Made by a program: the position numbers and the translations under genes | The notes under the pieces: generated by a model | What the model was told of the DNA's origin: nothing | What the model saw: only the letters and a program-made list of their open reading frames with translations | Databases searched by the model: none | NCBI GenBank assembly: GCA_020249265.1 | Contig: JADCGA010000019.1 | Location: 62,001-126,000 of the forward strand | DNA length: 64,000 nt | Origin: Roseomonas sp. | Lineage (GTDB): Bacteria > Pseudomonadota > Alphaproteobacteria > Acetobacterales > Acetobacteraceae | Direction of reading: 5' to 3' | Shown here: positions 1-64,000 of the stretch, piece after piece | Numbering within the stretch: position 1 is the stretch's first letter | Layout of the letters: every line of letters begins with the position of its first letter

Positions 1-913
1 TCAGCCCGCTTTCGGAAGCCGACATGCCAAAGCCGATTTGCAGCATAATGGGCACCAGAAAAGGCACCGCACCGGCACCCACGCGAAACAGGCTGCCGAA
101 AAGCGCCGGTTGGCGAAAGGTTGGTATTTTGAGCAGCGCGATATCAATCGCAGGCCGCGGTGCGCGGCGGCAATGGAAATACGCGGCGACGCCAATCAGC
201 ATGCCGGCGGCCAGCGCAACCCCAGGCCAGGGTTCTGCCACCACATGCCGCCCCACGGTTTCAAGCCCGAACATGCCAAGCGCCAAGGCAAGCCCCACCA
301 GTGCCAGGCCAAGCACATCAGGCTTGCCGGGGTTGGTTGGTGGGATGGAGGGGATTTTCCACGCCACCAGCAAGAAACCGATCAACCCGATCGGCACATT
401 GATCCAAAATACCGCGCGCCAGCCGAAAACATCGGTGAGGATGCCACCCAATGGCGGGCCGCAGACGGGGCCGAGCAAGGCCGGCATCGTCAGCCAAGCC
501 ATGGCAGAAAGAAGTTCTTCCTTGCGCACGCCGCGCAGCAACAATAGCCGCCCGACTGGGAACATCATCGCACCGCCCGCGCCTTGCAGGATGCGAAAGG
601 CGATCAGGTCTTCCAAGCCGCGCGCCTGGCCAGAAAGCGCGGAGGCCGCAACAAAGACGATAATGGCCAACATGAAAACACGCTTGGCGCCGAAGCGATC
701 CGCGATCCAGCTTGAAAACGGAATGAAGACCGTGAGTGCCACCAGATACGACGTGATGGCCGCCCCCAAGCGCGCCGGGTCTTCGCCCATATCGCGCGCC
801 ATGCTGGGCAGCGCGGTGGCGACCACCGCGCTATCCAGATTCTGCATCAGCAGCGCGGATGCGACAATCAGCGCAATGACGCGATGGTTGGCATGGGCAG
901 CGGGTTGGTCCAT
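1..913 (-). CDS. MFS drug exporter, DHA2 (EmrB/QacA) family, C-terminal part beyond window
   Basis: Reading the minus strand from an ATG at 913 gives 304 open codons running off the left edge, so only the N-terminal part is present. It begins MDQPAAHANHRVIALIVASA and is strongly hydrophobic. The family motif for 14-helix proton-drug antiporters appears early (NLDSAVVATALPSM), followed by the loop 2-3 signature (ADRFGAKR) and the antiporter motif (GPPLGGILTD). Such proteins export drugs or small amphipathic molecules across the inner membrane using the proton gradient. The gene follows the quinone-oxidoreductase-like gene with an 11-bp gap, so it is probably the third gene of a minus-strand operon headed by the GMC oxidoreductase. 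Substrate is unknown. An overlapping plus-strand frame (24-968) is a compositional shadow. Confidence 0.85.
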   Translation of the reverse strand, partial: MDQPAAHANHRVIALIVASALLMQNLDSAVVATALPSMARDMGEDPARLGAAITSYLVALTVFIPFSSWIADRFGAKRVFMLAIIVFVAASALSGQARGLEDLIAFRILQGAGGAMMFPVGRLLLLRGVRKEELLSAMAWLTMPALLGPVCGPPLGGILTDVFGWRAVFWINVPIGLIGFLLVAWKIPSIPPTNPGKPDVLGLALVGLALALGMFGLETVGRHVVAEPWPGVALAAGMLIGVAAYFHCRRAPRPAIDIALLKIPTFRQPALFGSLFRVGAGAVPFLVPIMLQIGFGMSASESGL

Positions 914-924
914 CTCGCGCGATT

Positions 925-1917
925 TCAGGGGCGCAGGATCACGCGGCCAGCGCTGCGCCTTGCGCTGACTTCCGCCATTGCTTCGCGGAACTGCTCAAGC
1001 GGATAGGCTGCATGGATTTCAGGCTTCAGCGCGCCTTGCTGCCACCATGTAACCAATTGCTGCCATAGCGCGCGGGCAGCGGGCGCGTAATCGCGTCGGC
1101 CATCGCCTGGCGACCAGCCGACATAAGTGCCCCAATTCACGCCAATCACGCCGATATTCTTGAGCAGCAGGATATTCGTTTGCAGCGTTGGAATGCCGCC
1201 GCCAGCGAAACCCACCACCACAAGATTGCCGCCATCCGCCAGGCAGCGCAGGCTTTCATCAAAGGCAGGGCCGCCGATGGTATCCACCAGGCAATCGACG
1301 CCTCGTCCGCCTGTGGCGGCCCGTACCGCATCACGAAAGGGCGCGGCGCTATCCAGCACCGCATCGGCGCCGCGGGAGCGCAGCATTTCGTGCTTTGCCG
1401 CACCCGCGCGGGCAATCACCTTCGCGCCACAAGCCTTGGCGATTTCAACCGCGGCGAGGCCAACGCCACCCGCCGCGCCATGCACCAATACCCAATCGCC
1501 AGCCTTGATCTTGCCGCGCCACAATAGCGCCGCGCCGGCGGTTGGGTAGGAAATCGGGAAACCAATAGCGGGTTCCAAAGGCAGGCCATCGGGGATGGCG
1601 ATGGTGTGGATATCATCGGCGATGGCTTCTTCCGCCATGCCACCCCAGTCCACCACGGCGAAAACCCGCGTGCCAGGTGGTGGCGCATCGGCATCGGATG
1701 CTGCTTCCAGCACCGTGCCAACAATTTCTGTGCCCGGTGTGAAGGGCAAAGGCGGCTTGCGCTGATATTTGCCCGCCACCACCAATTGTGTCGCGAAGGA
1801 AACGCCCGCCGCCGCAACTTTGATCCGGACGCTGCGCGGACGCAACGCCGGGCGCGGCACATCCTTGACCTCAAGCGCGTCAAAATCCCGCCAGCTTTCG
1901 CAAATGATCGCGCGCAT
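925..1917 (-). CDS. NADPH:quinone oxidoreductase-like medium-chain dehydrogenase (QOR/MDR family)
   Basis: Encodes about 330 residues of a zinc-independent medium-chain dehydrogenase/reductase. An N-terminal GroES-like half (PRSVRIKVAAAGVSFATQ) is followed by the NAD(P)-binding Rossmann motif HGAAGGVGLAAVE near residue 140 and a C-terminal segment ending in SAGRVILRP, all typical of the quinone oxidoreductase branch; no structural-zinc cysteine cluster is visible. It would reduce quinones or alpha,beta-unsaturated carbonyls with NADPH in the cytoplasm. I start at the ATG at 1915-1917, which overlaps the upstream GMC stop as TGATG; a GTG one codon earlier is possible. Tight coupling to the GMC gene suggests joint handling of an alcohol or aldehyde substrate. 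Confidence 0.88.
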   Translation of the reverse strand: MRAIICESWRDFDALEVKDVPRPALRPRSVRIKVAAAGVSFATQLVVAGKYQRKPPLPFTPGTEIVGTVLEAASDADAPPPGTRVFAVVDWGGMAEEAIADDIHTIAIPDGLPLEPAIGFPISYPTAGAALLWRGKIKAGDWVLVHGAAGGVGLAAVEIAKACGAKVIARAGAAKHEMLRSRGADAVLDSAAPFRDAVRAATGGRGVDCLVDTIGGPAFDESLRCLADGGNLVVVGFAGGGIPTLQTNILLLKNIGVIGVNWGTYVGWSPGDGRRDYAPAARALWQQLVTWWQQGALKPEIHAAYPLEQFREAMAEVSARRSAGRVILRP

Positions 1918-3509
1918 CACGCGGCCTCATCTTGCATGATCATATCCGCACCTTTTTCGCCAATCATGATAGTTGGCACATTGGTATTGCCGGTGGTGAG
2001 CGTTGGCATGATGGAAGCATCAATCACGCGCAAGCCCGCAATGCCCCGCAGCCTCAGGCGACTATCCACAACACTCGCGGGGTCTTCACCCATGCGGCAG
2101 GTGCCGACGGGATGATAGATGGTGGTGCCATATTGGCGCGCGAAGCTTAGCAATTCATCATCGGTCTGCACCGCTGGCCCGGGTAGAATTTCCTTCACGC
2201 TATAGGGCGTGATGGCGGCCTGCGCGAAAATCTGCCGCACCATGCGCAGACCGCGCGCGAGCAATTCCTGATCGCTCCGCGCCGAAAGGTAATTCGGCCG
2301 GATCGCCGGCCTTTCAAACGGGTCAGCGGATTTCGCCATGACGGTGCCGCGGCTATCGGGCTTCACCGGGCAAATGGCGCAAGTCATGCCGGGTTCTTTC
2401 TCAAGCACGCCGAATTGACCAAGCGCATAGCTGGCCGGCGTGAACAGCAATTGCAGATCGGGGCTGGCAAGCCCTTCACGCGAACGCGCAAAAACCTGCG
2501 CCGTGGTGACGCCAAAGGTCAGCGCGCCATTACCAACCGTGAAGAAGCGCGCCACCTGTTCCACCAGGCGCAGCCCACGCGCCAATTGATTGGTGCTGAG
2601 CATATTCTGCACGCGATGCTGCACGCGCGTGACGTAATGATCCTGCAAATTGGCGCCAACGCTCGGCATATCCTGCACCACATCAATACCAAGCGCGCGT
2701 AAATGCTCGGCCGGACCAATGCCGGAGATTTGCAGCACATGCGGCGAATTTACCGCACCGCCGGAGAGAATCACTTCTCGCTTGGCGCAGATTTGCCGGG
2801 GCGTGCCACCCTGGCGAAACTCTGCCCCTACGCAGCGCTTGCCTTCAAATAATAGCCGCGTGACTTGTGCTTCGGTTTCCACCTGCACCTTGTCACCCGC
2901 CTCAGCCAAATAGGTGCGCGCGGTCGAACCGCGCCAGCGGCCAATGCGTGTCATTTGCGAATAGCCAACGCCTTCCTGTTCAACGCCATTCAAATCGCGG
3001 CGGAAGGGATGGCCCGCTTGCTGCGCCGCTTCGATGAAGCGATGCGTCAGCGGCAGGATGGTGCGGTAATCTTCCACCTGCAAAGGTCCATCCTGGCCAC
3101 GCACGGAAGGATCGCCGCCATTGCGATAGGTTTCGCTGCGGCGGAATAGCGGCAGTACTTCGTCATAGCTCCAGCCGCGGCAGCCCATTTGCGCCCAAAG
3201 ATCGAAATCAGCCGGATTGCCGCGCACATAAAGCATGCCGTTGATCGAAGATGTGCCGCCCAAGGTGCGCCCGCGCGGCCAGCGGATTTCTCGATTATTG
3301 CTGCCGGCATCCGCTTCCGTCGTGTAGCCCCAATTCACCAGCTTCTGATTCTGCATCAGCTTCAACATGCCGGCTGGGATATGAATCCAGGGGTGGCGAT
3401 CCTTCGGCCCGGCTTCCAACAGCGTCACGCGCCTTCCCGCCATGCCAAGGCGGCTTGCCACCACACAGCCGGCAGAACCCGCGCCAATCACCAAATAATC
3501 CGTTTCCAT
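1917..3509 (-). CDS. GMC family oxidoreductase (choline/alcohol dehydrogenase-like)
   Basis: A 530-residue flavoprotein of usual family length. It starts with the FAD-binding motif VIGAGSAGCVVASRL, carries the GMC signature GGTSSINGMLYVRG near residue 85, and ends with the catalytic region HPVGTCRMG followed by VIDASIMPTLTTGNTN, where the His and Asn that act in hydride transfer are expected. These enzymes oxidise alcohols (choline, polyethylene glycol, aliphatic alcohols) and reduce FAD. A weak purine-rich site (GAGGGCGAAG) precedes the ATG at 3509. It is the first gene of a three-gene minus-strand set with a quinone-oxidoreductase-like enzyme and an MFS exporter, and it is divergent from a CaiB-type CoA-transferase. 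Exact alcohol substrate cannot be told; I do not assign betA. Confidence 0.9.
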   Translation of the reverse strand: METDYLVIGAGSAGCVVASRLGMAGRRVTLLEAGPKDRHPWIHIPAGMLKLMQNQKLVNWGYTTEADAGSNNREIRWPRGRTLGGTSSINGMLYVRGNPADFDLWAQMGCRGWSYDEVLPLFRRSETYRNGGDPSVRGQDGPLQVEDYRTILPLTHRFIEAAQQAGHPFRRDLNGVEQEGVGYSQMTRIGRWRGSTARTYLAEAGDKVQVETEAQVTRLLFEGKRCVGAEFRQGGTPRQICAKREVILSGGAVNSPHVLQISGIGPAEHLRALGIDVVQDMPSVGANLQDHYVTRVQHRVQNMLSTNQLARGLRLVEQVARFFTVGNGALTFGVTTAQVFARSREGLASPDLQLLFTPASYALGQFGVLEKEPGMTCAICPVKPDSRGTVMAKSADPFERPAIRPNYLSARSDQELLARGLRMVRQIFAQAAITPYSVKEILPGPAVQTDDELLSFARQYGTTIYHPVGTCRMGEDPASVVDSRLRLRGIAGLRVIDASIMPTLTTGNTNVPTIMIGEKGADMIMQDEAA

Positions 3510-3616
3510 CGCTTCGCCCTCGTTTATAGCCCGAAGGGGGTTCTCTCAACGCGCACCCCTTCCCTTATTCAGGTTTGCCGTCAGGATAGGCATGATTTGG
3601 CGCTGGAGGAAACGCG

Positions 3617-4729
3617 ATGAATGAAGGGATGCGGCCCTATAAGGGGCTTCGGGTGCTGGATGCCGGCCAGGGCATTGCGGGGCCTTATTGCGGCATGATG
3701 CTGGCCGCCTGCGGCGCGGATGTGATCAAGCTTGAACCGCCGGAAGGCGATTGGTCGCGCGGGCTCGGCACGGCCAAGGATACGGTTTCGGTGATGACGG
3801 TGTGTTTCAATCGCGGCAAGCGTTCCGTGGTGCTGGATTTGAAATCAGAAGACGGCAAACGCGCCGCCGCGGCCTTGGCGGCACAAGCCGATGTGCTGAT
3901 TGAAGCCTTCCGCCCAGGTGTGGCCGCGCGTATCGGGCTTGGGCCGGAAAATGCGAAGGCGGATGCGGTGTGCCTTTCGATTTCCGGCTTTGGTCAATCC
4001 GGGCCTTATGCGGAACGACCTTGTACGGATTCTGTCGCGCAGGCTTTCTCGGGTTTCGTTAGCCTGAATGAGGGTGCCGATGGCGCACCGCATAAGGCCG
4101 GCGCCTTTATCGCCGATATGGCAACGGGCATCTATGCTTTTTCCGCCGTGCAAGTCGCTCTTGCCGCGCGTGCGCAGGATACCACGCCGCGTCAGCGCGT
4201 CATTGACATGTCGCTGATGGCCGCAACGTCCAATCTGCTGACGCACCAAATCGGCGAATGGGGTGTGCAGGGCAAATCAGCCGCGCCGCCCAATGCGCCG
4301 GCGGGGGCCTATCGCGCGGCTGATGGTGGCTGGGTGATGATCACGCTGGTGCGGGAAGCGGAATGGCCGAAGCTGTGCGGCGCGTTAGGCCTGACGGATA
4401 TTGCCGCCGATCCGCGCTTTCTGAATTTCGATCTGCGTTGGCAGAATAGGGAAGCGCTTTACGCCATGATACGCGCGGCCTTCCTGAAAAAGCCCGTCGC
4501 GGAATGGGTGGCGATATTGCAGGGCGAAAGGCTGCTCGCGGATCGCGTCAATACGCCGCTGGATTGGCTCAGCAATGAACATGTCACCGTTTACGGCGCG
4601 GCGGCGCGCATTCCGCAGCGGCAATTGGGCGCTGTGCCTTTGCCTATGCTGCCGGGGCTTGGTCATTTTGTGGCGGAAGCCCCGGCGCTTGGCCAGCATA
4701 CGAACGAGGTGCTGGCTGAACTAGGGTAA
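3617..4729 (+). CDS. CaiB/BaiF family CoA-transferase (class III)
   Basis: A 370-residue class III CoA-transferase, slightly shorter than the usual 380-420. The N-terminus shows GLRVLDAGQGIAGPYCGMML followed by the conserved ADVIKLEPPEGDWSR, and the catalytic aspartate is probably the one in ADMATGIYA near residue 169. Class III enzymes move CoA between carboxylic acids in the cytoplasm through an aspartyl-CoA intermediate. The start is well supported by GGAGG seven bases before the ATG. The gene stands alone on the plus strand, divergent from the GMC operon and convergent with the SMP-30 gene. The acid partner is not deducible. Confidence 0.9.
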   Translation: MNEGMRPYKGLRVLDAGQGIAGPYCGMMLAACGADVIKLEPPEGDWSRGLGTAKDTVSVMTVCFNRGKRSVVLDLKSEDGKRAAAALAAQADVLIEAFRPGVAARIGLGPENAKADAVCLSISGFGQSGPYAERPCTDSVAQAFSGFVSLNEGADGAPHKAGAFIADMATGIYAFSAVQVALAARAQDTTPRQRVIDMSLMAATSNLLTHQIGEWGVQGKSAAPPNAPAGAYRAADGGWVMITLVREAEWPKLCGALGLTDIAADPRFLNFDLRWQNREALYAMIRAAFLKKPVAEWVAILQGERLLADRVNTPLDWLSNEHVTVYGAAARIPQRQLGAVPLPMLPGLGHFVAEAPALGQHTNEVLAELG

Positions 4730-4764
4730 GTGAGCGTTAAAAGGGTCATCGCAACCAAAGCTAC

Positions 4765-4872
4765 GCCCGCCGAAGGCGGGCGCGAGCCCGAATGGGCGAC
4801 GCCGCTTATGCGGCGAAGCCAAGCGCGCGGAGGCGCGCGCCGGCGTCTGAGGGCGGATCGGTCACGATCCGC
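4765..4872. repeat. Cluster of five consecutive stem-loops between convergent genes
   Basis: Within 108 bases five perfect inverted repeats follow one another: GCCCGCC/GGCGGGC (4765-4781), GCCC/GGGC (4786-4797), CGCCGC/GCGGCG (4800-4815), GCGCGC/GCGCGC (4823-4838) and GCGGATCG/CGATCCGC (4853-4872), with loops of three to four bases. None is followed by a T-tract. The site lies between the convergent CaiB and SMP-30 genes, so a role in ending transcription or protecting 3' ends is plausible but inferred. Confidence 0.5.
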
Positions 4873-4881
4873 AACACAAGA

Positions 4882-5820
4882 TTAATTATGCGGCAGGCGC
4901 AGCCCCGGTTCGTCCCATTGCATCGCGACCAACTTCCCAGTGTTGGAAAGCGTAACATAGGCGGTGCGCATATCCGGCCCGCCAAAGCAGATATTGGTCG
5001 GCATGCGTTCGGGCATTTTGACGGTGCGGAGAATCTCGCCCGAAGGTGACACCGTCGTGATCTCCCCCGACACGAGTGTCGCCACGATGATGTTACCCGA
5101 TGCCGCGATGGCGAGGCTATCAAGCCGCCGATAGCCAGGGAATTGGCACAAAACGCGCCCGCCCGCGCTGGATGGCCAGGGTTCCTTTTTCAGCTTGCCG
5201 GGCGCTTCGATATCCCAGGCCCAAAGCCGCCCAGTTTCAGTTTCTGCGACATAAAGCGTCTTGCCATCGGGGCTGATCCCAATGCCATTGGCGCCGCCAA
5301 AAACCGGGAAGGCCGCTTCCACCACGCGTGAACCATCTTCTGATGCCCAATAAGCGCCGCCATGGTCGCGATCCCGCGCGCGCACCTTGCCGAGGTCAGA
5401 AAACCAGAAGCCACCCTTGCCATCGAACATCAAATCATTCGGGCCACGCAAAGGGCGCCCATCACACACACGGATCAGCGCTTCAACCTTGCCGGTCGCG
5501 GCATCAATCTTTTCAATCCGCCCGCCAGCATAATCCGGCGATTGACCGCTCGGGCGCAAAATCCCAGGTTCCTCATGCCAGGTGAAGCCACCATTATTGC
5601 AGACATAAAAACTGCCATTCGGCCCCAGCGCCAGGCCATTCGGCGCGCCTTCCACAGTCGTGATCGTGGTTTTCGCGCCATTCGGCGCCACTTTCGTGAT
5701 GCGCCGTGCCTCGATTTCGACCAGCGCCACGGACCCATCCGGCATGGCAACAGGGCCTTCGGGGAAGCGCAGCCCCTCGGCCAGGATTTTGAGGTCGGGT
5801 GTGGCGACATGAACGGCCAT
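4882..5820 (-). CDS. SMP-30/gluconolactonase/LRE family lactonase-like protein
   Basis: About 312 residues forming a six-bladed beta-propeller of the SMP-30 family. Metal-site landmarks are visible: the first-blade glutamate in FPEGPVAMPDGS, the asparagine region NGLALGPNG, the GPNDLMFDGKGGFWFSD stretch, and ANGIGISPDGKTLYVAE near the second half. Family members hydrolyse sugar lactones or other esters with a divalent metal. The true start is the ATG at 5818-5820 because an ideal AGGAGG site (5826-5831) sits five bases upstream; a longer frame starting at 5835 would place that site inside the gene. It is divergent from hyuB. Substrate unknown. Confidence 0.9.
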   Translation of the reverse strand: MAVHVATPDLKILAEGLRFPEGPVAMPDGSVALVEIEARRITKVAPNGAKTTITTVEGAPNGLALGPNGSFYVCNNGGFTWHEEPGILRPSGQSPDYAGGRIEKIDAATGKVEALIRVCDGRPLRGPNDLMFDGKGGFWFSDLGKVRARDRDHGGAYWASEDGSRVVEAAFPVFGGANGIGISPDGKTLYVAETETGRLWAWDIEAPGKLKKEPWPSSAGGRVLCQFPGYRRLDSLAIAASGNIIVATLVSGEITTVSPSGEILRTVKMPERMPTNICFGGPDMRTAYVTLSNTGKLVAMQWDEPGLRLPHN

Positions 5821-5825
5821 GGTTT

Positions 5826-5831
5826 CCTCCT
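5826..5831 (-). promoter_or_regulatory. Ribosome binding site deciding the SMP-30 start
   Basis: On the minus strand AGGAGG is followed by a five-base spacer and ATG. This decides for the start at 5820 over the in-frame ATG at 5835. Confidence 0.75.
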
Positions 5832-5914
5832 GCATTGGTTCATCCGATCATGGCCCTGTTTTGCCCCGCTGCGAAGCCTTGACGCGGCGAGGCTTCGGGG
5901 GAAGCCTTCACCCC

Positions 5915-7561
5915 ATGAAAGCCGCCCCTGATCCCGTCACGCTCTCGGTCCTCGATAACCGCTTCCGCGCCATTGTGGAGGAAATGGGGGAGGCGATGCT
6001 GCGCACCGCCTATTCGCAAATCCTGAACTCGTCGCGCGATTTCTCGATTGCACTATGCGATGCCGAAGCGCGCCTGGTGGCGCAGGCAGATCACATCCCG
6101 GTCCATGTCGGCGCCATGCCCTTTGCCGTGCAGGCGGTGCGCGATGCCTTTGGCGATAGCGTACAAGAAGGCGATATCTATCTGTTGAATGACCCCTATC
6201 ATGGTGGGTCACATTTGCCGGATTTGACGGCCATTGTGCCGGTCTTTGCCGAAGGGCGGCTGGTGTTCTGGTCGGTGGTGCGTGCGCATCACACGGATAT
6301 CGGTGGCGCGACCCATGGTGGCTATAATCCAGGCGCGAGGGAGATTTGGCAGGAAGGCTTGCGCGTGCCGCCCATTCTGCTCGGCGAAGGCCGCGTGCCG
6401 CGCGAAGATTTGGTCCGCATGATCATCACCAATACGCGGCTTGCGCGTGATGTGCGTGGTGATCTGATGGCCATGATCGGCGCCGCGCATCTCGGCGAAA
6501 AGCGTTTGCTGTCCGTGCTCGCGCGCTATGGTGCGGACACCACCGTGGCGGCGGTGGATGCGATTCTGGCGCTGGCGGAAGCACATACCAGGCGCATCAT
6601 CTCCACCTGGGCCGATGGCACCTGGCTGGGTGAGGCATTTCTGGATGATGATGGCTTCGGCGGCAATGATATCGCCATTCGTGCGCGCGTCACCAAACAG
6701 GGTGATCATCTGACCGTGGACCTCACGGAAAGCGCGCCGCAAACGCCGGGCTTCGTCAATTCATCCTATCCCAATATGGCGAGTGCGGTGCGCATGGCAC
6801 TCGCCTTCCTGCTCGATCCGGAAGTCGCGAAGAATGATGGCTGCTTCCGCCCGCTGACCATCAAGGCACGCGAAGGCACGGTGGTTTGGGCGAGCGAGGG
6901 CGCGCCGGTGACGATGTGTACGTCGCATTGTTCGAATGAGATTGTGGAAGCCGTGGTAAAGGCGCTGGCGAATGCTTGCCCGGATCGCGCCATGGGCGGT
7001 TGGGGGCGGCGCTTTCGCGTGGCGATCAAGGGGCGTGATCCTCGGCGGCCAGGGCGCTTTTTTGTCTGGCATATGTTCCATGCGCGGCCAGGTGGCGGCG
7101 GTTCTTCCGGCGGAGATGGTTGGTCCACTGCCGGCGAATGGCATTCTGCCGGTGGTTTGAAATTCGGCAGTGTGGAAATGGCGGAAGCGCGTTTCCCACT
7201 GTATTTTGCGCGTCATGAATTCCGCCCGGGTAGCGCGGGTGATGGCACTTATCGCGGTGGGCTTGGCGGAGATTTGCTGCTGAAGCTGGAAACCGATGGC
7301 CCCTCAGTGGCGAATACCGCGGGTGATGGTGTGCGTTATGGCGCGGCGGGGATGCTGGGTGGCAAGGATGGCCTGCCGCATCATTATCGGCTGGAACGCG
7401 CCGATGGCACCTCGCGCGACTTGCGCACTAAGGAAGTGGGTATTCCCTTGGCACCCGGGGATCAATTGCATGTGCTCTCGGGCGGCGGCGGCGGTTGGGG
7501 GCCGCCTGATAAACGCGACCCTGCGGCGCGTACGGCGGATGCGGCGGAGGGTTTGGTATGA
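5915..7561 (+). CDS. hyuB: Hydantoinase B/oxoprolinase family protein (HyuB)
   Basis: About 548 residues of the hydantoinase B/5-oxoprolinase beta family. The N-terminus (DPVTLSVLDNRFRAIVEEMGEAMLR) and the stretch NDPYHGGSHLPDLTAIVPVF with HHTDIGGATHGGYNP are family hallmarks containing probable metal ligands. With HyuA it forms an ATP-dependent amidohydrolase acting on hydantoins, oxoproline or similar cyclic amides, or a carboxylase in the acetone/acetophenone carboxylase branch. I prefer the ATG at 5915 because homology begins there; the extra 32 residues of the longer frame are unlike the family. Its last codons overlap the hyuA start (ATGA at 7558-7561), so the two are translationally coupled. 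Confidence 0.9.
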   Translation: MKAAPDPVTLSVLDNRFRAIVEEMGEAMLRTAYSQILNSSRDFSIALCDAEARLVAQADHIPVHVGAMPFAVQAVRDAFGDSVQEGDIYLLNDPYHGGSHLPDLTAIVPVFAEGRLVFWSVVRAHHTDIGGATHGGYNPGAREIWQEGLRVPPILLGEGRVPREDLVRMIITNTRLARDVRGDLMAMIGAAHLGEKRLLSVLARYGADTTVAAVDAILALAEAHTRRIISTWADGTWLGEAFLDDDGFGGNDIAIRARVTKQGDHLTVDLTESAPQTPGFVNSSYPNMASAVRMALAFLLDPEVAKNDGCFRPLTIKAREGTVVWASEGAPVTMCTSHCSNEIVEAVVKALANACPDRAMGGWGRRFRVAIKGRDPRRPGRFFVWHMFHARPGGGGSSGGDGWSTAGEWHSAGGLKFGSVEMAEARFPLYFARHEFRPGSAGDGTYRGGLGGDLLLKLETDGPSVANTAGDGVRYGAAGMLGGKDGLPHHYRLERADGTSRDLRTKEVGIPLAPGDQLHVLSGGGGGWGPPDKRDPAARTADAAEGLV

Positions 7562-9612
7562 CCTATCGCATCGGCGTTGATGTCGGCGGCACTTTTACCG
7601 ATGTGGTATGTGTTGCCGCTGACGGCACCACAACGCTTGCCAAGGCTGCCAGTACGCCGGCAGATCAATCCGAAGGCGTGGTCGCGGGGCTTGCGGTGCT
7701 GGCTGAAACGCTTGGCGTCTCGCTTGCCGATCTGCTGCGCCAGACGGAACGCATCGTTCATGGCACCACGGTTGCCACCAATGCGTTGTTGGAACGTAAG
7801 GGCGCGAAGATTGCGATGCTCACCACGGAAGGGCATCGCGATGTGATTGAAATGCGTGAAGGGCTGAAGCCTGAGCGCTACAATATGCGCCTGCCCGCCG
7901 CCCCCGCGCTGGTGCCGCGCCGCTTGCGGCTTGCGGTACGCGAAAGGCTGCGCCCGGATGGGCGGGTTGAAGTGCCACTCGATACCGCTTCGCTCGATGC
8001 CGCCATCGCACAATTGCGCGCGGAAAACGTCGAGGCGGTCGCCGTATGTTTCCTCCATTCCTGGCGTGATGCGCGGCATGAAAACGCGGCGGCTGAGGCG
8101 TTGCGGCAGGCGCTACCTGGGGTTTTCGTCACCACCTCCGCTGAAGTGCTGCCGCAGATCAAGGAATTTGAACGGTTTTCGACCGCAGCGGTGAATGCCT
8201 ATGTGGGGCCGATTGTGTCGCGCTATCTGGCGCGGCTTCGCGGGCGGTTGGAACAGGCGGGCTATGGCGGGCCGGTTTTTGTCATTCTCTCCCATGGTGG
8301 GGTCGCGCCGGTGGAAGAAGCGGCGCGTTTGGCGGCGGGCACGGCGCTTTCAGGACCGGCGGGTGGCGTTGCGGCGGGCGTGGCGCTGGCGGAACGCGGC
8401 TTGGGGCAGGATTTGATCACCTTTGATGTCGGCGGGACCTCCACCGATATCGCGCTGATCCAGGAAGGCGATGCGGCGCTTGGGCGCGGGCGTGATGTGG
8501 CGGGCGAGCGTATTGCGCTGGAAAGCCTGGATATCGTGACGCTTGGCGCGGGTGGTGGTTCCATCGGCCATGTCGGCGCCGGAGGAACCTTGCAGGTTGG
8601 CCCACGTAGCGCCGGCGCGGTGCCAGGGCCGGCGGCCTATGGCCAAGGTGGGACGGAGCCGGCGGTGACGGATGCCAATTTGGTGCTGGGCTATCTGGAT
8701 GCCGCGAATTTCCTGGGCGGCAAGCGCAAGCTGGATATGGCGGCGGCAGAACGTGCCTTCGCTGCGCTTGGTGCCAAGCTTGGGCTGGATGCCATGGCAG
8801 CGGCGGCGGGCGTGCACAGGCTTGCCAATATCCGCATGGCGGATGGGATTCGCGTGGCGACTGTGCGGCGCGGCGTTGATCCGCGCGATTTCTGCCTGCT
8901 GTCTTTCGGCGGCGCGGCGGGGCTGCATGCCAGCGCGGTGGCGCGGGAACTCGGCATGAAGCGCGTGGCGGTGCCCTTCTTCGCTGCCGGGCTTTCCGCC
9001 TGGGGCATGCTGCACACCGATTTGCGGTACGAGATGGCGCGCAGCGAATTGAATACCGGCGGCGTGCCCGATGACGCTGCGCTGCGCAGCATCTGGGCGG
9101 CCTTGGAAGAAGAAGGCCGCGCGAGGGTTGCAAGCTGGTTTGGCGGTGCGGTGGAAACACGGCGGGCTGCGGATATGCGCTATGGCGAACAGGTTTTCGA
9201 TATCGCCGTGCCTTTGGATCATGTCGCCTGGGAAGGCGCTGGGCTTGCGGATCGGCTGCGTGATGCTTTCCATGCGCGGCATGAAGCGTTGTTCACCTAT
9301 GCACTACGCCAGGAAGAAGTGGTGCTGGTGAATGCCAGGCTCGCGGTGATTGGGCGCTTGCCGCCCATGCCGGCGCCGGCGGGCAAGGCGGCGGGCGCCA
9401 TGGTGGCACCGCGCGGCGCGCGCCGCGTCATGCTGGAAAGCGGCCTGATTGATGTGCCGGTCTATGATTTCGTTGGGCTTGGTGCGGACCAAGCGGTGGC
9501 GGGGCCGGCTATTGTGGAAAGCGATACCACAACCGTGCTGCTGCTGCCGGGTGATGCCGCGCGCATGGATGCGCGCGGCTGGTTGGAAATTACGCTGCCG
9601 GATCAAGCGTAA
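7558..9612 (+). CDS. hyuA: Hydantoinase A/oxoprolinase family protein (HyuA)
   Basis: A 684-residue hydantoinase/oxoprolinase alpha subunit of normal length. It opens with the acetate-kinase-type ATP-binding motif GVDVGGTFTDVVCV, followed by HGTTVATNALLERKGAKIAM and EMREGLKPERYNMR in the first domain, and a second phosphate-binding region FDVGGTSTDIALI near residue 295. It hydrolyses ATP to activate a cyclic amide or ketone for the HyuB partner. Translation is coupled to hyuB by a 4-bp overlap. No dedicated transporter or racemase is adjacent, so the substrate (hydantoin, 5-oxoproline, N-methylhydantoin) stays open. Confidence 0.92.
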   Translation: MTYRIGVDVGGTFTDVVCVAADGTTTLAKAASTPADQSEGVVAGLAVLAETLGVSLADLLRQTERIVHGTTVATNALLERKGAKIAMLTTEGHRDVIEMREGLKPERYNMRLPAAPALVPRRLRLAVRERLRPDGRVEVPLDTASLDAAIAQLRAENVEAVAVCFLHSWRDARHENAAAEALRQALPGVFVTTSAEVLPQIKEFERFSTAAVNAYVGPIVSRYLARLRGRLEQAGYGGPVFVILSHGGVAPVEEAARLAAGTALSGPAGGVAAGVALAERGLGQDLITFDVGGTSTDIALIQEGDAALGRGRDVAGERIALESLDIVTLGAGGGSIGHVGAGGTLQVGPRSAGAVPGPAAYGQGGTEPAVTDANLVLGYLDAANFLGGKRKLDMAAAERAFAALGAKLGLDAMAAAAGVHRLANIRMADGIRVATVRRGVDPRDFCLLSFGGAAGLHASAVARELGMKRVAVPFFAAGLSAWGMLHTDLRYEMARSELNTGGVPDDAALRSIWAALEEEGRARVASWFGGAVETRRAADMRYGEQVFDIAVPLDHVAWEGAGLADRLRDAFHARHEALFTYALRQEEVVLVNARLAVIGRLPPMPAPAGKAAGAMVAPRGARRVMLESGLIDVPVYDFVGLGADQAVAGPAIVESDTTTVLLLPGDAARMDARGWLEITLPDQA

Positions 9613-9624
9613 AGGCGAATCCGA

Positions 9625-10020
9625 TCAGCGCACCGGCATGGGCGGCGGCAAGGGCTGTGCAGGCGCAGCTGGCGCGGTGGCAGCCGCTGTTTCCGGCTTG
9701 TCGCTGGCGATGTTCTCACCCTGCCGCGCGGTCCATTGCCCGGCACCTTCCAATTGGCGGCCAGTCCAATTCATGGCGCGCCCAAAGGCCGAGGTGGTTT
9801 CCTCTGCCGCTCTGCCCACCGCAGCACCTGCGCGATCAGTAAGGCTGCGTTCCGCCGGCGGCGTAGCCGGGGCTGGGGCCGGGGCGGCGGCTTGTGGCGC
9901 TGCGGTAGGCGCATCGCTCGTTGCCGAGGCGCCGGGCGCCAGGGGGACTGGCGGCGGCAGGCTTTGCGCCAGGCTGGCGCCGCTAAGGCCAAGCAGGAAT
10001 GCGAAAATCCAGTGATACAT
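9625..10020 (-). CDS. Hypothetical exported Ala/Pro-rich protein
   Basis: About 131 residues starting at the ATG at 10018-10020, which has GGGAG about nine bases upstream. It begins MYHWIFAFLLGLSGASLAQS, a good Sec signal peptide with an ALAQ-type cleavage site, followed by a low-complexity Ala/Pro segment and a more structured stretch (RAMNWTGRQLEGAGQW) before another Ala/Pro tail. I recognise no family. It would be periplasmic. It lies 12 bases from the convergent hyuA end and is downstream of the AEC transporter on the same strand. Confidence 0.6.
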   Translation of the reverse strand: MYHWIFAFLLGLSGASLAQSLPPPVPLAPGASATSDAPTAAPQAAAPAPAPATPPAERSLTDRAGAAVGRAAEETTSAFGRAMNWTGRQLEGAGQWTARQGENIASDKPETAAATAPAAPAQPLPPPMPVR

Positions 10021-10042
10021 GCGCTCTACTCCCAGATCCAAA

Positions 10043-10957
10043 TTATCTTAGCACCAGCATCACCCAAAAGGGCAGGGTGATGATGGAAGCGATATGCTCC
10101 GTGGTGGTGATGGCGGCCATCAGCTTGGCATCGCCGCCCATGGCGCGCGCCATGACATAGGAAGTGGCGGCCGTTGGCAGCGCCATGAAGATCACCGCCG
10201 CCGCCAGGGGCAGGGGCGGCAGGCCAACAAAGCTCCCCAGCGCATAGGTGATGGCGGGCATGCCGATTAGTTTCAAAACGCCCGTCAGCGCCTGGGTCGG
10301 CAGACGATCGGTGAAACTCTCCCACGACAGCGCCGCGCCAACGCAAAGCAGGCCAAGGGCCACCGATGCGCGGCCGAGCGTTTGAATGGTGGGCTTTATG
10401 CCTGGCGGAAAGCCACCCAGCGCCGCGATGGTAAAGCCCAGAATGCAGGCGATGATCAGCGGGTTCAGGATCAATTGGCGCAGAATCACCAACGGCTTTG
10501 GCCTGCCGCGACTGCCATCCATGGCAAAGGCCAGTGTTGTGACGCTCTGCACAAAGGGCACGATGATGCCTGTCGCTACCGCGCCAAAGCTGATGCCCTC
10601 GGCGCCGAAAATCGCGCCCACAATGGCGAAGCCCATCAGGTTATTGAAGCGAATGCCGCCTTGCAGGACCGAGGTCATGGCCGCATGCCCATGACCCATG
10701 AAGCGCGCCAACAGCACGGAAATCAGCGTGCCGGTGGCAAGCGCGCCCCAAATGGTGAAGGCCATGGCGCCCAGCGGCAGGCTGGCGGGGTCAAGCGCTG
10801 CCAAGGCGGAAAGGATCAGGCTTGGCAGCAGCACCCAATAGATCAGCTTTTCCATGCCGGCCCAAACCGCATCCAGCGGCAGCAGGATGCGCCGGAGCAG
10901 CGCGCCAAGCCCAAGCAGCGCAAAAGCCGGCACAAAGGCATCCAGCCAAAGACTCAT
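10043..10957 (-). CDS. AEC family transporter (auxin efflux carrier-like permease)
   Basis: A 304-residue multi-pass membrane protein with about ten hydrophobic segments in the two-fold repeated arrangement of the AEC/BASS-like fold. Family features include FNNLMGFAIVGAIFG in the first half and the C-terminal stretch MARAMGGDAKLMAAITTTEHIAS. Bacterial AEC proteins move dicarboxylates such as malate or malonate, so a carboxylate permease of the inner membrane is likely. It lies 9 bases downstream of the lipoprotein gene on the same strand, suggesting cotranscription. Confidence 0.85.
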   Translation of the reverse strand: MSLWLDAFVPAFALLGLGALLRRILLPLDAVWAGMEKLIYWVLLPSLILSALAALDPASLPLGAMAFTIWGALATGTLISVLLARFMGHGHAAMTSVLQGGIRFNNLMGFAIVGAIFGAEGISFGAVATGIIVPFVQSVTTLAFAMDGSRGRPKPLVILRQLILNPLIIACILGFTIAALGGFPPGIKPTIQTLGRASVALGLLCVGAALSWESFTDRLPTQALTGVLKLIGMPAITYALGSFVGLPPLPLAAAVIFMALPTAATSYVMARAMGGDAKLMAAITTTEHIASIITLPFWVMLVLR

Positions 10958-10966
10958 GCGCTTTGT

Positions 10967-11515
10967 TCAGCCCCCGCCGCTTTTTGGCACAGTCCAGGGC
11001 GGCGGGTTGGGTGCGCGCGAAATCGCCGCCATGCAGGCCGATTCGGTCAGGCGCCGCGCACCAAAGGCCCGTGCCGCCGCATGGGTCAGCACCAGCCGCG
11101 CATGTTCCGGGTAGAAAACCAGATCCAGCCGGCAATCTGGCGCCTGATAAAGCCAGATCTCTGCCTCCCCCTCCCGCCGGCGCAAGGCTGGCTCCCCAAG
11201 GGCGGAGATCACCGCATCGGGCTCTTGCCCCTGCAAGACGCTGGCGGCGGCAGGTGGTTGGGTACCCTGGCGGCGCGGGGCGCTGGCGCTGCTGGGCGGG
11301 GGCGGCAATGGCGCAGGGCGTTCCATTTGCGATGCTTCCGGGGCAGTTGGCAGACCAAGCGCAGCCAAGCTTGCCCTGGTGTCACGCAATGCCTGTTCCA
11401 GGCCAAGCGATGCCCCCTCGGCTTCAGATTTCCGGCAGGCAGGGGTGAACATGAGCGCCGCCAAAGCAAGGCTGGCAGCGCCCAGGGGGCCAAGGGGAAG
11501 CGACCGCGGCGACAT
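10967..11515 (-). CDS. Predicted lipoprotein of unknown function
   Basis: About 182 residues from the ATG at 11513-11515. The N-terminus (MSPRSLPLGPLGAASLALAA) ends in a lipobox-like sequence LMFTPAC, so the protein is probably lipid-anchored after processing at that cysteine. The middle is a Pro/Ser/Ala-rich linker; the C-terminal half (DAVISALGEPALRRREGEAE, then IWLYQAPDCRLDLVFYP) resembles small SmpA/OmlA-like folds that have the sequence pattern LGxPxxxR...WxY, but I do not assign one. It precedes the AEC gene on the same strand. Confidence 0.6.
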   Translation of the reverse strand: MSPRSLPLGPLGAASLALAALMFTPACRKSEAEGASLGLEQALRDTRASLAALGLPTAPEASQMERPAPLPPPPSSASAPRRQGTQPPAAASVLQGQEPDAVISALGEPALRRREGEAEIWLYQAPDCRLDLVFYPEHARLVLTHAAARAFGARRLTESACMAAISRAPNPPPWTVPKSGGG

Positions 11516-11571
11516 GCTTTGCCGCGGTGATGGGATTGTCGGCCTTGGCCCCTGGCGCACGCGGCGCCGGA

Positions 11572-12192
11572 TCAGGAATCGCTTGACTCAACCACACGCA
11601 CAGGCGGCGCCACGGCCATCGGGCTGCCGGCCGATGCTTCGGTGATCATTTCCATGCGCCCCGTCAGCTGCCCGCCATCTTCCACGGAAAGGCGACGGGA
11701 CCGCGCCACGCCCAGCACCCGCCCTGTGGCGCGGATGATCAGGCTGCCGGTTGCGGTCAAAGTGCCATCAAAGACGCCGGCGATATCGGCATCTTCCACC
11801 TGCACCTCACCTTTGAAGACGCCGGAATGGCTGATCGCCAATTCCTGGCACTGCAAAAGCTGGCTTTCCATGGTGCCTTCAATGACGATGCGCTCGACCT
11901 CCGTCACGCTGCCTTGGATGCTGATGCCCTTGCCCAATTGCAGGACGCGCTTTTCACCGGCTTCAGCCCGCCCGGTGGGGCGGCCGGCGGTGGGGGCGGA
12001 AGGGCGTGCAGCGGGGGATGGCGCGATGGTGGGCTTCGCGGATGTAGCGGCCGCGCTGGCCACCGGCGGCACCACTGCCGCCCCAGGCCGGAAGGGCGGC
12101 ACCGCCAGATCAGGATCGCGCGCTGTCGGCACACTGGTTGGTTCCGGTGCTGACGGAGTGGTGTCTTCATCCTTACGACGGAAAAGCGACAT
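11572..12192 (-). CDS. Bactofilin (polymer-forming cytoskeletal protein)
   Basis: A 206-residue protein with a disordered, Pro/Ala-rich N-terminus, the central beta-helical bactofilin domain (GKGISIQGSVTEVERIVIEG, then repeats around VFKGEVQVEDADIAGVFDGT and RLSVEDGGQLTGRMEM), and a short tail. Bactofilins self-assemble into filaments without nucleotide and scaffold cell-wall enzymes or stalk/cell-shape factors. AAGGGGG about seven bases upstream supports the start at 12192. The usual neighbouring M23 peptidase gene is absent here; flanking genes are a lipoprotein and an EI24 protein on the same strand. Confidence 0.9.
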   Translation of the reverse strand: MSLFRRKDEDTTPSAPEPTSVPTARDPDLAVPPFRPGAAVVPPVASAAATSAKPTIAPSPAARPSAPTAGRPTGRAEAGEKRVLQLGKGISIQGSVTEVERIVIEGTMESQLLQCQELAISHSGVFKGEVQVEDADIAGVFDGTLTATGSLIIRATGRVLGVARSRRLSVEDGGQLTGRMEMITEASAGSPMAVAPPVRVVESSDS

Positions 12193-12273
12193 ATTTGGCC
12201 CCCTTGCTGATTCGCGTTACTGCTAATTCGGGCTAGCATGCGACTCTGCCGCGCCACAACGGGCGAAAGCGGG

Positions 12274-12963
12274 TTATCCCCCGTTTTCTGATGATGCACT
12301 CGGAAATTTTTCAAAGCCGCGGATCAGCAAATGCGCAGCCGTCGCAATGCCAATGATCGGCACCAATAAATTCACCACCGGCACCATCGCCATCAGGGCC
12401 AAGACAAGGCCAAGCATCCAACCCTGCCAGCGCAGCCGCTGCCAGGCGATGCGTGAATGCGCAAGGTTCATGCGCCTGAGCGCCACTTCCCGCAGCAACC
12501 CCGCCCCCAGCGCATGGGCCGAGATCAGCAACGCCAGCAGCGCGCCAAAAAGCGGGATGAAGAACAACGGCAAAAGCAGGATTTGCAGCGCCAACAGCTT
12601 GACGCTGAACCAAACCCCGTACCCTGCCTGCGCCAGCGCCGAGGCCCCGGCAGGCGGCGGCAGGTAGGGGTAATGGCGCCGTTCCACCGCGCCGGCGATG
12701 CTATCCGTGAATTGTGCGGCAATACCCAAGGCGACGGGCAGAAAAAGCCACCAACTCAGAAACACCCCCGCCGCCGCACCGCCGGCTTGCGTGATCCAGG
12801 AAAGCCATTCCGGCCCGCCCGCAGCCGCCCAGCCTGCCAGCCAGGCTGCCAAACCGATCAAGCCCAGCACCGCCAAAGCCGCGCCCAGCACGCCCAGGAT
12901 CAGCGGGCGGCGAAAGGCAGGGTCGCCGAATTGTCTCAGGGCGAGGAAAAGCGCTTGGGGCAT
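12274..12963 (-). CDS. EI24 domain-containing inner-membrane protein (CysZ-like)
   Basis: About 229 residues with four to five long hydrophobic segments (for example VLGAALAVLGLIGLAAWLAG and LLALQILLLPLFFIPLFGAL). The pattern and the final segment (LVLALMAMVPVVNLLVPIIG) fit the EI24/CysZ family, whose best-known member supports sulfate uptake, although no cysteine-synthesis genes are nearby. I choose the ATG at 12963, with GAGGGTGG at good spacing, over a GTG four codons earlier. Confidence 0.75.
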   Translation of the reverse strand: MPQALFLALRQFGDPAFRRPLILGVLGAALAVLGLIGLAAWLAGWAAAGGPEWLSWITQAGGAAAGVFLSWWLFLPVALGIAAQFTDSIAGAVERRHYPYLPPPAGASALAQAGYGVWFSVKLLALQILLLPLFFIPLFGALLALLISAHALGAGLLREVALRRMNLAHSRIAWQRLRWQGWMLGLVLALMAMVPVVNLLVPIIGIATAAHLLIRGFEKFPSASSENGG

Positions 12964-13021
12964 GGTGGACGCCACCCTCGCCCAAGGCTAATCCCGGCGC
13001 AATCTTTCTTGGAGCCCACCC

Positions 13022-14032
13022 ATGACCCCCCCCAGCCTTGATATTCTTGGCATCGGCAATGCCATTGTGGATGTGCTGGCCCGTGCCGAGGATGCCTTCC
13101 TGGCCGAACATGGCATGGCCAAGGGCGGCATGGCGCTGATCAGCACTGACCAGGCGGAGGCGATTTACGCCGCCATGGGGCCGGGCATTGAAAGCAGCGG
13201 CGGGTCTGCCGCCAATACCTGTGCGGTGGCAGCCGGGCTTGGCGCGAAGGTCGGCTACCTTGGCAAGGTGGCCGATGATGGGCTGGGCCAGGTATTCCGC
13301 CACGACATCACCGCCGCCGGCGTGCATTTCCCAACCCCGCCGCTGGTGGGCGGCGCGCCCACCGCGCGCTGCCTGATCCTGGTGTCGCCCGATGGCCAGC
13401 GCACCATGAACACCTTCCTTGGCGCCTGCGTGACCTTTGGGGAGGCTGACCTGGACCCTACCGCCATTGCCAGCGCGCGGATTGTCTATCTTGAGGGCTA
13501 TTTGTTCGACCCGCCCGCGGCCCAGGCCGCCTTCCGCGCCGCCGCCCGCATGGCGCATCAGGCCGGGCGGCAAGTGGCGATTACGCTATCCGACCCCTTC
13601 TGTGTTGGCCGCCACCGCGCTGCCTTCCGCGCCTTCATCAAGGAAGAAGCCGATATCGTCTTCGCCAATGAAGCCGAGATTTGCGCGCTCTATGAAACCG
13701 ATGATTTCGATGCCGCGGCCAAGGCCGTGCGGGCCGAAGTGGCCATTGCCGCGCTCACCCGCAGCGAAAAGGGCAGCCTGATCATCGCGGGCAGCGAGAC
13801 CCATGCGGTCCGCGCCGAGCCCACCAAGCTGGTGGATAGCACCGGCGCCGGTGATGCCTATGCCGCCGGCTTCATGGCGGCGCTGACCCGCGGCTTGCCC
13901 CTGCCGGAATGCGGCCGCTGGGGCAGCATCGCGGCTGCCGAGGTTATCTCCCATTTCGGCGCCCGCCCCCAGGCCGATCTGGCGGCGCTGATCGGCAGCC
14001 GGTCCGGCGGGGTGGCGGCGGCGCTGGGGTAG
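13022..14032 (+). CDS. PfkB-family carbohydrate/adenosine kinase
   Basis: A 336-residue ribokinase-superfamily enzyme usually annotated as adenosine kinase in alphaproteobacteria. The N-terminal ILGIGNAIVDVLA and GGSAANTCAVAAGLGAK form the sugar-binding lid, and the C-terminal DSTGAGDAYAAGFMA holds the anion-hole GAGD with the catalytic aspartate. NEAEICALYE is the second PfkB-type signature region. It phosphorylates a nucleoside or sugar with ATP in the cytoplasm; specificity cannot be set from sequence. AGCCCACCC precedes the ATG. It is divergent from the EI24 gene and followed by typA. Confidence 0.9.
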   Translation: MTPPSLDILGIGNAIVDVLARAEDAFLAEHGMAKGGMALISTDQAEAIYAAMGPGIESSGGSAANTCAVAAGLGAKVGYLGKVADDGLGQVFRHDITAAGVHFPTPPLVGGAPTARCLILVSPDGQRTMNTFLGACVTFGEADLDPTAIASARIVYLEGYLFDPPAAQAAFRAAARMAHQAGRQVAITLSDPFCVGRHRAAFRAFIKEEADIVFANEAEICALYETDDFDAAAKAVRAEVAIAALTRSEKGSLIIAGSETHAVRAEPTKLVDSTGAGDAYAAGFMAALTRGLPLPECGRWGSIAAAEVISHFGARPQADLAALIGSRSGGVAAALG

Positions 14033-14116
14033 GCCTGCAACTGTCACACGCTTTTCTCTGGCTTTTTCCGGCGCGACCCCCTATCTCCCCGCCATAACGA
14101 AACGCCTGGATGGAAA

Positions 14117-14160
14117 CCACCGCCCGCCCCCAAGCCCTGGGAGCCGGGTTGGTGGCGTTT
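14117..14160 (+). terminator. Possible rho-independent terminator between the kinase and typA
   Basis: CCACC (14117-14121) can pair with GGTGG (14151-14155), extended inward by CCG/CGG around a GC-rich loop, and is followed after GC by a run of five T. It would separate the kinase transcript from typA. The stem is imperfect, so the call is tentative. Confidence 0.35.
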
Positions 14161-14185
14161 TTGCCAGGCTCTACCCAGGTGTCTC

Positions 14186-16015
14186 ATGGAAATTCGTAAC
14201 GTCGCCATCATCGCCCATGTTGACCACGGCAAGACCACGCTGGTGGACAAGCTGCTGAGTCAGGCCGGCGCCTTCCGCGCCAATCAGCAGGTCGCCGAAC
14301 GCGCGCTTGACCGCAATGATCTGGAACGCGAACGCGGCATCACCATCCTTGCGAAATCCACTGCCGTGCAGTGGAAGGGCGTGAAGATCAATATTGTGGA
14401 CACACCTGGCCACGCCGATTTCGGCGGTGAGGTTGAACGCATCCTGTCCATGGTGGATGGCGCCATTGTGTTGTGCGACGCCGCCGAAGGCCCGCTGCCG
14501 CAGACGAAATTCGTGCTGACCAAGGCGCTTGCGCGCGGGCTGAAGCCGATTGTGGTGATCAACAAGGTTGACCGCCAGGATGCGCGCCCGGATGAGGTGC
14601 ATAACGAGGTTTTCGATCTTTTCGCCGCCCTAGGCGCAAGCGATGAGCAATTGGACTTCCACACGCTTTTCGCTTCTGGCCGTCAGGGCTGGGCGGATTT
14701 GGAATTGAATGGCGCGCGCAAGGATCTCTCGCCGCTGTTTGATCTGATCCTTTCCCATGTGCCGGCGCCGAAGGTGGATTTGGAAAAGCCCTTCGCGATG
14801 AATGCGACCATTCTGGAAAGCGACAATTTCCTGGGCCGCATCCTGACCGGGCGCGTGGAACAGGGTGTGGCGCGCCTCAATATGCCGGTGCGCGTGCTGC
14901 GCCAGGATGGCACCGTTGTCGAAAGCGGGCGGCTGACCAAGCTGATGACGTTTTCGGGGCTTGAGCGTGTGCCGGTGGATGAGGTGCAGGCGGGTGATAT
15001 CATCGCCATTGCCGGGCTTTCGGATGCGACGATTCCGGACACCATCGCTTCCCCGGAAGTGACGGAACCCCTGCCCGCTTTGCCGGTGGACCCGCCGACG
15101 CTGGCCATGACTTTCCGCATCAATGACGGGCCGCTTGGCGGGCGTGAGGGTAAGAAAGTTACGTCGCGCCAGATTCGCGACCGCCTGTTCAAGGAAACCG
15201 AAGGCAATGTCGCGATCAAGGTGAAGGTCAGCGAAGAAGTTGACGCCTTTGAAGTCGCGGGACGTGGTGAATTGCAGCTTGGCGTGCTGATTGAAACCAT
15301 GCGTCGTGAAGGTTTTGAATTGACCATCGGGCGCCCGCGCGTGCTGACGCAGGACAATCCCGAAACCGGCGAACGCGAAGAACCCTTCGAAGAAGCTTTG
15401 ATTGATGTGGATGAAAGCTATTCCGGCGTGGTGGTGGAGAAGATGTCGCTCCGCAAGGGCCAGATGCAGGATATGCGGCCTTCGGGCGGCGGCAAGGTGC
15501 GGTTGACCTTCCACATCCCGTCTCGTGGGTTGATTGGCTATCACGGCGAATTCCTGACCGATACGCGCGGCACGGGCATGATGAACCGGCTATTCCTGGG
15601 CTATCGCCCCTGGGCCGGGCCGATTGAAGGCCGGCGCAATGGGTCGCTGATTTCCAATTCGGACGGCGAAGCCATTCAATACGCACTGTTCTATTTGCAG
15701 GAACGTGGCACGCTATTCGTGGACCCCGGTGTGAAGGTTTATGTCGGCATGATCCTGGGCGAGCATTCGCGCGACAATGATCTGGAAGTGAACCCAATCA
15801 AGGAAAAGAAGCTGACGAATATCCGCGCCGCCGGCAAGGATGAGGCGCTGCTGCTGATCCCGCCGCGCAAGATGAGCCTGGAACAGGCCATTGCGTATAT
15901 TGAAGATGATGAACTGGTGGAAGTGACGCCTGGCGCCATTCGGCTGCGCAAGCGCCATCTTGATCCGCATGAGCGCAAGCGCCATGCACGCCGGGCGGAG
16001 AGTGAGGCGGCGTAA
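14186..16015 (+). CDS. typA: Ribosome-associated translational GTPase TypA/BipA
   Basis: A full-length 609-residue TypA. G1 is AHVDHGKTTLVDKLL, G2 lies in the ERERGITI region, G3 is DTPGHADFGGEV and G4 is NKVDRQDARP. The EF-G-like domains III and V follow (GRGELQLGVLIETMRREGFE and SRGLIGYHGEFLTDTRGTG), with the TypA-specific C-terminal domain containing GEHSRDNDLEVNP and KKLTNIRAAGKDEA. It binds 70S ribosomes and supports ribosome assembly and stress adaptation. It is monocistronic here, with the restriction-modification island immediately downstream on the other strand. Confidence 0.97.
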   Translation: MEIRNVAIIAHVDHGKTTLVDKLLSQAGAFRANQQVAERALDRNDLERERGITILAKSTAVQWKGVKINIVDTPGHADFGGEVERILSMVDGAIVLCDAAEGPLPQTKFVLTKALARGLKPIVVINKVDRQDARPDEVHNEVFDLFAALGASDEQLDFHTLFASGRQGWADLELNGARKDLSPLFDLILSHVPAPKVDLEKPFAMNATILESDNFLGRILTGRVEQGVARLNMPVRVLRQDGTVVESGRLTKLMTFSGLERVPVDEVQAGDIIAIAGLSDATIPDTIASPEVTEPLPALPVDPPTLAMTFRINDGPLGGREGKKVTSRQIRDRLFKETEGNVAIKVKVSEEVDAFEVAGRGELQLGVLIETMRREGFELTIGRPRVLTQDNPETGEREEPFEEALIDVDESYSGVVVEKMSLRKGQMQDMRPSGGGKVRLTFHIPSRGLIGYHGEFLTDTRGTGMMNRLFLGYRPWAGPIEGRRNGSLISNSDGEAIQYALFYLQERGTLFVDPGVKVYVGMILGEHSRDNDLEVNPIKEKKLTNIRAAGKDEALLLIPPRKMSLEQAIAYIEDDELVEVTPGAIRLRKRHLDPHERKRHARRAESEAA

Positions 16016-16040
16016 GCTTTCCTGGCGACAAGTTTAGTAC

Positions 16041-16073
16041 CCGGCAGACTCACTGATTTGTGATTTCTGCCGG
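16041..16073. terminator. Stem-loop downstream of typA
   Basis: CCGGCAGA (16041-16048) and TCTGCCGG (16066-16073) form a perfect 8-bp stem with a 17-base loop, and the flanking TAC/GTA can extend it past a one-base bulge. No T-tract follows. It lies between the convergent typA and DNA methyltransferase genes and marks the edge of the AT-richer island. Confidence 0.4.
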
Positions 16074-16154
16074 AGTATCTGAGCTTGAAGGTCAGTTAGC
16101 GAACGGTCTGTGGATCAAGCGGTCGGCAAGAGAGCCATCACTACAAGAACACTG

Positions 16155-17069
16155 CTAATTCGCATCGAATAGCGATCGCTCCTGCTTCTTCTCCAGCAAG
16201 GCCCTTGCCCAAGATAGATCTTGGCCAATCAATAACTCAACCATCTCGGTATTATGCGTGTTCTTCATAGGCACCACTTGCGTATCAAAATTACGGAAGA
16301 GGGCCATTTCTAGAACTTCGGGGTCGTTATCATAAGTCATCAGGAAGTCGCCTTTTACTTTATTTGCAAGGTCGAATAGCTTCTCGTGATCAAGGTCATT
16401 ATGAGTGTAGAGTCTGCGTCCCGCCCGCTTCCCTTTACCTCCAGCGGTGTATGGGGGATCAATAAAAAAAACAGCCGAAGGGTCTTCTAGCGAGTCTTTC
16501 AGATAATCAAGACCATCACCCTTCGTAAACTTGATCCGTCGACGAACTTCGCCAATCGCGGTGATGCGCTGACAAAGGGTTTCGGGATACCAACGAGATC
16601 TGATGCCTTTGCCATTCTCTCCATTTTTCAACAGGCCGCTGCCATGCGCGAGAATTCCACCGTGAAACGTCCTGTTTCGTAGAATGGTATTGAAGGCTTG
16701 CTGGCGCATGGAATCGCAGGGAATTTGCAATTCAGCGCGAACGTTTTCGACAGTTACCTCGAAGTTCCTGATCCGATAAAGCAACCAATCAATGTCACCC
16801 GAAATAATGCTTTCCCAGACAGCGGCCACGTCCTCATCGAGTTCGACCATTTCAACTAATTCAGCCAAACGTTCGAAGGCCACAGTAAGGCTGATTATCC
16901 CGCCACCGACAAACGGCTCAATAAAGCGTGTTGGGCGTATCCTGCGGCTTCTTAGCCAAGCTCGGAGATAAGGCACTAGCCAAGTTTTGCCACCAGGATA
17001 TCGAAATGGGCTACGCTGCGGGACGGATGCTACATTGACGATCTTGGGGAGTTGCCCGATTTCGTTCAT
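16155..17069 (-). CDS. DNA adenine methyltransferase, D12 class (Dam-like), modification partner
   Basis: A 304-residue N6-adenine methyltransferase of the Dam/D12 class. Residues 22-28 (FRYPGGK) and 51-57 (EPFVGGG) are the SAM-binding motif region, and residues 204-207 are the catalytic DPPY (FFIDPPYTAGG). It transfers a methyl group from SAM to adenine in a specific DNA site, protecting that site from the endonuclease encoded just upstream. The start ATG overlaps the endonuclease stop by four bases (17066-17069), so the two are translationally coupled. Base composition is clearly more AT-rich and codon use differs from the flanking genes, which points to horizontal acquisition. Confidence 0.9.
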   Translation of the reverse strand: MNEIGQLPKIVNVASVPQRSPFRYPGGKTWLVPYLRAWLRSRRIRPTRFIEPFVGGGIISLTVAFERLAELVEMVELDEDVAAVWESIISGDIDWLLYRIRNFEVTVENVRAELQIPCDSMRQQAFNTILRNRTFHGGILAHGSGLLKNGENGKGIRSRWYPETLCQRITAIGEVRRRIKFTKGDGLDYLKDSLEDPSAVFFIDPPYTAGGKGKRAGRRLYTHNDLDHEKLFDLANKVKGDFLMTYDNDPEVLEMALFRNFDTQVVPMKNTHNTEMVELLIGQDLSWARALLEKKQERSLFDAN

Positions 17070-17944
17070 AGTATCTCGTCCAGCGTCACATTATTTGGTG
17101 GCACTCCGTCATCTAGTTTTTGGTTTAATTTTTCCTGTAATTGGCCAACGAAATCCTCTACTTTTCCCGGCTTGGACGTGGTGATTTGGCGCAAGGACTC
17201 AGTGAATTTGGTGTAAACCGTCTTATGGCGAAACAGATTATACTTGTTGTTAATCTTGTCTAGGGCCAGATCATAAACTAGCCAAGCGACTTCCGCCTCC
17301 GAAGGTGCCACTTCATGAAGTTTGGGAAGAGTTTCAAAAAACCCCTTGTCTAAAGCGACCGCTGTTTTTTTGTTCCATGCATGCAAGATGCCGCCCTTAA
17401 AGAGTAATTGGGGTGCAAGGCGTTTGCGCGACGAAGAAAGGTAATCGGAACGCGGGTACTTTTCTTGCCCAGACCAATCCATTGCAGCGTTCCCTGCCGG
17501 GTCTTTCATGTAATACTCGAAAGGGTTTCGAATATTTCCTGAAATATAAACTGCCTGGATCTCCAATGCTCCGAAGTCTTGGATCTTTCCTGTATCTCTA
17601 TCGTAAGCAACCAGAACAACGTCGATGTTACCTGCCGACCCGCCATTAACGTCCTTTAGTCTCACCTCCGTCAATGAAGTCCATGAGGTGCCGGGTGGGA
17701 AGAAAAACGCAGCCGCATCGTCAGCGATAATCCAATTTTCGCGAAAGCGGATTGGACAAGTTATGGCTGTCCCAGTACCATCAAAAACACTACAAACGCC
17801 TAGTGGAGCCTGAGCTTTATCTTTTGTGCAATTCGGAATTTTGTTATTGAAAGGACATAAATTATGCCTGCGAAAACGTTCAGCATGATCGCTTTGGTTG
17901 TCAATTGGAAAGCCAAAAACTTCTGCTAAGGGCTGTCTTGCCAC
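17066..17944 (-). CDS. NotI-like type II restriction endonuclease
   Basis: A 292-residue protein that I assign to the NotI family. Four cysteines at residues 30, 39, 51 and 63 (HNLCPFN, PNCTKD, GVCSVF, ITCPIRF) match the Cys4 metal-binding fold of NotI. The nuclease core shows E93 (LTEVRLKD), D108 (GNIDVVLV), E128 and Q130 (ALEIQAVY), the variant PD-(D/E)XK site in which Gln replaces Lys, as I recall for NotI. It would cut DNA at a rare palindrome. The start is a GTG at 17942-17944 with GGAGG eight bases upstream. It forms a two-gene operon with the D12 methyltransferase. The site recognised is unknown. Confidence 0.8.
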   Translation of the reverse strand: MARQPLAEVFGFPIDNQSDHAERFRRHNLCPFNNKIPNCTKDKAQAPLGVCSVFDGTGTAITCPIRFRENWIIADDAAAFFFPPGTSWTSLTEVRLKDVNGGSAGNIDVVLVAYDRDTGKIQDFGALEIQAVYISGNIRNPFEYYMKDPAGNAAMDWSGQEKYPRSDYLSSSRKRLAPQLLFKGGILHAWNKKTAVALDKGFFETLPKLHEVAPSEAEVAWLVYDLALDKINNKYNLFRHKTVYTKFTESLRQITTSKPGKVEDFVGQLQEKLNQKLDDGVPPNNVTLDEIL

Positions 17945-18032
17945 TACTCATCCTCCGTATCACTACCGATTCGCTCTATAGTTCTAGCGCGATGTCACTT
18001 ACACGCTAAGAATGGTTTTAAGGGAGCCCCCC

Positions 18033-18578
18033 TTACCTCGGCGCCCCATCCCCAATCCGATGCAGTAAGCGCCCGCCATCGGCCAGGCCAATCACGACCA
18101 GAATCTCATCCGGGCGCGGGCCATCGCCCAGGCTGACGGTAATCGCGTCAAAATGTCCACGCGACCAGACATCATCCTTATGCCCCAGCGGCAGGTCGAG
18201 CGCGCTGCCCGGCCCACCCATTTTGGCCGAGGATGGAATGATGGCCGCGCCCCCGCCAATCGCCTCCCGCAAGGGCCGGCCAAGGGCGGGGTGCAGAATG
18301 GCCGCGCCATGTTCCAATTCCCCCGCCGCACCCACAATGGCGCCCTTGCCATAGGAAACCGCGGGCCCATCCAAAAGCTTGACTAATTCCGGCGCCACGC
18401 GGGCCGAAAGCGCGGGGCCGAACTCCACCGGGGGGGACAAATCCTCCTGATAGCGCCCGGCATAGGGGTTACCGATCAGGATCAGCGCCACGGCGCGGAT
18501 GATGGGGCGCGGTGCCACGCGCCCGGCCTCGGCGAAGCTTTCCTCACGGAGATAGGCGATTTTGCGGATGTCGGGCAT
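18033..18578 (-). CDS. Amino acid synthesis family protein (DUF1185)
   Basis: A 181-residue protein matching the short, glycine-rich family often called amino acid synthesis protein or DUF1185. Visible stretches include RAVALILIGNPYAGRYQEDL, SYGKGAIVGAAGELEHGAA and ILHPALGRPLREAIGGG. The biochemical role is not established. GGGGAAAG upstream of the ATG at 18578 supports the start. It sits between the restriction-modification island and a pair of intergenic palindromes, on the minus strand. Confidence 0.75.
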   Translation of the reverse strand: MPDIRKIAYLREESFAEAGRVAPRPIIRAVALILIGNPYAGRYQEDLSPPVEFGPALSARVAPELVKLLDGPAVSYGKGAIVGAAGELEHGAAILHPALGRPLREAIGGGAAIIPSSAKMGGPGSALDLPLGHKDDVWSRGHFDAITVSLGDGPRPDEILVVIGLADGGRLLHRIGDGAPR

Positions 18579-18691
18579 GGCGGCTTTCCCCTGAACCGGT
18601 TTCGGCGCCGAGCCTTGCAGTTTTGCAGCACTTCAGGAAGCTGGGCGCCCCCTCTGGCAGAAACTGCCGTCGCGTTGCATCCTGCGGCCAA

Positions 18692-18735
18692 TTAGAGCGT
18701 CTCGGGTTCACATCCGCTCACCCGAGACGCTCTAA
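18692..18735. repeat. Intergenic palindromic repeat, copy 1
   Basis: A perfect 16-bp inverted repeat, TTAGAGCGTCTCGGGT at 18692-18707 and its complement at 18720-18735, separated by 12 bases. The core 18693-18734 is 42 bases and shares 32 of 42 positions with the reverse complement of 51185-51226, so this is a dispersed family. Both copies are followed within about 20 bases by CGCATTTT. Confidence 0.75.
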
Positions 18736-18749
18736 GCGTTTGTTTGCTC

Positions 18750-18793
18750 GCATTTTCCGAGTCGCCAAGTGAGTCCACTTGGCTTGAAAATGC
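18750..18793. repeat. Second stem-loop attached to the palindromic repeat
   Basis: Nested inverted repeats: GCATTTTC (18750-18757) with GAAAATGC (18786-18793) outside, and GCCAAGTG (18764-18771) with CACTTGGC (18776-18783) inside. It ends 21 bases before the threonine aldolase start, so it is in the 5' leader region of that gene or just upstream of its promoter. Confidence 0.6.
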
Positions 18794-18814
18794 TCAGGTC
18801 AAAGGAATACCGCC

Positions 18815-19882
18815 ATGGTCCATGCTCCGAACCGTCCGCCGCCAGGTGCGCCGCCTGTGCGCATCAACCTCTATTCCGATACGCAAACCCGCCCGACGCC
18901 GGCCATGAAGGAAGCCATGATGCGCGCCGAGGTGGGCGATGAGCAGCATGGCGATGACCCGACGGTGCATGAACTATGCGACCGTATGGCCGCGCTGATG
19001 GGCAAGGAAGCGGCGATGTATTTGCCATCCGGCACCATGTGCAATGTGATCGCGATCCTGACGCATTGCCAAAAGGGTGATGAGGTAGTGGCGCATGAAA
19101 CCAGCCATATCCTGCATAGCGAAGGCGGCACCCATGCGGCGCTGACCGGCGTGCAGATCATGCCGATGCGCGGGCCGAAGGGCATGTTCACCGCGGATGA
19201 CCTCCGCGGCGCGATCAGGCCCAAAACCCGCTATACCCCGCCGCAAAGGCTGTTGGAAGTGGAACAAACCGCCAATATCGGTGGTGGTGCCGTTTGGCCA
19301 TTGGAACAACTGAACGCGGTGGCCGCCGTGGCGCATGGCGAAGGCTGGGCCACGCATATGGATGGCGCGCGGCTGATGAATGCCTGTGTCGCCGCCGGCG
19401 TCGCGCCCAAGGATATGGTCGCTTCCTATGACAGCGTCTGGCTTGATTTCACCAAGGGGCTGGGTGCGCCTTTGGGTGCCGTGCTGTGCGGCAGCAATGA
19501 ATTTATCGGCCGCGCCTGGCGTTGGAAGCAGCGCCTGGGTGGTTCCATGCGTCAGGGCGGCATTTGCGCCGCCGCCTGCATCTATGCGTTGGATCACAAT
19601 ATTGATCGGCTGGCGGATGACCATGCCAACGCAAAGACTCTGGCGCGGGGCCTGGCGCAGATTGAAGGCGTGCATGTGGAAGACCCGGAAACCAATTTGG
19701 TGTTCTTCGATATCAGCGGCACGGGCATGAATGTGGCGCGCTTGCAGGAAAAGCTGCAAATGCGCGGCATTGCCATCAGCGGCCTGGGTGGGCGCGTGCG
19801 GGCGTGCACGCATTTGGATGTCACCCCCGCGATGATTGACGAAGCGGTGACTGAAATCCGCACCGCGCTGAAGGCGGCTTAA
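18815..19882 (+). CDS. Low-specificity L-threonine aldolase-like PLP enzyme
   Basis: A 355-residue fold-type I PLP enzyme. Signatures are INLYSDTQTRPTPAMKEAM at the start, DEQHGDDPTVHEL, the histidine-rich HETSHILHSEGG, the PLP-aspartate region HMDGARLMNA, and the Schiff-base lysine in LDFTKGLGAPLG near residue 213. It cleaves L-threonine or allo-threonine to glycine and acetaldehyde. AAGGAA upstream supports the ATG at 18815. The extreme N-terminal Pro-rich segment is longer than in most homologs, so a start a few codons downstream is possible. It is convergent with the sugar dehydrogenase gene. Confidence 0.9.
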   Translation: MVHAPNRPPPGAPPVRINLYSDTQTRPTPAMKEAMMRAEVGDEQHGDDPTVHELCDRMAALMGKEAAMYLPSGTMCNVIAILTHCQKGDEVVAHETSHILHSEGGTHAALTGVQIMPMRGPKGMFTADDLRGAIRPKTRYTPPQRLLEVEQTANIGGGAVWPLEQLNAVAAVAHGEGWATHMDGARLMNACVAAGVAPKDMVASYDSVWLDFTKGLGAPLGAVLCGSNEFIGRAWRWKQRLGGSMRQGGICAAACIYALDHNIDRLADDHANAKTLARGLAQIEGVHVEDPETNLVFFDISGTGMNVARLQEKLQMRGIAISGLGGRVRACTHLDVTPAMIDEAVTEIRTALKAA

Positions 19883-19890
19883 CATAACCT

Positions 19891-19925
19891 CTGGTCTGCC
19901 TGAGCGTTCAGCCCAGGCAGGCCAG
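19891..19925. terminator. Bidirectional stem-loop between convergent genes
   Basis: CTGGTCTGCCTG (19891-19902) pairs with CAGGCAGGCCAG (19914-19925), a 12-bp stem with one G-T wobble. It lies in the 45-base gap between the convergent threonine aldolase and dehydrogenase genes and probably ends transcription from both sides, although no T-tract is present. Confidence 0.5.
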
Positions 19926-19927
19926 TC

Positions 19928-20860
19928 CTAACTTTCGAAGTGGGGCAAGGCCACGCGCTTGCCGAGCGCCAGCGCATCCAGCGTCATTTGCAGCGGCGTC
20001 AGATCAGCCTCGCTCTGCCCGCTCAATACCAATTCGGCGAAGCGCGTGTAGAGCATCGGATATTCCTCCCGCGCTTCCTGCACCGTCACCCGGCCATCAA
20101 TCACCAGCGTCCCCCCGCTATCAAGCAGCGCCACTTCATGGCCGCAGCGTGTTGTGATGTGCAGTTCCCGTTGATCGGGGCCGACATGGCCCCAATTCGC
20201 GTGCAGTTCCAGCGGGCCGGCGCCATCCAAGCTGCCGAAGCGGATCGTGGCGGCGAGTGGCGCGGCGTGGTTGGCGGCGATGTGTAGCTCCGCGCTCTGC
20301 ACGAAAGGCAGTGGCGCGAATAGCCGGCTGATCACCGACAGCGCATTGATCGCCATGTCGAAAACGCCGAGCCCATCAACCTGCCAAATCCAATCCTGGT
20401 CAGGATGGTAGAGGCGAAAGTCCTCATGCCAATCCACGCGTAGTCTGGCCAGGTGCTTATCCGCGAGAAAAACCCGCGCAGCCTCTACCGCGCGGTTGCA
20501 TTGCGAATGCCAGGACGCATAGACAACGCGCCCGCAGCGCGCGGCCAATGCTACCAGCGCCTCAGCCTCGCCCATTGTGGTGGCTGGTGGCTTTTCCAAA
20601 AGGACATGTTTGCCCGCGCGCAGCGCATCGCGCGCAATGGCGAAGCGCGCCGCAGGTGGTGTGCAGATAGCGACCGCATCCAGCGCGCAAGCCGCGAACA
20701 TGGCGTGATGGTCCGTGGAGATGGGCAAACCGGCCACAGCTTCCCCGCCGCCAAGATCAGCAAGTCCCGCCAGGGTAAAGCCGGCATCAGCCGTAATCGC
20801 CGGCACATGCCGTTTGCGCGCGATTTGCCCCAAGCCCACAATGCCGATGCTGATCGCCAT
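19928..20860 (-). CDS. Gfo/Idh/MocA family dehydrogenase resembling L-arabinose/D-galactose 1-dehydrogenase
   Basis: About 310 residues. The Rossmann motif GIVGLGQIARKRHVPAI opens the protein, EKPPATT is the conserved lysine region, and GLGVFDMAINALSVI contains the catalytic Asp/Asn pattern. The overall sequence resembles the Azospirillum-type NAD(P) L-arabinose 1-dehydrogenase (LVKEDxRxxHPxQxWIW-like region seen as HEDFRLYHPDQDWIWQ). It would oxidise an aldose to its lactone in the cytoplasm. The ATG at 20858-20860, with GGGGG eight bases upstream, is a better start than 20878. No other pentose-pathway gene is next to it; it is divergent from pbpC. Confidence 0.82.
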   Translation of the reverse strand: MAISIGIVGLGQIARKRHVPAITADAGFTLAGLADLGGGEAVAGLPISTDHHAMFAACALDAVAICTPPAARFAIARDALRAGKHVLLEKPPATTMGEAEALVALAARCGRVVYASWHSQCNRAVEAARVFLADKHLARLRVDWHEDFRLYHPDQDWIWQVDGLGVFDMAINALSVISRLFAPLPFVQSAELHIAANHAAPLAATIRFGSLDGAGPLELHANWGHVGPDQRELHITTRCGHEVALLDSGGTLVIDGRVTVQEAREEYPMLYTRFAELVLSGQSEADLTPLQMTLDALALGKRVALPHFES

Positions 20861-20999
20861 GACTGCCCCCTTCATCACGCGCCTTGGCGGAGCTTATCCG
20901 AATTCAGGATACCGCCCAGGGGCACGAGCCAGCTTTTGCTTGACATGATCGAGCGACCCCGAATGACATGCCCCTAATGCCTCAGAATGGAGCCCGCCT

Positions 21000-23027
21000 G
21001 TGACCCCGCCACGCACCATGCTGCGCAAGCGGCGGCTATGGATGCTCGCCCTGTGCCTTGGCGCCCTGTTGCTGGCGCCCTTCGCGCTGGATCGGCTTTT
21101 CCCGCCGAACCTCACGCGCCTGCATGCCGTGGGGGCGGAGGTGCAGGATCGTGACGGGCGCATCCTTTCTGTCCTGCCCGCGCCGGGCGGCTTTTGGCGC
21201 TTGGCGACCAGGCCGGATGATGTTGCGCCGGTGCTGCTCGATCTGCTGATCGCGGCGGAGGATCGGCGCTTCTACCGACATGCCGGTGTGGACCCCTTGG
21301 CGCTTGGTCGCGCAGCGGGGCAATGGCTGCGCGCGGGGCGCGTGGTTTCAGGCGGTTCGACCCTTACCATGCAGGCGGCGCGGCTGTTGGAACCGCGCCC
21401 GCGAGGGCTGCGCGCCAAGGCGATTGAAATCTTCCGTGCCTTGCAGCTTGAAGCGCGCTTCAGCAAGCGGGAAATCCTGGGCATTTGGCTGACCCTGGCG
21501 CCGCAGGGCGGCAATATTGAAGGCGTGCGCGCCGGAGCCTTGGCCTGGTTTGGCCGCCCCGCACAGCGGCTTGATGCGGCGGAAGCGGCGCTACTGATTG
21601 CGCTCGCCCGCCGCCCGGCGGCCCTCAGCCCTGATCGGCATGCGGAAGCGGCGCGGGCAGCGCGGGATGATGTGTTGCGCCGGCGAGGTGCCGCGATGCT
21701 CTCCCCCGAAGATCAGGCTTTGGCGCTGGCAGCACCCTTGCCCAATGCGCGCCTGCCCATGCCCGCCCTGGCGCCGCATCTGGCGCGGGAATTGGCGCGG
21801 CAGGGCGATTCCCCCATCCGCAGCAGCCTGGATGCCGGGTTGCAACGCGCCAGTGAGAGACTGGCCAATGAGGCGCTGGCGCGGCTCCCGGAACGGGCAA
21901 GTGTGGCGTTGATCATCGCTGATCTCCGCACCCGCGAAACCCGCGCCTTGGTGGGCGGGGCCTTTGGCGCCGAGAACCGCGCCGGGTCCTTGGATTTAAC
22001 GCGTGCGACCCGTTCACCTGGTTCGGCGCTCAAGCCCTTTCTCTATGCCATGGCGTTTGAACAGGGGCTTGTCCGGCCCGATACGCTGCTTTCCGATCTG
22101 CCGCGCCGCTTTGGCGCCTATGCGCCGGAGAATTTTGATCGCGGTTTCGCCGGGCGCATCACGGCGGCGGAGGCTTTGCGGCTTTCGCTCAACCTGCCGG
22201 CAGTCGCTTTGCTGGATGGGGTGGGGCCAGCGCGTTTTGCGGCATCGCTCCGTTCTGCTGGGGCGGCGCCGGTGCTGCCGCGCGGGGTGGATGCGTCCCT
22301 GCCGCTGGCGCTTGGGGGCGCGGGGACGACGCTCCGCGATATGGTCGGGCTTTATGCGCTGCTCGGTGATGGCGGGCGGGTCGGCGCATTGCGCTTCACG
22401 CCGGGGCAAGGCGCCGGCGCGCCGGTTTTGGAAGCCCGCGCGGCAGCGGCGGTGGCGGGGGTATTGGTACAGGATTTCCCGGGCGGTGGGCCGCGTGGGG
22501 TGGCTTGGAAGACCGGCACATCCTGGGGTGGGCGGGATGCCTGGGCGCTTGGTTTTGATGGTCGGCACATGGCCGGGGTTTGGGTGGGGCGGCCCGATGG
22601 CACGCCGATCCCGGGCCTCACCGGGCGGGACGCTGCCTTGCCGGTACTCGCGCGGGTATTTGCCCTGCTGCCGGAAGCACCTTTGGAACGCGCGCCAAGC
22701 CGCCCCGATACGCCCGTGGCTGCCTTGGGGAGCGACCCGCTGCGCCTGATCTTCCCCCCGCCTGGCGCGGTTCTGGCCGAAGGCGCGGGGCCGGTGGTGC
22801 TGCGCGTTGCCGGCGGGCGGCGGCCGCTGACCTTTCTGGTGGATGGCGCGCCCATCGCCCGGGATGCGGCGCGGCGGGAATTGGGCTGGCTTCCGCCCGG
22901 CCCCGGCTTTTACCGCATCGCCATCATGGATGCAGAAGGCGCGCTTGTCGCAGCCGATGTGCGGGTTGCGCCCCCCGGTGCCCCGCGCGCGGAGGGCGCC
23001 GTTTTGCGCCTGACACCTGCCGAGTGA
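21000..23027 (+). CDS. pbpC: Penicillin-binding protein 1C (bifunctional peptidoglycan synthase)
   Basis: A 675-residue class A PBP of the 1C type. A membrane anchor (LWMLALCLGALLLAPFALD) is followed by the GT51 transglycosylase domain with AAEDRRFYRHAGVDPLALGR and GGSTLTMQAARLL. The transpeptidase domain has the active-site SxxK (SPGSALKPF), SxN (SLNLP) and KTGT (KTGTSWGGRDAW). A C-terminal immunoglobulin-like BiPBP_C domain ends the protein. It is slightly shorter than the E. coli enzyme. The start is a GTG at 21000; an ATG six codons on (21018) is an alternative. The usual adjacent alpha-2-macroglobulin gene is not present in the window. Confidence 0.93.
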   Translation: MTPPRTMLRKRRLWMLALCLGALLLAPFALDRLFPPNLTRLHAVGAEVQDRDGRILSVLPAPGGFWRLATRPDDVAPVLLDLLIAAEDRRFYRHAGVDPLALGRAAGQWLRAGRVVSGGSTLTMQAARLLEPRPRGLRAKAIEIFRALQLEARFSKREILGIWLTLAPQGGNIEGVRAGALAWFGRPAQRLDAAEAALLIALARRPAALSPDRHAEAARAARDDVLRRRGAAMLSPEDQALALAAPLPNARLPMPALAPHLARELARQGDSPIRSSLDAGLQRASERLANEALARLPERASVALIIADLRTRETRALVGGAFGAENRAGSLDLTRATRSPGSALKPFLYAMAFEQGLVRPDTLLSDLPRRFGAYAPENFDRGFAGRITAAEALRLSLNLPAVALLDGVGPARFAASLRSAGAAPVLPRGVDASLPLALGGAGTTLRDMVGLYALLGDGGRVGALRFTPGQGAGAPVLEARAAAAVAGVLVQDFPGGGPRGVAWKTGTSWGGRDAWALGFDGRHMAGVWVGRPDGTPIPGLTGRDAALPVLARVFALLPEAPLERAPSRPDTPVAALGSDPLRLIFPPPGAVLAEGAGPVVLRVAGGRRPLTFLVDGAPIARDAARRELGWLPPGPGFYRIAIMDAEGALVAADVRVAPPGAPRAEGAVLRLTPAE

Positions 23028-23090
23028 TTCCGGGGGCTTGCGCATAAGGGTGTGTCGCCCGACCATGCGGCCAGAAAGACGGAGCAGAGC

Positions 23091-23936
23091 GTGGCGCAGT
23101 TCAAAGGCACAGAAAGATACGTCGCAACCCGAGAGCTGGAGGTTGCGGTAAATGCCGCGGTGGCGTTGGAACGCCCGCTGCTGATCAAGGGTGAGCCAGG
23201 CACGGGCAAGACCGTGTTGGCGCAGGAAATTGCCAAGGCTTTAGGCTATCCGCTGATTGAATGGCACATCAAATCCACCACCAAGGCGCAGCAGGGCTTG
23301 TATGAATATGATGCGGTGAGCCGGCTGCGTGATGGCCAGCTTGGCGATCCGCGCGTGCATGACATTGCGAATTACATTGTGCGCGGCAAGCTTTGGGAAG
23401 CCTTTGAAGCCGACCATCCTGTGGTGCTGCTGATTGATGAAATCGACAAGGCCGATATCGAATTTCCAAACGATCTATTGCTTGAGATCGATCGCATGGA
23501 ATTCTATGTCTATGAACTGCGCCGCAATGTGAAGGCGCGGCATCGGCCGGTGGTGATCATCACTTCCAACAATGAAAAGGAATTGCCGGACGCGTTTCTG
23601 CGCCGCTGCTTCTTCCATTACATTCGCTTCCCGGATCGGGAGACGATGGAAAAAATCGTGCAGACGCATTTCCCCAATATCCGCCAGGATTTGCTGCGGG
23701 AAGCACTCACGGTGTTTTTCGATGTGCGCGGCGTGAATGAATTGAAGAAGAAGCCGGCAACATCGGAATTGCTGGATTGGCTGAAGCTGCTGACGATTGA
23801 AGACATGCCGCCGGAAGCGTTGCGCAGCCAGGACAACAAAACCGCGATCCCGCCGCTTTACGGCGCGCTGTTGAAGAATGAACAGGATGTGCATTTGTTT
23901 GAACGCCTGGCTTTCCTGACGCGGCGGAAGGTTTGA
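23091..23936 (+). CDS. MoxR family AAA+ ATPase
   Basis: About 281 residues of a MoxR-type AAA+ chaperone. Walker A is GEPGTGKT, Walker B VVLLIDEIDKAD, sensor 1 lies in PVVIITSNNEKELPDAFLRR and the arginine finger is in the same stretch. The preferred start is the GTG at 23091, preceded by GGAGC and matching where homologs begin; an in-frame start at 23052 adds 13 residues without family similarity. MoxR ATPases work with VWA-domain proteins to remodel or activate partner enzymes, and such a partner is encoded 29 bases downstream. Confidence 0.92.
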   Translation: MAQFKGTERYVATRELEVAVNAAVALERPLLIKGEPGTGKTVLAQEIAKALGYPLIEWHIKSTTKAQQGLYEYDAVSRLRDGQLGDPRVHDIANYIVRGKLWEAFEADHPVVLLIDEIDKADIEFPNDLLLEIDRMEFYVYELRRNVKARHRPVVIITSNNEKELPDAFLRRCFFHYIRFPDRETMEKIVQTHFPNIRQDLLREALTVFFDVRGVNELKKKPATSELLDWLKLLTIEDMPPEALRSQDNKTAIPPLYGALLKNEQDVHLFERLAFLTRRKV

Positions 23937-23965
23937 TGCGGCGGCATCCGGCATAGGCAGGAGCA

Positions 23966-25150
23966 ATGTTCGCACCCTTCATCATCGCGCTGCGCGCCGC
24001 TGGTGTGCCGGCTTCCATCACGGAATACCTGGCACTTCTGCGCGCCTTGAAGGCCGGTGTGGCAGGCTTTGATGTGGAGGATTTCTACCATCTGTCGCGG
24101 ACCGCACTGGTGAAGGATGAACGCCACCTTGACCGGTTCGACCGGGTTTTTGGCGAAATCTTCAAGGGGCTGGAATCGCCGCCCGGCACCGCGGAGAACT
24201 CGGTGGAAATCCCCGCCGAATGGCTGCGCAAAATGGCGGAAAAACTCCTGACCGAGGAAGAACGCGCGCAGATCGAAGCCCTTGGCGGCTTTGATAAGCT
24301 GATGGAAACGCTGCGCCAGCGGCTGGCCGAACAAAAGGGCCGGCATCAGGGCGGTTCGAAATGGATCGGCACCGCCGGCACATCGCCCTTCGGCGCCTAT
24401 GGCTACAACCCGGAAGGCGTGCGGATTGGCCAGGAAGAAAGCCGCAATCGCCGCGCCGCCAAGGTTTGGGACAAGCGCGTCTATAAGGATTTGGATGAGG
24501 ATGAGGCGTTATCGTCGCGCAATATGAAGGTCGCTTTGCGTCGGCTGCGCCGTTTCGCGCGCACGGGTGCGGCGACGGAATTAGATATTCCGGGGACCAT
24601 TGGCGCCACCGCACGCAATGGTGGCTCGCTTGATCTGCATATGGTGCCGGAACGCCGCAATGCGGTGAAGGTGCTGCTGCTGATGGATATTGGCGGTTCC
24701 ATGGATGACCATATCCGCATCTGCCAGGAATTGTTTTCCGCGGCGCGGGGCGAATTCAAGCATCTGGAATTCTACTACTTCCACAATTGCCCCTATGAAC
24801 GGCTATGGCGTGAAAATCGCCGCCGCAAGGAAACCGAGAAAACCACGCAGGAAGTGCTGCGCACCTATGGCCCGGATTGGCGCCTGGTGCTGGTGGGTGA
24901 TGCCACCATGGGGCCTTATGAAATCTCTCAGCCCGGCGGTTCGGTTGAGCATTGGAATGAGGAATCCGGCGTAGTCTGGATGGGCCGCCTGACGCGGCAT
25001 TTCCGCCGTGCTGCCTGGCTCAATCCCGTGGACCAGCAGCATTGGCGCTATACCCATTCCATCGGCATGATGCAGGGGCTGATGGAAAACCGCATGCATC
25101 CGCTGACACTGGCGGGGCTTGAATCCATGGCGCGGGAATTGGCGAAATGA
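23966..25150 (+). CDS. VWA domain-containing protein (CoxE-like), MoxR partner
   Basis: A 394-residue cytoplasmic protein. The N-terminal part (FIIALRAAGVPASITEYLAL) resembles CoxE-type proteins. The central stretch contains GTAGTSPFGAYGYNPEGVRIG, and the C-terminal VWA domain has a MIDAS-like motif LLMDIGGSMDDHI, where Gly replaces the first Ser of the usual DxSxS. It is expected to work with the adjacent MoxR ATPase, as in insertion or activation of metal cofactors in CODH-type systems; here no coxSML genes are present, so the client is unknown. Confidence 0.88.
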   Translation: MFAPFIIALRAAGVPASITEYLALLRALKAGVAGFDVEDFYHLSRTALVKDERHLDRFDRVFGEIFKGLESPPGTAENSVEIPAEWLRKMAEKLLTEEERAQIEALGGFDKLMETLRQRLAEQKGRHQGGSKWIGTAGTSPFGAYGYNPEGVRIGQEESRNRRAAKVWDKRVYKDLDEDEALSSRNMKVALRRLRRFARTGAATELDIPGTIGATARNGGSLDLHMVPERRNAVKVLLLMDIGGSMDDHIRICQELFSAARGEFKHLEFYYFHNCPYERLWRENRRRKETEKTTQEVLRTYGPDWRLVLVGDATMGPYEISQPGGSVEHWNEESGVVWMGRLTRHFRRAAWLNPVDQQHWRYTHSIGMMQGLMENRMHPLTLAGLESMARELAK

Positions 25151-25195
25151 TGCCCGCGTCGCAACAAAATGATCGAAAGAAGGAAACGCTGTTTC

Positions 25196-26389
25196 ATGGC
25201 CAGTAAGCCTCGTCTGCCGCGCGGGCGGCAATTCTTTGCCAATCCTGGCCCCACCAATATTCCGGATTCAGTGCTGCTTGCGGTGGCGCATGTCACCGTG
25301 GATTTCAACGATCCGGCCTTCATGCCGGTTTATGAAAAATGCGTCGCAGGCCTCAAGCGGATTTTGAAGACCGAACAGGAAGTCTTCATGTACACAGGTT
25401 CTGGCCACGCGGCTTGGGAAGCGAGCCTGGTCAATCTGTTTTCCCCCGGCGATACGGTGGCCATTATCGAAACCGGCCATTTTTCGCAAAGCTGGGCGCA
25501 AATGGCCGAGGATTTGTCCTTAAGGGCCGAAGTGATCAGTGCCGATTGGCGCCGAGGCGTTGATTTCGCCGCGCTGCGCGCAACCCTGGCCGCGGATAAG
25601 GACCATCGCATCAAGGCGATTTGCGCCGTGCATAATGAAACCGCGACAGGCATGGAATTGCCGCTGAAGGATGTGCGCGCCGCGCTGGATGCCACGAAGC
25701 ATCCTGCCTTGTTGTTGAGTGATACGATTTCCTCGCTCGGCTCACTTGATTTCCGCATGGATGAATGGGGTGTGGATGTCGCCGTGGGCGGCAGCCAGAA
25801 GGGCTTGATGTTGCCTACCGGCATGTCCTTCACTGGCGTTTCAGCCAAGGCGATGGAGGCGCACAAGACATCGCGGCTGCCGAAATCATACCTGTCCTGG
25901 ACGAATATGTTGACGCGCAAGCATAAATCCTTCGTTGGCACAGTGCCCACTTCATTCTTCTACGGGTTGCAGGAATCACTCCGTTTGCTGGAAGAAGAAG
26001 GGCTTGATCAGGTCTTTGCGCGCCATTCGCGCCTCGCGGAAGCCGTCCGCCGCTGCGTGCGCCATTGGTCCGGCAATGCTGGGCCGCAGCTTTTCTGCAT
26101 GAATCCGGATCGCTATTCGGATAGCGTCACCGCCATTTTGATGCCCGAAGGCCATGATGCGGAAGCGGTGCGCCGCACGGCGCTGCAAAGCTTCAATGTC
26201 TCGCTCGGTGGCGGGCTTGGGCCTTTGGGCGGCAAGGTATTCCGCATCGGGCATCTGGGCGATTTGAATGAACCGATGATCCTGGGCACGCTTTCCGTTG
26301 TTGAAATGGCGCTGAAGCTGAATGGTGTGCCGCATGCGCCGGGTGGTGTGGCGGCAGCGATGGAATATCTGGCGGAAGCCGCGCGTTGA
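25196..26389 (+). CDS. Class V aminotransferase, serine-glyoxylate/alanine-glyoxylate type
   Basis: About 397 residues from the ATG at 25196, which has AAGGAAA ten bases upstream. The N-terminal GRQFFANPGPTNIPDSVL and the glycine-rich TGSGHAAWEASLVNL are typical of serine-glyoxylate transaminases; the PLP lysine is in VGGSQKGLMLPTGMSF. It would transfer the amino group of serine (or alanine) to glyoxylate, giving hydroxypyruvate and glycine. Two genes on, a GhrA-like reductase could reduce the hydroxypyruvate, so this is probably a small glyoxylate/serine module. Closely related enzymes use taurine or aspartate, so the amino donor is inferred. Confidence 0.85.
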   Translation: MASKPRLPRGRQFFANPGPTNIPDSVLLAVAHVTVDFNDPAFMPVYEKCVAGLKRILKTEQEVFMYTGSGHAAWEASLVNLFSPGDTVAIIETGHFSQSWAQMAEDLSLRAEVISADWRRGVDFAALRATLAADKDHRIKAICAVHNETATGMELPLKDVRAALDATKHPALLLSDTISSLGSLDFRMDEWGVDVAVGGSQKGLMLPTGMSFTGVSAKAMEAHKTSRLPKSYLSWTNMLTRKHKSFVGTVPTSFFYGLQESLRLLEEEGLDQVFARHSRLAEAVRRCVRHWSGNAGPQLFCMNPDRYSDSVTAILMPEGHDAEAVRRTALQSFNVSLGGGLGPLGGKVFRIGHLGDLNEPMILGTLSVVEMALKLNGVPHAPGGVAAAMEYLAEAAR

Positions 26390-26474
26390 AGTGACTTAGG
26401 GGTGCGTCGCTGGGCGCACCTCACGTGACCATAACCGGCCGCAACGAGCCGGCAGAGCAGGAGGAAGCAAGGCA

Positions 26475-28610
26475 ATGTCCATCACCCATCGCGGCGTTTA
26501 TCGCCATGCCGATATGCAGCGGCTGTTCAACCCTGCCTCGATTGCCGTGATCGGCGCTTCCCCGCGCGCGGGTTCCTTCGCGGATCGCACCATCAGCGCG
26601 CTGTCTGGCTATACGGGCCGGCTGCATTTGGTGAATAGCCGTTATGAGAAAATCGGTGAGCGCGCCTGCTATCCTTCCGTCGCCGCGCTGCCGGAAGTGC
26701 CGGATTGCTGCATTGTGGTCGCTGCCAAGGATGCGGTGGAAGAAATCGCGACCGATTGCGCCAAGGCGGGTGTTGGCGGCGTGATGATTTATGCCTCTGG
26801 CTTTTCGGAAACTGGCCGGGCTGAGGATATCGCCGCGCAACAGCGCCTGGCCGCGATTGGGCGCGATGCGGGCATGCGCATTGTCGGGCCGAATTGTATT
26901 GGCATGTTGAATTTCGCCAGCAAGGCCGGTGTCACTTTCATGATCCCACCGCCCATGGAGGCGCCTTTGCCGCATGCGCTTGGCCTGGTCAGCCAATCCG
27001 GCGCGCTTGGTTTTTCGCTCGCGCAATCGGTGATGCGCGGCGTTTCCGTGAGCCATCTGCTCACCACCGGCAATTCTTCCGATATTGATGTGGCGGATTG
27101 CGTTTCCTTTCTGGCCGATGATCCGGGGTGCCGCGCGATTGCCTGCGTGTTTGAAGGCATGCCGGACCCGATGCGCTTCATTGAAGCGGCGCAAATTGCC
27201 GATGCTGCTGACAAACCCTTGATTGTTTTCAAGCTTGGTACGGGCGAACAGGGCGCGGCGGCGGCGATGTCTCATACTGGGTCGCTGGCGGGTTCTCAGG
27301 CCGCCTATCGCGCGGCGTTTGAACGTGCGGGCGCGATATTGGTGGATAATTTTGAAGCCATGGTGGAAACTGCGTCCTTCATGGCGAAGGCGCCAAAGCC
27401 CAAGGCGCGCGGGGTGGCAGTTGTGGCCGTTTCGGGCGGGGCGGCCATCATGTCCGCCGATCGTGCGGAAGAACGCGGCATTCCCTTGCCGCAGCCCACA
27501 CCGCCGGTGCAGGCGATATTGGAATCGCGCATTCCGGATTTTGGTTCGGCACGCAATCCTTGCGATGTCACCGCACAAGTTGCCAATGATCCAGAAAGCC
27601 TGACGGCGTGTGCTTCCGCCATGCTGGGCGAAGACCATTACGGCACGCTGCTTTATGCGCAGATTTATTCGACCGAGCTTTCCGCCAAACGCCCCGGCGA
27701 ATTGGCCGCCATTGCCGAACAGCACAATAAGCCGATTTGCGTCGTTTGGACAACGGAATGGCTGGAAGGCTTCGGTTCGAAGGAGGCGGAGCAAAACCCG
27801 CGTATTGGCCTGTTCCGTTCCATGGATCGCTGCTTTGCCACACTCGATCATTGGCATAAGCGCGAAGAAAGGCGCAGCGCCGGCCCGCGCAACTATACGC
27901 GCATAGCACGCCCCGAAGCGGCGCAGGAAGCGGCGAAGCTGATCGCCGCCGCGCAAGACCGCACGCTGACCGAACGCGAAGCGAAGCAAGTGCTGGCTGC
28001 CTATGGCGTGCCCGTGGTGCCCGAACGCCTGACCACGACGGAAGATGAGGCGCTGGCTGCTGCCAAGGCGCTTGGCTGGCCGGTCGCGATCAAGGTGGAA
28101 AGCCCCGATCTGCCGCATAAGACGGAAGCGGGCGTGATCCGCCTGAAGTTGAAGGATGAAGCTGAATTGCGCGATGCCTTCCGCGCTGTCATGGCCAATG
28201 CGAAGCACCACGCGCCCCATGCGCGCATCAATGGCGTGCTGGTGCAGCCCATGGCGAAGCCTGGCGTTGAAATCATGGTAGGTGCGCGCATTGATCCGCT
28301 GATGGGCCCACTTATTGTCGCTGGGCTTGGCGGTGTATTGGTGGAATTGATGCGCGATTCAGCGCTGTCACTGGCGCCTGTCACGCACAGCGAGGCGCTT
28401 GGCTTGCTTGCCCGGCTGAAAGGCCGCGCTGCCTTGGAAGGCTTTCGCGGTGCGCCGGCCGCCGACATGGATCGGCTGTCTGAAATCATTGTCCGGCTTT
28501 CTGAATTCGCTGCCGATCAGCGTGATCTGATCGCTGAGCTGGATGTGAACCCCATCATCATCGCCGGTAGTGACGCGGTCGCGGTGGATGCTTTGATTGT
28601 GAAAGCCTGA
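26475..28610 (+). CDS. ADP-forming acyl-CoA synthetase (acetate-CoA ligase family, fused alpha-beta)
   Basis: A 711-residue fusion of the alpha and beta parts of NDP-forming acyl-CoA synthetases. The N-terminal CoA-binding domain (FNPASIAVIGASPRAGS) is followed by the ligase domain with the phosphohistidine region AAMSHTGSLAGS and a C-terminal ATP-grasp domain (GWPVAIKVESPDLPHKTEAG, later AELDVNPIIIAG). It makes an acyl-CoA from acid, CoA and ATP with ADP release, or the reverse. GGAGGAAG precedes the ATG. It lies between the aminotransferase and the 2-hydroxyacid dehydrogenase on the same strand. Substrate is unknown. A long minus-strand frame across it (26421-28220) is a shadow. Confidence 0.92.
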   Translation: MSITHRGVYRHADMQRLFNPASIAVIGASPRAGSFADRTISALSGYTGRLHLVNSRYEKIGERACYPSVAALPEVPDCCIVVAAKDAVEEIATDCAKAGVGGVMIYASGFSETGRAEDIAAQQRLAAIGRDAGMRIVGPNCIGMLNFASKAGVTFMIPPPMEAPLPHALGLVSQSGALGFSLAQSVMRGVSVSHLLTTGNSSDIDVADCVSFLADDPGCRAIACVFEGMPDPMRFIEAAQIADAADKPLIVFKLGTGEQGAAAAMSHTGSLAGSQAAYRAAFERAGAILVDNFEAMVETASFMAKAPKPKARGVAVVAVSGGAAIMSADRAEERGIPLPQPTPPVQAILESRIPDFGSARNPCDVTAQVANDPESLTACASAMLGEDHYGTLLYAQIYSTELSAKRPGELAAIAEQHNKPICVVWTTEWLEGFGSKEAEQNPRIGLFRSMDRCFATLDHWHKREERRSAGPRNYTRIARPEAAQEAAKLIAAAQDRTLTEREAKQVLAAYGVPVVPERLTTTEDEALAAAKALGWPVAIKVESPDLPHKTEAGVIRLKLKDEAELRDAFRAVMANAKHHAPHARINGVLVQPMAKPGVEIMVGARIDPLMGPLIVAGLGGVLVELMRDSALSLAPVTHSEALGLLARLKGRAALEGFRGAPAADMDRLSEIIVRLSEFAADQRDLIAELDVNPIIIAGSDAVAVDALIVKA

Positions 28611-28619
28611 GGCATTATC

Positions 28620-29576
28620 ATGACCAAACCGCTTTTCCTGCTCTGGACCGATGGCGCGGAAGCCTATCGCAAAGCGATCACCGAAGCGGGGCTTGATCAG
28701 CGCATTCGGCTGGAAGAATTGCCGCGCAACGCCACGCCAAGTACAGCGCAATTGCAGGAAGCGGAGGCGATGCTGACCTGGGGGCCGCCTGCCGGGACGT
28801 TGGCGCAAATGCCAAAGCTGCGATGGGCGCAGGCGCTTACGGCGGGGGTGGAACATTGGCTTTCGCGTGCGGATTTATCGCCTAGCCTGACGCTCACTTG
28901 CGCGCGGGGGACGCATCGCGTGCAGATGCCGGAGAATATTCTAGGCGCGCTGTTTCACATCACCAAACCCTATGCCGCGATTGTGGGTGATAACGCCGCC
29001 AGCACCTGGACGCGCCGCGTTTCCTCCACGCTGGCGGGGCAGACGCTTGGCATTCTTGGCCTTGGTGCGATTGGGCAGGAATTGGCGCGCAAGGCCGCGG
29101 CGCTGGAAATGCGCGTGATCGGCACACGCCGCGCGACCGGCGCCTTGGCACATGTGGAACGCGTTTATGCGCCGGAAGAAACCGATGAAGTGCTCGCGCA
29201 ATCCGATTTCGTCGTGCTGCTGCTGCCAGCCACGCCCGAGACGGAAAACATCATCAATGCCGCACGCCTTGCGCGCATGAAGAAAACCGCCTGGCTGCTC
29301 AATTTCGGGCGCGGTGCGCTGATTGATGATGCGGCTTTGGTCGCCGCGGCCAAATCCGGCACGATTGCCGGCGCCATCCTGGATGTGTTCCGGCAGGAAC
29401 CCTTGCCCAAGGAAGATCCCTTCTGGGGCACAGAAAACATCCTGGTGCTGCCCCATATTGGCGGGCTGCATCCGGCGCGGGATTCCATGGTGGCGGCGCT
29501 GCTGGTGGAAAATCTGCGCCGCTTTCTGGATGGCGCGCCGCTCAAGGAAGTCGTGGACCGCAAGGCGGGTTACTGA
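28620..29576 (+). CDS. D-2-hydroxyacid dehydrogenase, GhrA-like (glyoxylate/hydroxypyruvate reductase type)
   Basis: A 318-residue NAD(P)-dependent dehydrogenase. The Rossmann motif is GILGLGAIGQELARKAAAL; the catalytic Arg, Glu and His are in NFGRGALID, FRQEPLP and LPHIGG. The order and spacing fit the GhrA branch that reduces glyoxylate and hydroxypyruvate. It starts 9 bases after the acyl-CoA synthetase and ends 5 bases before the SDR gene, so these four genes are likely one operon. Confidence 0.88.
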   Translation: MTKPLFLLWTDGAEAYRKAITEAGLDQRIRLEELPRNATPSTAQLQEAEAMLTWGPPAGTLAQMPKLRWAQALTAGVEHWLSRADLSPSLTLTCARGTHRVQMPENILGALFHITKPYAAIVGDNAASTWTRRVSSTLAGQTLGILGLGAIGQELARKAAALEMRVIGTRRATGALAHVERVYAPEETDEVLAQSDFVVLLLPATPETENIINAARLARMKKTAWLLNFGRGALIDDAALVAAAKSGTIAGAILDVFRQEPLPKEDPFWGTENILVLPHIGGLHPARDSMVAALLVENLRRFLDGAPLKEVVDRKAGY

Positions 29577-29581
29577 ACGCC

Positions 29582-30352
29582 ATGGCCTATGCGCCTTTTG
29601 ATCTCAGCGGCAAGGTTGCGCTGATCACGGGCGGCAATTCCGGTATTGGGCTTGGCATGGCGCAGGCGCTGGCGGAAGCCGGTGCCGATATCGCGATATG
29701 GGGCAGCAATCCTGCGAAAAATGCCGCAGCTTTGGAAAACCTGAAGCCGCTTGGCGTACGCCTGCATGCGACCATCTGCGACATTGGCGCTGAGGCGGCG
29801 GTGGAGGCCGCGTTTGCGGAAACCCTCGCCGCCCTTGGCCGCGTGGATGCCTGTTTTGCCAATGCCGGCACCTACGGCCATGCGTCGCGCTTCACGGCGC
29901 TGGAAACCGCCGAATGGCAGCGCGTGATGCGCATTAATCTGGATGGCGCCTTCTACACGTTGCGCGCTGCCGCGCGGCATATGGTGGAACGCGGCGGCGG
30001 CGGTTCCCTGGTAGCCACAGCATCGCTCGCCGCCATCGAAGGTGCCGCGCGCAACGCCCATTACGGCGCGACCAAGGGCGCGCTGGTCGCCATGATCCGC
30101 GCATTGGCGGTCGAGTTGGCCCGGCATGGTATTCGCGCCAATGCCATCCTGCCCGGCTGGATCGAAACCGCCATGACCGCCGGCAATGTGGCGGATGAGC
30201 GTTTCAGCGGCGCCGTCCTGCCCCGCATCCCGGCCAGGCGCTGGGGCCAACCGGCGGATTTCGCCGGCATCGCGGTTTACCTGGCAAGTGATGCGTCCGC
30301 CTATCATTCCGGCGATTGCCTGGTGATTGATGGCGGCTATTCGCTGTTTTGA
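29582..30352 (+). CDS. SDR family NAD(P)-dependent oxidoreductase
   Basis: A 256-residue classical short-chain dehydrogenase. The cofactor motif is TGGNSGIGLGMA, the structural motif ANAG, the catalytic Ser lies around TASLAA and the YxxxK is HYGATKGAL. The C-terminal end SGDCLVIDGGYSLF is typical of the 3-oxoacyl-ACP reductase-like clan. It is the last gene of the glyoxylate-linked cluster. Substrate cannot be deduced. Confidence 0.9.
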   Translation: MAYAPFDLSGKVALITGGNSGIGLGMAQALAEAGADIAIWGSNPAKNAAALENLKPLGVRLHATICDIGAEAAVEAAFAETLAALGRVDACFANAGTYGHASRFTALETAEWQRVMRINLDGAFYTLRAAARHMVERGGGGSLVATASLAAIEGAARNAHYGATKGALVAMIRALAVELARHGIRANAILPGWIETAMTAGNVADERFSGAVLPRIPARRWGQPADFAGIAVYLASDASAYHSGDCLVIDGGYSLF

Positions 30353-30404
30353 GCCCACCCCTCTGGACCATCGGGCGGTGCTTGGGTTAGGAACACTCTG
30401 CGTT

Positions 30405-30487
30405 GCCCCTGTGGCGGAACGGTAGACGCAGACGACTCAAAATCGTCCGCCCGTAAGGGCATGGGAGTTCGAGTCTCCCTGGGGGCA
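30405..30487 (+). tRNA. tRNA-Leu (CAA)
   Basis: An 83-base class II tRNA with a long variable arm (CGCCCGTAAGGGC region). The acceptor pairs GCCCCTG with TGGGGGC (two G-T wobbles), the anticodon stem is GACGA/TCGTC with loop CTCAAAA, giving anticodon CAA, and the T-arm contains GTTCGAGTC. CCA is not encoded. It reads UUG codons. Confidence 0.9.
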
Positions 30488-30497
30488 TTCCTTTAAA

Positions 30498-31328
30498 TCA
30501 AGCGCGCGTCAGATAAGCCGCAACATGGCGGTGGTAATGGCCAAGCATGCGCGGCTTGCCTGTGGCCGCCCTTTCGGCGTGCCGGTTCATGGCGCGCCAG
30601 CGCCATAGAATGCGCGCCACCTCATGCGTGGCGGTGCCGAAGATGTCAGGATTGTCGTGCAGTATCGCCAAAGCCTCGGCGTAATCGGCATCAAAGGCGC
30701 CGGCACGCGTTTCAGTAAGCTGCCCTGCGCGAAGCTGGTAGCGATAGGCAAGCGCTGCCGAAACCGGCGCCCTTCCCCCAGCGTGGGCCAGGCCCTGCAA
30801 ATCCCACCAGACATCATCAATTAGGCGAAAGGGGCGAAAGGGCTCGGCGGTTGCACGCGGGCGCAGCAGATGGAGCGAGGCAAAGACCTGTCGCCATTCA
30901 CACCAGCCCAGGCTTGCCGTCCCTGGGGGTGGGACGCGGCGGATGGCTGTGCCATCCGGGGCGCGGATGATGCTGGGGATCACCGCGGCCCCTGCCTTGC
31001 GCGCCAAAGCCAGGGTTGCCGCCAAGCCATCCGCCGTGCCCTCATAACCATCATCAGCATCCAGCATGGTGATGAAATCGCCGCGTGCCAAAGCCAGCGC
31101 GCGATTGCGCGCGGCTGGCGCGCCGGAAGCAATCGGCCCGATCGGGGCAAAGACCAATCTTGGATCCGCCGGCAGGCATTCGCGATAATCCGTACCGTCA
31201 TCTGAGGCGATGATGACCTCCACCGCCGCGCCTTCCGCGCAGGCAAAGACCGAAGCCACAGCCGTCGCGATTTCGGCGCGCAGGCCATGGGCGGCCATCA
31301 GAATGCTGATTTCGGGCGCGGGGTGCAT
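30498..31328 (-). CDS. Family 2 glycosyltransferase
   Basis: A 276-residue GT-A fold protein. It begins PEISILMAAHGLRAEIATAV, has the nucleotide-binding VEVIIASDDGTDYREC and the metal-binding motif TMLDADDGYEGTA (DxD-like) near residue 90. It would transfer a sugar from a nucleotide sugar to an unknown acceptor in the cytoplasm. The C-terminal part has little family-specific sequence. It stands alone, minus strand, between tRNA-Leu and ftsB. Confidence 0.85.
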   Translation of the reverse strand: MHPAPEISILMAAHGLRAEIATAVASVFACAEGAAVEVIIASDDGTDYRECLPADPRLVFAPIGPIASGAPAARNRALALARGDFITMLDADDGYEGTADGLAATLALARKAGAAVIPSIIRAPDGTAIRRVPPPGTASLGWCEWRQVFASLHLLRPRATAEPFRPFRLIDDVWWDLQGLAHAGGRAPVSAALAYRYQLRAGQLTETRAGAFDADYAEALAILHDNPDIFGTATHEVARILWRWRAMNRHAERAATGKPRMLGHYHRHVAAYLTRA

Positions 31329-31508
31329 GCGGGTTCCGGCTTAGGGTAGGGCGCTTTTAGTGCCCGCCATCTGGCGTCGCCGGGATGATGAATGTCAAGA
31401 AAGGCGGGTTTTCGCGCGATTTCGCTGTGCCTTGCCATTTCTCTCTGGACAAGCGACCCAAGAATGGATTCTTTAGAGATCACTTCAAGTCGAGGGGTTA
31501 TCGCGCTT

Positions 31509-31838
31509 ATGGCGCTGCTTTCCATCTCCAAACGAGTCCTTAAAGGGGTATTGGTGCCGGCCGTTTTCCTTGCGGTATCGGGCTATTTCGCTTGGCATGC
31601 TGTGCATGGCGAACGTGGGTTGATGGCGCGCGACAAGCGCCAGGGTGATATCGTGGCGGCCCGAGCGACGCTTCAGCAGGCCGAGGCCGAGCGGGATGCG
31701 ATGGAACGCCGCGTGGTCGGCTTGCGCGGTGATCGGCTTGACCGGGACCAGCTGGAAGAACGCGCGCGGTCCCTGCTGAATATGGTCGGGCGGGATGAGG
31801 TGGTTGTTCCCTATGGCCCGGAGCGCCGGCTTTATTGA
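31509..31838 (+). CDS. ftsB: Septum formation initiator/FtsB-like cell division protein
   Basis: About 109 residues from the ATG at 31509 (a longer frame from 31392 adds 39 atypical residues). A short cytoplasmic N-terminus is followed by one transmembrane helix (VLVPAVFLAVSGYFAWHAVH), then a coiled coil (ARATLQQAEAERDAMERRV), and the conserved end LNMVGRDEVVVPYG. FtsB links FtsL and FtsQ in the divisome at the inner membrane. In alphaproteobacteria it commonly lies just upstream of pdhA, as here. Confidence 0.85.
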   Translation: MALLSISKRVLKGVLVPAVFLAVSGYFAWHAVHGERGLMARDKRQGDIVAARATLQQAEAERDAMERRVVGLRGDRLDRDQLEERARSLLNMVGRDEVVVPYGPERRLY

Positions 31839-31944
31839 GCATCGGGCACCGCACCCGGTTTTCCTGATTTTTCAAGTCTTATGAAGCTTGGCTTATGGCG
31901 GCAGGGGCCATGCCGTGCCGGCCTCCATATGGTGAAACAAACAC

Positions 31945-32037
31945 TTAACTGAATTGCAGTTAATTTAATTATTGCATTGCAAAAACTCAGTTTTTTACGA
32001 TTTCAAGGCTTGAATTTCGGCAAAAGCCAGCGCTAAT
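31945..32037 (+). promoter_or_regulatory. Putative promoter/operator region of the pdh operon
   Basis: The 233-base gap between ftsB and pdhA is AT-rich and holds two inverted repeats, TTAACTG/CAGTTAA (31945-31963) and TTGCATTGCAA (31972-31982). Further down, TTGAAT (32010-32015) and GCTAAT (32032-32037) with a 16-base spacer could be -35 and -10 elements. These are candidate regulator and polymerase sites; no specific regulator is assigned. Confidence 0.35.
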
Positions 32038-32071
32038 TGTGTCAGGAAGCTAAGCCCCGGAGGAAATACCC

Positions 32072-33094
32072 ATGCCCCAGGCCACAGAAGCCGCCAGCAA
32101 GCGGCGCGGCAAAGCCAAGACCCCATCGCTGTCGCGGGAAGAAATGCTCCGCGCCTATGGCGACATGCTGCTGATCCGCCGCTTTGAAGAAAAAGCCGGC
32201 CAGCTTTACGGCATGGGGCTGATTGGGGGCTTCTGCCATCTTTATATCGGCCAGGAAGCCGTGGTTGTCGGCATGCAAATGTGCCTGAAGCCGGGGGATC
32301 AGGTCATCACCTCCTACCGCGATCACGGGCATATGCTGGCCACCGGCATGGAAGCCCGCGGCGTCATGGCGGAACTCACCGGGCGCATTGGCGGCTATTC
32401 CAAGGGCAAGGGTGGGTCCATGCATATGTTCAGCCGGGAGAAGGGCTTCTACGGCGGCCACGGCATTGTTGGCGCGCAGGTCTCGCTCGGCAATGGCCTC
32501 GCCTTCGCAAATTGGTATCGGCAGGATGGGCGCCTGGCGGTCACCTATTTTGGGGAAGGCGCTTCCAACCAGGGCCAGGTGTTCGAAAGCCTGAACCTGG
32601 CGGCGCTTTTCAAGCTGCCCTGCATTTTCATCATCGAAAACAACAAATACGGCATGGGCACCAGCGTGGACCGCGCCTCGGCTTCGCGCGATTTGTCGCA
32701 GAATGGCGCGCCCTGGGGCATCCCGGGTGAGCAGGTGAATGGCATGGATGTGGCCGCCGTGCGCGAAGCGGGTGAACGGGCTGTCGCGCATTGCCGCGCC
32801 GGCAAGGGGCCGTATTTGCTGGAAATGAAAACCTATCGCTATCGCGGCCATTCGATGTCCGACCCCGCGAAATATCGCACGCGTGAAGAAGTGCAGAAAA
32901 TGCGCGAGACATCGGATTGCATTGAGACCGCGCGCAAGGCGCTGCTGGATGATTTCGGCGTCACCGAAGCCGATCTTAAGGTGATTGATGATGAGGTGAA
33001 GGCGATTGTCCAGGACAGCGCCGATTTCGCGCAGGAAAGCCCGGAACCGCCGGAATCCGAATTGATGACCGATATCCTGGTGGAGGCGAACTGA
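32072..33094 (+). CDS. pdhA: Pyruvate dehydrogenase E1 component alpha subunit
   Basis: A 340-residue E1-alpha. The thiamine-diphosphate motif is seen as [20 protein letters not shown] ending in the conserved ENNKYGMGT, and the phosphorylation-loop-like [16 protein letters not shown] is present. With the E1-beta subunit it decarboxylates pyruvate and reductively acetylates the lipoyl group of E2. GGAGGAAA precedes the ATG. The gene starts an operon running to the Coq10-like gene with short gaps or overlaps. Confidence 0.96.
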
Positions 33095-33095
33095 G

Positions 33096-34436
33096 ATGGG
33101 TGCCGTTATTCTGATGCCCGCGCTTTCCCCCACCATGACGGAAGGCAAGCTGGCCCGCTGGCTCAAAAAAGCCGGCGATAAGGTGAAATCCGGCGAGGTG
33201 ATTGCCGAGATTGAAACCGATAAGGCGACCATGGAAGTGGAAGCGGTGGATGAGGGTGTGCTGACCGCCATTCTGGTCCCCGAAGGCACGGAAAATGTCT
33301 CGGTGAATACGGCCATTGCCGAATTGGATGGCGGCGCTGGCGGTGCGAAACCCGCGCCCGTGGCGGCGCCTGCCCCTGTGGCTGCCGCGCCTGTCCCGGC
33401 TTCCGTGCCCGCGGCGCCACGCGCTGCAACGCCCGAGAAGGATTGGGGCCCGACCAAATCCATGACGGTGCGCGAAGCGCTGCGTGATGCCATGGCGGCA
33501 GAAATGCGCGCCGATGCGGATGTATTCCTGATTGGTGAGGAAGTCGCGCAATACCAGGGCGCCTACAAAATCAGCCAAGGCTTGCTGGAAGAATTCGGCC
33601 CGCGCCGCGTGATGGATATGCCCATCACCGAACATGGCTTTACCGGCATGGCGGTGGGCGCGGCCTTTACTGGCCTTAAGCCCATTGTTGAATTCATGAC
33701 CTTCAATTTTTCCATGCAGGCGATTGACCAGATCATCAATTCCGCCGCCAAGACCTTGTATATGTCGGGCGGGCAGCTTGGTTGTCCCATCGTGTTTCGC
33801 GGCCCGAATGGTGCCGCTTCCCGCGTCGCGGCGCAGCATTCGCAATGCTACGCGTCCTGGTATGCGCATTGCCCGGGGCTGAAGGTGGTATCGCCTTGGT
33901 CAGCGGCGGATGCGAAGGGGCTGTTGCGCGCTGCCATCCGCGACCCGAACCCGGTGATCGTGCTGGAAAATGAAATTCTCTATGGGCAAAGTTTCGAATG
34001 CCCGACAGCCGATGATTTCATCCTAGAGATCGGCAAAGCCAAGGTGGAACGCGAAGGCAGCGATGTTACCATTGTGGCTTTCTCCATCATGGTCGGCATG
34101 GCGATGCAGGCGGCGGAAAAGCTTGCGGAACAGGGGATCAGCGCGGAAGTGATCAATCTGCGCTCCATCCGGCCCTTGGATACGGAAACCATCGCGGCTT
34201 CCGTGCGCAAGACCAATCGCCTGGTGACTTTGGAAGAAGGCTGGCCCTATGCCGGCATTGGCGCGGAAGTTGCCATGCAGATCATGGAAACCGCCTTTGA
34301 TCATTTGGATGCGCCGCCGGTCCGCGTGACTGGCCTGGATGTGCCCATGCCTTATGCGGCCAATCTTGAAAAACTTGCGCTGCCGCGCCTGGAACAGGTG
34401 GTGGAAGCAGCGCGTTCCGTGACCTATCGTCGGTAA
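33096..34436 (+). CDS. pdhB: Pyruvate dehydrogenase E1 component beta subunit with N-terminal lipoyl domain
   Basis: A 446-residue protein, about 120 residues longer than plain E1-beta because it carries an N-terminal biotinyl/lipoyl domain ([18 protein letters not shown], with the lipoylated lysine in [12 protein letters not shown] near residue 43) and an Ala/Pro linker. The E1-beta part starts around residue 120 ([18 protein letters not shown]) and includes [20 protein letters not shown] and the Pro-rich active region. This fusion is known in alphaproteobacteria such as rhizobia. It begins one base after the pdhA stop. The lipoyl segment is almost the same DNA sequence as that of pdhC. Confidence 0.96.
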
Positions 34437-34447
34437 GGGGAAAGATC

Positions 34448-35725
34448 ATGGCCACAAATATTCTGATGCCCGCGCTTTCGCCCACCATGACGGAAGGCAA
34501 TCTGGCGCGCTGGTTGAAGCAGGAAGGCGACCGGATCAAGGCCGGCGATGTGATCGCGGAAATCGAAACCGATAAGGCAACGATGGAAGTGGAAGCAGTG
34601 GATGAAGGCATTCTGGGCCGCATCCTGGTGCCCGCCGGCACGCAAGGCGTGAAGGTGAATGATGTGATCGCCGTACTGGTGGAAGCGGGTGAGGCGGTGC
34701 CTACCGCCGGCGCCGCGCCGAAAGCCGCTGCCGCGCCTGCCGCTGCTCCGGCGCCGGTTGCGGCACCTGTTGCTGCCGCACCCGCGCCTGTTGCATCGCC
34801 AGCATCGGGTGATCGCGTTTTCGCAAGCCCGCTTGCACGGCGCATGGCCGCACAGGCTGGTGTGGATATCAGCAAAATCGCCGGTTCTGGCCCCAATGGG
34901 CGGATTGTGAAAGCGGATGTGGATGCCGCGCTGTCGCGTGGCCCTGCACCTGTCGCTGCTGCTGCGCCTGCTGCTGCACCCGCGCCTGCCGCCGCCCCGC
35001 GCCCCGCCGCGCCGGTGGCGATCACCGCGCCACATACCGCCGTGCCCAATAGCAGCATCCGCAAGGTGATTGCGCGTCGCCTTGCCGAATCCAAGGCGGC
35101 CATCCCGCATTTCTATGTCAGCACCGATGTGGAAATTGATGCGCTGCTGAAAATTCGCGCTGATTTGAATGCGCGCAGCCCGAAGGATGGTCCCGGCGCC
35201 TATAAGCTTTCAGTCAATGATCTGGTGATCAAGGCAACGGCAGTGACCTTGCGCCGCTTCCCCAATGTGAATGCGATGTGGACCGAAGATGCCATTCTGC
35301 AATTGCATGATGTTGATATCTCGGTCGCGGTATCCATCCCGGATGGGTTGATCACGCCGATTGTGAGAAACGCCGATATCAAGGGCCTGGCTGCCATTAG
35401 CACTGAAATGAAGGATCTGGCGGCGCGCGCGAAGGCTGGCAAGCTGAAGCCGGAGGAATTCCAGGGCGGCGGTTTTTCCATCTCGAACATGGGGATGTAT
35501 GGCGTGCGCGATTTCGCCGCCATCATCAACCCGCCCCAGGCCGGTATTCTGGCGGTATCCGCCGGCGAACAGCGCCCGGTTGTGAAGAATGGTGCGCTCG
35601 CCATTGCAACGGTGATGACACTGACGCTTTCCGTGGATCATCGCGTGATTGATGGCGCTTTGGCGGCGGAATTCCTGCAAGCGCTCAAGCGCAATATTGA
35701 GGATCCGTTGAGCCTGATGCTGTGA
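34448..35725 (+). CDS. pdhC: Dihydrolipoamide acetyltransferase (PDH E2)
   Basis: A 425-residue E2 with one lipoyl domain (residues 1-75, lipoyl-Lys in [12 protein letters not shown]), an Ala/Pro hinge, a peripheral subunit-binding domain ([33 protein letters not shown]), a second hinge, and the catalytic domain ending with [17 protein letters not shown], where the HRVIDG histidine acts in acetyl transfer to CoA. E2 forms the core of the complex. Its stop overlaps the GNAT start. Confidence 0.97.
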
Positions 35726-36207
35726 TGGCGGTCAACTTCACGCTACGCGATGCAACGCCAGCCGATGTGCCGGTGGTGGTGCATTTCGTGCGTGCTTTGG
35801 CCGAATACGAAAAGCTGCTGCATGAGGCGAAGGGGACTGAAGCGGATTTTGCCGCCGCGCTTTTTGGCCCAACGCCGCGCGCCGCCGCCATCATCGCGGA
35901 AGCGGATGGCAAGGCTGTTGGGCTTTGTGTGTGGTACCGTACCTTTTCCACCTTCACCGCGCGCCACGGCATTTGGGTGGAAGATATCTTTGTGGAACCC
36001 GCCTATCGAGGACAGGGCATTGCCCGCGCCATTTTCCAGCGCCTGGCGCGGCAGGTGAAGGATGAAGGCGGCGCAAGGCTTGAATGGAATGTGCTGGATT
36101 GGAATGAACCCGCCATTGGCGCCTATCGCGCCATGGGTGCGCGCGGGCTTGATCAATGGACCATGCAACGCGTTGACGGCGCGGCGCTTGATCGCCTGGC
36201 CGAATAA
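35725..36207 (+). CDS. GNAT family N-acetyltransferase embedded in the pdh operon
   Basis: A 160-residue GNAT enzyme. Motif A is seen as VEDIFVEPAYRGQGIARAIF, with the acetyl-CoA pyrophosphate loop RGQGIA, and motif B in EWNVLDWNEPAIGAYRAMG. Its closest recognisable type is the spermidine/diamine-acetyltransferase-like branch. The ATG overlaps the pdhC stop (TGATG), so it is translationally coupled to E2, and lpd follows 18 bases later. The acceptor is unknown; acetylation of a PDH component or a free amine are both possible. Confidence 0.88.
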   Translation: MAVNFTLRDATPADVPVVVHFVRALAEYEKLLHEAKGTEADFAAALFGPTPRAAAIIAEADGKAVGLCVWYRTFSTFTARHGIWVEDIFVEPAYRGQGIARAIFQRLARQVKDEGGARLEWNVLDWNEPAIGAYRAMGARGLDQWTMQRVDGAALDRLAE

Positions 36208-36225
36208 AAGGAAGGAGCCTGAGAC

Positions 36226-37620
36226 ATGGCTGAGGCATTTGATCTGGTGGTGGTGGGCGGTGGGCCTGGCGGCTATGTCGCGGCCATTCGTGCCAGCCAA
36301 TTGAAGATGAAGGTCGCGCTGGTGGAGCGTGAAAACCTCGGCGGCATCTGCCTGAATTGGGGCTGCATCCCGACCAAGGCGCTGCTGCGCGCTTCCGAAA
36401 TCAATCACATGCTGCATAGCCTAGATGCTTATGGCTTCGCAGCTGACAATATCCGCTTTGATTTTGCGAAAGTGGTGAAGCGTTCGCGCGGTGTGGCGGG
36501 GCAGCTTTCGGGTGGCGTCAAGCATTTGCTGCGCAAGAACAAGGTCACAGTGTTTGATGGGCACGCCAAGCTTGCTGGTGCCGGCAAGCTTGCGGTGAGC
36601 AAGGATGGCAAGCCGATGGCGGAACTAGCCGCCAAGCACATTATTCTGGCGACTGGTGCGCGGGCGCGCGTGCTGCCGGGGATTGAACCGGATGGCAAAC
36701 TGATCTGGTCCTATCGCGAAGCCATGACAGCACCGGCTTTGCCGAAGCGGCTGATTGTGATCGGGTCCGGTGCGATTGGGTCTGAATTCGCTTCCTTCTA
36801 TCGCAATATGGGGTCCGAAGTGACGCTGATTGAAGCGATGGATCGCATTCTGCCGGTCGAAGACGCGGAGGTTTCCGCCTTTGTGCATAAGGCGTTTGAA
36901 AAACAGGGCATGAAGGTGCTGGTCGGCGCCAAGCTGCAAGGCGTGCGCAAGGAAGGCGACGCCATTGCCGCCATTGTGGAAGCCGGCGGCAAGGTGACCG
37001 AAATCAAGGCGGATCGGCTGATCAGCGCAGTTGGCATTGTTGGCAATGTCGAAGACCTTGGGCTGGAAGGCACCAAAATCCACGTAGATCGCACCCATAT
37101 CCTGACCGATGCTTTTGGTCGTACTGGGGAGCCCGGCATTTACGCGATTGGCGACCTGACTGGCCCGCCCTGGTTGGCGCATAAGGCATCGCATGAGGGG
37201 ATTATTTGCGTTGAAGCCATTGCCGGGCTGCATCCGCATGCCATGGATACGCTGAATATTCCGGGCTGCACCTATTGCCGGCCTCAGGTGGCCTCGGTCG
37301 GGCTCACGGAAGCGGCGGCCAAGGCCAAAGGGCATGAGGTGAAGGTCGGGCGCTTCCCCTTCATCGGCAATGGCAAGGCGATTGCGATGGGTGAGCCGGA
37401 AGGCTTCGTGAAAACCGTGTTTGACGCCAAGACCGGCGCTTTGCTCGGCGCCCATATGGTGGGGCCGGAGGTCACGGAGATGATCCAGGGCTATGGCATT
37501 GCCCGCACCCTGGAGACAACCGAGGCGGAATTGATGCACACCGTCTTCCCGCACCCCACGGTTTCAGAAGCCATGCATGAAAGCGTGCTTGATGCTTACG
37601 GCCGGGTGATCCACATATAG
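36226..37620 (+). CDS. lpd: Dihydrolipoyl dehydrogenase (E3)
   Basis: A 464-residue flavoprotein disulfide reductase. FAD motif VVVGGGPGGYVAAIRA, redox-active disulfide in GGICLNWGCIPTKALL, NAD-binding IVIGSGAIGSEFASFY, and the C-terminal active-site His-Glu in FPHPTVSEAMHES. It reoxidises dihydrolipoamide of the complex with NAD. AAGGAAGGAGCC precedes the ATG. It sits between the GNAT gene and lipA in the operon. Confidence 0.97.
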   Translation: MAEAFDLVVVGGGPGGYVAAIRASQLKMKVALVERENLGGICLNWGCIPTKALLRASEINHMLHSLDAYGFAADNIRFDFAKVVKRSRGVAGQLSGGVKHLLRKNKVTVFDGHAKLAGAGKLAVSKDGKPMAELAAKHIILATGARARVLPGIEPDGKLIWSYREAMTAPALPKRLIVIGSGAIGSEFASFYRNMGSEVTLIEAMDRILPVEDAEVSAFVHKAFEKQGMKVLVGAKLQGVRKEGDAIAAIVEAGGKVTEIKADRLISAVGIVGNVEDLGLEGTKIHVDRTHILTDAFGRTGEPGIYAIGDLTGPPWLAHKASHEGIICVEAIAGLHPHAMDTLNIPGCTYCRPQVASVGLTEAAAKAKGHEVKVGRFPFIGNGKAIAMGEPEGFVKTVFDAKTGALLGAHMVGPEVTEMIQGYGIARTLETTEAELMHTVFPHPTVSEAMHESVLDAYGRVIHI

Positions 37621-37641
37621 CGTCTGATCCGCGTAGGTCGT

Positions 37642-38661
37642 ATGACCGAAGCGGTGAATCAGCCGCTCAAATCAAGTCTTGTTATGCCCCCGACTCGCAT
37701 TGAAATTGACCATCGTGCCGCCAAGACGGGTGCCGAAAGGCATCCGGAAAAGGCGCATCGCCCGGATAACCCCATCCAGCGCAAACCCGCCTGGATTCGG
37801 GTAAAGGCGCCGACGCATCCGGTTTATCTGGAAACCCGCGCCCTGATGCGGGAGAAAAAGCTGGTCACGGTATGCGAAGAAGCGGCCTGCCCGAATATCG
37901 GCGAATGCTGGTCTCAGCGCCACGCCACCATGATGATCATGGGGGAGACCTGCACGCGCGCCTGTTCCTTCTGCAATGTCGCGACCGGTATTCCAAAGCC
38001 TTTGGATGCGGATGAACCGCGCCGCGTGGCGGAAGCCGTGGCAACCCTTGGCTTGCGCCATGTGGTCATCACAAGCGTCGATCGGGATGATCTGGCCGAT
38101 GGCGGTGCCGCGCATTTCGCCGCCACCATCAGCGCCATTCGCGCCGCCGCGCCTGGTACGACGATTGAAGTGCTGACGCCGGATTTCCTGCGCAAGGACG
38201 GCGCTTTGGAAGTGGTGGTGGCGGCGCGGCCAGATGTGTTCAACCATAATCTGGAAACGGTGCCGGCGCTTTATCCCTCCATTCGGCCCGGCGCGCGGTA
38301 TTATCATTCGCTCCGCCTGCTGGATCGCGTGAAGCAGCTTGATCCTTCCATCTTCACCAAATCCGGCATCATGGTGGGCTTGGGTGAAAAGCGCATCGAA
38401 GTGCTACAAGTGATGGATGATCTGCGATCTGCCGAGGTGGATTTCCTGACCATCGGCCAATATCTGCAACCATCGGTGAAACACGCCGCGGTTGATCGCT
38501 TTGTCACGCCCGATGAGTTTGAAGACTACGCCAAGGCGGCGCGTGGCAAGGGGTTCCTGTTGGTGTCGGCCACACCTTTGACGCGGTCTTCCTATCACGC
38601 GGATCGAGACTTCGCGGCACTGAGTGCCGCGCGCAACGCGCAACTGGCCGCGCAAGGCTGA
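37642..38661 (+). CDS. lipA: Lipoyl synthase
   Basis: A 339-residue radical-SAM enzyme. The auxiliary cluster cysteines are in [12 protein letters not shown] and the radical-SAM CxxxCxxC in [10 protein letters not shown]; the C-terminal RSSYHAD contains the serine ligand region. It inserts two sulfurs into octanoyl groups on lipoyl domains, here those of PdhB and PdhC encoded upstream. A shorter start at 37684 is possible because the first 14 residues are not conserved. Confidence 0.96.
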
Positions 38662-38662
38662 T

Positions 38663-39130
38663 ATGCCAACACATGCGGAAAAGAAGGTGCTCCGTTATTC
38701 GCAGGAGCAGCTTTTCGATATGGTCGCAGATGTTGCGCGCTATCCCGAATTCTTGCCCTGGTGTGTCGGCGCGCGGGTGCTCAGCCGGGATGAACAGGTG
38801 CTGGTGGCGGACCTCACTATCGGCTTTCGCATGTTTCGCGAAACCTTCAGATCACGTGTGGGGATGAACAAGCCCGGCCATATTCATGTGACCTATGAAA
38901 ACGGCCCCTTCCGCTATTTGAACAATCACTGGCGCTTCACGCCGGTGGCCGGCGGGACTGAGGTGGATTTCTTCGTAGATTTCGAATTCCGCAGCCGCAT
39001 TCTGCAAATGGCGATTGGCGTGGTGTTTAATGAAGCGGTGCGGCTGATGGTGCGCGCCTTTGAACGGCGCGCACTGCATCTTTATGGACGGCCGGGCGCG
39101 GCAGGCATTGGCAAGCCGGCCTCGGCCTGA
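38663..39130 (+). CDS. Coq10/RatA-type START domain protein (ubiquinone-binding)
   Basis: A 155-residue SRPBCC/START protein. The start HAEKKVLRYSQEQLFDMVAD and the motif YPEFLPWCVGARVL are typical of the Coq10/RatA family, and the end FNEAVRLMVRAFERRA fits. Family members bind coenzyme Q and support respiration. The ATG at 38663 comes one base after the lipA stop, so it belongs to the same operon; a longer frame overlapping lipA is unlikely. It is convergent with the Bug receptor gene. Confidence 0.88.
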   Translation: MPTHAEKKVLRYSQEQLFDMVADVARYPEFLPWCVGARVLSRDEQVLVADLTIGFRMFRETFRSRVGMNKPGHIHVTYENGPFRYLNNHWRFTPVAGGTEVDFFVDFEFRSRILQMAIGVVFNEAVRLMVRAFERRALHLYGRPGAAGIGKPASA

Positions 39131-39135
39131 AGCGC

Positions 39136-40104
39136 CTATTGCAGCTTGATGTTGCGCGCCTGGATCATATTGCGCCACTTGGCGTTTTCCGCTGCGAAAT
39201 AGGCAGGCCATTCCGCCGTGCTGCCAACGGTTGGTACTACGGCAAGCGCGCTCAGGCGTTCGCGTGTATCGGGCGCTTCCATCGCTGCCTTGGTCAGCGC
39301 ATGCATACGCGCTGCGATATCGGCAGGCATGCCAGCGGGCGCCTGTAGCGCGATATGTTCCACCACCTCCACACCCGGGAAGCCTTGTTCGGCGAAGGTT
39401 GGAATTTCTGGTGTGAGGGGGCTTCTTTCCTTGGTGGCCACCGCCAAAGCGCGCAAGGAACCGGAACGGATATGCGGCAAAATGCCCGATGCAGCCTGGA
39501 AAACCATCGGCGTTTCATTGGCAAGCACCGCCTGCACCGCCGGCGCGCCACCGCGATAGCCGACATCCTGAATGCTAAGCCGCGCTTCCTGCAAGAAAAG
39601 CTCGGTCGCGAGATGCGTTGAAGACCCCGTACCGGAATTGGCATAGGTCAGGTTGCTATTGGGGCGGCGCGCGATCTCAACATATTCCGCCAGCGTGCGC
39701 GCGGGGAAGCTTGGATTGACCACCATGATGATCGGCATGGAAGCGATCAGCCCGATGCCGATGAAATCCTTTTCATTGTCATAGGGCAGCGGCATCAGAT
39801 GCGGCGCCATGGCATAGGTGCTGACGGTGCTGACCAGCATGGTATAGCCATCAGGCCGCGCGCGGGCGACGCTATTGAAGCCGATCGTGCCATTGGCGCC
39901 GGTGCGGTTGTCCACCACAAAGCTGCGTCCCGTATCGCTGGAAAGCTTCTGCGCCAGAATCCGCGCCACCGCATCCGTGGAACCACCCGCGGCCCAGGGC
40001 ACCACCAGCGTGACTGGGCGGCTTGGCCAGGCTTCCTGCGCGCGCGCGACGGTTGGCAGCATCGCAGGGGCGGCAAGCAGGGCAAGGTGACGGCGAGAGA
40101 TCAT
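39136..40104 (-). CDS. Tripartite tricarboxylate transporter receptor (Bug/TctC family), no. 1
   Basis: About 322 residues, start at the ATG at 40102-40104 with AAAAGGAAA upstream. MISRRHLALLAAPAMLPTVA is a twin-arginine-like or Sec signal with an ARA cleavage site, so the protein is periplasmic. The ligand-binding core has VVPWAAGGSTD, the FDNRTGANGTIG-like region VDNRTGANG and YANSGTGSSTHLATELF. Bug proteins bind carboxylates for a TctAB permease; no permease genes are in the window. It follows the MmgE/PrpD gene by 151 bases on the same strand. Confidence 0.92.
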   Translation of the reverse strand: MISRRHLALLAAPAMLPTVARAQEAWPSRPVTLVVPWAAGGSTDAVARILAQKLSSDTGRSFVVDNRTGANGTIGFNSVARARPDGYTMLVSTVSTYAMAPHLMPLPYDNEKDFIGIGLIASMPIIMVVNPSFPARTLAEYVEIARRPNSNLTYANSGTGSSTHLATELFLQEARLSIQDVGYRGGAPAVQAVLANETPMVFQAASGILPHIRSGSLRALAVATKERSPLTPEIPTFAEQGFPGVEVVEHIALQAPAGMPADIAARMHALTKAAMEAPDTRERLSALAVVPTVGSTAEWPAYFAAENAKWRNMIQARNIKLQ

Positions 40105-40255
40105 TTTATTTCCTTTTCGAATAGGCGATTTCAATAGGGGTCCTTAACGGGCGAGGCAAGCGGATTGCGGCCTTGCGCACATACAGGCGCCGTGACTGAT
40201 ACGGCCGCCGCCAAGCAGGGTTTTGGGCGCAGGCATGAACCAACGCCCAACAATT

Positions 40256-41638
40256 TTACTCCGCCGCGCGTAGTGCGCTTTGGCTGCGCAGCTTCACAAT
40301 GCCGGGCAATGTAGCGCCCTTCCACAGCGCTTCCAGCAGCGCCTTGGCTTCCTGCACGCCGATGGCGTCCGCCGTCAATTCCATGAGTTTATCTGATAAA
40401 TCAGCATCCGAAAGCGGTGCATCCGGATCGCCCTTGCGCGTGTGCTGATGGCGGTTCAGCACGCGGCCATCGCGCAGCTTGATCTCAACCTTCGCTGAAC
40501 GCTTGGATGGGAAGGCCGCCGCGCATTCCGGGTCTAGCGCCACTGTCACCTTCGGCATCAGTGCGCGAATGGTGGGATCCGTCAGTCGTTCCGGTTCAAA
40601 GGCTGCAAGACGCACACCGCCATGCAGCAGCATGGTCGCGACGGTGAATTGTGTGGAAAAGCGGCAATCCTGTTCTGTTGCAGCGGTCGGGCGGTCACAG
40701 ACATCCTTGGTCGCCTTATAGCCACCAACATGCACGCCAAGCACATCGGCAGCGTTGAAGCCGGCTTCGCGTTGCAAATCGCGCACGGCATCAAGTGCGG
40801 CGAAAATATGCCCGCAGCAGCCGTGATTCTTGAACGTCATATCGGTGATGGCATAGGGCTTGCCGATATTGGCGAGAGATTTTTCCCATTTGCCGATATC
40901 CTCGCTGGTGGCGGCAGCAAAACCTGCCGGGCCATGCAGCACATCCAGCGCACCCGTCATGCCGTGCGCGGCTGCCATCGCCGCCATGGCGCCAGCTTCC
41001 GCCGCATGGCCGGGATGCAAAGGCTTGGACATGCCTTCACCGCGGAAGGCCTGTTGCAAGCCGCTTGCCATGGTGGCGCAGGTGGCGATGGCGTGCGCGG
41101 TGCGTTCCGCATCGCAATTCAGCGCAACCGCCACCGCCGCCGCCGCACCAAAGGTGCCAACGGTGCCGGTGGTATGCCAGAAATCGTAGTGAGAAGGCTG
41201 CACCGCCACACCGATGCGACACGAAACCTCATACCCCGCAATCATGGCACGCAGCAGCAAATCCATATCCGCGCCGCGCATTTGCGCTGCCGCCAGCGCT
41301 GCCGCAATGGTCGGGCAGCCGGGGTGATAGACAGCGTAACGATAAATATCGTCAAATTCCACAGTATGGGATGCCGTGCCATTCAACAGCGCCGCATGAC
41401 GCAAAGGCACTTGCCGACTGCTGACGTAACACACGGCACCACCGCCGCCGCGCGTTTCATCCTCAAGCGCGGCAGACATCAGCGTCGCCGGCGCGCGCGA
41501 TGCGCCGGGAATAAGCGCGGCGAACCAATCCACCAAGGCGCGGCGCGCGTGATGCGCAACCTCGGCATCTACCGCGCGGCTACGCCAGGAAGCGGCGTGA
41601 TCCGCCAGAATCAGCAAAGGGTTTTCCATGATGGGCAT
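40256..41638 (-). CDS. MmgE/PrpD family protein
   Basis: A 460-residue member of the MmgE/PrpD family (2-methylcitrate dehydratase, cis-aconitate decarboxylase, iminodisuccinate epimerase). Conserved parts include TASHTVEFDDIYRYAVYHPG, HTTGTVGTFGAAAAVAVALN, and FKNHGCCGHIFAALDAV. The reaction is probably a dehydration, decarboxylation or epimerisation of a small polycarboxylic acid. Its start is two bases after the hydroxyacid dehydrogenase stop, within the minus-strand operon. Confidence 0.9.
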   Translation of the reverse strand: MPIMENPLLILADHAASWRSRAVDAEVAHHARRALVDWFAALIPGASRAPATLMSAALEDETRGGGGAVCYVSSRQVPLRHAALLNGTASHTVEFDDIYRYAVYHPGCPTIAAALAAAQMRGADMDLLLRAMIAGYEVSCRIGVAVQPSHYDFWHTTGTVGTFGAAAAVAVALNCDAERTAHAIATCATMASGLQQAFRGEGMSKPLHPGHAAEAGAMAAMAAAHGMTGALDVLHGPAGFAAATSEDIGKWEKSLANIGKPYAITDMTFKNHGCCGHIFAALDAVRDLQREAGFNAADVLGVHVGGYKATKDVCDRPTAATEQDCRFSTQFTVATMLLHGGVRLAAFEPERLTDPTIRALMPKVTVALDPECAAAFPSKRSAKVEIKLRDGRVLNRHQHTRKGDPDAPLSDADLSDKLMELTADAIGVQEAKALLEALWKGATLPGIVKLRSQSALRAAE

Positions 41639-41640
41639 TG

Positions 41641-42615
41641 CTACGCGTTGCCGCGCAGCACCTCCTTATTGATCACAACATCGGGGTCGAGCTGACCCTT
41701 GAAATGGCTGATAATGCTCTCCGCACAGGAAAGCCCCATGCGGCGCATGCCCTGTTCCGTCGCGGCGGCGGAATGGGGGGAGACAACAACATTCGGCAGA
41801 TCAAGCAAGGGCAGGCGCGTGGTGACGGGTTCTTCCCAGAACACATCAAGCCCCGCGGTTGCCAAATGCCCGGTCTTCAGCGCCGCCGTCAGCGCCGCTT
41901 CATCCACCAGCGTGCCACGCGCGGTATTGATATAGGTGCCGCCTGGCTTCATGGCGGCAAGGAAAGTGCCATTCACCATGCCGCGCGTTTCCTCATTGCT
42001 CGGGCAATGGGTGGTGACGATATCGGCTTCCGCCAAGCCTTCATGCAACACCTTCACAGGGCGGAAGCCAGCGCCCTTGATGGTGTTTTGCGGGATGTAG
42101 GGGTCATGCACCAGCACCTCCATCCCGAAGGCAGCGCAGAGCCGCGCGACGCGGCCACCAATGCGCCCGAAGCCGATGATCAGCACCTTCCGCCCGGAAA
42201 GATCCCAGGTCTTCAGGGAAGGCTTGGAACCCCAATCCAGCGCGCGCAAGTTCTTGTCGTAATCCAGCGTGCGCCGAGATGTTGACAGCATCAGCATCAT
42301 CGCGTGTTCAGCAACCGAAAGCGCATTGGCATCCGGCGTGACGGTCAGCGGAATGCCGCGTTCCGTCAGCGCCTTCACGTCAACCGCATCATAACCCACG
42401 CCATGGCGCGCGCAGATGGATAGCATCGGTGCATTGGCCAGGAAATCGCGATCAATCCGGGTTGCGCGCACGACGATTGCTTCTGCGGTTTTCATCGGCT
42501 CCCGTAGGGTTTCCGCATTCACCTCGGTCAACATGGTGACCTTGAAATCAGGTTCCGCATGCAGCCTTGCCATGGCGTCAGGATGCAGCGGGCGGAGGCA
42601 AACGATATGGGGCAT
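41641..42615 (-). CDS. NAD-dependent 2-hydroxyacid dehydrogenase (SerA-like)
   Basis: About 324 residues from the ATG at 42613-42615 (TAGGAACC upstream). It has the Rossmann motif IIGFGRIGGRVARL, the Arg region INTARGTLVDEAAL, the Glu region DVFWEEP and His in SPHSAAAT. It resembles D-3-phosphoglycerate dehydrogenase without the ACT domain; (S)-sulfolactate dehydrogenase SlcC belongs to this group. Located 8 bases after a Bug receptor gene and near sulfopyruvate-decarboxylase-like genes, an oxidation of a hydroxy acid to a 2-oxo acid fed to the decarboxylase is a reasonable inference. Confidence 0.88.
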   Translation of the reverse strand: MPHIVCLRPLHPDAMARLHAEPDFKVTMLTEVNAETLREPMKTAEAIVVRATRIDRDFLANAPMLSICARHGVGYDAVDVKALTERGIPLTVTPDANALSVAEHAMMLMLSTSRRTLDYDKNLRALDWGSKPSLKTWDLSGRKVLIIGFGRIGGRVARLCAAFGMEVLVHDPYIPQNTIKGAGFRPVKVLHEGLAEADIVTTHCPSNEETRGMVNGTFLAAMKPGGTYINTARGTLVDEAALTAALKTGHLATAGLDVFWEEPVTTRLPLLDLPNVVVSPHSAAATEQGMRRMGLSCAESIISHFKGQLDPDVVINKEVLRGNA

Positions 42616-42623
42616 GGTGGTTC

Positions 42624-43589
42624 CTATTCTACCTTGGCGCCGGAAATGCGGACCAATTCGGCCCATTTCGGGATTTCAGATGCTACGAAGGCGCGGAATT
42701 CCTCCGGTGTCGAACCAACGGGCTCGCTGCCCTGCTGTGCGAGTTTTGCTCGCATGTCATCCGTGCGCATCACAGCGCGGATTTCGGCGGCGATGCGATT
42801 GACGATCGGCGCTGGCGCATTCGCCGGCGCCATATAGCCATTCCAGAGCGCCACTTCGAAGCCAGGCAGGGTTTCCGCAATGGTCGGCACATCCGGCAGC
42901 AGCGCGGAACGTCGCGCGGTTGTCACAGCAATGGCGCGCAGCCGACCTGACTGCACATGCGCAATCACCTCCACCAAAGGTGCCGCCATGGCCTGGATTT
43001 TTCCGCCGAGCAAATCCGTGACGGCTGGCGTGCCGCCGCGATAGGAAACATGCGTGACCTCAATTCCCGTACGCGCGGCAATCAAAGCGGCGGAAAGATG
43101 CTGTGATGTGCCTGAACCCGCATTGCCAAAATTCAGCACGCCGGGCTTTGCCTTGGCTTCCGCCACCAGCCCGGCGAAATCGCGCGCCGGCACATCAGGG
43201 TGCACCACCAAAAGATTTGGGATGAAGGTTGTTTGGCTGATCGGCGCAAAATCGCGCTGCGCATCGAAGGGCATATTGCGATACAGCGCACCATTCGTCG
43301 CATGCGTGGAACTTGTCGCCATCACCAGCGTATAGCCATCCGGTGCGGCGCGCGCGACAGCCTCACTGCCGATATTCCCAGCGGCGCCGGGGCGATTTTC
43401 AATCACGACAGGCTGGCCAAGCCGGGGCGAGATTGCCTCAGCGACCAGGCGCGCGGTGATGTCCGTGCTGCCGCCTGGCGCGAAGGGAACGATCACGCGC
43501 ATGGGGCGATCCGGGCTCCATTGCGCTTGCGCCAAAGCTGGGCTTGCCGCCATGGCCGCGAGCCCCGCCAGTATTTGCCGTCTTTGCAT
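42624..43589 (-). CDS. Tripartite tricarboxylate transporter receptor (Bug/TctC family), no. 2
   Basis: About 321 residues. MQRRQILAGLAAMAASPALA is the signal peptide, then VIVPFAPGGSTDITARLVAE, ENRPGAAGNIGSEAVARA and NFGNAGSGTSQHLSAALI are the Bug signatures. Periplasmic solute receptor without a permease in the window. GGGAGG lies five bases before the second of two adjacent ATGs (43587-43589), which I take as the start. It lies inside the operon between the decarboxylase-like genes and the dehydrogenase, so its ligand may be their substrate. Confidence 0.92.
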   Translation of the reverse strand: MQRRQILAGLAAMAASPALAQAQWSPDRPMRVIVPFAPGGSTDITARLVAEAISPRLGQPVVIENRPGAAGNIGSEAVARAAPDGYTLVMATSSTHATNGALYRNMPFDAQRDFAPISQTTFIPNLLVVHPDVPARDFAGLVAEAKAKPGVLNFGNAGSGTSQHLSAALIAARTGIEVTHVSYRGGTPAVTDLLGGKIQAMAAPLVEVIAHVQSGRLRAIAVTTARRSALLPDVPTIAETLPGFEVALWNGYMAPANAPAPIVNRIAAEIRAVMRTDDMRAKLAQQGSEPVGSTPEEFRAFVASEIPKWAELVRISGAKVE

Positions 43590-43638
43590 CATTTCCTCCC
43601 TGGAATGCCGCCGTTCTTCGCCGGCTGGCGCGTGTCAT

Positions 43639-44241
43639 TCACAATTGATGATGCGCCGCCGGCCCCATCACCGCTTCACGCATGCGCGCCTGCAACAACG
43701 CGCCTTCGCGCGGCGGCAGCACCAAAGGCTTGCTGGTGGCGTCAATTTTCGCGACCGCGAAGAAGGGGCCATTCCCGGCATGGATCGCCTTATGCAGCGG
43801 CGGCACTTCATCTGGCTTGGTCACGAACATGGTGTTCGCAATGCCAGCACCCTTGGCCATCATCACCAGATCAACGCCATGGCGTGTCGCGGTTTCCTGC
43901 ATGCCGGTTTCACCGTAATGCTCATTGTCTTGCACCACGATGGAAAGATTGGCGGGTTTTTGCACCGCAATCGTCGCCAAAGCGCCAATGCCCATCAGCA
44001 TTTCGCCATCGCCGGTAATCACCAGCACCTTGCGCTTGGGCTGCGCGAGCGCCAGGCCAAGGCCGATCATGGCAGCGCCACCCATGCCGCCCCAAAGCGG
44101 CAGGTTTTCCGCGCAATCGCCAATGGCGGTGATGTCCCAGGCCGGCGCACCAAGCCCGGCGATCACCAGCATCTCACCACGGTCCGCGAGCAACGCGCGG
44201 GTCAATTCTCGGCGATCGAGTTTTCCGGAAGCAGCAAGCAT
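43639..44241 (-). CDS. Thiamine-diphosphate decarboxylase beta subunit (sulfopyruvate decarboxylase ComE-like)
   Basis: About 200 residues from the ATG at 44239-44241 (AAGGA upstream). It contains the ThDP-binding motif beginning GDGEMLMGIGALATIA and ending NEHYGETG, with preceding GGMGGAAMIGLGLALAQP. Two-subunit enzymes of this size are sulfopyruvate or phosphonopyruvate decarboxylases. Together with the alpha subunit encoded 4 bases upstream it would decarboxylate a 2-oxo acid to an aldehyde. No phosphonate genes are nearby. Confidence 0.82.
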   Translation of the reverse strand: MLAASGKLDRRELTRALLADRGEMLVIAGLGAPAWDITAIGDCAENLPLWGGMGGAAMIGLGLALAQPKRKVLVITGDGEMLMGIGALATIAVQKPANLSIVVQDNEHYGETGMQETATRHGVDLVMMAKGAGIANTMFVTKPDEVPPLHKAIHAGNGPFFAVAKIDATSKPLVLPPREGALLQARMREAVMGPAAHHQL

Positions 44242-44245
44242 TTTC

Positions 44246-44797
44246 TCAGTCCTTCCCGAAAGTCTTGGCGCCAAGCACGCGCTGGCCAATCAGGGTTGCG
44301 GTGGGGCGAAAGGTATTGAAGGCCAGGCGAATGGTGGCATTCACCGTGGGCGCGATATCTTCCGGCGTATCGGCGCGGCGCACCAGCGTGCCCATGGCTT
44401 CCAGCACGGTTTGCGTTGCATTGCCCATGGGCACTTGCGCTGGATTGAATTCGCCAAAATCACCGCGCATCGTCACCAGCATCGGCATCGGGCAGCGATG
44501 CATGGTGGAAAGCGAGAGCATATTGATGCAATTGCCAACGCCGGAAGATTGCATCAGCAAAACACCCTTCGCCCCACCAAGCCAGGCACCTTGCAAAAGC
44601 GCGATGCCTTCTTCTTCGGTGGTCAGCGTCACCACTGTCATTTCATTATCGGCAAGGCAGCGCCGGATCAGCCGGGAATGCCCGGCATCCGGGACCAAAG
44701 CCACTTGCGTGATGTTGTGAGTCTTGAGCAGGGAATAAATCTGATCCGGCCAATCGGCCGCAGCGTCAGGCGCCTTGTCATTTGCGTGCTGGTCCAT
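44246..44797 (-). CDS. Thiamine-diphosphate decarboxylase alpha subunit (sulfopyruvate decarboxylase ComD-like)
   Basis: About 183 residues starting at the ATG at 44795-44797. It holds the pyrimidine-binding half of a split ThDP enzyme: the catalytic glutamate region TTEEEGIALLQGAWLGG and the motif LLMQSSGVGNCINMLS are characteristic of ComD/phosphonopyruvate-decarboxylase alpha chains. It is the first gene of the minus-strand operon ending with MmgE/PrpD, and is divergent from the arfB locus. Confidence 0.82.
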   Translation of the reverse strand: MDQHANDKAPDAAADWPDQIYSLLKTHNITQVALVPDAGHSRLIRRCLADNEMTVVTLTTEEEGIALLQGAWLGGAKGVLLMQSSGVGNCINMLSLSTMHRCPMPMLVTMRGDFGEFNPAQVPMGNATQTVLEAMGTLVRRADTPEDIAPTVNATIRLAFNTFRPTATLIGQRVLGAKTFGKD

Positions 44798-44883
44798 GGT
44801 TTCCCGTTCCTTGATCGGCCCAACATCCTGCGCCCGGGCCTTCATGGCAAGACAGGGCGGGCCAAGATGTTCTATGAAACCGC

Positions 44884-44997
44884 ATGATCCGCATCACCCC
44901 CGCCATCGCCATTGCCGAACAGGAGCTGAAGGAAGCCTTTCTGCGTGCCTCGGGCCCTGGTGGGCAAAATGTGAATAAGTCCGAGCCGATTTCATGA
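44884..44997 (+). pseudogene. Truncated 5' end of the resident arfB (peptidyl-tRNA hydrolase) gene
   Basis: Thirty-seven codons that begin MIRITPAIAIAEQ and contain the catalytic release-factor motif SGPGGQNVNK at residues 23-32, then run into SEPIS and a TGA. This is a clear ArfB/YaeJ N-terminus cut after residue 32. The break point is about 44980-44985. The stop overlaps the start of the complete arfB-like gene (ATGA at 44994-44997), so translation of this stub could drive translation of the second copy. Confidence 0.8.
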
Positions 44998-45416
44998 TCC
45001 GCGTTACGGGGTCAATCAGCATTGACGAGGCGGAACTCCACGAGGATTTTCTGCGGTCAAGCGGCGCGGGCGGGCAGAACATCCAGAAGGTGGAGACGGC
45101 CGTCCAACTGCGATTCGATGCCGCAAACAGCCCGAACCTGCCTGACGGGGTGAAGGCCCGCCTTCTTCGCTTGGCAGGTCACCGGGCAACGCGGGAAGGC
45201 GTCATCATCATCACCGCTCAGCAGCACCGGACACAGCATCGGAACCGGGAAGATGCGCTGGCCCGCCTGCTCGAATTGATCAAAGAGGCAGCGCGCCCAC
45301 CGCCCCCGCCTCGTAAGAAGACGCGACCGACTCTTGCCTCAAAGGTCCGTCGGCTTCAGGGCAAGGCGCTACGCTCGACCCTCAAGCGCGGGCGCGGACG
45401 ACCAGATATAGACTGA
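44994..45416 (+). CDS. arfB: Alternative ribosome-rescue factor ArfB-like peptidyl-tRNA hydrolase
   Basis: A complete 140-residue ArfB. It has the GGQ domain (RSSGAGGQNIQKVETAVQLR), the following ITAQQHRTQHRNREDALARL, and a basic C-terminal tail (RKKTRPTLASKVRRLQGKAL) that enters the empty mRNA channel of stalled ribosomes. It hydrolyses peptidyl-tRNA on non-stop ribosomes. It starts inside the stop of the truncated resident arfB. Protein similarity to the stub is high over the first 32 residues but not identical, so it is a diverged copy, probably brought in with the following ars-like genes. Confidence 0.88.
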   Translation: MIRVTGSISIDEAELHEDFLRSSGAGGQNIQKVETAVQLRFDAANSPNLPDGVKARLLRLAGHRATREGVIIITAQQHRTQHRNREDALARLLELIKEAARPPPPPRKKTRPTLASKVRRLQGKALRSTLKRGRGRPDID

Positions 45417-45512
45417 GTGATAGAGGCAGTAGTGACCAGCATCCCCAACGGTCGCTGCGGTAGCCTCACGTCGTCGGCCTGGCGTGCCATGCCCTACGGG
45501 GTGAACCAGACC

Positions 45513-45558
45513 TTGACAGCACGTATTATATCGTTATATCCAGAATTATGGATACAAC
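45513..45558 (+). promoter_or_regulatory. Promoter and operator overlapping the arsR start codon
   Basis: TTGACA (45513-45518) and TATATC (45535-45540) with a 16-base spacer make a good sigma-70-like promoter whose start point would fall at about 45547-45548, at the A of the arsR ATG. The inverted repeat GTTATATCC (45533-45541) / GGATACAAC (45550-45558), matching at eight of nine pairs, covers the -10 and the start codon. No Shine-Dalgarno site precedes the ATG. This suggests a leaderless, autoregulated arsR message. Confidence 0.55.
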
Positions 45559-45919
45559 CCATGCAGCCGAAGCTTTCGGCGCCCTCTCGCAGGAAAACCG
45601 CCTGGCGGTGCTGCGCCTCCTCATTGAGGCCGGTGATGGGGGTATGCCAGCCGGAGACATTGCGCGTCACTTCGGCGCGCCACAGAACACGATGTCCTCT
45701 AACCTCGCCATCCTTGCCCGGGCGGGGCTTGTCACCTCGCGGCGGGACGGCCGGTCGGTAATCTACGCCGCCGACTACGCTGGGCTACGGAGGCTGATCG
45801 CCTTCATGCTCCAGGACTGTTGCAAAGGGCTCCCAGAAGTCTGCGCGCCCTTGCTCGACGCCGAACTGGCGCCCGCTGCCGCACTCTGCCGCCCAACAAT
45901 TCTATCATCGGAGATTTGA
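45548..45919 (+). CDS. ArsR/SmtB family transcriptional regulator
   Basis: A 123-residue winged-helix repressor. DTTHAAEAFGALSQENRLAV and HFGAPQNTMSSNLAILARAG (recognition helix) followed by the wing RRDGRSVIYAAD are typical. Cysteines occur in the C-terminal part, with a vicinal pair in MLQDCCKGLPEVC and another in AALCRP, a plausible trivalent arsenic or antimony site. It lies two bases upstream of the flavoprotein gene and probably represses its own operon from the operator over the start codon. The exact inducer is inferred. Confidence 0.88.
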   Translation: MDTTHAAEAFGALSQENRLAVLRLLIEAGDGGMPAGDIARHFGAPQNTMSSNLAILARAGLVTSRRDGRSVIYAADYAGLRRLIAFMLQDCCKGLPEVCAPLLDAELAPAAALCRPTILSSEI

Positions 45920-45921
45920 CA

Positions 45922-47325
45922 ATGCCCGACGCCATCCGCGTTGATCGCACTTTGCCAGTCGTCATCATTGGGGGCGGCCCGGTCGGCCTCGCCGCTGCCG
46001 CTCACCTCATTGAACGCGGTCTGCGAGCCTGCGTCTTTGAAGCCGGGTCCGAACCAGGCACCGCTGTCCGCGAATGGGGGCATGTGCGCATGTTTTCGCC
46101 ATGGCAGTTCAACCTGGATGCTGCGGCCCGCAGGCTCCTTGAAGCCACAGGTTGGAAAACCCCGGACAGCGGCGCCTTTCCCACAGGCGCCGATCTCGTA
46201 GCCTTATACTTGGCGCCGTTGGCCGCTACACTGGCGAAAGCAGGTGCTGACTTCCGCTACAACGCGAAGGTGGTTGGCGTCTCCCGTCGTCACCACGACC
46301 GCTTGCGTGAAGGACAGCGCGCCGCTGGTCGCGGGCGGGATACCGCTCCCTTCGTGCTGCACGTAGCCAGCGCTGACGGCAGCATCCAGGTGGTCGAGGC
46401 GAGCGCGGTGATCGACTGCACTGGCACATGGACCAGTCGGAACCCAGCCGGTGCGCATGGCCTTCCGGCGCCCGGTGAGGCCGCGAATGCCGACCGCATC
46501 GCCTATGGCATCCCCGACATGCTCGGCATCAGTAGAAGCACCTATGCGGGCGCGACGACGCTAGTGCTGGGCGGTGGCGATTCCGCAATGAACGCCGTGC
46601 TTGATCTCGTCGCCTTGGCCCGGCAAGCGCCGAATACGCGCATCATTTGGGCATTACGTCGCCCGCTGGCCGAGGTGAACTTCGGCGGCGGCGATGCAGA
46701 CGGTCTGGCGGCTCGCGGTGCGCTTGGCGCACGGGCAAACGCGCTGATCGAGTCCGGGCAGGTCCAGGCGCTAGCGCCCTTCCTTGTCCATGGGATCAAG
46801 CGCGAAGGTGACCGGTTGCTGGTCCATGGTGACCGGGGCGGCACTGCCGATACAGTGCTCGCAGACCGCATCATCGTAGCCACCGGCTTCCGGCCTGACC
46901 TCTCGTGGCTTGGGGAGATGCGTCTTACGCTCGATCCCGCCGTGCAGGCCACACCCTCACTGGCTCCGTTGATTGATCCCAACATCCATTCCTGCGGCAC
47001 GGTCCGCCCGCATGGCGAGGCCGAGCTTCGGCACCCGGAGGAGCCGGGCTTCTATGTGGCAGGCATGAAGGCATACGGCCGGGCGCCGACCTTTTTGTTG
47101 GCAACAGGCCACGAGCAGGTGCGCAGCATCGCCGCCCACCTTGCCGGTGACGTTGCTGCCGCCCGGCGCGTCGAACTCGTTCTGCCCGAAACCGGCGTCT
47201 GCTCGACGCAGCGCCCCGCGTCTGTATCGGCCGCGACGGGCGAATGCTGCGGCCCCGACCGTGTCTCCGCGCCGGTCCGCACGCCTGTCGTCACAGAGGC
47301 GTGTTGTGGTCCTATTCCCCGCTAA
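45922..47325 (+). CDS. FAD/NAD(P)-binding flavoprotein with Cys-rich C-terminus, ars-associated
   Basis: About 467 residues from the ATG at 45922 (GGAG eight bases upstream). The FAD motif VVIIGGGPVGLAAAAHLIER, the NAD(P) motif LVLGGGDSAMNAVLDL and IIVATGFRPDLSW place it among group B flavin monooxygenases/thioredoxin-reductase-like proteins. The last 45 residues carry five cysteines (427, 442-443, 461-462) in TGVCST, ECCGPD and ACCGPI, a tail suited to soft-metal binding. Linked to an ArsR regulator, it may oxidise or reduce arsenic compounds, as suggested for ArsO-type proteins. No arsB, acr3 or arsC is present. Function remains inferred. Confidence 0.7.
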   Translation: MPDAIRVDRTLPVVIIGGGPVGLAAAAHLIERGLRACVFEAGSEPGTAVREWGHVRMFSPWQFNLDAAARRLLEATGWKTPDSGAFPTGADLVALYLAPLAATLAKAGADFRYNAKVVGVSRRHHDRLREGQRAAGRGRDTAPFVLHVASADGSIQVVEASAVIDCTGTWTSRNPAGAHGLPAPGEAANADRIAYGIPDMLGISRSTYAGATTLVLGGGDSAMNAVLDLVALARQAPNTRIIWALRRPLAEVNFGGGDADGLAARGALGARANALIESGQVQALAPFLVHGIKREGDRLLVHGDRGGTADTVLADRIIVATGFRPDLSWLGEMRLTLDPAVQATPSLAPLIDPNIHSCGTVRPHGEAELRHPEEPGFYVAGMKAYGRAPTFLLATGHEQVRSIAAHLAGDVAAARRVELVLPETGVCSTQRPASVSAATGECCGPDRVSAPVRTPVVTEACCGPIPR

Positions 47326-47485
47326 GCTTCGCGACAGTCTCATGATATCAGCGATGAAATGTTACCGTCGACGAAGTGTGTGCCGCAGCGTGGGTGGCAG
47401 TTAAACATCTGTGCAGACCATCGGACTGCCTTCAAATGTATGTTCTTTACCTCATCCGTCATCGGAAACTCTGCACATTGGCACA

Positions 47486-47538
47486 GATCAAAGCGCGGCG
47501 CCGTCAAACGCCTGCGTCGCGGCACAACTGAAGATTGA
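47486..47538 (+). pseudogene. Probable 3' tail of the resident arfB gene
   Basis: In one frame the sequence reads RSKRGAVKRLRRGTTED and stops at 47536-47538. This is the composition and spacing of an ArfB C-terminal tail (basic, ending in acidic residues). It lies 19 bases before the terminator shared with the convergent HU gene, where an intact arfB would end. The upstream part of the frame (47326-47485) shows no ArfB similarity, so the middle of the resident gene seems to have been lost. Confidence 0.5.
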
Positions 47539-47556
47539 AAAGCATCAAAACGACAC

Positions 47557-47591
47557 AAAAAAAGGCGGTGTCCCATCGGAACACCGCCTTT
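47557..47591 (-). terminator. Rho-independent terminator of the HU gene
   Basis: AAAGGCGGTGT (47561-47571) and ACACCGCCTTT (47581-47591) form a perfect 11-bp stem with a nine-base loop. On the minus strand it is followed by a run of seven T, making a classical terminator 16 bases after the HU stop. The plus-strand side also ends with TTT, so it may act weakly for the arfB side. Confidence 0.85.
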
Positions 47592-47607
47592 GCTGGAAAG
47601 CGAAGGA

Positions 47608-47916
47608 TCAGGCCTTCGCCTTGCGCTTGCCCTTCTTCACGCCGGCCAGCGCAGCGCCCTTCAGCGCAGGGCTCGCCTTGAAGCGGACAGTGGCGCCAGC
47701 CTTGATTTGCACCTTTTCACCGGTCTTGGGGTTCAAGCCAGTGCGCTTCGGGGTTTCGCGCACAGCGAAAGCACCGAAATCAGGAATAGTGAAACGGCCG
47801 GAGCTGACAATTTCAGTCTTGATCGCGTCAATGATATCAGCGGCAAGCTTGCCCGCAGCAACCGCAGACATATCGCCGGATTTGGCGATCACATCAGTGA
47901 GGAACTTCTTCGACAT
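47608..47916 (-). CDS. HU/IHF family DNA-binding protein
   Basis: About 102 residues from the ATG at 47914-47916 (GGGAGAATCG upstream). It has the HU fold: MSKKFLTDVIAKSGDMSAVA, the GRFTIPDFGAFAVRETPKRT arm region and GEKVQIKAGATVRFKASPAL, followed by a short lysine-rich tail (GVKKGKRKAKA). It bends and compacts DNA in the nucleoid. The RNPKTG-type arm tip is seen as LNPKTGEK. The Lys tail extends the usual 90-residue length. Confidence 0.93.
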   Translation of the reverse strand: MSKKFLTDVIAKSGDMSAVAAGKLAADIIDAIKTEIVSSGRFTIPDFGAFAVRETPKRTGLNPKTGEKVQIKAGATVRFKASPALKGAALAGVKKGKRKAKA

Positions 47917-47943
47917 GGTTCGATTCTCCCGTAAGAATGCCTT

Positions 47944-47972
47944 GGCATAGCCGAGGATTCGGCGCTTGTCAG
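47944..47972 (-). promoter_or_regulatory. Candidate HU promoter
   Basis: On the minus strand CTGACA (47967-47972) and TATGCC (47944-47949) are separated by 17 bases and lie about 30 bases upstream of the HU start. Match to consensus is moderate, so this is a tentative call. Confidence 0.35.
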
Positions 47973-48095
47973 CAGGTGAAACCTCTTTTTTTGCGTTCTT
48001 GACAAGAAAATTCCATAACCGCAGCGCGAAGACTCCGGCGCGCCATGCCTGGCCGCGCAAAAAACCCTGATTTCCTCAGAACTTGCCAGCACGTA

Positions 48096-49067
48096 TCAAT
48101 TGATTGAAGCACCCGATGCCCTGACAATGGGTGTCCATTTCGCGGTCTCGGTGCGCATGAAACCGGCCAATTCCTCGGGCGTACTGGGCGCGGCCTCCAG
48201 CCCATGGCGCGAGAGATGCGCGACAATCTCAGGGTCACGCAGCGATTCGACCAGCGCTTCATTGACCCTTGTCACAATCGGCCTTGCCAGGTTGCGCGGC
48301 CCCATCAGCGCATACCAATTGGCTACTTCGTAACCAGGCAAGGGTCCCGCTTCCGCAATGGTAGGTGTATCCGGCAAAAGGCGGCTGCGCTGCGGCAAAG
48401 GAACAGCCAAGGCGCGCAGCTTGCCGGCTTCAATCTGGGGCAGCACAGTCGCCGCCGTGGCGATCGAAAAATCCACCTTCCCTGAGATCAAATCAGTGAT
48501 CAATTGCCCGCCACCGCGATAGGGCACATGCACCGTGCTGATCTTCGCCATGGAATCAAGCAAGGCGCCGCCCAAATGGCCCGCGCTGCCAACACCAGAT
48601 GAACCATAGGTCAATTGATCGGGCCGCGCGCGCGCCGCCGCGATCAATTCCGGCAAGCTCCGCCAGGGCCGATCCATGGGCACAACAAGGATATTGGTGA
48701 CCTCAACCGAACGCGAAATTGGCGTCAGATCGGTCATGACATCAAAGGGCAGCTTCGCCAGAATGGGGTTCAGCACCAGGGATGCAATGGTGCCCATCAT
48801 CAGCGTATGGCCATCGGATGGGGAATTCACGGTCGCTTCGGACGCCAGATTTCCCCCAGCCCCTGGCCGGTTCTCCACAATGATGGGCTGGCCCAAAAGC
48901 GCTTGCAGCTTACTCGTCAGCGTACGCGTGGTGATATCCGTCCCGCCGCCGGGCGCGAAACCCACCAGGATGCGAATCGGGCGTTGCGGATTCCACGTGG
49001 GTTGCGCGGAAAGCGGCGCGGTGACAAGCAGGGCGGGCGCGGCCAAAAGGCTACGGCGTTTCAACAT
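48096..49067 (-). CDS. Tripartite tricarboxylate transporter receptor (Bug/TctC family), no. 3
   Basis: About 323 residues from the ATG at 49065-49067 with GGAAGG upstream. The signal peptide is MLKRRSLLAAPALLVTAPLS, and the core shows LVGFAPGGGTDITTRTL, ENRPGAGGNLASEATV and GSSGVGSAGHLGGALL. Periplasmic binding protein for an unidentified carboxylate. It is an orphan, divergent from another Bug gene, and its product is different enough from the neighbours to be an independent paralog. Confidence 0.92.
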   Translation of the reverse strand: MLKRRSLLAAPALLVTAPLSAQPTWNPQRPIRILVGFAPGGGTDITTRTLTSKLQALLGQPIIVENRPGAGGNLASEATVNSPSDGHTLMMGTIASLVLNPILAKLPFDVMTDLTPISRSVEVTNILVVPMDRPWRSLPELIAAARARPDQLTYGSSGVGSAGHLGGALLDSMAKISTVHVPYRGGGQLITDLISGKVDFSIATAATVLPQIEAGKLRALAVPLPQRSRLLPDTPTIAEAGPLPGYEVANWYALMGPRNLARPIVTRVNEALVESLRDPEIVAHLSRHGLEAAPSTPEELAGFMRTETAKWTPIVRASGASIN

Positions 49068-49176
49068 GCGCTTCCTTCCTTTCCCGGCCATGCGCTTTGA
49101 CGCTGGCGCAAATCATGCTGTTCTCTGTCCCCGTTCATAGCCGGCCAAGCAGTGCCGCGCCAGCCAAGGGGAAAGC

Positions 49177-50163
49177 ATGTCGGGAAACAACATCGCGCGC
49201 CGTCCGATTCTTCTTGTGGGGCTAGCGGGGCTTGCCGCGCCGCGGCTGGCGCGTGCCAGCACCTATCCGGAACGTCCGATCCGGCTGGTGATCCCCTTTG
49301 GCGGCGGAGGACAAACCGACATCGTTTCCCGTTTCACGGCGGAAGCCTTGCAGCAGCGGCTGGGTCAGCCGGTGCTTTCAGATAATCGCCCCGGCGGGGC
49401 GGGGAATCTGGCCGCCGAAATGGTCGCCCGCGCGCCAGGTGATGGCTATACGATACTGGTCGCGACCATGGGCACGAATAGCGGGCTGAATGCGCTGCTC
49501 TATAAATCCGTGGGGTATGATGCGCAGCGCGATTTCACGCCGGTTGGCATGTTCTGCACCACGTCAAACCTGCTTGTGGTGCACAACTCCATCCCCGGGC
49601 GCGATTTCAACGAAGTCACCGCCTGGATCAAGGCCAATCCCGGCAAATTCACCTTTGCCTCAGCGGGCGTTGGCGCCATCACGCATCTGATCATGGAAGA
49701 TATGGGCGCGCGGCTTGGCCTTGATATGGTGCATGTCCCCTATCGCCAGACCACCAATGCCATGACGGATCTGATCGCAGGGCGCGTCCATGCGCGCTGC
49801 CTTGGCCTGCCGGAAGGCGAGCCGCTGCGCCAGGTGCAAAGCGTGCGCCCCGTGGCCGTCACCACCGTTGAACCGCGCCCCGAATGGCCCGGCGTGCCCA
49901 CCATGGGCCAGACGATTCCGGGCTTTGAAGGGTCAAGCTATTTTGGCCTCGCCGTGCCGTCCCAAACCCCGCGCGAGATTGTGGTCCGGCTGAATGCCGC
50001 CCTGCGAGAGGCCTTGGCCGATGAAAAGGTGCGCGCCGCCTATAAGCGCGTCGGCGCTGATCCGGCTGAGCCTGCCTCGCCAGAGGATTTCGCCGCGCTT
50101 GCCAAGCGTGATGGCGAACGCTGGGCGCCGCTGATCCGCCGGCTCAATCTGGTGGCGGAATAG
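49177..50163 (+). CDS. Tripartite tricarboxylate transporter receptor (Bug/TctC family), no. 4
   Basis: A 328-residue Bug protein. MSGNNIARRPILLVGLAGLA acts as signal with cleavage after ARA, then LVIPFGGGGQTDIVSRF, DNRPGGAGNLAAEMVARA and FASAGVGAITHLIMEDM. It is divergently arranged with Bug no. 3, 109 bases apart, so the two could share a regulatory region. No TctA or TctB is near. GGGGAAAGC precedes the ATG. Confidence 0.92.
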   Translation: MSGNNIARRPILLVGLAGLAAPRLARASTYPERPIRLVIPFGGGGQTDIVSRFTAEALQQRLGQPVLSDNRPGGAGNLAAEMVARAPGDGYTILVATMGTNSGLNALLYKSVGYDAQRDFTPVGMFCTTSNLLVVHNSIPGRDFNEVTAWIKANPGKFTFASAGVGAITHLIMEDMGARLGLDMVHVPYRQTTNAMTDLIAGRVHARCLGLPEGEPLRQVQSVRPVAVTTVEPRPEWPGVPTMGQTIPGFEGSSYFGLAVPSQTPREIVVRLNAALREALADEKVRAAYKRVGADPAEPASPEDFAALAKRDGERWAPLIRRLNLVAE

Positions 50164-50218
50164 AAACATTGGCGAAAAGGGGGCTGCCCGCATCGCGCGG
50201 CTGCGCTAGAATAACGGC

Positions 50219-50902
50219 GTGAATATCCTGGCACCCCCCCAGCCGCGGCTGGATATTGAAGTCGCCTTCGACCTGATCTGCCCATGGTGCTATCTGGGCG
50301 TCAGAAGGCTGCGCCGTGCCTTGCGGGCTAGGCCGGATATCATCCCGGAACTGGGCTGGCGGCCCTTTTTGCTCAATCCGGATATTCCTCCGGGCGGTGT
50401 TTCCCGCGCGGAATTCGTCGCGCGCAAATTCGGCGGTGAGGATCGCGCACGGCGCCTGCAAAATGCGCTGACCGAACTTGGCCGGGCCGAGGGGATCAGT
50501 TTTCGCTTTGACCTGATGGGTCGCGTTCCCTCCAGCATTACCGCGCATCGCCTGGTGCGCTATGCCGTGCGGGAAGGCCTGGGCGAAATGATGGTGGAAG
50601 CGCTGTTTTACGCTTATTTCGCGGATGGGGCGGATATTGGCGACCCCGTTCCGCTTGCCAGGATAGCCGGGCGCATTGGCCTTGACCCCCATGCAGCGTT
50701 GGCCTTCCTCCGCTCCAGTGAGGAGGCTGAGGCGGTGCATACCGAAAACCTCCGCGCCCATAGGCTGGGTATCAATGGCGTCCCCTGCTTCATCATTGCC
50801 GGGCAGCAAGCCATCGCCGGCGCGCAGGAACCCGAAGTGCTGGAAAGGCTGCTGGATGTGGCGCTTCAGCAATATCACTTCAGCGGGGGCGATGGCCGCT
50901 GA
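50219..50902 (+). CDS. DsbA family oxidoreductase (FrnE-like)
   Basis: A 227-residue thioredoxin-fold protein without a signal peptide. The CPWC active site is at residues 21-24 (FDLICPWCYLGVRRL), and the C-terminal GINGVPCFIIAGQQAIAGAQ holds the cis-proline. It matches cytoplasmic FrnE proteins, which are disulfide oxidoreductases/isomerases. The start is a GTG at 50219. It is the only gene between Bug no. 4 and tRNA-Val. Confidence 0.9.
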   Translation: MNILAPPQPRLDIEVAFDLICPWCYLGVRRLRRALRARPDIIPELGWRPFLLNPDIPPGGVSRAEFVARKFGGEDRARRLQNALTELGRAEGISFRFDLMGRVPSSITAHRLVRYAVREGLGEMMVEALFYAYFADGADIGDPVPLARIAGRIGLDPHAALAFLRSSEEAEAVHTENLRAHRLGINGVPCFIIAGQQAIAGAQEPEVLERLLDVALQQYHFSGGDGR

Positions 50903-50952
50903 GGCTTGCGCCACCAGGGCCGGGCGTTTATGAGAACCTGTCAAAGTGGTGA

Positions 50953-51028
50953 GGGCGCATAGCTCAGTGGTACGAGCGCCTGCTTGACACGCAGGAGGTC
51001 CGTGGTTCAATCCCACGTGCGCCCACCA
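50953..51028 (+). tRNA. tRNA-Val (GAC)
   Basis: A 76-base tRNA with encoded CCA. The acceptor GGGCGCA pairs with TGCGCCC, the D-arm holds AGCTCAGTGGT, the anticodon stem CCTGC/GCAGG has the loop TTGACAC, giving GAC, and the T-arm holds GGTTCAATC. Confidence 0.95.
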
Positions 51029-51184
51029 TTCGCCCCCGGAGCATCCATGCCGCATTCTACCTGCGGCAGGCGCGTGACGCGGTTCTGTGCCATGGAAAGC
51101 CGGCAAGTGGTGTAGACGTTGACAGAGCAGGTCGCGTTCAGATGGCAAATCTGTACGCGTGAAGATGCGCAAAAAACAACAATA

Positions 51185-51226
51185 TAGAGCGGGCTGCGTG
51201 AACCCATGTGAACGCAAGACGCTCTA
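51185..51226. repeat. Intergenic palindromic repeat, copy 2
   Basis: A 42-base imperfect palindrome whose outer arms TAGAGCG/CGCTCTA and inner arms TGCGT/ACGCA pair. Its reverse complement matches 18693-18734 at 32 of 42 positions, including GTTCACAT and TCAC. It lies in a 258-base gene-free gap after tRNA-Val and is followed by CGCATTTT, as copy 1 is. Confidence 0.65.
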
Positions 51227-51286
51227 GAAAACGCATTTTGTTACAATGAATTGCGCGACCTTGTCGCAACCGGATGACAGCGCCAC

Positions 51287-51580
51287 ATGGACGCTATGGT
51301 CATCCTCCGTCCATCTTTTCCACGCAAAATCATGGGTTGGGCCATGCTGGTACTTGGCGTGCTTGGCCTGATACTGCCCTTCCTCCAGGGGTTTTTGTTC
51401 CTGGCCTTCGGCGTTTTCCTGTTACGAGATCAGCATGTTTGGGCTGCGCGCCGCTGGGCCTGGGTAGCCGGGCGCTGGCCCCAGATGGTCGGCAAGCTGG
51501 AAGCCATGGAAACCGGGATGGCGGCGCGGGCGCGGCACGTCGCCAGACGGATGGGGCAATTTTTGCGTCTGCGCGCATAG
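51287..51580 (+). CDS. Small membrane protein of unknown function
   Basis: Ninety-seven residues with a hydrophobic hairpin (MGWAMLVLGVLGLILPFLQG and FLFLAFGVFLLRDQ) followed by a basic amphipathic C-terminus (HVARRMGQFLRLRA). The pattern recalls the PGPGW/DUF454 class of small inner-membrane proteins, but the assignment is weak. A start at the fourth codon (M4) is possible. It is followed by a DUF423 gene 44 bases on. Confidence 0.65.
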   Translation: MDAMVILRPSFPRKIMGWAMLVLGVLGLILPFLQGFLFLAFGVFLLRDQHVWAARRWAWVAGRWPQMVGKLEAMETGMAARARHVARRMGQFLRLRA

Positions 51581-51624
51581 GCGGCGCTCTGGCCTCGGGC
51601 GCCCATGCGGCGTAAGGGCCTTTT

Positions 51625-51987
51625 ATGCATCGTCTTTGGCTTATCACCGGCGCCCTGGCCGGGCTTATCGCGGTTGGACTTTCCGCCTGGGCCGCCCATG
51701 GGCTGCCTGCAAGGCTTGATGCCGCGCGCATGGCCGCCGTGCAAAACGCGCTGACCATGCAGGGCTGGCATGCGCTGGCTTTGCTGATTGCGGGGTTGAT
51801 AGCCGAAAGGGGTAGGCGTCTCGCGCATATCGCCGCTGCCGCCTTCCTGGCCGGCATGATCCTGTTTTGCGGCGCGGTCTGGGCTGGTGCTTTGATGGGC
51901 CAATCGCTCGGCCCCATCGCGCCTTTAGGCGGGATGCTGTTCATGCTCGGCTGGGCCTTCCTGGCCCTGGCAGCAGCACGGCGGTGA
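51625..51987 (+). CDS. DUF423 family membrane protein (YgdD-like)
   Basis: A 120-residue protein with four hydrophobic helices. Typical features are WAAHGLPARLDAARMAAVQN, the second-helix GWHALALLIAG and the end PLGGMLFMLGWAFLALAAAR. The family function is unknown. Its stop overlaps the GTG start of the methyltransferase gene (51984-51987), as often seen for ygdD-rlmM pairs in other proteobacteria. Confidence 0.88.
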   Translation: MHRLWLITGALAGLIAVGLSAWAAHGLPARLDAARMAAVQNALTMQGWHALALLIAGLIAERGRRLAHIAAAAFLAGMILFCGAVWAGALMGQSLGPIAPLGGMLFMLGWAFLALAAARR

Positions 51988-52895
51988 TCCGCGCTGCCTA
52001 TCTGGCCGCTGAGGGGTTTGAGGCGGAATTGGCTGAAGAGCTCCGCCTGAGCGGTCGGCGCATGACGGGCTGGCATGGCCGCCTGGCACTTTCGCCAGAC
52101 CCGCCCGCGCCGGCGGTTTGGGCTTTGGATATCTGGACCGACCCGCGCGAATTGCCTGCCCCTTCAGTGAAGGCCGCCGCCGATGCCTTGCGCGCCATCC
52201 AGCGCAATTGGTCCCATCTGCCCTTGCTGCATCACCGCCGCAGCACGTTGATCGCCGAACGCCTGCCGCCGGTGAAGGCGCGCCCGCTGGTCTTTCCGGA
52301 ACCCGCGCCAACCGCGCCGCTTGGCGCCTGGACGCTGCTGGCGCCGGATCGGCTGCTGGCCAGCCCCAGCAAGACCAGCCCCTTCGTGAATGGCGAACCG
52401 CGCTTCGTGGAAGACAAGGCCGGCCCACCATCCCGTGCCTACCTTAAATTATGGGAGGGCCTGACCCGGCTTGGCCGCCATCCTGGCCCCGGAGACCGTT
52501 GCCTTGACCTTGGCGCTTCCCCCGGTGGCTGGACCTGGGTGATTGCGCGCCTCGGCGCAGAGGTGACGGCGGTGGATAAGGCTCCGTTGGACCCGGCCAT
52601 TGCTGCCCACCCTGGCGTGATTTACCGCCCGGAGAGCGCTTTTGCCCTGGACCCCCGGCAAGAATCGCCGGTCACCTGGCTGTTCAGTGATGTCATCTGT
52701 TACCCGGCGCGGCTTTTGGGCCTGGTGCGGCGCTGGATTGAGGCGGAAAAGGCCGAGAACATCTTTTGCACCATCAAATTTCAGGGCGAAACCGATCACG
52801 CCATCATCGCGAGATTTAAGGAAATTCAAGGCGCTATTTTATTTCATTCAAGCCAGAATAAGCATGAAGTGACCTTCGCGCGCCTGGCCCCCTGA
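51984..52895 (+). CDS. SAM-dependent rRNA methyltransferase, RlmM/FtsJ-like
   Basis: About 303 residues from a GTG at 51984 overlapping the DUF423 stop. The Rossmann motif is CLDLGASPGGWTWVIARLGA, followed by VTAVDKAPLD, and a catalytic-type FCTIKFQGETDHAI, where the lysine fits the K-D-K-E tetrad of 2'-O-methyltransferases. The N-terminal half (THUMP-like region in E. coli RlmM) is shorter. Linkage to a DUF423 gene supports the RlmM assignment (23S rRNA C2498 ribose methylation). Confidence in the exact target is moderate. Confidence 0.85.
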   Translation: MIRAAYLAAEGFEAELAEELRLSGRRMTGWHGRLALSPDPPAPAVWALDIWTDPRELPAPSVKAAADALRAIQRNWSHLPLLHHRRSTLIAERLPPVKARPLVFPEPAPTAPLGAWTLLAPDRLLASPSKTSPFVNGEPRFVEDKAGPPSRAYLKLWEGLTRLGRHPGPGDRCLDLGASPGGWTWVIARLGAEVTAVDKAPLDPAIAAHPGVIYRPESAFALDPRQESPVTWLFSDVICYPARLLGLVRRWIEAEKAENIFCTIKFQGETDHAIIARFKEIQGAILFHSSQNKHEVTFARLAP

Positions 52896-52945
52896 ATTTT
52901 TTGGGGCTGCGCGCCAAAGCTGGCACGCCTTCTGCAATAGCCTAG

Positions 52946-53311
52946 ATGTACCAAAAAGGTGCCGCCGGCCAAAGCGCCGGCGCCAACCAAAACGGGGTTG
53001 CGACGATGTTGGTGGTTCCGGAAAAGTCTCTGACCGCTCCTCAGGAGATCCGGGCCCGCCGCATGCAGAGCACGCAAGATGCGGCTCGGCTTGACGTCGC
53101 AGGGGGGCGAAAAGAATTCGCACCCATGCTGCAAGAATTGCGGCAAAGCCCGGCAAGAACTGCCGGTCCGGGGACACCCACGGGCAACACGCTCGCTGCC
53201 ATGCTCCAGCGGATCGATACGGACCAAGATGGTCGCATCTCTCCGCTGGAGCTGAGGGCTTCCGCGAAACGCGCCTATCAGGTGCCCGAACGCGCCAAGC
53301 CAGAGGCGTAA
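52946..53311 (+). CDS. EF-hand domain protein
   Basis: A 121-residue, mostly disordered protein with one canonical EF-hand near residues 90-101 (DTDQDGRISPLE), where positions 1, 3, 5, 7, 9 and 12 are D, D, D, R, S and E. Calcium binding is expected. No signal peptide is seen in this reading. The ATG at 53006 (GGGG upstream) would remove 20 low-complexity residues and may be the real start. Neighbours give no hint to the role. Confidence 0.65.
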   Translation: MYQKGAAGQSAGANQNGVATMLVVPEKSLTAPQEIRARRMQSTQDAARLDVAGGRKEFAPMLQELRQSPARTAGPGTPTGNTLAAMLQRIDTDQDGRISPLELRASAKRAYQVPERAKPEA

Positions 53312-53349
53312 ATCTTCCTGTTCGCGCCGGCCTGAGCCTATAAGGGGGC

Positions 53350-54198
53350 ATGTCGCAAGCTGACACGGCCCAATTCGGCGCAACTTCCATTCTTATGCGC
53401 GTGCTGCGTGCTTCCGCGTCTGACCGCATTGCCCTGACTAGCGCAGGCTGCGCCTTCTACGCCATGCTCGCGCTGTTTCCCGGCATTTTCCTGCTGATTT
53501 CGCTCTACGGCATGGTGTTTGACGCGGCGGCGGTGGAGCCGCAGCTTGAAGTGCTGCGCGAATTGGTCCCCGAAGACACTTTCGAGATGATCGCAACCCG
53601 TGTGCATGATCTGGTGGAAGCCCCGCGCCCCCGCCTGGAATGGAGCGCGATCCTGAGCGCCTGCATCTCGATCTGGAGTGCTTCTGCTGGCACGCGCGCG
53701 ACCATCGGCGCGCTGAACATGGCGCATCATGTGGAAGAAACACGGCCCTTCTTTCGCTATCACGCGCTGGCCATTGGTCTGACACTTTCGGCAACACTCG
53801 CTGCGGTGATTGCCATCGCGGCGCTGGTCGCGCTGCCAGGCATTCTGGCGCTATTTGGCCTGCCGGCGTTGCGTGCCCTGTCTCTGCGCGGGCTTTCCTT
53901 GCTGACGCTATTGCTGCTGGTGGGGCTTTCCCTGCTGGCGGTGTATCGGTTGGGGCCGGCATCGCGCCGCCTGCCGATCCGCCGCATCCTGCCGGGCGTT
54001 TTCATGGCAACCCTGCTTTGGGCCTTCGGGTCGGCAGCCTTCAGCCTTTATGTCTCGGACTTTGCGACCTACGACGCGATGTATGGGCCGCTAGGTGCGA
54101 CTGTCGGGTTGCTGATGTGGTTCTACGTCAGCGTTTATGTCGTGCTGTTGGGGGCCGAGTTGAATGTGGCGCTGGCCACGCGCGCCGGGGCGTGGTGA
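53350..54198 (+). CDS. YihY/virulence factor BrkB family membrane protein
   Basis: A 282-residue inner-membrane protein with about six helices. Family landmarks are CAFYAMLALFPGIFLLISLY at the start, IWSASAGTRATIGALNMAHH, and FATYDAMYGPLGATVGLLMW near the C-terminus. The family was once called RNase BN, an assignment now rejected; it may act as a transporter. Start supported by family length. It stands between the EF-hand gene and the enolase-superfamily gene. Confidence 0.9.
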   Translation: MSQADTAQFGATSILMRVLRASASDRIALTSAGCAFYAMLALFPGIFLLISLYGMVFDAAAVEPQLEVLRELVPEDTFEMIATRVHDLVEAPRPRLEWSAILSACISIWSASAGTRATIGALNMAHHVEETRPFFRYHALAIGLTLSATLAAVIAIAALVALPGILALFGLPALRALSLRGLSLLTLLLLVGLSLLAVYRLGPASRRLPIRRILPGVFMATLLWAFGSAAFSLYVSDFATYDAMYGPLGATVGLLMWFYVSVYVVLLGAELNVALATRAGAW

Positions 54199-54240
54199 CA
54201 GCGCCGCGCCGCCGCGCCAGGATCGGCGCGGAGGCCCCGC

Positions 54241-55329
54241 ATGACACTCACCACCATCAGCGCCATCACCATAAGCTGCGTGGATGCGCCGATAGACCCG
54301 CCGCTACGCAATAGCCTGAACGTCATCCCCCGCGCACCCTTGGTGGTTGCGGAAGTCACCACCAAGGATGGCGCCACGGGCACGGCTTATGTCTTTCCCT
54401 ATACCCGCGCCGCACTTGGCCCCACTGCGTCACTGGCGCGTTCGATTGGGGAGGGGCTGATTGGCCGCGCTTTGGCGCCGACATCGCTCTGGCGCGAATT
54501 GCATGATGGGTTTCGCATTCTGGGCAGTGAGGGCTTGGTGCAGATTGCGCTATCGCTTCTGGATATGGCGCTATGGGATGCGCTCGCCCGCCGCGCTGGC
54601 CTGCCGCTTTACGCCATGCTGGGGGCGGAAGCGCGGCCCATGCCGATTTATGCCTCGTTACGTGGCTTCGGGCCGGCGATGCTGGCGGAAGAAGCCGGCC
54701 AGGCGGTGGCGCGGCTTGGCGCGCGGGCGGTGAAGTTCAAGCTTGGCCATCCAAAGCTGGAAGATGATTTGGCGACAGTGCGCGCCGTACGCGGCGTGGT
54801 GGGCGATGATGTGGCGATTTTCGTGGATTATAATCAGGCGCTGACACTGCCAGAAGCCGAACGGCGCGGCCGCGCATTGCAAGCGCTGGATGTGCGCTGG
54901 CTGGAAGAACCGCTGCCGGTGCAGGATGATGCGGGGATGGCCGCATTGGCCACGCGGCTCGAAATGCCGATCCAGGGGGGCGAGAATTGGTGGGGCCCCG
55001 CCGGCATGCAGCGCGCTTTGGCTGCTGGCGCCTGCGATTTCTGCATGCCGGATGCGATGAAAATCGGCGGTGTCACCGGCTGGCTACGCGCCGCTGCCAT
55101 GGCGGCGGCACATCGCGTGCCAATGTCATCGCATATCTTTGTGGAAGTCAGCGCGCATTTGCTGCAAGCAACGCCGACTGCGCATTATTTGGAGCATCTG
55201 GATATCGCTGCCCCCTTGCTGCGCCAGCCTTTGCACGTGGCCGATGGCATGGCGCTGGTGCCGGAAGCGCCGGGGCTTGGGCTGGATTGGGATACGGCGG
55301 CGCTGCGCCATTTCGCCGTGGATGCATGA
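54241..55329 (+). CDS. Mandelate racemase/muconate lactonizing enzyme family protein
   Basis: A 362-residue enolase-superfamily enzyme. The capping domain (SAITISCVDAPIDPPLRNSL) is followed by a TIM barrel with the KxK base (AVKFKLGHPK), metal ligands D (FVDYNQAL), E (WLEEPLPVQ) and E (GGENWW), and the second Lys in CMPDAMKIGGVTGWL. It abstracts a proton next to a carboxylate, giving racemisation, dehydration or cycloisomerisation. The HxD dyad of mandelate racemase is not obvious. Substrate is unknown. It is convergent with the TauD-type gene. Confidence 0.88.
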   Translation: MTLTTISAITISCVDAPIDPPLRNSLNVIPRAPLVVAEVTTKDGATGTAYVFPYTRAALGPTASLARSIGEGLIGRALAPTSLWRELHDGFRILGSEGLVQIALSLLDMALWDALARRAGLPLYAMLGAEARPMPIYASLRGFGPAMLAEEAGQAVARLGARAVKFKLGHPKLEDDLATVRAVRGVVGDDVAIFVDYNQALTLPEAERRGRALQALDVRWLEEPLPVQDDAGMAALATRLEMPIQGGENWWGPAGMQRALAAGACDFCMPDAMKIGGVTGWLRAAAMAAAHRVPMSSHIFVEVSAHLLQATPTAHYLEHLDIAAPLLRQPLHVADGMALVPEAPGLGLDWDTAALRHFAVDA

Positions 55330-55330
55330 G

Positions 55331-55360
55331 GCCAATCGCCATGTGACTATGGCGATTGGC
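55331..55360. terminator. Bidirectional stem-loop between convergent genes
   Basis: GCCAATCGCCAT (55331-55342) and ATGGCGATTGGC (55349-55360) form a perfect 12-bp stem with a six-base loop, immediately after the enolase-superfamily stop and before the TauD-type stop. On the plus strand it is followed by AATTTTA. It probably terminates both convergent transcripts. Confidence 0.6.
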
Positions 55361-55369
55361 TCAGGAATT

Positions 55370-56257
55370 TTACGCCGCCTGCGCCAAGGTAGGCGCGCTA
55401 TCAGCCACCGTTGTCCGATGCAAATCGCGCGGCTTATCCGCTGGGTAGCGCCGTGCGCGATGCATGGTGACGCGGTTATCCCACATCACCAGATCATGCG
55501 CGCGCCAGACATGGGCATGGACGAATTCGCGCTGGGTCGCGTGTTCCGTCAGATCGCGCAGCATGGCGCGGGCTTCCGGCACGGGCATGCCATGGATTTG
55601 TCCGGCATGGGCTGAAAGAAACAGCGAAAGCCGCCCGGTCTTGGGATGGCGGCGCACCAGGCGCTGCGGCACCGGCGCCCATCTTTGGCGTTCTTCTTCC
55701 GTAAAATCGGTAAAGCCCAGAATCCCGCGCGAGAATATCTGGCTGTGATCCGTGGTCATGTCTCGGATTTCTGCCTTCAGGGCGGGGTCAAGCCCATCCC
55801 AGGCCGCGCGCATATCAGCGAATTCCGTATTGCCGCCCTCACCCGGAATCACGCGCGCCGAAAGCAGAGAATACTTCGCCGGCGTCGCCTTGAAGGATGA
55901 ATCGCTGTGCCAGAGCATATTGCCCAGGCTGAACAAGCGCCGCCGATCATCGCGCGCCAGCACATTGGAATTCTTATCGAGGTTGGAGATGTCATTCACC
56001 TCCATGGCAAGGCGCCGATCCGCGACCTTGGCGATATCGCCGGTGGCGGTCTCAAGCGGGCCGAAGTTGCGGCTGAAGGCCAATTGCTGTTCGTCATTGA
56101 TGTCCTGGCCGTGAAAGACCAGCACGCCATACTTGTCCATGCCGGCATCAATGGTGGCGGCATCCGCGGCGCTCACGGGTTGGCGCAAATCAATGCCGGC
56201 AACCACGCCGACGAAATCGGGCCGCGCCGGATTGGCGGGGGTGATGGTGACACTCAT
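55370..56257 (-). CDS. TauD/TfdA family Fe(II)/2-oxoglutarate dioxygenase
   Basis: About 295 residues. The facial triad is visible as the HxD motif in NMLWHSDSSFKATP and the distal His in MWDNRVTMHRARRY; the 2-oxoglutarate-binding Arg lies in the same C-terminal region. Members hydroxylate taurine, 2,4-D or other acids and release sulfite or glyoxylate from them. GGAGG is five bases before the second of two adjacent ATGs (56255-56257). The substrate cannot be set; the 2,4-D dioxygenase-like branch is as likely as taurine. Confidence 0.9.
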   Translation of the reverse strand: MSVTITPANPARPDFVGVVAGIDLRQPVSAADAATIDAGMDKYGVLVFHGQDINDEQQLAFSRNFGPLETATGDIAKVADRRLAMEVNDISNLDKNSNVLARDDRRRLFSLGNMLWHSDSSFKATPAKYSLLSARVIPGEGGNTEFADMRAAWDGLDPALKAEIRDMTTDHSQIFSRGILGFTDFTEEERQRWAPVPQRLVRRHPKTGRLSLFLSAHAGQIHGMPVPEARAMLRDLTEHATQREFVHAHVWRAHDLVMWDNRVTMHRARRYPADKPRDLHRTTVADSAPTLAQAA

Positions 56258-56364
56258 CATTTCCTCCTCTGCGTGATGACCACGCCTTTTGCGGGATCAT
56301 AGCGCGGAAATCGGCGCTTTGAAGCGGTTTGTATGGCGCGGCCTGTCCATGCCAGAAGGCGGGC

Positions 56365-56967
56365 ATGTCTGACGCGCCAAAACGCCCCCGCCGACCCGCC
56401 GGCCCGCCGCCCAATGCGGCGCGGCTGCGCGAAGCGGCGTTGGCCCATCTGGCGCGCTTCGCGGCGACCGAGGCAGGCCTCAGGCGCGTTCTGGAACGCC
56501 GCATCGCCCGATGGGCCCGCGCCGCCGAGGCTGAGGGCCAATCACGGGAAGCCATTGCTGCCAGCTCCGCCGCCCTGAACCGCGAGATCGCCACCATCGC
56601 CAAAAGCCTGGTCGCCGCCGGCGCGGTGAATGATGCGGCCTTCGCCGAAAGCCGCGCGCGGCGCCTGGCACGATCCGGCCATTCCCGCCGGGCCATTGCC
56701 GCGCACCTCGCCGCCAAGGGGATCGAGACCGAGACCGCCGCCGCTGCCCTGCCGGAAGGTGAGGAGACTGAGCTATTGGCCGCACTGGCCTTTTGTCGTC
56801 GCCGCCGGATTGGCCCCTTCGCGCGCGTGACCCCCGATGCCCCGGCACGGATGAAGGCACTGGCGGCTTTGGCACGCGGGGGCTTTGCCCAAGGCGTTGC
56901 GCGCCGCGCCTTGGCGATGGAGCCGGATCAGGCCGAAGAAATGCTGCTCTCAGGCCGGCGCGCATGA
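56365..56967 (+). CDS. recX: Regulatory protein RecX
   Basis: About 200 residues from the ATG at 56365 (AGAAGG upstream). It consists of repeated three-helix units typical of RecX (ALAHLARFAATEAGLRRVLE, ARSGHSRRAIAAHLAAKGI). RecX inhibits RecA filament extension. recA is not in the window. The stop overlaps the azlC start by four bases (56964-56967), an unusual coupling of DNA repair with an exporter gene. Confidence 0.85.
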   Translation: MSDAPKRPRRPAGPPPNAARLREAALAHLARFAATEAGLRRVLERRIARWARAAEAEGQSREAIAASSAALNREIATIAKSLVAAGAVNDAAFAESRARRLARSGHSRRAIAAHLAAKGIETETAAAALPEGEETELLAALAFCRRRRIGPFARVTPDAPARMKALAALARGGFAQGVARRALAMEPDQAEEMLLSGRRA

Positions 56968-57686
56968 GTGATCAGGCAGAAATCAAAGGGCCGGTGATCT
57001 TCACCCGGCATGGCGTGGCGCATGGCATGCGCACCGCCTTGCCCTTGGTGATTGGCACCTTTCCGTTTGGGTTGGTGGTGGGGGTGATTTCCGACCAGAA
57101 GGGGCTTTCCTGGCTGGAAACCGTGCTGATGGCTGCGCTGCTATTCGCGGGATCCTCGCAATTGCTGGCCTTGGAGCTTTGGTCCGACCCCGCGCCGATT
57201 ATGGCCGCCACCATTGCCGCGATTGTGGTGAATATCCGCATGGCGCCAATGGGCGCGGCCTTGGCGCCATGGCTCGATAAGCTGCGCGGCGTGAAGCTTT
57301 GGGGCAGCCTTGCCTTCATGGTGGATCACGCCTTCGCGCTTTCCGCCGCCGAACAACGGCGCGGCGGGCGCGATGCCGGCTATCTGCTGGGCATTGGTGT
57401 GACGCTTTGGTGTTTCTGGAATCTTTCGGTCGGTCTTGGGCATATTCTGGGCTCAACGGTACGGCTGCCGGCGGGGCATCCGTTGTATTTCGCGGCCATC
57501 GCGACTTTTGTGGCGATCCTTGTGCCGCTCTGGCGCGGTGTGCGGCGTGATTTCTGGCCTTGGTTGCTGGCGGGCGTGCTGGCGGTGCTGGCCTGGAAGC
57601 TGGGCCTCGGCCCGCCTTGGCCCTTGCTGATCGGCGCCTTTGCTGGTGCGGCGCTGGGGGCGTGGCTGGAGTTGCGCCGGGAATGA
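56964..57686 (+). CDS. azlC: AzlC family amino-acid exporter large subunit
   Basis: A 240-residue membrane protein with about seven helices. HGMRTALPLVIGTFPFGLVV, the conserved LLFAGSSQLLALELW and VNIRMAPMGAALAPWL identify AzlC (BrnF/YgaZ). With the small AzlD subunit encoded immediately downstream (ATGA overlap at 57683-57686) it exports branched-chain amino acids or methionine. Confidence 0.92.
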   Translation: MSDQAEIKGPVIFTRHGVAHGMRTALPLVIGTFPFGLVVGVISDQKGLSWLETVLMAALLFAGSSQLLALELWSDPAPIMAATIAAIVVNIRMAPMGAALAPWLDKLRGVKLWGSLAFMVDHAFALSAAEQRRGGRDAGYLLGIGVTLWCFWNLSVGLGHILGSTVRLPAGHPLYFAAIATFVAILVPLWRGVRRDFWPWLLAGVLAVLAWKLGLGPPWPLLIGAFAGAALGAWLELRRE

Positions 57687-58003
57687 CCCTTCGGCCTGAT
57701 GTGCTGCTCGCCATCATCGGCATGGCGGTGGCGACTTACCTCTGCCGCGCTGGCGGCTATGCGCTGTTTCGTGCGCTGCGCCCGCCACGTTACGTGGAAG
57801 TGGTCTTGCAGCATCTGCCGGGGCCGATTTTCATGGCCTATGCCATGCCGGCCTTGGCGGCGCATGGCTGGAAAGGTTGGGTGGCGGCAGTGGCGGTGGT
57901 GGCGGTGCAGTATTTCTCGCGCAGCCTGGCGGCAGCGATCCTGGTTGGGGTTGGCGCCATGGCGGGGCTCGGCGCGTTTGAAGCCTGGTACCTTGCGCGC
58001 TGA
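57683..58003 (+). CDS. azlD: AzlD family amino-acid exporter small subunit
   Basis: A 106-residue membrane protein with about four helices. It matches the AzlD/BrnE family, with LLAIIGMAVATYLCRAGGYA and PGPIFMAYAMPALAAHG. It forms the exporter with AzlC. Its start overlaps the azlC stop. Confidence 0.9.
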   Translation: MTLRPDVLLAIIGMAVATYLCRAGGYALFRALRPPRYVEVVLQHLPGPIFMAYAMPALAAHGWKGWVAAVAVVAVQYFSRSLAAAILVGVGAMAGLGAFEAWYLAR

Positions 58004-59402
58004 TTTGCCGCTTGCCCGCATCACGGCGCATGGCGCTGCGATTCTGATCATCATCGCCATCGGCACGCTGATTGTGCCGCTGGATACCTCAGTGAATATC
58101 GCCTTTCCGGCGATTACCGAGCGTTTCGGGCTTGGGCGCACCGGCATTCAATGGGTGGTGATCTGCTATGTGCTAACCTATGGCAGCCTGATGCTGGGCA
58201 TTGGCCGGCTTGGCGATATCTTCGGCTATTTGCGCGTGTTTCGCTTGGGTCTCGCGTGGAGCATTCTGGCCTTCATCCTCTGCGCCACCGCGGAAAACTA
58301 CGCCTGGCTTTTGGCGGCGCGGGTGATGCAGGGGATTGGTGCGGCGCTGGTGATTGGCTGCGGTCCCGCTTTGGCGACCACCCATTTTTCCGAAGCGTTG
58401 CGCCCGCGCATTCTGGGCTTTTACGCCTTTGGCTTTGCCGCGGGCGGCGGGCTTGGGCCGCTGATTGGCGGCGTGCTGGTCGAGCATTTCGGCTGGTCGG
58501 CTGTGTATTGGTATCGCGCGCCGCTTGCGGCCTTTGCGCTGGGCTTGAGTGTTTTTCTGCGCGCCCCACCGCGCGCGGCAATGCGCGAGAGTTTTGATCT
58601 GACTGGCGCAGTGCTGATTACGGGCATGATGTGCTGCCTTCTGCTTGGCATTAATCGCGCGCCGGATGTGGCGGCGGGGAACCTTCTGGCGCTGGCATTG
58701 GCCTTTGGGTTTCTGGTGTTGGGCTGGTGGTATGGGCGCCACGCTGCGCGCATTTCAAGGCCAGTGATTGCGCTGCGCTATTTCCGCGATGCGGATTTTC
58801 TTTTTGCTTGCATTGCAACCGCGCTGGTGAATTTCGCCTGCTTCGCTGTGCTGCTGTTCATGCCTTATCTTTTGCTGCATGGCGCTGCCTTGCCGGCGGG
58901 CTGGGGCGGGTTGGTGCTGGCAATTGGGCATTTGGCGGCCATGGTGGCTTCTCCCTTTGCGGGGTTTTTGCTGGCGCGCATCAGTGCGGCGCGCTTGGCG
59001 TTGATTGGTTCCATGATGACCTCTGGCGGGCTTTGGTTGATTGGCAGCATTGGCGCTGCCGGCGGCGCGATCCCGCTACTGGTTGCGGCGCTGGCGCTGC
59101 AAGGCGTCGGCCTTGGGTTGTTTCAGGTGAGTGTGACCGATCTATTGCTGGAACGCATGCCGCGAGAGGATCGCGGTGTCGCCGGCAGTCTTTCGCAAGT
59201 ATCCCGCACCTTGGGCGTGGTGACAGCGGCATCCTTGCTCAGCACTGTCTTCGCGGCGCTGGAAGCTGGCGGCGTGGCGCGCGGGCTAATGCCGATGGAG
59301 GCCTTCCGCGCTGCCTTCGGCAGCATCTTCAGCTTTGGGGCAGCGCTGGTGGGTTTGCAGGTGCTGGTGGGTTTTCTGATCCAGCGACGCGTGTATCGCT
59401 GA
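57993..59402 (+). CDS. MFS transporter (DHA2-like), TTG start
   Basis: About 469 residues, with 12-14 helices. The DHA2 motif is seen in LIVPLDTSVNIAFPAITERF, the loop signature in GRLGDIFGYLRVFRLG, and motif C in FAAGGGLGPLIGGVLVE. No ATG is available near the N-terminus in this frame; TTG at 57993 (overlapping azlD by 11 bases) is the best start, with TTG at 58005 as an alternative. Substrate unknown; like the partial gene at the left edge it belongs to drug exporters. Its 3' end overlaps the convergent ABC gene by 74 bases. Confidence 0.85.
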   Translation: MRADLPLARITAHGAAILIIIAIGTLIVPLDTSVNIAFPAITERFGLGRTGIQWVVICYVLTYGSLMLGIGRLGDIFGYLRVFRLGLAWSILAFILCATAENYAWLLAARVMQGIGAALVIGCGPALATTHFSEALRPRILGFYAFGFAAGGGLGPLIGGVLVEHFGWSAVYWYRAPLAAFALGLSVFLRAPPRAAMRESFDLTGAVLITGMMCCLLLGINRAPDVAAGNLLALALAFGFLVLGWWYGRHAARISRPVIALRYFRDADFLFACIATALVNFACFAVLLFMPYLLLHGAALPAGWGGLVLAIGHLAAMVASPFAGFLLARISAARLALIGSMMTSGGLWLIGSIGAAGGAIPLLVAALALQGVGLGLFQVSVTDLLLERMPREDRGVAGSLSQVSRTLGVVTAASLLSTVFAALEAGGVARGLMPMEAFRAAFGSIFSFGAALVGLQVLVGFLIQRRVYR

Positions 59403-60072
59403 CGATCCGCCCATCCACCAGGTGCACGCGCCGATTGGCGCGTTTGGCGAGTTCCGCATCATGCGTCACCACCAGAATGGCGCGGCCTTCTTCGTTGGCG
59501 AGGCGCGCGAAAATGTCAAACACCGCCGCTGCATTGCGTGTATCCAGATTGCCGGTGGGTTCATCGGCCAGAATAATGGCGGGATCATTGGCGAGCGCGC
59601 GCGCAATGGCGGCGCGTTGGCGCATGCCGCCGGAAAGCTGTTCCGGTAATTTCGCCGCTGCTTCCGCCATGCCGAGTGCTTCCAGCAGCTTCATCGCCTG
59701 GGCACGCGCTGCCGCATCCTTCAAGCGGCCAAGGCGACGGATTGGGATCAGCACATTATCCAGCGTGGAGAATTCCGGCAGCAGGAAATGGAATTGGAAC
59801 ACAAAACCCAAATGCTTGAGGCGAAGACTGGCGAGTTCTGTCGCACTCAGGCTTGCCGTATCACGCCCTTCAAGCAGCACGCGGCCTTCGGTGGGCCGAT
59901 CAAGCAGGCCAAGCAGATAAAGCAGAGATGATTTGCCGGACCCCGATGGCCCCGTGATGGCGATGAATTCGCCGCGTTCGACTTTCAGCGAAGCATCCTG
60001 CACCAAGGTGACACCTTCCGGCAGGCGGCGCGTGATATGCTGCGCTTCCAGCAAAGGGGGCGGCTGATTCAT
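59329..60072 (-). CDS. ABC transporter ATP-binding protein, LolD/MacB-type
   Basis: A 247-residue ATPase. Walker A is GPSGSGKSSLLYLL, the Q-loop follows LGFVFQFHFLLPEFS, the signature is LSGGMRQRAAIARAL, Walker B AIILADEPTGNLD and the H-loop VVTHDAELA. It powers the FtsX-type permease encoded just upstream (4-bp overlap at 60069-60072). The C-terminal Pro/Ala-rich tail extends into the 3' end of the convergent MFS gene. Confidence 0.94.
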   Translation of the reverse strand: MNQPPPLLEAQHITRRLPEGVTLVQDASLKVERGEFIAITGPSGSGKSSLLYLLGLLDRPTEGRVLLEGRDTASLSATELASLRLKHLGFVFQFHFLLPEFSTLDNVLIPIRRLGRLKDAAARAQAMKLLEALGMAEAAAKLPEQLSGGMRQRAAIARALANDPAIILADEPTGNLDTRNAAAVFDIFARLANEEGRAILVVTHDAELAKRANRRVHLVDGRIVSDTRVAGSENPPAPANPPALPQS

Positions 60073-61313
60073 GCCGCGCCGCGAATGGTCTGCACCGGGT
60101 CAAGCCGCGCCGCGCGGCGCGCCGGGACCACCGCCGCGATGCTCGCCGACAGCAGCGCAAAGAAGGAAGCAACCGCGAAAATCCGCCAATCATGCGCGAG
60201 CAAAAAGCGGTCATTGCCCGCGGGCGTTTCAGTATTGAAACGGATCTGCGCCAGCCCTTCAATCATGATCTGCCCGAGCACGCAGCCAAGCACGGCACCA
60301 AGCAGCCCCGCGATCATCCCCTGCAACAGGAACAGCCATTGGATATCACCTTCAGTGAAGCCGAGCGATTTCAGGATGGCGATGTCGCGCGTTTTCTCAA
60401 ACACCACGGTCGAGATGATATTGTAGATCCCAAAAGCTGCGACCAGCAGGATGGCGCCAGTCACGCTATACATGATGGCGTTCTGGATGACGAAGACGGT
60501 CAACACATTGCGGTTCTGTTCTTCCCAGCTTTCGGACCTGTCGCCAAACCGCGCTTCGATCTGCCGCGCGAGCGCTTCCGCCCCGGTCACATCATCCAGC
60601 TTCAGCAGGATTTGATTGACCACATTGGGCCGATCTTGCAGGATTTGGTTGACCTTGAGCAGCGTATAGCCTGCCTGATTATCCAAGGTGGCCAGCCCTG
60701 TGCGAAAAATCCCCACAATCTTCATTTGCAGGCTGACACCCTTGGGGGAGACCGCGATGATCGTATCGCCCAAGACAACGCCAAGCTTTTGCGCGAGCCC
60801 TATGCCGATGATCAGCCCATTGGCGGTGCTGCGCAAATCCTCCATCCGTCCCTGGATCAAATCCTTTTCCAGATTGGACACGCGGCGATAGCGCGCGGGT
60901 TCTATCCCGGTGATGGAAACCGAAACATCGCGCGACCCGTAGCGGAGCAGCGCCTGGCCCGTGAGGATAGGCGAGGAAAACACGCCAGGAATCGCTTCCA
61001 ATATCGCCATTTTCTCGGCACTGGCGCGAATACCGCGCACGCGTTCGGTTGGCTTCACGCCGGAAAGCGCCACCGCGCCATCGGGATGAGCGATTTCCAC
61101 CGCCTGCGGCAAGGGGCGGCGCGTTTCATCCTTCACGATGATATGCGGCTGCACATCAATCACCTGTTCGATGAAATAGGTCTGAAACCCGCGCATGAGT
61201 GAGGCGATGGCGATGAAAAACGCCACCCCCAGCGCAACCCCCAGCACCGAAACCAGGGTCTGCCGGCGCCGGCGGGAAAGCATGCCGCGCGCCAGATCGA
61301 AGATCAGGTTCAT
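60069..61313 (-). CDS. ABC transporter permease, FtsX/MacB-like
   Basis: A 414-residue four-helix permease. The N-terminal helix follows RRRRQTLVSVLGVALGVAFF, a large periplasmic MacB-type domain spans roughly residues 40-270, and the FtsX domain contains ISTVVFEKTRDIAILKSLG and the end VPARRAARLDPVQTIRG. With the ATPase and the HlyD-type adaptor it forms a mechanotransmission-type efflux or lipoprotein-transport pump. It overlaps both neighbours by four bases, so the order adaptor-permease-ATPase is one operon. Confidence 0.92.
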   Translation of the reverse strand: MNLIFDLARGMLSRRRRQTLVSVLGVALGVAFFIAIASLMRGFQTYFIEQVIDVQPHIIVKDETRRPLPQAVEIAHPDGAVALSGVKPTERVRGIRASAEKMAILEAIPGVFSSPILTGQALLRYGSRDVSVSITGIEPARYRRVSNLEKDLIQGRMEDLRSTANGLIIGIGLAQKLGVVLGDTIIAVSPKGVSLQMKIVGIFRTGLATLDNQAGYTLLKVNQILQDRPNVVNQILLKLDDVTGAEALARQIEARFGDRSESWEEQNRNVLTVFVIQNAIMYSVTGAILLVAAFGIYNIISTVVFEKTRDIAILKSLGFTEGDIQWLFLLQGMIAGLLGAVLGCVLGQIMIEGLAQIRFNTETPAGNDRFLLAHDWRIFAVASFFALLSASIAAVVPARRAARLDPVQTIRGAA

Positions 61314-62305
61314 GGTCTGAGCCGTAGCGCCTGCCCATCCTTCAGGCCCTGCGGTGGATCAAGCACCACGATATCTCCCGCAGCGATACCTTGGCGGATT
61401 TCAACGGCGCGTGGCCCCTGTACGCCCACCGTCACCTGGCGCCGCCGCGCCACTTCGCCCTGCAACAAGAAAACATGATCGGCGCGCAAGGCCGCAGGCG
61501 GGATCAATACCGCGGCATTGGTTTCGCGCAGCACAATATTCGCTTCCACCGTCATGCCGATCATCAACGGTGTGTCATCGGGCAGCGCCAGGCGCACACG
61601 ATAAGCCTTGCGCGTCGCATCGCCCTTCGGCGTGATTTGCGCCACCGTCGCGTTCAGCACTTGCCCCGCGAAAGCATCAGCGCGGAGCAAGGCGCGCTGA
61701 CCTTCGCGGATTTGGGCGATGTCTTCCTCATCCACCTCAGCGGTCACACGCAAAGGCCTGGGTTCGCCAATCCAGAAAAGTGCGGCGGGGGTATCCACCA
61801 CCTCACCCACCTCGGCATCGCGGCGCAGCACGAGGCCGGCAGTTGGCGCGCGCACGATGTAGTCATCCAGGCGCCGCTTCGCTGCCTCGGCCACGGCGCG
61901 CACAGCGCGGGCTTCAGCCTCGGCACGATCCAGCGCGGCGCGGGAAGCGAAATCACGCGCGACCAAGGTACGCACCCGGGTCAAATCTTCCTGGGCGAAA
62001 CGGGCGCGGGCTTCAGCTTCCTCCGCTCGGTGCTGGGCTTCGCGGTCATCAAGCTGCGCCATGGGCTGGCCGGCTTCAACGCGCCCGCCTTCTTCCACCA
62101 ATACGGCGATGATGCGCCCACGCACCGCCGGGCCAACCTTGGCCCAATGCACGGGTTCCACATTGCCGGTGGCATAGACGGCCTGCACGGCGGGGCCGGT
62201 GGTGGCGGTGGCAACCGCAACGGAAGGCGGCAGGCCACGCCAGACCCAAGCACCTGCCAGGCCGAGCAGAAGCAGCAGAATTGGGATGATGATCCGGGCA
62301 CGCAT
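61310..62305 (-). CDS. Periplasmic adaptor subunit (HlyD/MacA-like membrane fusion protein)
   Basis: A 331-residue membrane-fusion protein. An N-terminal signal-anchor (IIIPILLLLLGLAGAWVWRG) precedes the barrel-sandwich halves VEPVHWAKVGPAVRGRIIAV and the RAPTAGLVLRRDAEVGEVV region, separated by a coiled-coil hairpin (AEEAEARARFAQEDLTRVRT). It links the inner-membrane ABC permease with an outer-membrane channel, which is not encoded here. It is the first gene of the three-gene operon. Confidence 0.92.
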   Translation of the reverse strand: MRARIIIPILLLLLGLAGAWVWRGLPPSVAVATATTGPAVQAVYATGNVEPVHWAKVGPAVRGRIIAVLVEEGGRVEAGQPMAQLDDREAQHRAEEAEARARFAQEDLTRVRTLVARDFASRAALDRAEAEARAVRAVAEAAKRRLDDYIVRAPTAGLVLRRDAEVGEVVDTPAALFWIGEPRPLRVTAEVDEEDIAQIREGQRALLRADAFAGQVLNATVAQITPKGDATRKAYRVRLALPDDTPLMIGMTVEANIVLRETNAAVLIPPAALRADHVFLLQGEVARRRQVTVGVQGPRAVEIRQGIAAGDIVVLDPPQGLKDGQALRLRP

Positions 62306-62454
62306 GATGTCAGCCTAACATGACAGGCGGCGCTTGGCTTCCCTATTGGGAGATCAGCACCTGTGGCCGGTAGCGCCCCATTTAGGGAGAAGGTTGTGCG
62401 AAGTCCCTGGGGGGGCTAATAGGCCCTTTCAAGTGTAGTTGAGTGCATATTCGG

Positions 62455-62529
<75 letters not shown>

Positions 62530-62847
62530 GCCAAACGGATGCCTCGAAGGCGCCAACGCTCCAGTCAAGGATCTTAAACTGCCTTCTGGCGCCGCCATGG
62601 TGTGGGATGGGGTGCGCCTGATGGGCCCGTCCCCAGGCTTCAACCTAGGGGTGCGGTTCGTGCTAACCTTCCCTGGTCCAAAGCTGCCCCTGTGCAGCCC
62701 CATATTTGGTGGGCCGATTCACGCTGCTGCCCTGAACCGACAGCAGCGATCGGACCACCAGGCCCCTTGGTTACGCCAAGTGTCGGGTTGAATTGGGGGC
62801 TGGCCCAGTGCTCGACCCGGCGGCGAATATGAATAAGGTGAACCATC
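62530..62847. other. Gene-free stretch after tRNA-Thr
   Basis: About 318 bases without a convincing gene. Short open frames on both strands (up to about 80 codons) show no family pattern, and the minus-strand one runs into the tRNA. No clear repeat or integrase remnant was seen. It could hold the promoter of the cupin fragment. Confidence 0.5.
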
Positions 62848-63132
62848 ATGTCTGAAACCCAAACCCGCACCCTGATCACGGCAGCCGAGGCCGCCGCTGC
62901 CCCGAATGCCCCCGGCCGGCTTTCCGCGCTGTTGTTGGAACACGGCACCATGCAACTCCGCTGGTTCGCGCCGAAGGGTGAGGATACGCAAACACCGCAT
63001 GATCAGGATGAGCTTTACATCATCGCCTCCGGCACTGGCTTCATTCGCCGGGTCTGTCGGACCGCAGAGCTCAGGGATGCAAGACAAAACGGTAGAGCAT
63101 TAAAGTCAGAAAACCAGCCGCCAGCGTTATGA
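62848..63132 (+). pseudogene. Cupin-domain gene fragment, 3' end lost
   Basis: The frame begins MSETQTRTLITAAEAAAAPN and shows the first cupin motif region (APKGEDTQTPHDQDELYIIA) up to about SGTGFIRR (near 63050). The second half of the cupin barrel, with the PGDxxxxPAG and second metal-binding His region, is absent; the following residues are charged and unrelated and overlap the convergent membrane-protein gene. This is best read as a gene cut by a rearrangement whose junction lies at about 63045-63070. Confidence 0.65.
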
Positions 63133-63889
63133 GCGGTAAGGAGAAAGCATCAATCCTGGCCGGACCAAAAAAAGCCGCACAGACGAATAAGCTCCAGCCC
63201 AGAAACAAAAGGAATAGGGCCAGTATAATCATAATCCAGCGTGCTGGGCCGTATGCTTGATGCGCAGTGGGGGCCGGGAGCCATTTCCACACGGCTAGAA
63301 GGAATAGGATAAAGGGTATATCCAGCAACCATTGCGGTGCCGTCAGTACAGCGGTGGGTAGGTCAATGAAGAAGATGGCAGGCTGTAGGGGTAGAAGGCT
63401 AATCAAAGAAGATACAAGCGATACAGTCACCAGGGCCAATCCTGGACCACCAGGCCGTAAAGCAATTGAGGCAGCCAGGCGGCCTAATGCCCAATGAAGA
63501 AGAGCAATTTTCGTCGCTAAGTAAATGAAGCCTGCGTATACGGCCGTGTCAGCATTGGGCGTTAGACCGGAAAAGAGCAAACGAAAATAAAGACCGGCCG
63601 CGTATGGAATGCCGACCAGAATGCCGAAAGCGGTGCCAAGCGGTGCCCATTGATCCCAGCGTCGCTTCAAGGGCCAGATCACCGCAACGAATTTACTGAC
63701 TTCAAGAACTAAGGCGAGACTGACCGCTGAAATGACGCTCACAATGCCCGAGGCCAAGGCACTGTTTCGACCGAGCGCCGATATGATTTGCGCGGCGAGG
63801 AGTTGCACAAGAAAACTGGCGAAAACAGTTACAATCCAACAGAAAATCAGGGCCAGTCCAGCCGCCAACCAGATTTGCGTTTTTGCCAT
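63071..63889 (-). CDS. Hypothetical multi-pass membrane protein
   Basis: About 272 residues from the ATG at 63887-63889 (a longer frame begins at 63943). It has about eight hydrophobic segments, for example IWLAAGLALIFCWIVTVFAS, ALASGIVSVISAVSLALVLE and PLITLAAGFLTLMLYRFVLH. A conserved-looking EVSKFVAVIWPLKRRW follows the third segment. I do not recognise the family; a distant link to integral-membrane proteases (PrsW-like) was considered but not supported. The gene is AT-richer than the rest of the window and its 3' end sits on the broken cupin gene, so it is likely foreign. Confidence 0.65.
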   Translation of the reverse strand: MAKTQIWLAAGLALIFCWIVTVFASFLVQLLAAQIISALGRNSALASGIVSVISAVSLALVLEVSKFVAVIWPLKRRWDQWAPLGTAFGILVGIPYAAGLYFRLLFSGLTPNADTAVYAGFIYLATKIALLHWALGRLAASIALRPGGPGLALVTVSLVSSLISLLPLQPAIFFIDLPTAVLTAPQWLLDIPFILFLLAVWKWLPAPTAHQAYGPARWIMIILALFLLFLGWSLFVCAAFFGPARIDAFSLPLITLAAGFLTLMLYRFVLHP

Positions 63890-64000
63890 TGGCAAGGCAC
63901 CAATTCCCAACACCTCGGATCCAGCGTTTTCATAGCACAGCAATTCGTCATGTGAGTATAACTCCCGGGTACCTGGTGGGGTCAGATTTATGTGCTCGAT

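What the first reader, a model, noticed from the sequence alone, without database searches (positions are those of the whole stretch)
44884..47538. Resident arfB split by a cassette that brings its own arfB and an ars-like pair
The sequence shows an ArfB N-terminus with its GGQ motif that stops after 37 codons, then a complete ArfB-like gene starting in that stop (ATGA), an ArsR regulator, a Cys-tailed flavoprotein, and finally an ArfB-like C-terminal tail (frame ending RLRRGTTED at 47538) exactly where the native gene should end, before the HU terminator. The inference is that foreign DNA entered arfB, removed the middle of the gene and restored rescue activity with its own copy, translated through the stub. 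Mobile elements that replace the 3' part of a conserved gene are known; arfB as such a target, without an integrase, is to my knowledge unusual.
Basis: partly seen in the sequence, partly recalled or inferred. Interest (0 to 1): 0.78.

Follow-up and report, generated by a model that had tools for sequence, protein, structure and literature searches.

The report
Foreign arfB cassette inside resident arfB
A bacterial ribosome-rescue gene (arfB) has been cut near its start by foreign DNA that carries a complete replacement arfB plus two arsenic-operon genes; relatives show the empty site, the same insert scattered across species, and in another genus an integrase-bearing element in the same few codons, which suggests that arfB is an overlooked landing site for mobile DNA.

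Summary
The window holds a 37-codon native ArfB stub ending in ATGA, a complete foreign arfB starting in that overlap, arsR, a Cys-tailed flavoprotein, and a 17-codon native ArfB tail before HU. Nine congeners (10 loci) have intact arfB between the same neighbours; 8 of 35 genus genomes carry the cassette. The window tail alone is too short to prove homology; six other carriers keep 35-53 residues. The cassette ArfB falls outside the genus's native ArfBs. On an rpoB-region tree carriers are scattered (at least 5 gains or losses), and cassette and flank similarities disagree, so it moves horizontally. The cargo is the 5' half of an arsR-flavoprotein-arsC-acr3 operon. In another genus of the family (G520) an about 6-kb element sits in arfB within a few codons of the same point, with a large serine recombinase, a 12-bp core shared by both ends, and its own complete foreign arfB, again starting where the stub ends. 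Best reading: an integrase-less relic of such an arfB-targeting element, since spread mainly by homologous recombination. Translation through the stub, the relic's recombinase and arsenic function are inferred. New variant of a known kind.

The parts
44884..44997 (+). Native arfB N-terminal stub, 37 codons plus TGA; GGQ intact here; native identity ends at about codon 31-34
   Evidence: 94% to intact congeneric ArfB over 34 aa; 110 nt from stub ATG to copy ATG in the 7 of 8 carriers that keep a stub
44994..44997 (+). ATGA: start codon of the replacement arfB overlaps the stub stop
   Evidence: same in 7 of 7 carriers that keep the stub
44994..45416 (+). Complete foreign replacement arfB (140 aa, GAGGQNIQK type)
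   Evidence: NF006718 184 bits; clade of 8 cassette copies outside the genus natives
45417..45547 (+). Intergenic region with a TTGACA hexamer about 30 nt upstream of arsR (likely promoter of the ars pair)
   Evidence: TTGACA in 7 of 7 carriers compared, G026 not compared; function inferred; the consensus scan did not score it as a promoter
45548..45919 (+). arsR-type metalloregulator with CC motif
   Evidence: NF033788 72 bits, cut-off 55
45922..47325 (+). FAD/NAD(P)-type flavoprotein with Cys-rich C-terminus (ArsO-like at low score, function not known)
   Evidence: Pfam Pyr_redox_3; NF040505 ArsO 43 bits, far below its 425 cut-off; in Belnapia mucosa L069 and Roseococcus pinisoli L073 followed by arsC-like and acr3-like genes
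47326..47484 (+). Cassette right-end remnant, non-coding in appearance, differing between cassette lineages
47485..47538 (+). Native arfB C-terminal tail (17 codons plus stop)
   Evidence: supported by longer tails in 6 other carriers
47561..47591 (-). Terminator-like hairpin at the end of the HU gene, downstream boundary of the locus
   Evidence: 14-pair stem with T run
47611..47919 (-). HU gene, conserved right neighbour
   Evidence: PF00216; same neighbour in the empty sites
43639..44845 (-). Two TPP-enzyme subunit genes, conserved left neighbours
   Evidence: same neighbours in the empty sites

Best explanation
The cassette is the immobile relic of an integrative element that uses the GGQ-coding part of arfB as its attachment site and brings a complete arfB from another genus. 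Insertion cut the resident gene after about codon 31-34. The element's arfB lies at its left end with its start codon in the stop of the stub, so that ribosomes which start on the host's own arfB signals read the stub and restart on the replacement. The cargo was an ars operon; a later deletion removed arsC, the efflux gene, any integrase, the right attachment site and the middle of the native gene, leaving arfB-arsR-flavoprotein and an orphan native tail. The damaged allele has since spread between species of the genus, and been lost again, most simply by homologous recombination in the conserved flanks. Shown: anatomy, empty sites, foreign ArfB, scattered carriers, mosaicism, and an integrase-bearing element within a few codons of the same site in another genus. 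Inferred: that the window cassette was mobilised by a recombinase of that kind, the translational coupling, the deletion of the rest of the ars operon, and the arsenic function.
For: Empty sites with the same neighbours in 9 congeners, 10 loci. Cassette in 8 of 35 genus genomes; stub-to-copy distance 110 nt in the 7 that keep the stub. Cassette ArfB clade (98/88) apart from the genus natives (100/99). arsR-flavoprotein-arsC-acr3 order in L069 and L073 suggests a truncated ars operon as cargo. Carriers scattered on the rpoB-region tree: 7 changes, at least 5 forced by supported branches, 433 of 500 shuffles as low. Cassette and flank similarity disagree: G033/G034 flanks 96-99%, inside a 73-99% patchwork; G033/G005 flanks 80-96%, inside 94-99.6% (250-column windows). 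Independent element in G520 (L197): native stub, complete foreign arfB, MTase, serine recombinase with Resolvase, Recombinase and Zn_ribbon domains, native tail from QNVNK; GCAGAACGTCAA at both ends, its 11-base part CAGAACGTCAA in 4 of 4 congeners with arfB. Its stub frame also stays open through 26 codons of element DNA and stops within the first three codons of its arfB. Cassette copy dN/dS about 0.09 (7 carriers, G026 left out).
Against: No integrase, right att site or direct repeat was found in any of the 8 carriers, so the link to an integrase rests on analogy with a single other element, whose left arm is different (72 nt against 17 or fewer before the arfB ATG). The two left junctions are close but not proven identical: partial similarity (Glu34 is shared) leaves a range of about 10 nt. 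The cassette lineages have different right ends. Split arfB is rare: in a sample of 397 family genomes only G520 outside the window genus was found (with the gaps told under Tried and rejected), and none among 127 ArfB-bearing genomes outside the family in a class sample of 385. The 7 named carrier records are MAGs, where strain mixing can fake mosaicism. Stub dN/dS (0.12) equals native (0.11), which fits recent arrival but also selection on the stub. Flanks are not simply host-like everywhere: G024 has a G008-like stub but a G031/G019-like tail and right flank.
Confidence: 0.66

Rival explanations
1. No integrase was ever involved: a linear foreign fragment carrying arfB and the ars genes entered once by homology-assisted illegitimate recombination at arfB and then spread by homologous recombination in the flanks.
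For: No integrase or att repeats seen in 8 of 8 carriers; the right junction has lost native codons, as illegitimate joining often does; mosaic cassettes show strong homologous exchange.
Against: The G520 element enters arfB within a few codons of the same point with a recombinase and the same layout; a double crossover at arfB homology would give hybrid genes, not a stub plus a whole copy; no donor with arfB next to arsR-flavoprotein was found among the 80 named loci and the 29 class loci L142-L170, apart from the 7 carriers themselves (flanks at most 5 kb and 1.5 kb).
Confidence: 0.22
2. One insertion in the ancestor of the small-genome clade, inherited vertically and lost many times.
For: One cassette clade; constant 110-nt stub; several stubs resemble the natives of their own host lineage, as vertical descent would also give.
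Against: At least 5 forced changes on the rpoB-region tree; cassette and flank similarity disagree; the G005 stub is 100% identical over 93 nt to intact G019/G031 arfB; loss must recreate an intact native gene, which excision cannot do because the middle is gone.
Confidence: 0.08
3. Assembly or binning artefact.
For: The 7 named carrier records are MAGs with similar accession prefixes (titles); G013 has two arfB loci, a sign of mixed strains.
Against: Same anatomy in 8 genomes, the window's on a 220-kb contig; frames open; neighbours constant.
Confidence: 0.02

Closest known systems
Genomic islands and prophages in dusA (PMC4482086; abstract start, passages)
   Same: Integrase-driven insertion at a conserved site inside a housekeeping gene, with element-supplied sequence replacing the disrupted part, in many bacteria
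   Different: Those islands give a new 5' end to the native dusA; here a complete foreign arfB is placed behind the native stub and the native 3' part is orphaned
Mobile element in mutS (PMC5296598; abstract and passages)
   Same: Insertion in a conserved motif of a conserved gene, scattered carriers, element phylogeny unlike host phylogeny, some elements possibly degraded
   Different: That element supplies a new promoter and start for the rest of the native gene; here the whole gene is replaced and host start signals appear to be kept
CP4-57 prophage at ssrA, the tmRNA gene (PMC10107115; abstract and outline only)
   Same: A mobile element next to a ribosome-rescue gene whose excision changes the rescue pathway
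   Different: RNA gene, not arfB; no complete second copy mentioned in what I saw
Large serine recombinase elements in conserved genes (PMC10083194; passages)
   Same: Distantly related recombinases converge on single sites in conserved coding sequences
   Different: arfB was not among the targets in the passages seen; its supplement was not read

Membership tests
Gene-targeting integrative element (dusA/mutS type) | Insertion inside a conserved gene, with empty sites in relatives | tested here: met
   10 empty loci in 9 genomes, same neighbours
Gene-targeting integrative element (dusA/mutS type) | Element supplies a replacement for the disrupted gene | tested here: met
   Complete foreign arfB under purifying selection; activity not tested
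Gene-targeting integrative element (dusA/mutS type) | Integrase gene in the element | tested here: not met
   None among the genes between stub and tail in the window; met in the G520 element
Gene-targeting integrative element (dusA/mutS type) | att core repeated at both ends | tested here: not met
   Native sequence at the right starts only at codon 85 or later in the 8 carriers, so the right site is gone; met in G520, GCAGAACGTCAA
Gene-targeting integrative element (dusA/mutS type) | Excision as a circle | not testable with these tools
   needs PCR on cultures
ArfB (NF006718) | Whole-protein score over the curated cut-off, GGQ motif | tested here: met
   Copy 184 bits against 100, GAGGQN
ars operon | ArsR regulator plus efflux or arsenate reductase genes | tested here: not met
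   arsR present; no arsC match at the locus by tblastn; under 300 nt lie between flavoprotein and HU, no room for acr3; both present in L069 and L073
ArsO flavin monooxygenase (NF040505) | Score over the curated cut-off | tested here: not met
   42.8 bits against 425

The most novel reading that the evidence does not exclude
The GGQ codons of arfB are a recurrent attachment site for a family of elements that bring a whole replacement arfB: its start codon is fused to the stop of the host stub, so the element borrows the host's expression signals, and its own copy of the site is of the diverged NIQK/NVQK type, which would spare the element from inserting into itself. In the window's genus the relic may still move precisely, by a recombinase acting in trans.
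Probability: 0.25. Interest if true: 0.65.

Novelty: new variant of a known kind. Interest (0 to 1): 0.52.

Why it matters
If true, it adds arfB to the conserved genes used as landing sites, next to ssrA (PMC10107115) and prfC (recalled, no call), so that translation-rescue and release genes look like favoured docks. It also shows a different way to make the disruption harmless: a complete foreign gene joined to the host's stub, rather than a patched end. Because a relic and an integrase-bearing element are both in hand, the mechanism can be tested directly.

Tried and rejected
Assembly artefact: judged unlikely, 8 genomes share the anatomy. Native duplication: rejected by the ArfB tree. Second double-arfB locus G743: a near-identical segmental duplication, not an element. 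IMG/VR: no relative of the G520 recombinase confirmed; the ArfB query gave 28 loci of distant GGQ proteins (26-54% identity), not followed. Phages and plasmids: ArfB matches in 4 and 66 records, all below 60% identity; recombinase relatives at 26-34% in the rows shown, 8 of 18 and 12 of 20 records. The 20 further matches of the G520 recombinase in the family have no arfB fragment within their fetched flanks of about 1.5 kb. Solved structures: none matched the recombinase, only weak partial matches to the flavoprotein. Integrase remnant in the right-end region: six-frame translations showed no long conserved frame by eye. arsC remnant at the locus: none at E 1e-3. RNA structure at the coupling site: not unusual, z 0.41. 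The flank tree, and its flank identities for G007, G024 and G017, are wrong by an alignment slip; replace them. Constant stub length is weak evidence of selection, because the arfB-arsR distance is also constant in 7 of 8.

Literature searches for arfB or yaeJ as an integration site: 15 of 5,105 shown, none of the 15 holds arfB; 2 papers, not opened; 3 papers, two opened in part; 0 papers; 10 of 148 shown, none of the 10 holds arfB. None of what I saw names arfB as a target. Only an open-access library is held and no supplements were read. One search returned nothing; some searches gave listings of which only PMC10083194 was opened.
Full report
What is there. At 44884 an ArfB reading frame starts, passes the GGQ motif and stops after 37 codons; the stop shares its bases with the start of a second, complete ArfB (44994-45416), followed by arsR (45548-45919), a flavoprotein (45922-47325) and a 17-codon ArfB-like tail ending at 47538, about 75 nt from HU. 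By itself the tail is not significant (59% of 17 residues, E=0.067).

Empty site. In the window's genus 33 of 35 genomes have an ArfB match (G009 and G027, both under 80% complete, have none). Eight carry the cassette. I fetched 20 regions from 19 genomes (7 other carriers, 12 non-carriers). In 9 small-genome non-carriers (10 loci, G013 having two) an intact arfB lies between the same TPP-enzyme genes and HU (the left side of one G013 locus is cut by a contig end); in three others (G004, G028, G016) HU was not seen in the fetched stretch. Among the carriers 7 of 8 keep the stub, each time 110 nt upstream of the copy's ATG and ending in ATGA. In G017 the stub is gone and the copy stands directly on the native upstream sequence, as recombination between the short identical starts of stub and copy would leave it. 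GGQ is damaged in 2 of 7 stubs (G024, G026) and in none of the 13 intact natives translated. Native tails reach 53 residues in G026; I recognise no native codons between about 35 and 84 in any of the eight.

Foreign gene. In a 60-row ArfB tree the eight cassette copies form one clade (98/88) apart from the genus natives (100/99), among other genera of the family, many of them with the AGGQN(I/V)QK type (several long branches; rows chosen by similarity to the cassette copy). The seven stubs are 90-100% identical to their nearest native over 93 nt and 56-65% to their own cassette copy. The window genome also has tmRNA, so ArfB is probably a backup; [quoted passage not shown]

Cargo. arsR and flavoprotein are 72% and 70-73% identical to a pair with the same spacing in Belnapia mucosa L069 and Roseococcus pinisoli L073. 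There an arsC-like gene and a membrane protein that I recognise as Acr3-like by eye (no family search was run on either) follow. In the scans of named relatives (the 80 kept of 329) and unnamed ones (29 loci from 32 of 385 genomes with a match), arfB within the fetched flanks occurred only in carriers of this cassette (flanks at most 5 kb, 1.5 kb for the unnamed ones). So arfB plus half an ars operon looks like a combination made by the insertion history. The flavoprotein fails the ArsO cut-off by far; its function is open.

Movement. On a tree of the rpoB region (19 genomes, IQ-TREE, 7 of 16 inner branches weak) the carriers need 7 changes, at least 5 of them forced by well supported branches, and 433 of 500 label shuffles are as low, so presence shows no sign of following descent. 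Flanks and cassette disagree: G033 and G034 share flanks at 96-99% while the inside is a patchwork of 73-99%; G033 and G005 have flanks of 80-96% and an inside of 94-99.6%. Synonymous divergence is lower in the cassette (arfB copy dS 0.28, flavoprotein 0.27) than in stubs (0.40) or natives (0.54), though the genome sets differ. Stub and near flanks resemble the host's own relatives in G000, G007 and G033; G024 and G034 are mixed and G026 has no close relative in the set. In G005 the stub is identical to intact G019/G031 arfB while its left flank is only 91% alike, which points to exchange close to the stub. Stub dN/dS is 0.12 against 0.11 in natives and 0.09 in the copy (pairwise sums, not independent; G026 left out of copy, arsR and flavoprotein), as expected if most stub history passed before insertion. 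Homologous recombination explains the spread of one damaged allele; repeated site-specific entry is not excluded.

The parallel. A family search with the cassette ArfB (397 genomes, 356 with a match) showed one more genome with split arfB, G520 of genus g292; in that genus 1 of 6 genomes has it, 4 have one ArfB match and one has none. Its contig reads eutB-eutC, a stub ending in GGQNV, a complete arfB starting at L197:7209, a DNA methylase, a serine recombinase (11359-13119, minus strand; Resolvase, Recombinase and Zn-ribbon domains) and a native tail from QNVNK. The tail groups with the genus natives (100/98) and the stub is 87.5% identical to one of them over 32 aa; the inner copy does not group with them. 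Both ends share GCAGAACGTCAA; the 11-base part CAGAACGTCAA is present in the 4 of 4 congeners with arfB. The stub frame stays open for 26 codons of element DNA, and its stop lies within the first three codons of the inner arfB. So the layout stub, overlapping complete foreign arfB, cargo, orphan tail occurs twice with different DNA at nearly the same codon. That is the main reason to read the window cassette as an element relic.

Search depth. Of 106 family genomes with two or more matches that I picked by eye, 80 were re-scanned: the only same-contig pair, G743, is a segmental duplication. In 385 class genomes 129 have ArfB at E<=1e-6, 127 of them outside the family; only G000 and G061 (two full copies on different contigs) have more than one match (at most 10 candidates scored per genome). 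Short stubs or tails below these thresholds would be missed.

Self-immunity idea. The inner arfB has a diverged site in both cases (CAGAACATCCAG here, CAAAACATCCAG in G520, against CAGAAYGTSAAY in the targets). This type is common in the family sample, so two cases out of two are weak evidence.

Verdict. The new parts are the empty sites, the horizontal scatter, the truncated ars operon, and an integrase-bearing element in the same few codons. Elements in or at conserved genes are known (dusA, mutS, ssrA); arfB as the target, and replacement by a whole gene joined to the stub, did not turn up in the searches.

Noticed in passing
L028 (G017); L063 has the same length and layout: One carrier has lost the stub cleanly, so that the foreign arfB stands on the native upstream sequence: a finished gene replacement.
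   Followed up: partly
L197:7897-9537 and 11359-13119: The G520 element carries a DNA methylase and a 586-aa serine recombinase whose relatives seen in the phage and plasmid collections and in the family are at 26-39% identity.
   Followed up: partly
L032 and L033 (G013): One genome bin holds two intact arfB loci with similar neighbours, a possible sign of mixed strains in the bin.
   Followed up: no
L294 (G743): arfB duplicated about 8 kb apart, the second copy frameshifted.
   Followed up: partly
L227-L254: 28 loci of IMG/VR contigs encode short GGQ proteins distantly related to ArfB (26-54% identity over parts); function unknown.
   Followed up: no
window 43639-44845, minus strand: Two subunit genes resembling sulfopyruvate decarboxylase alpha and beta, both below the curated cut-offs, near frames that look like Bug-type (TctC) receptors by eye.
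   Followed up: no
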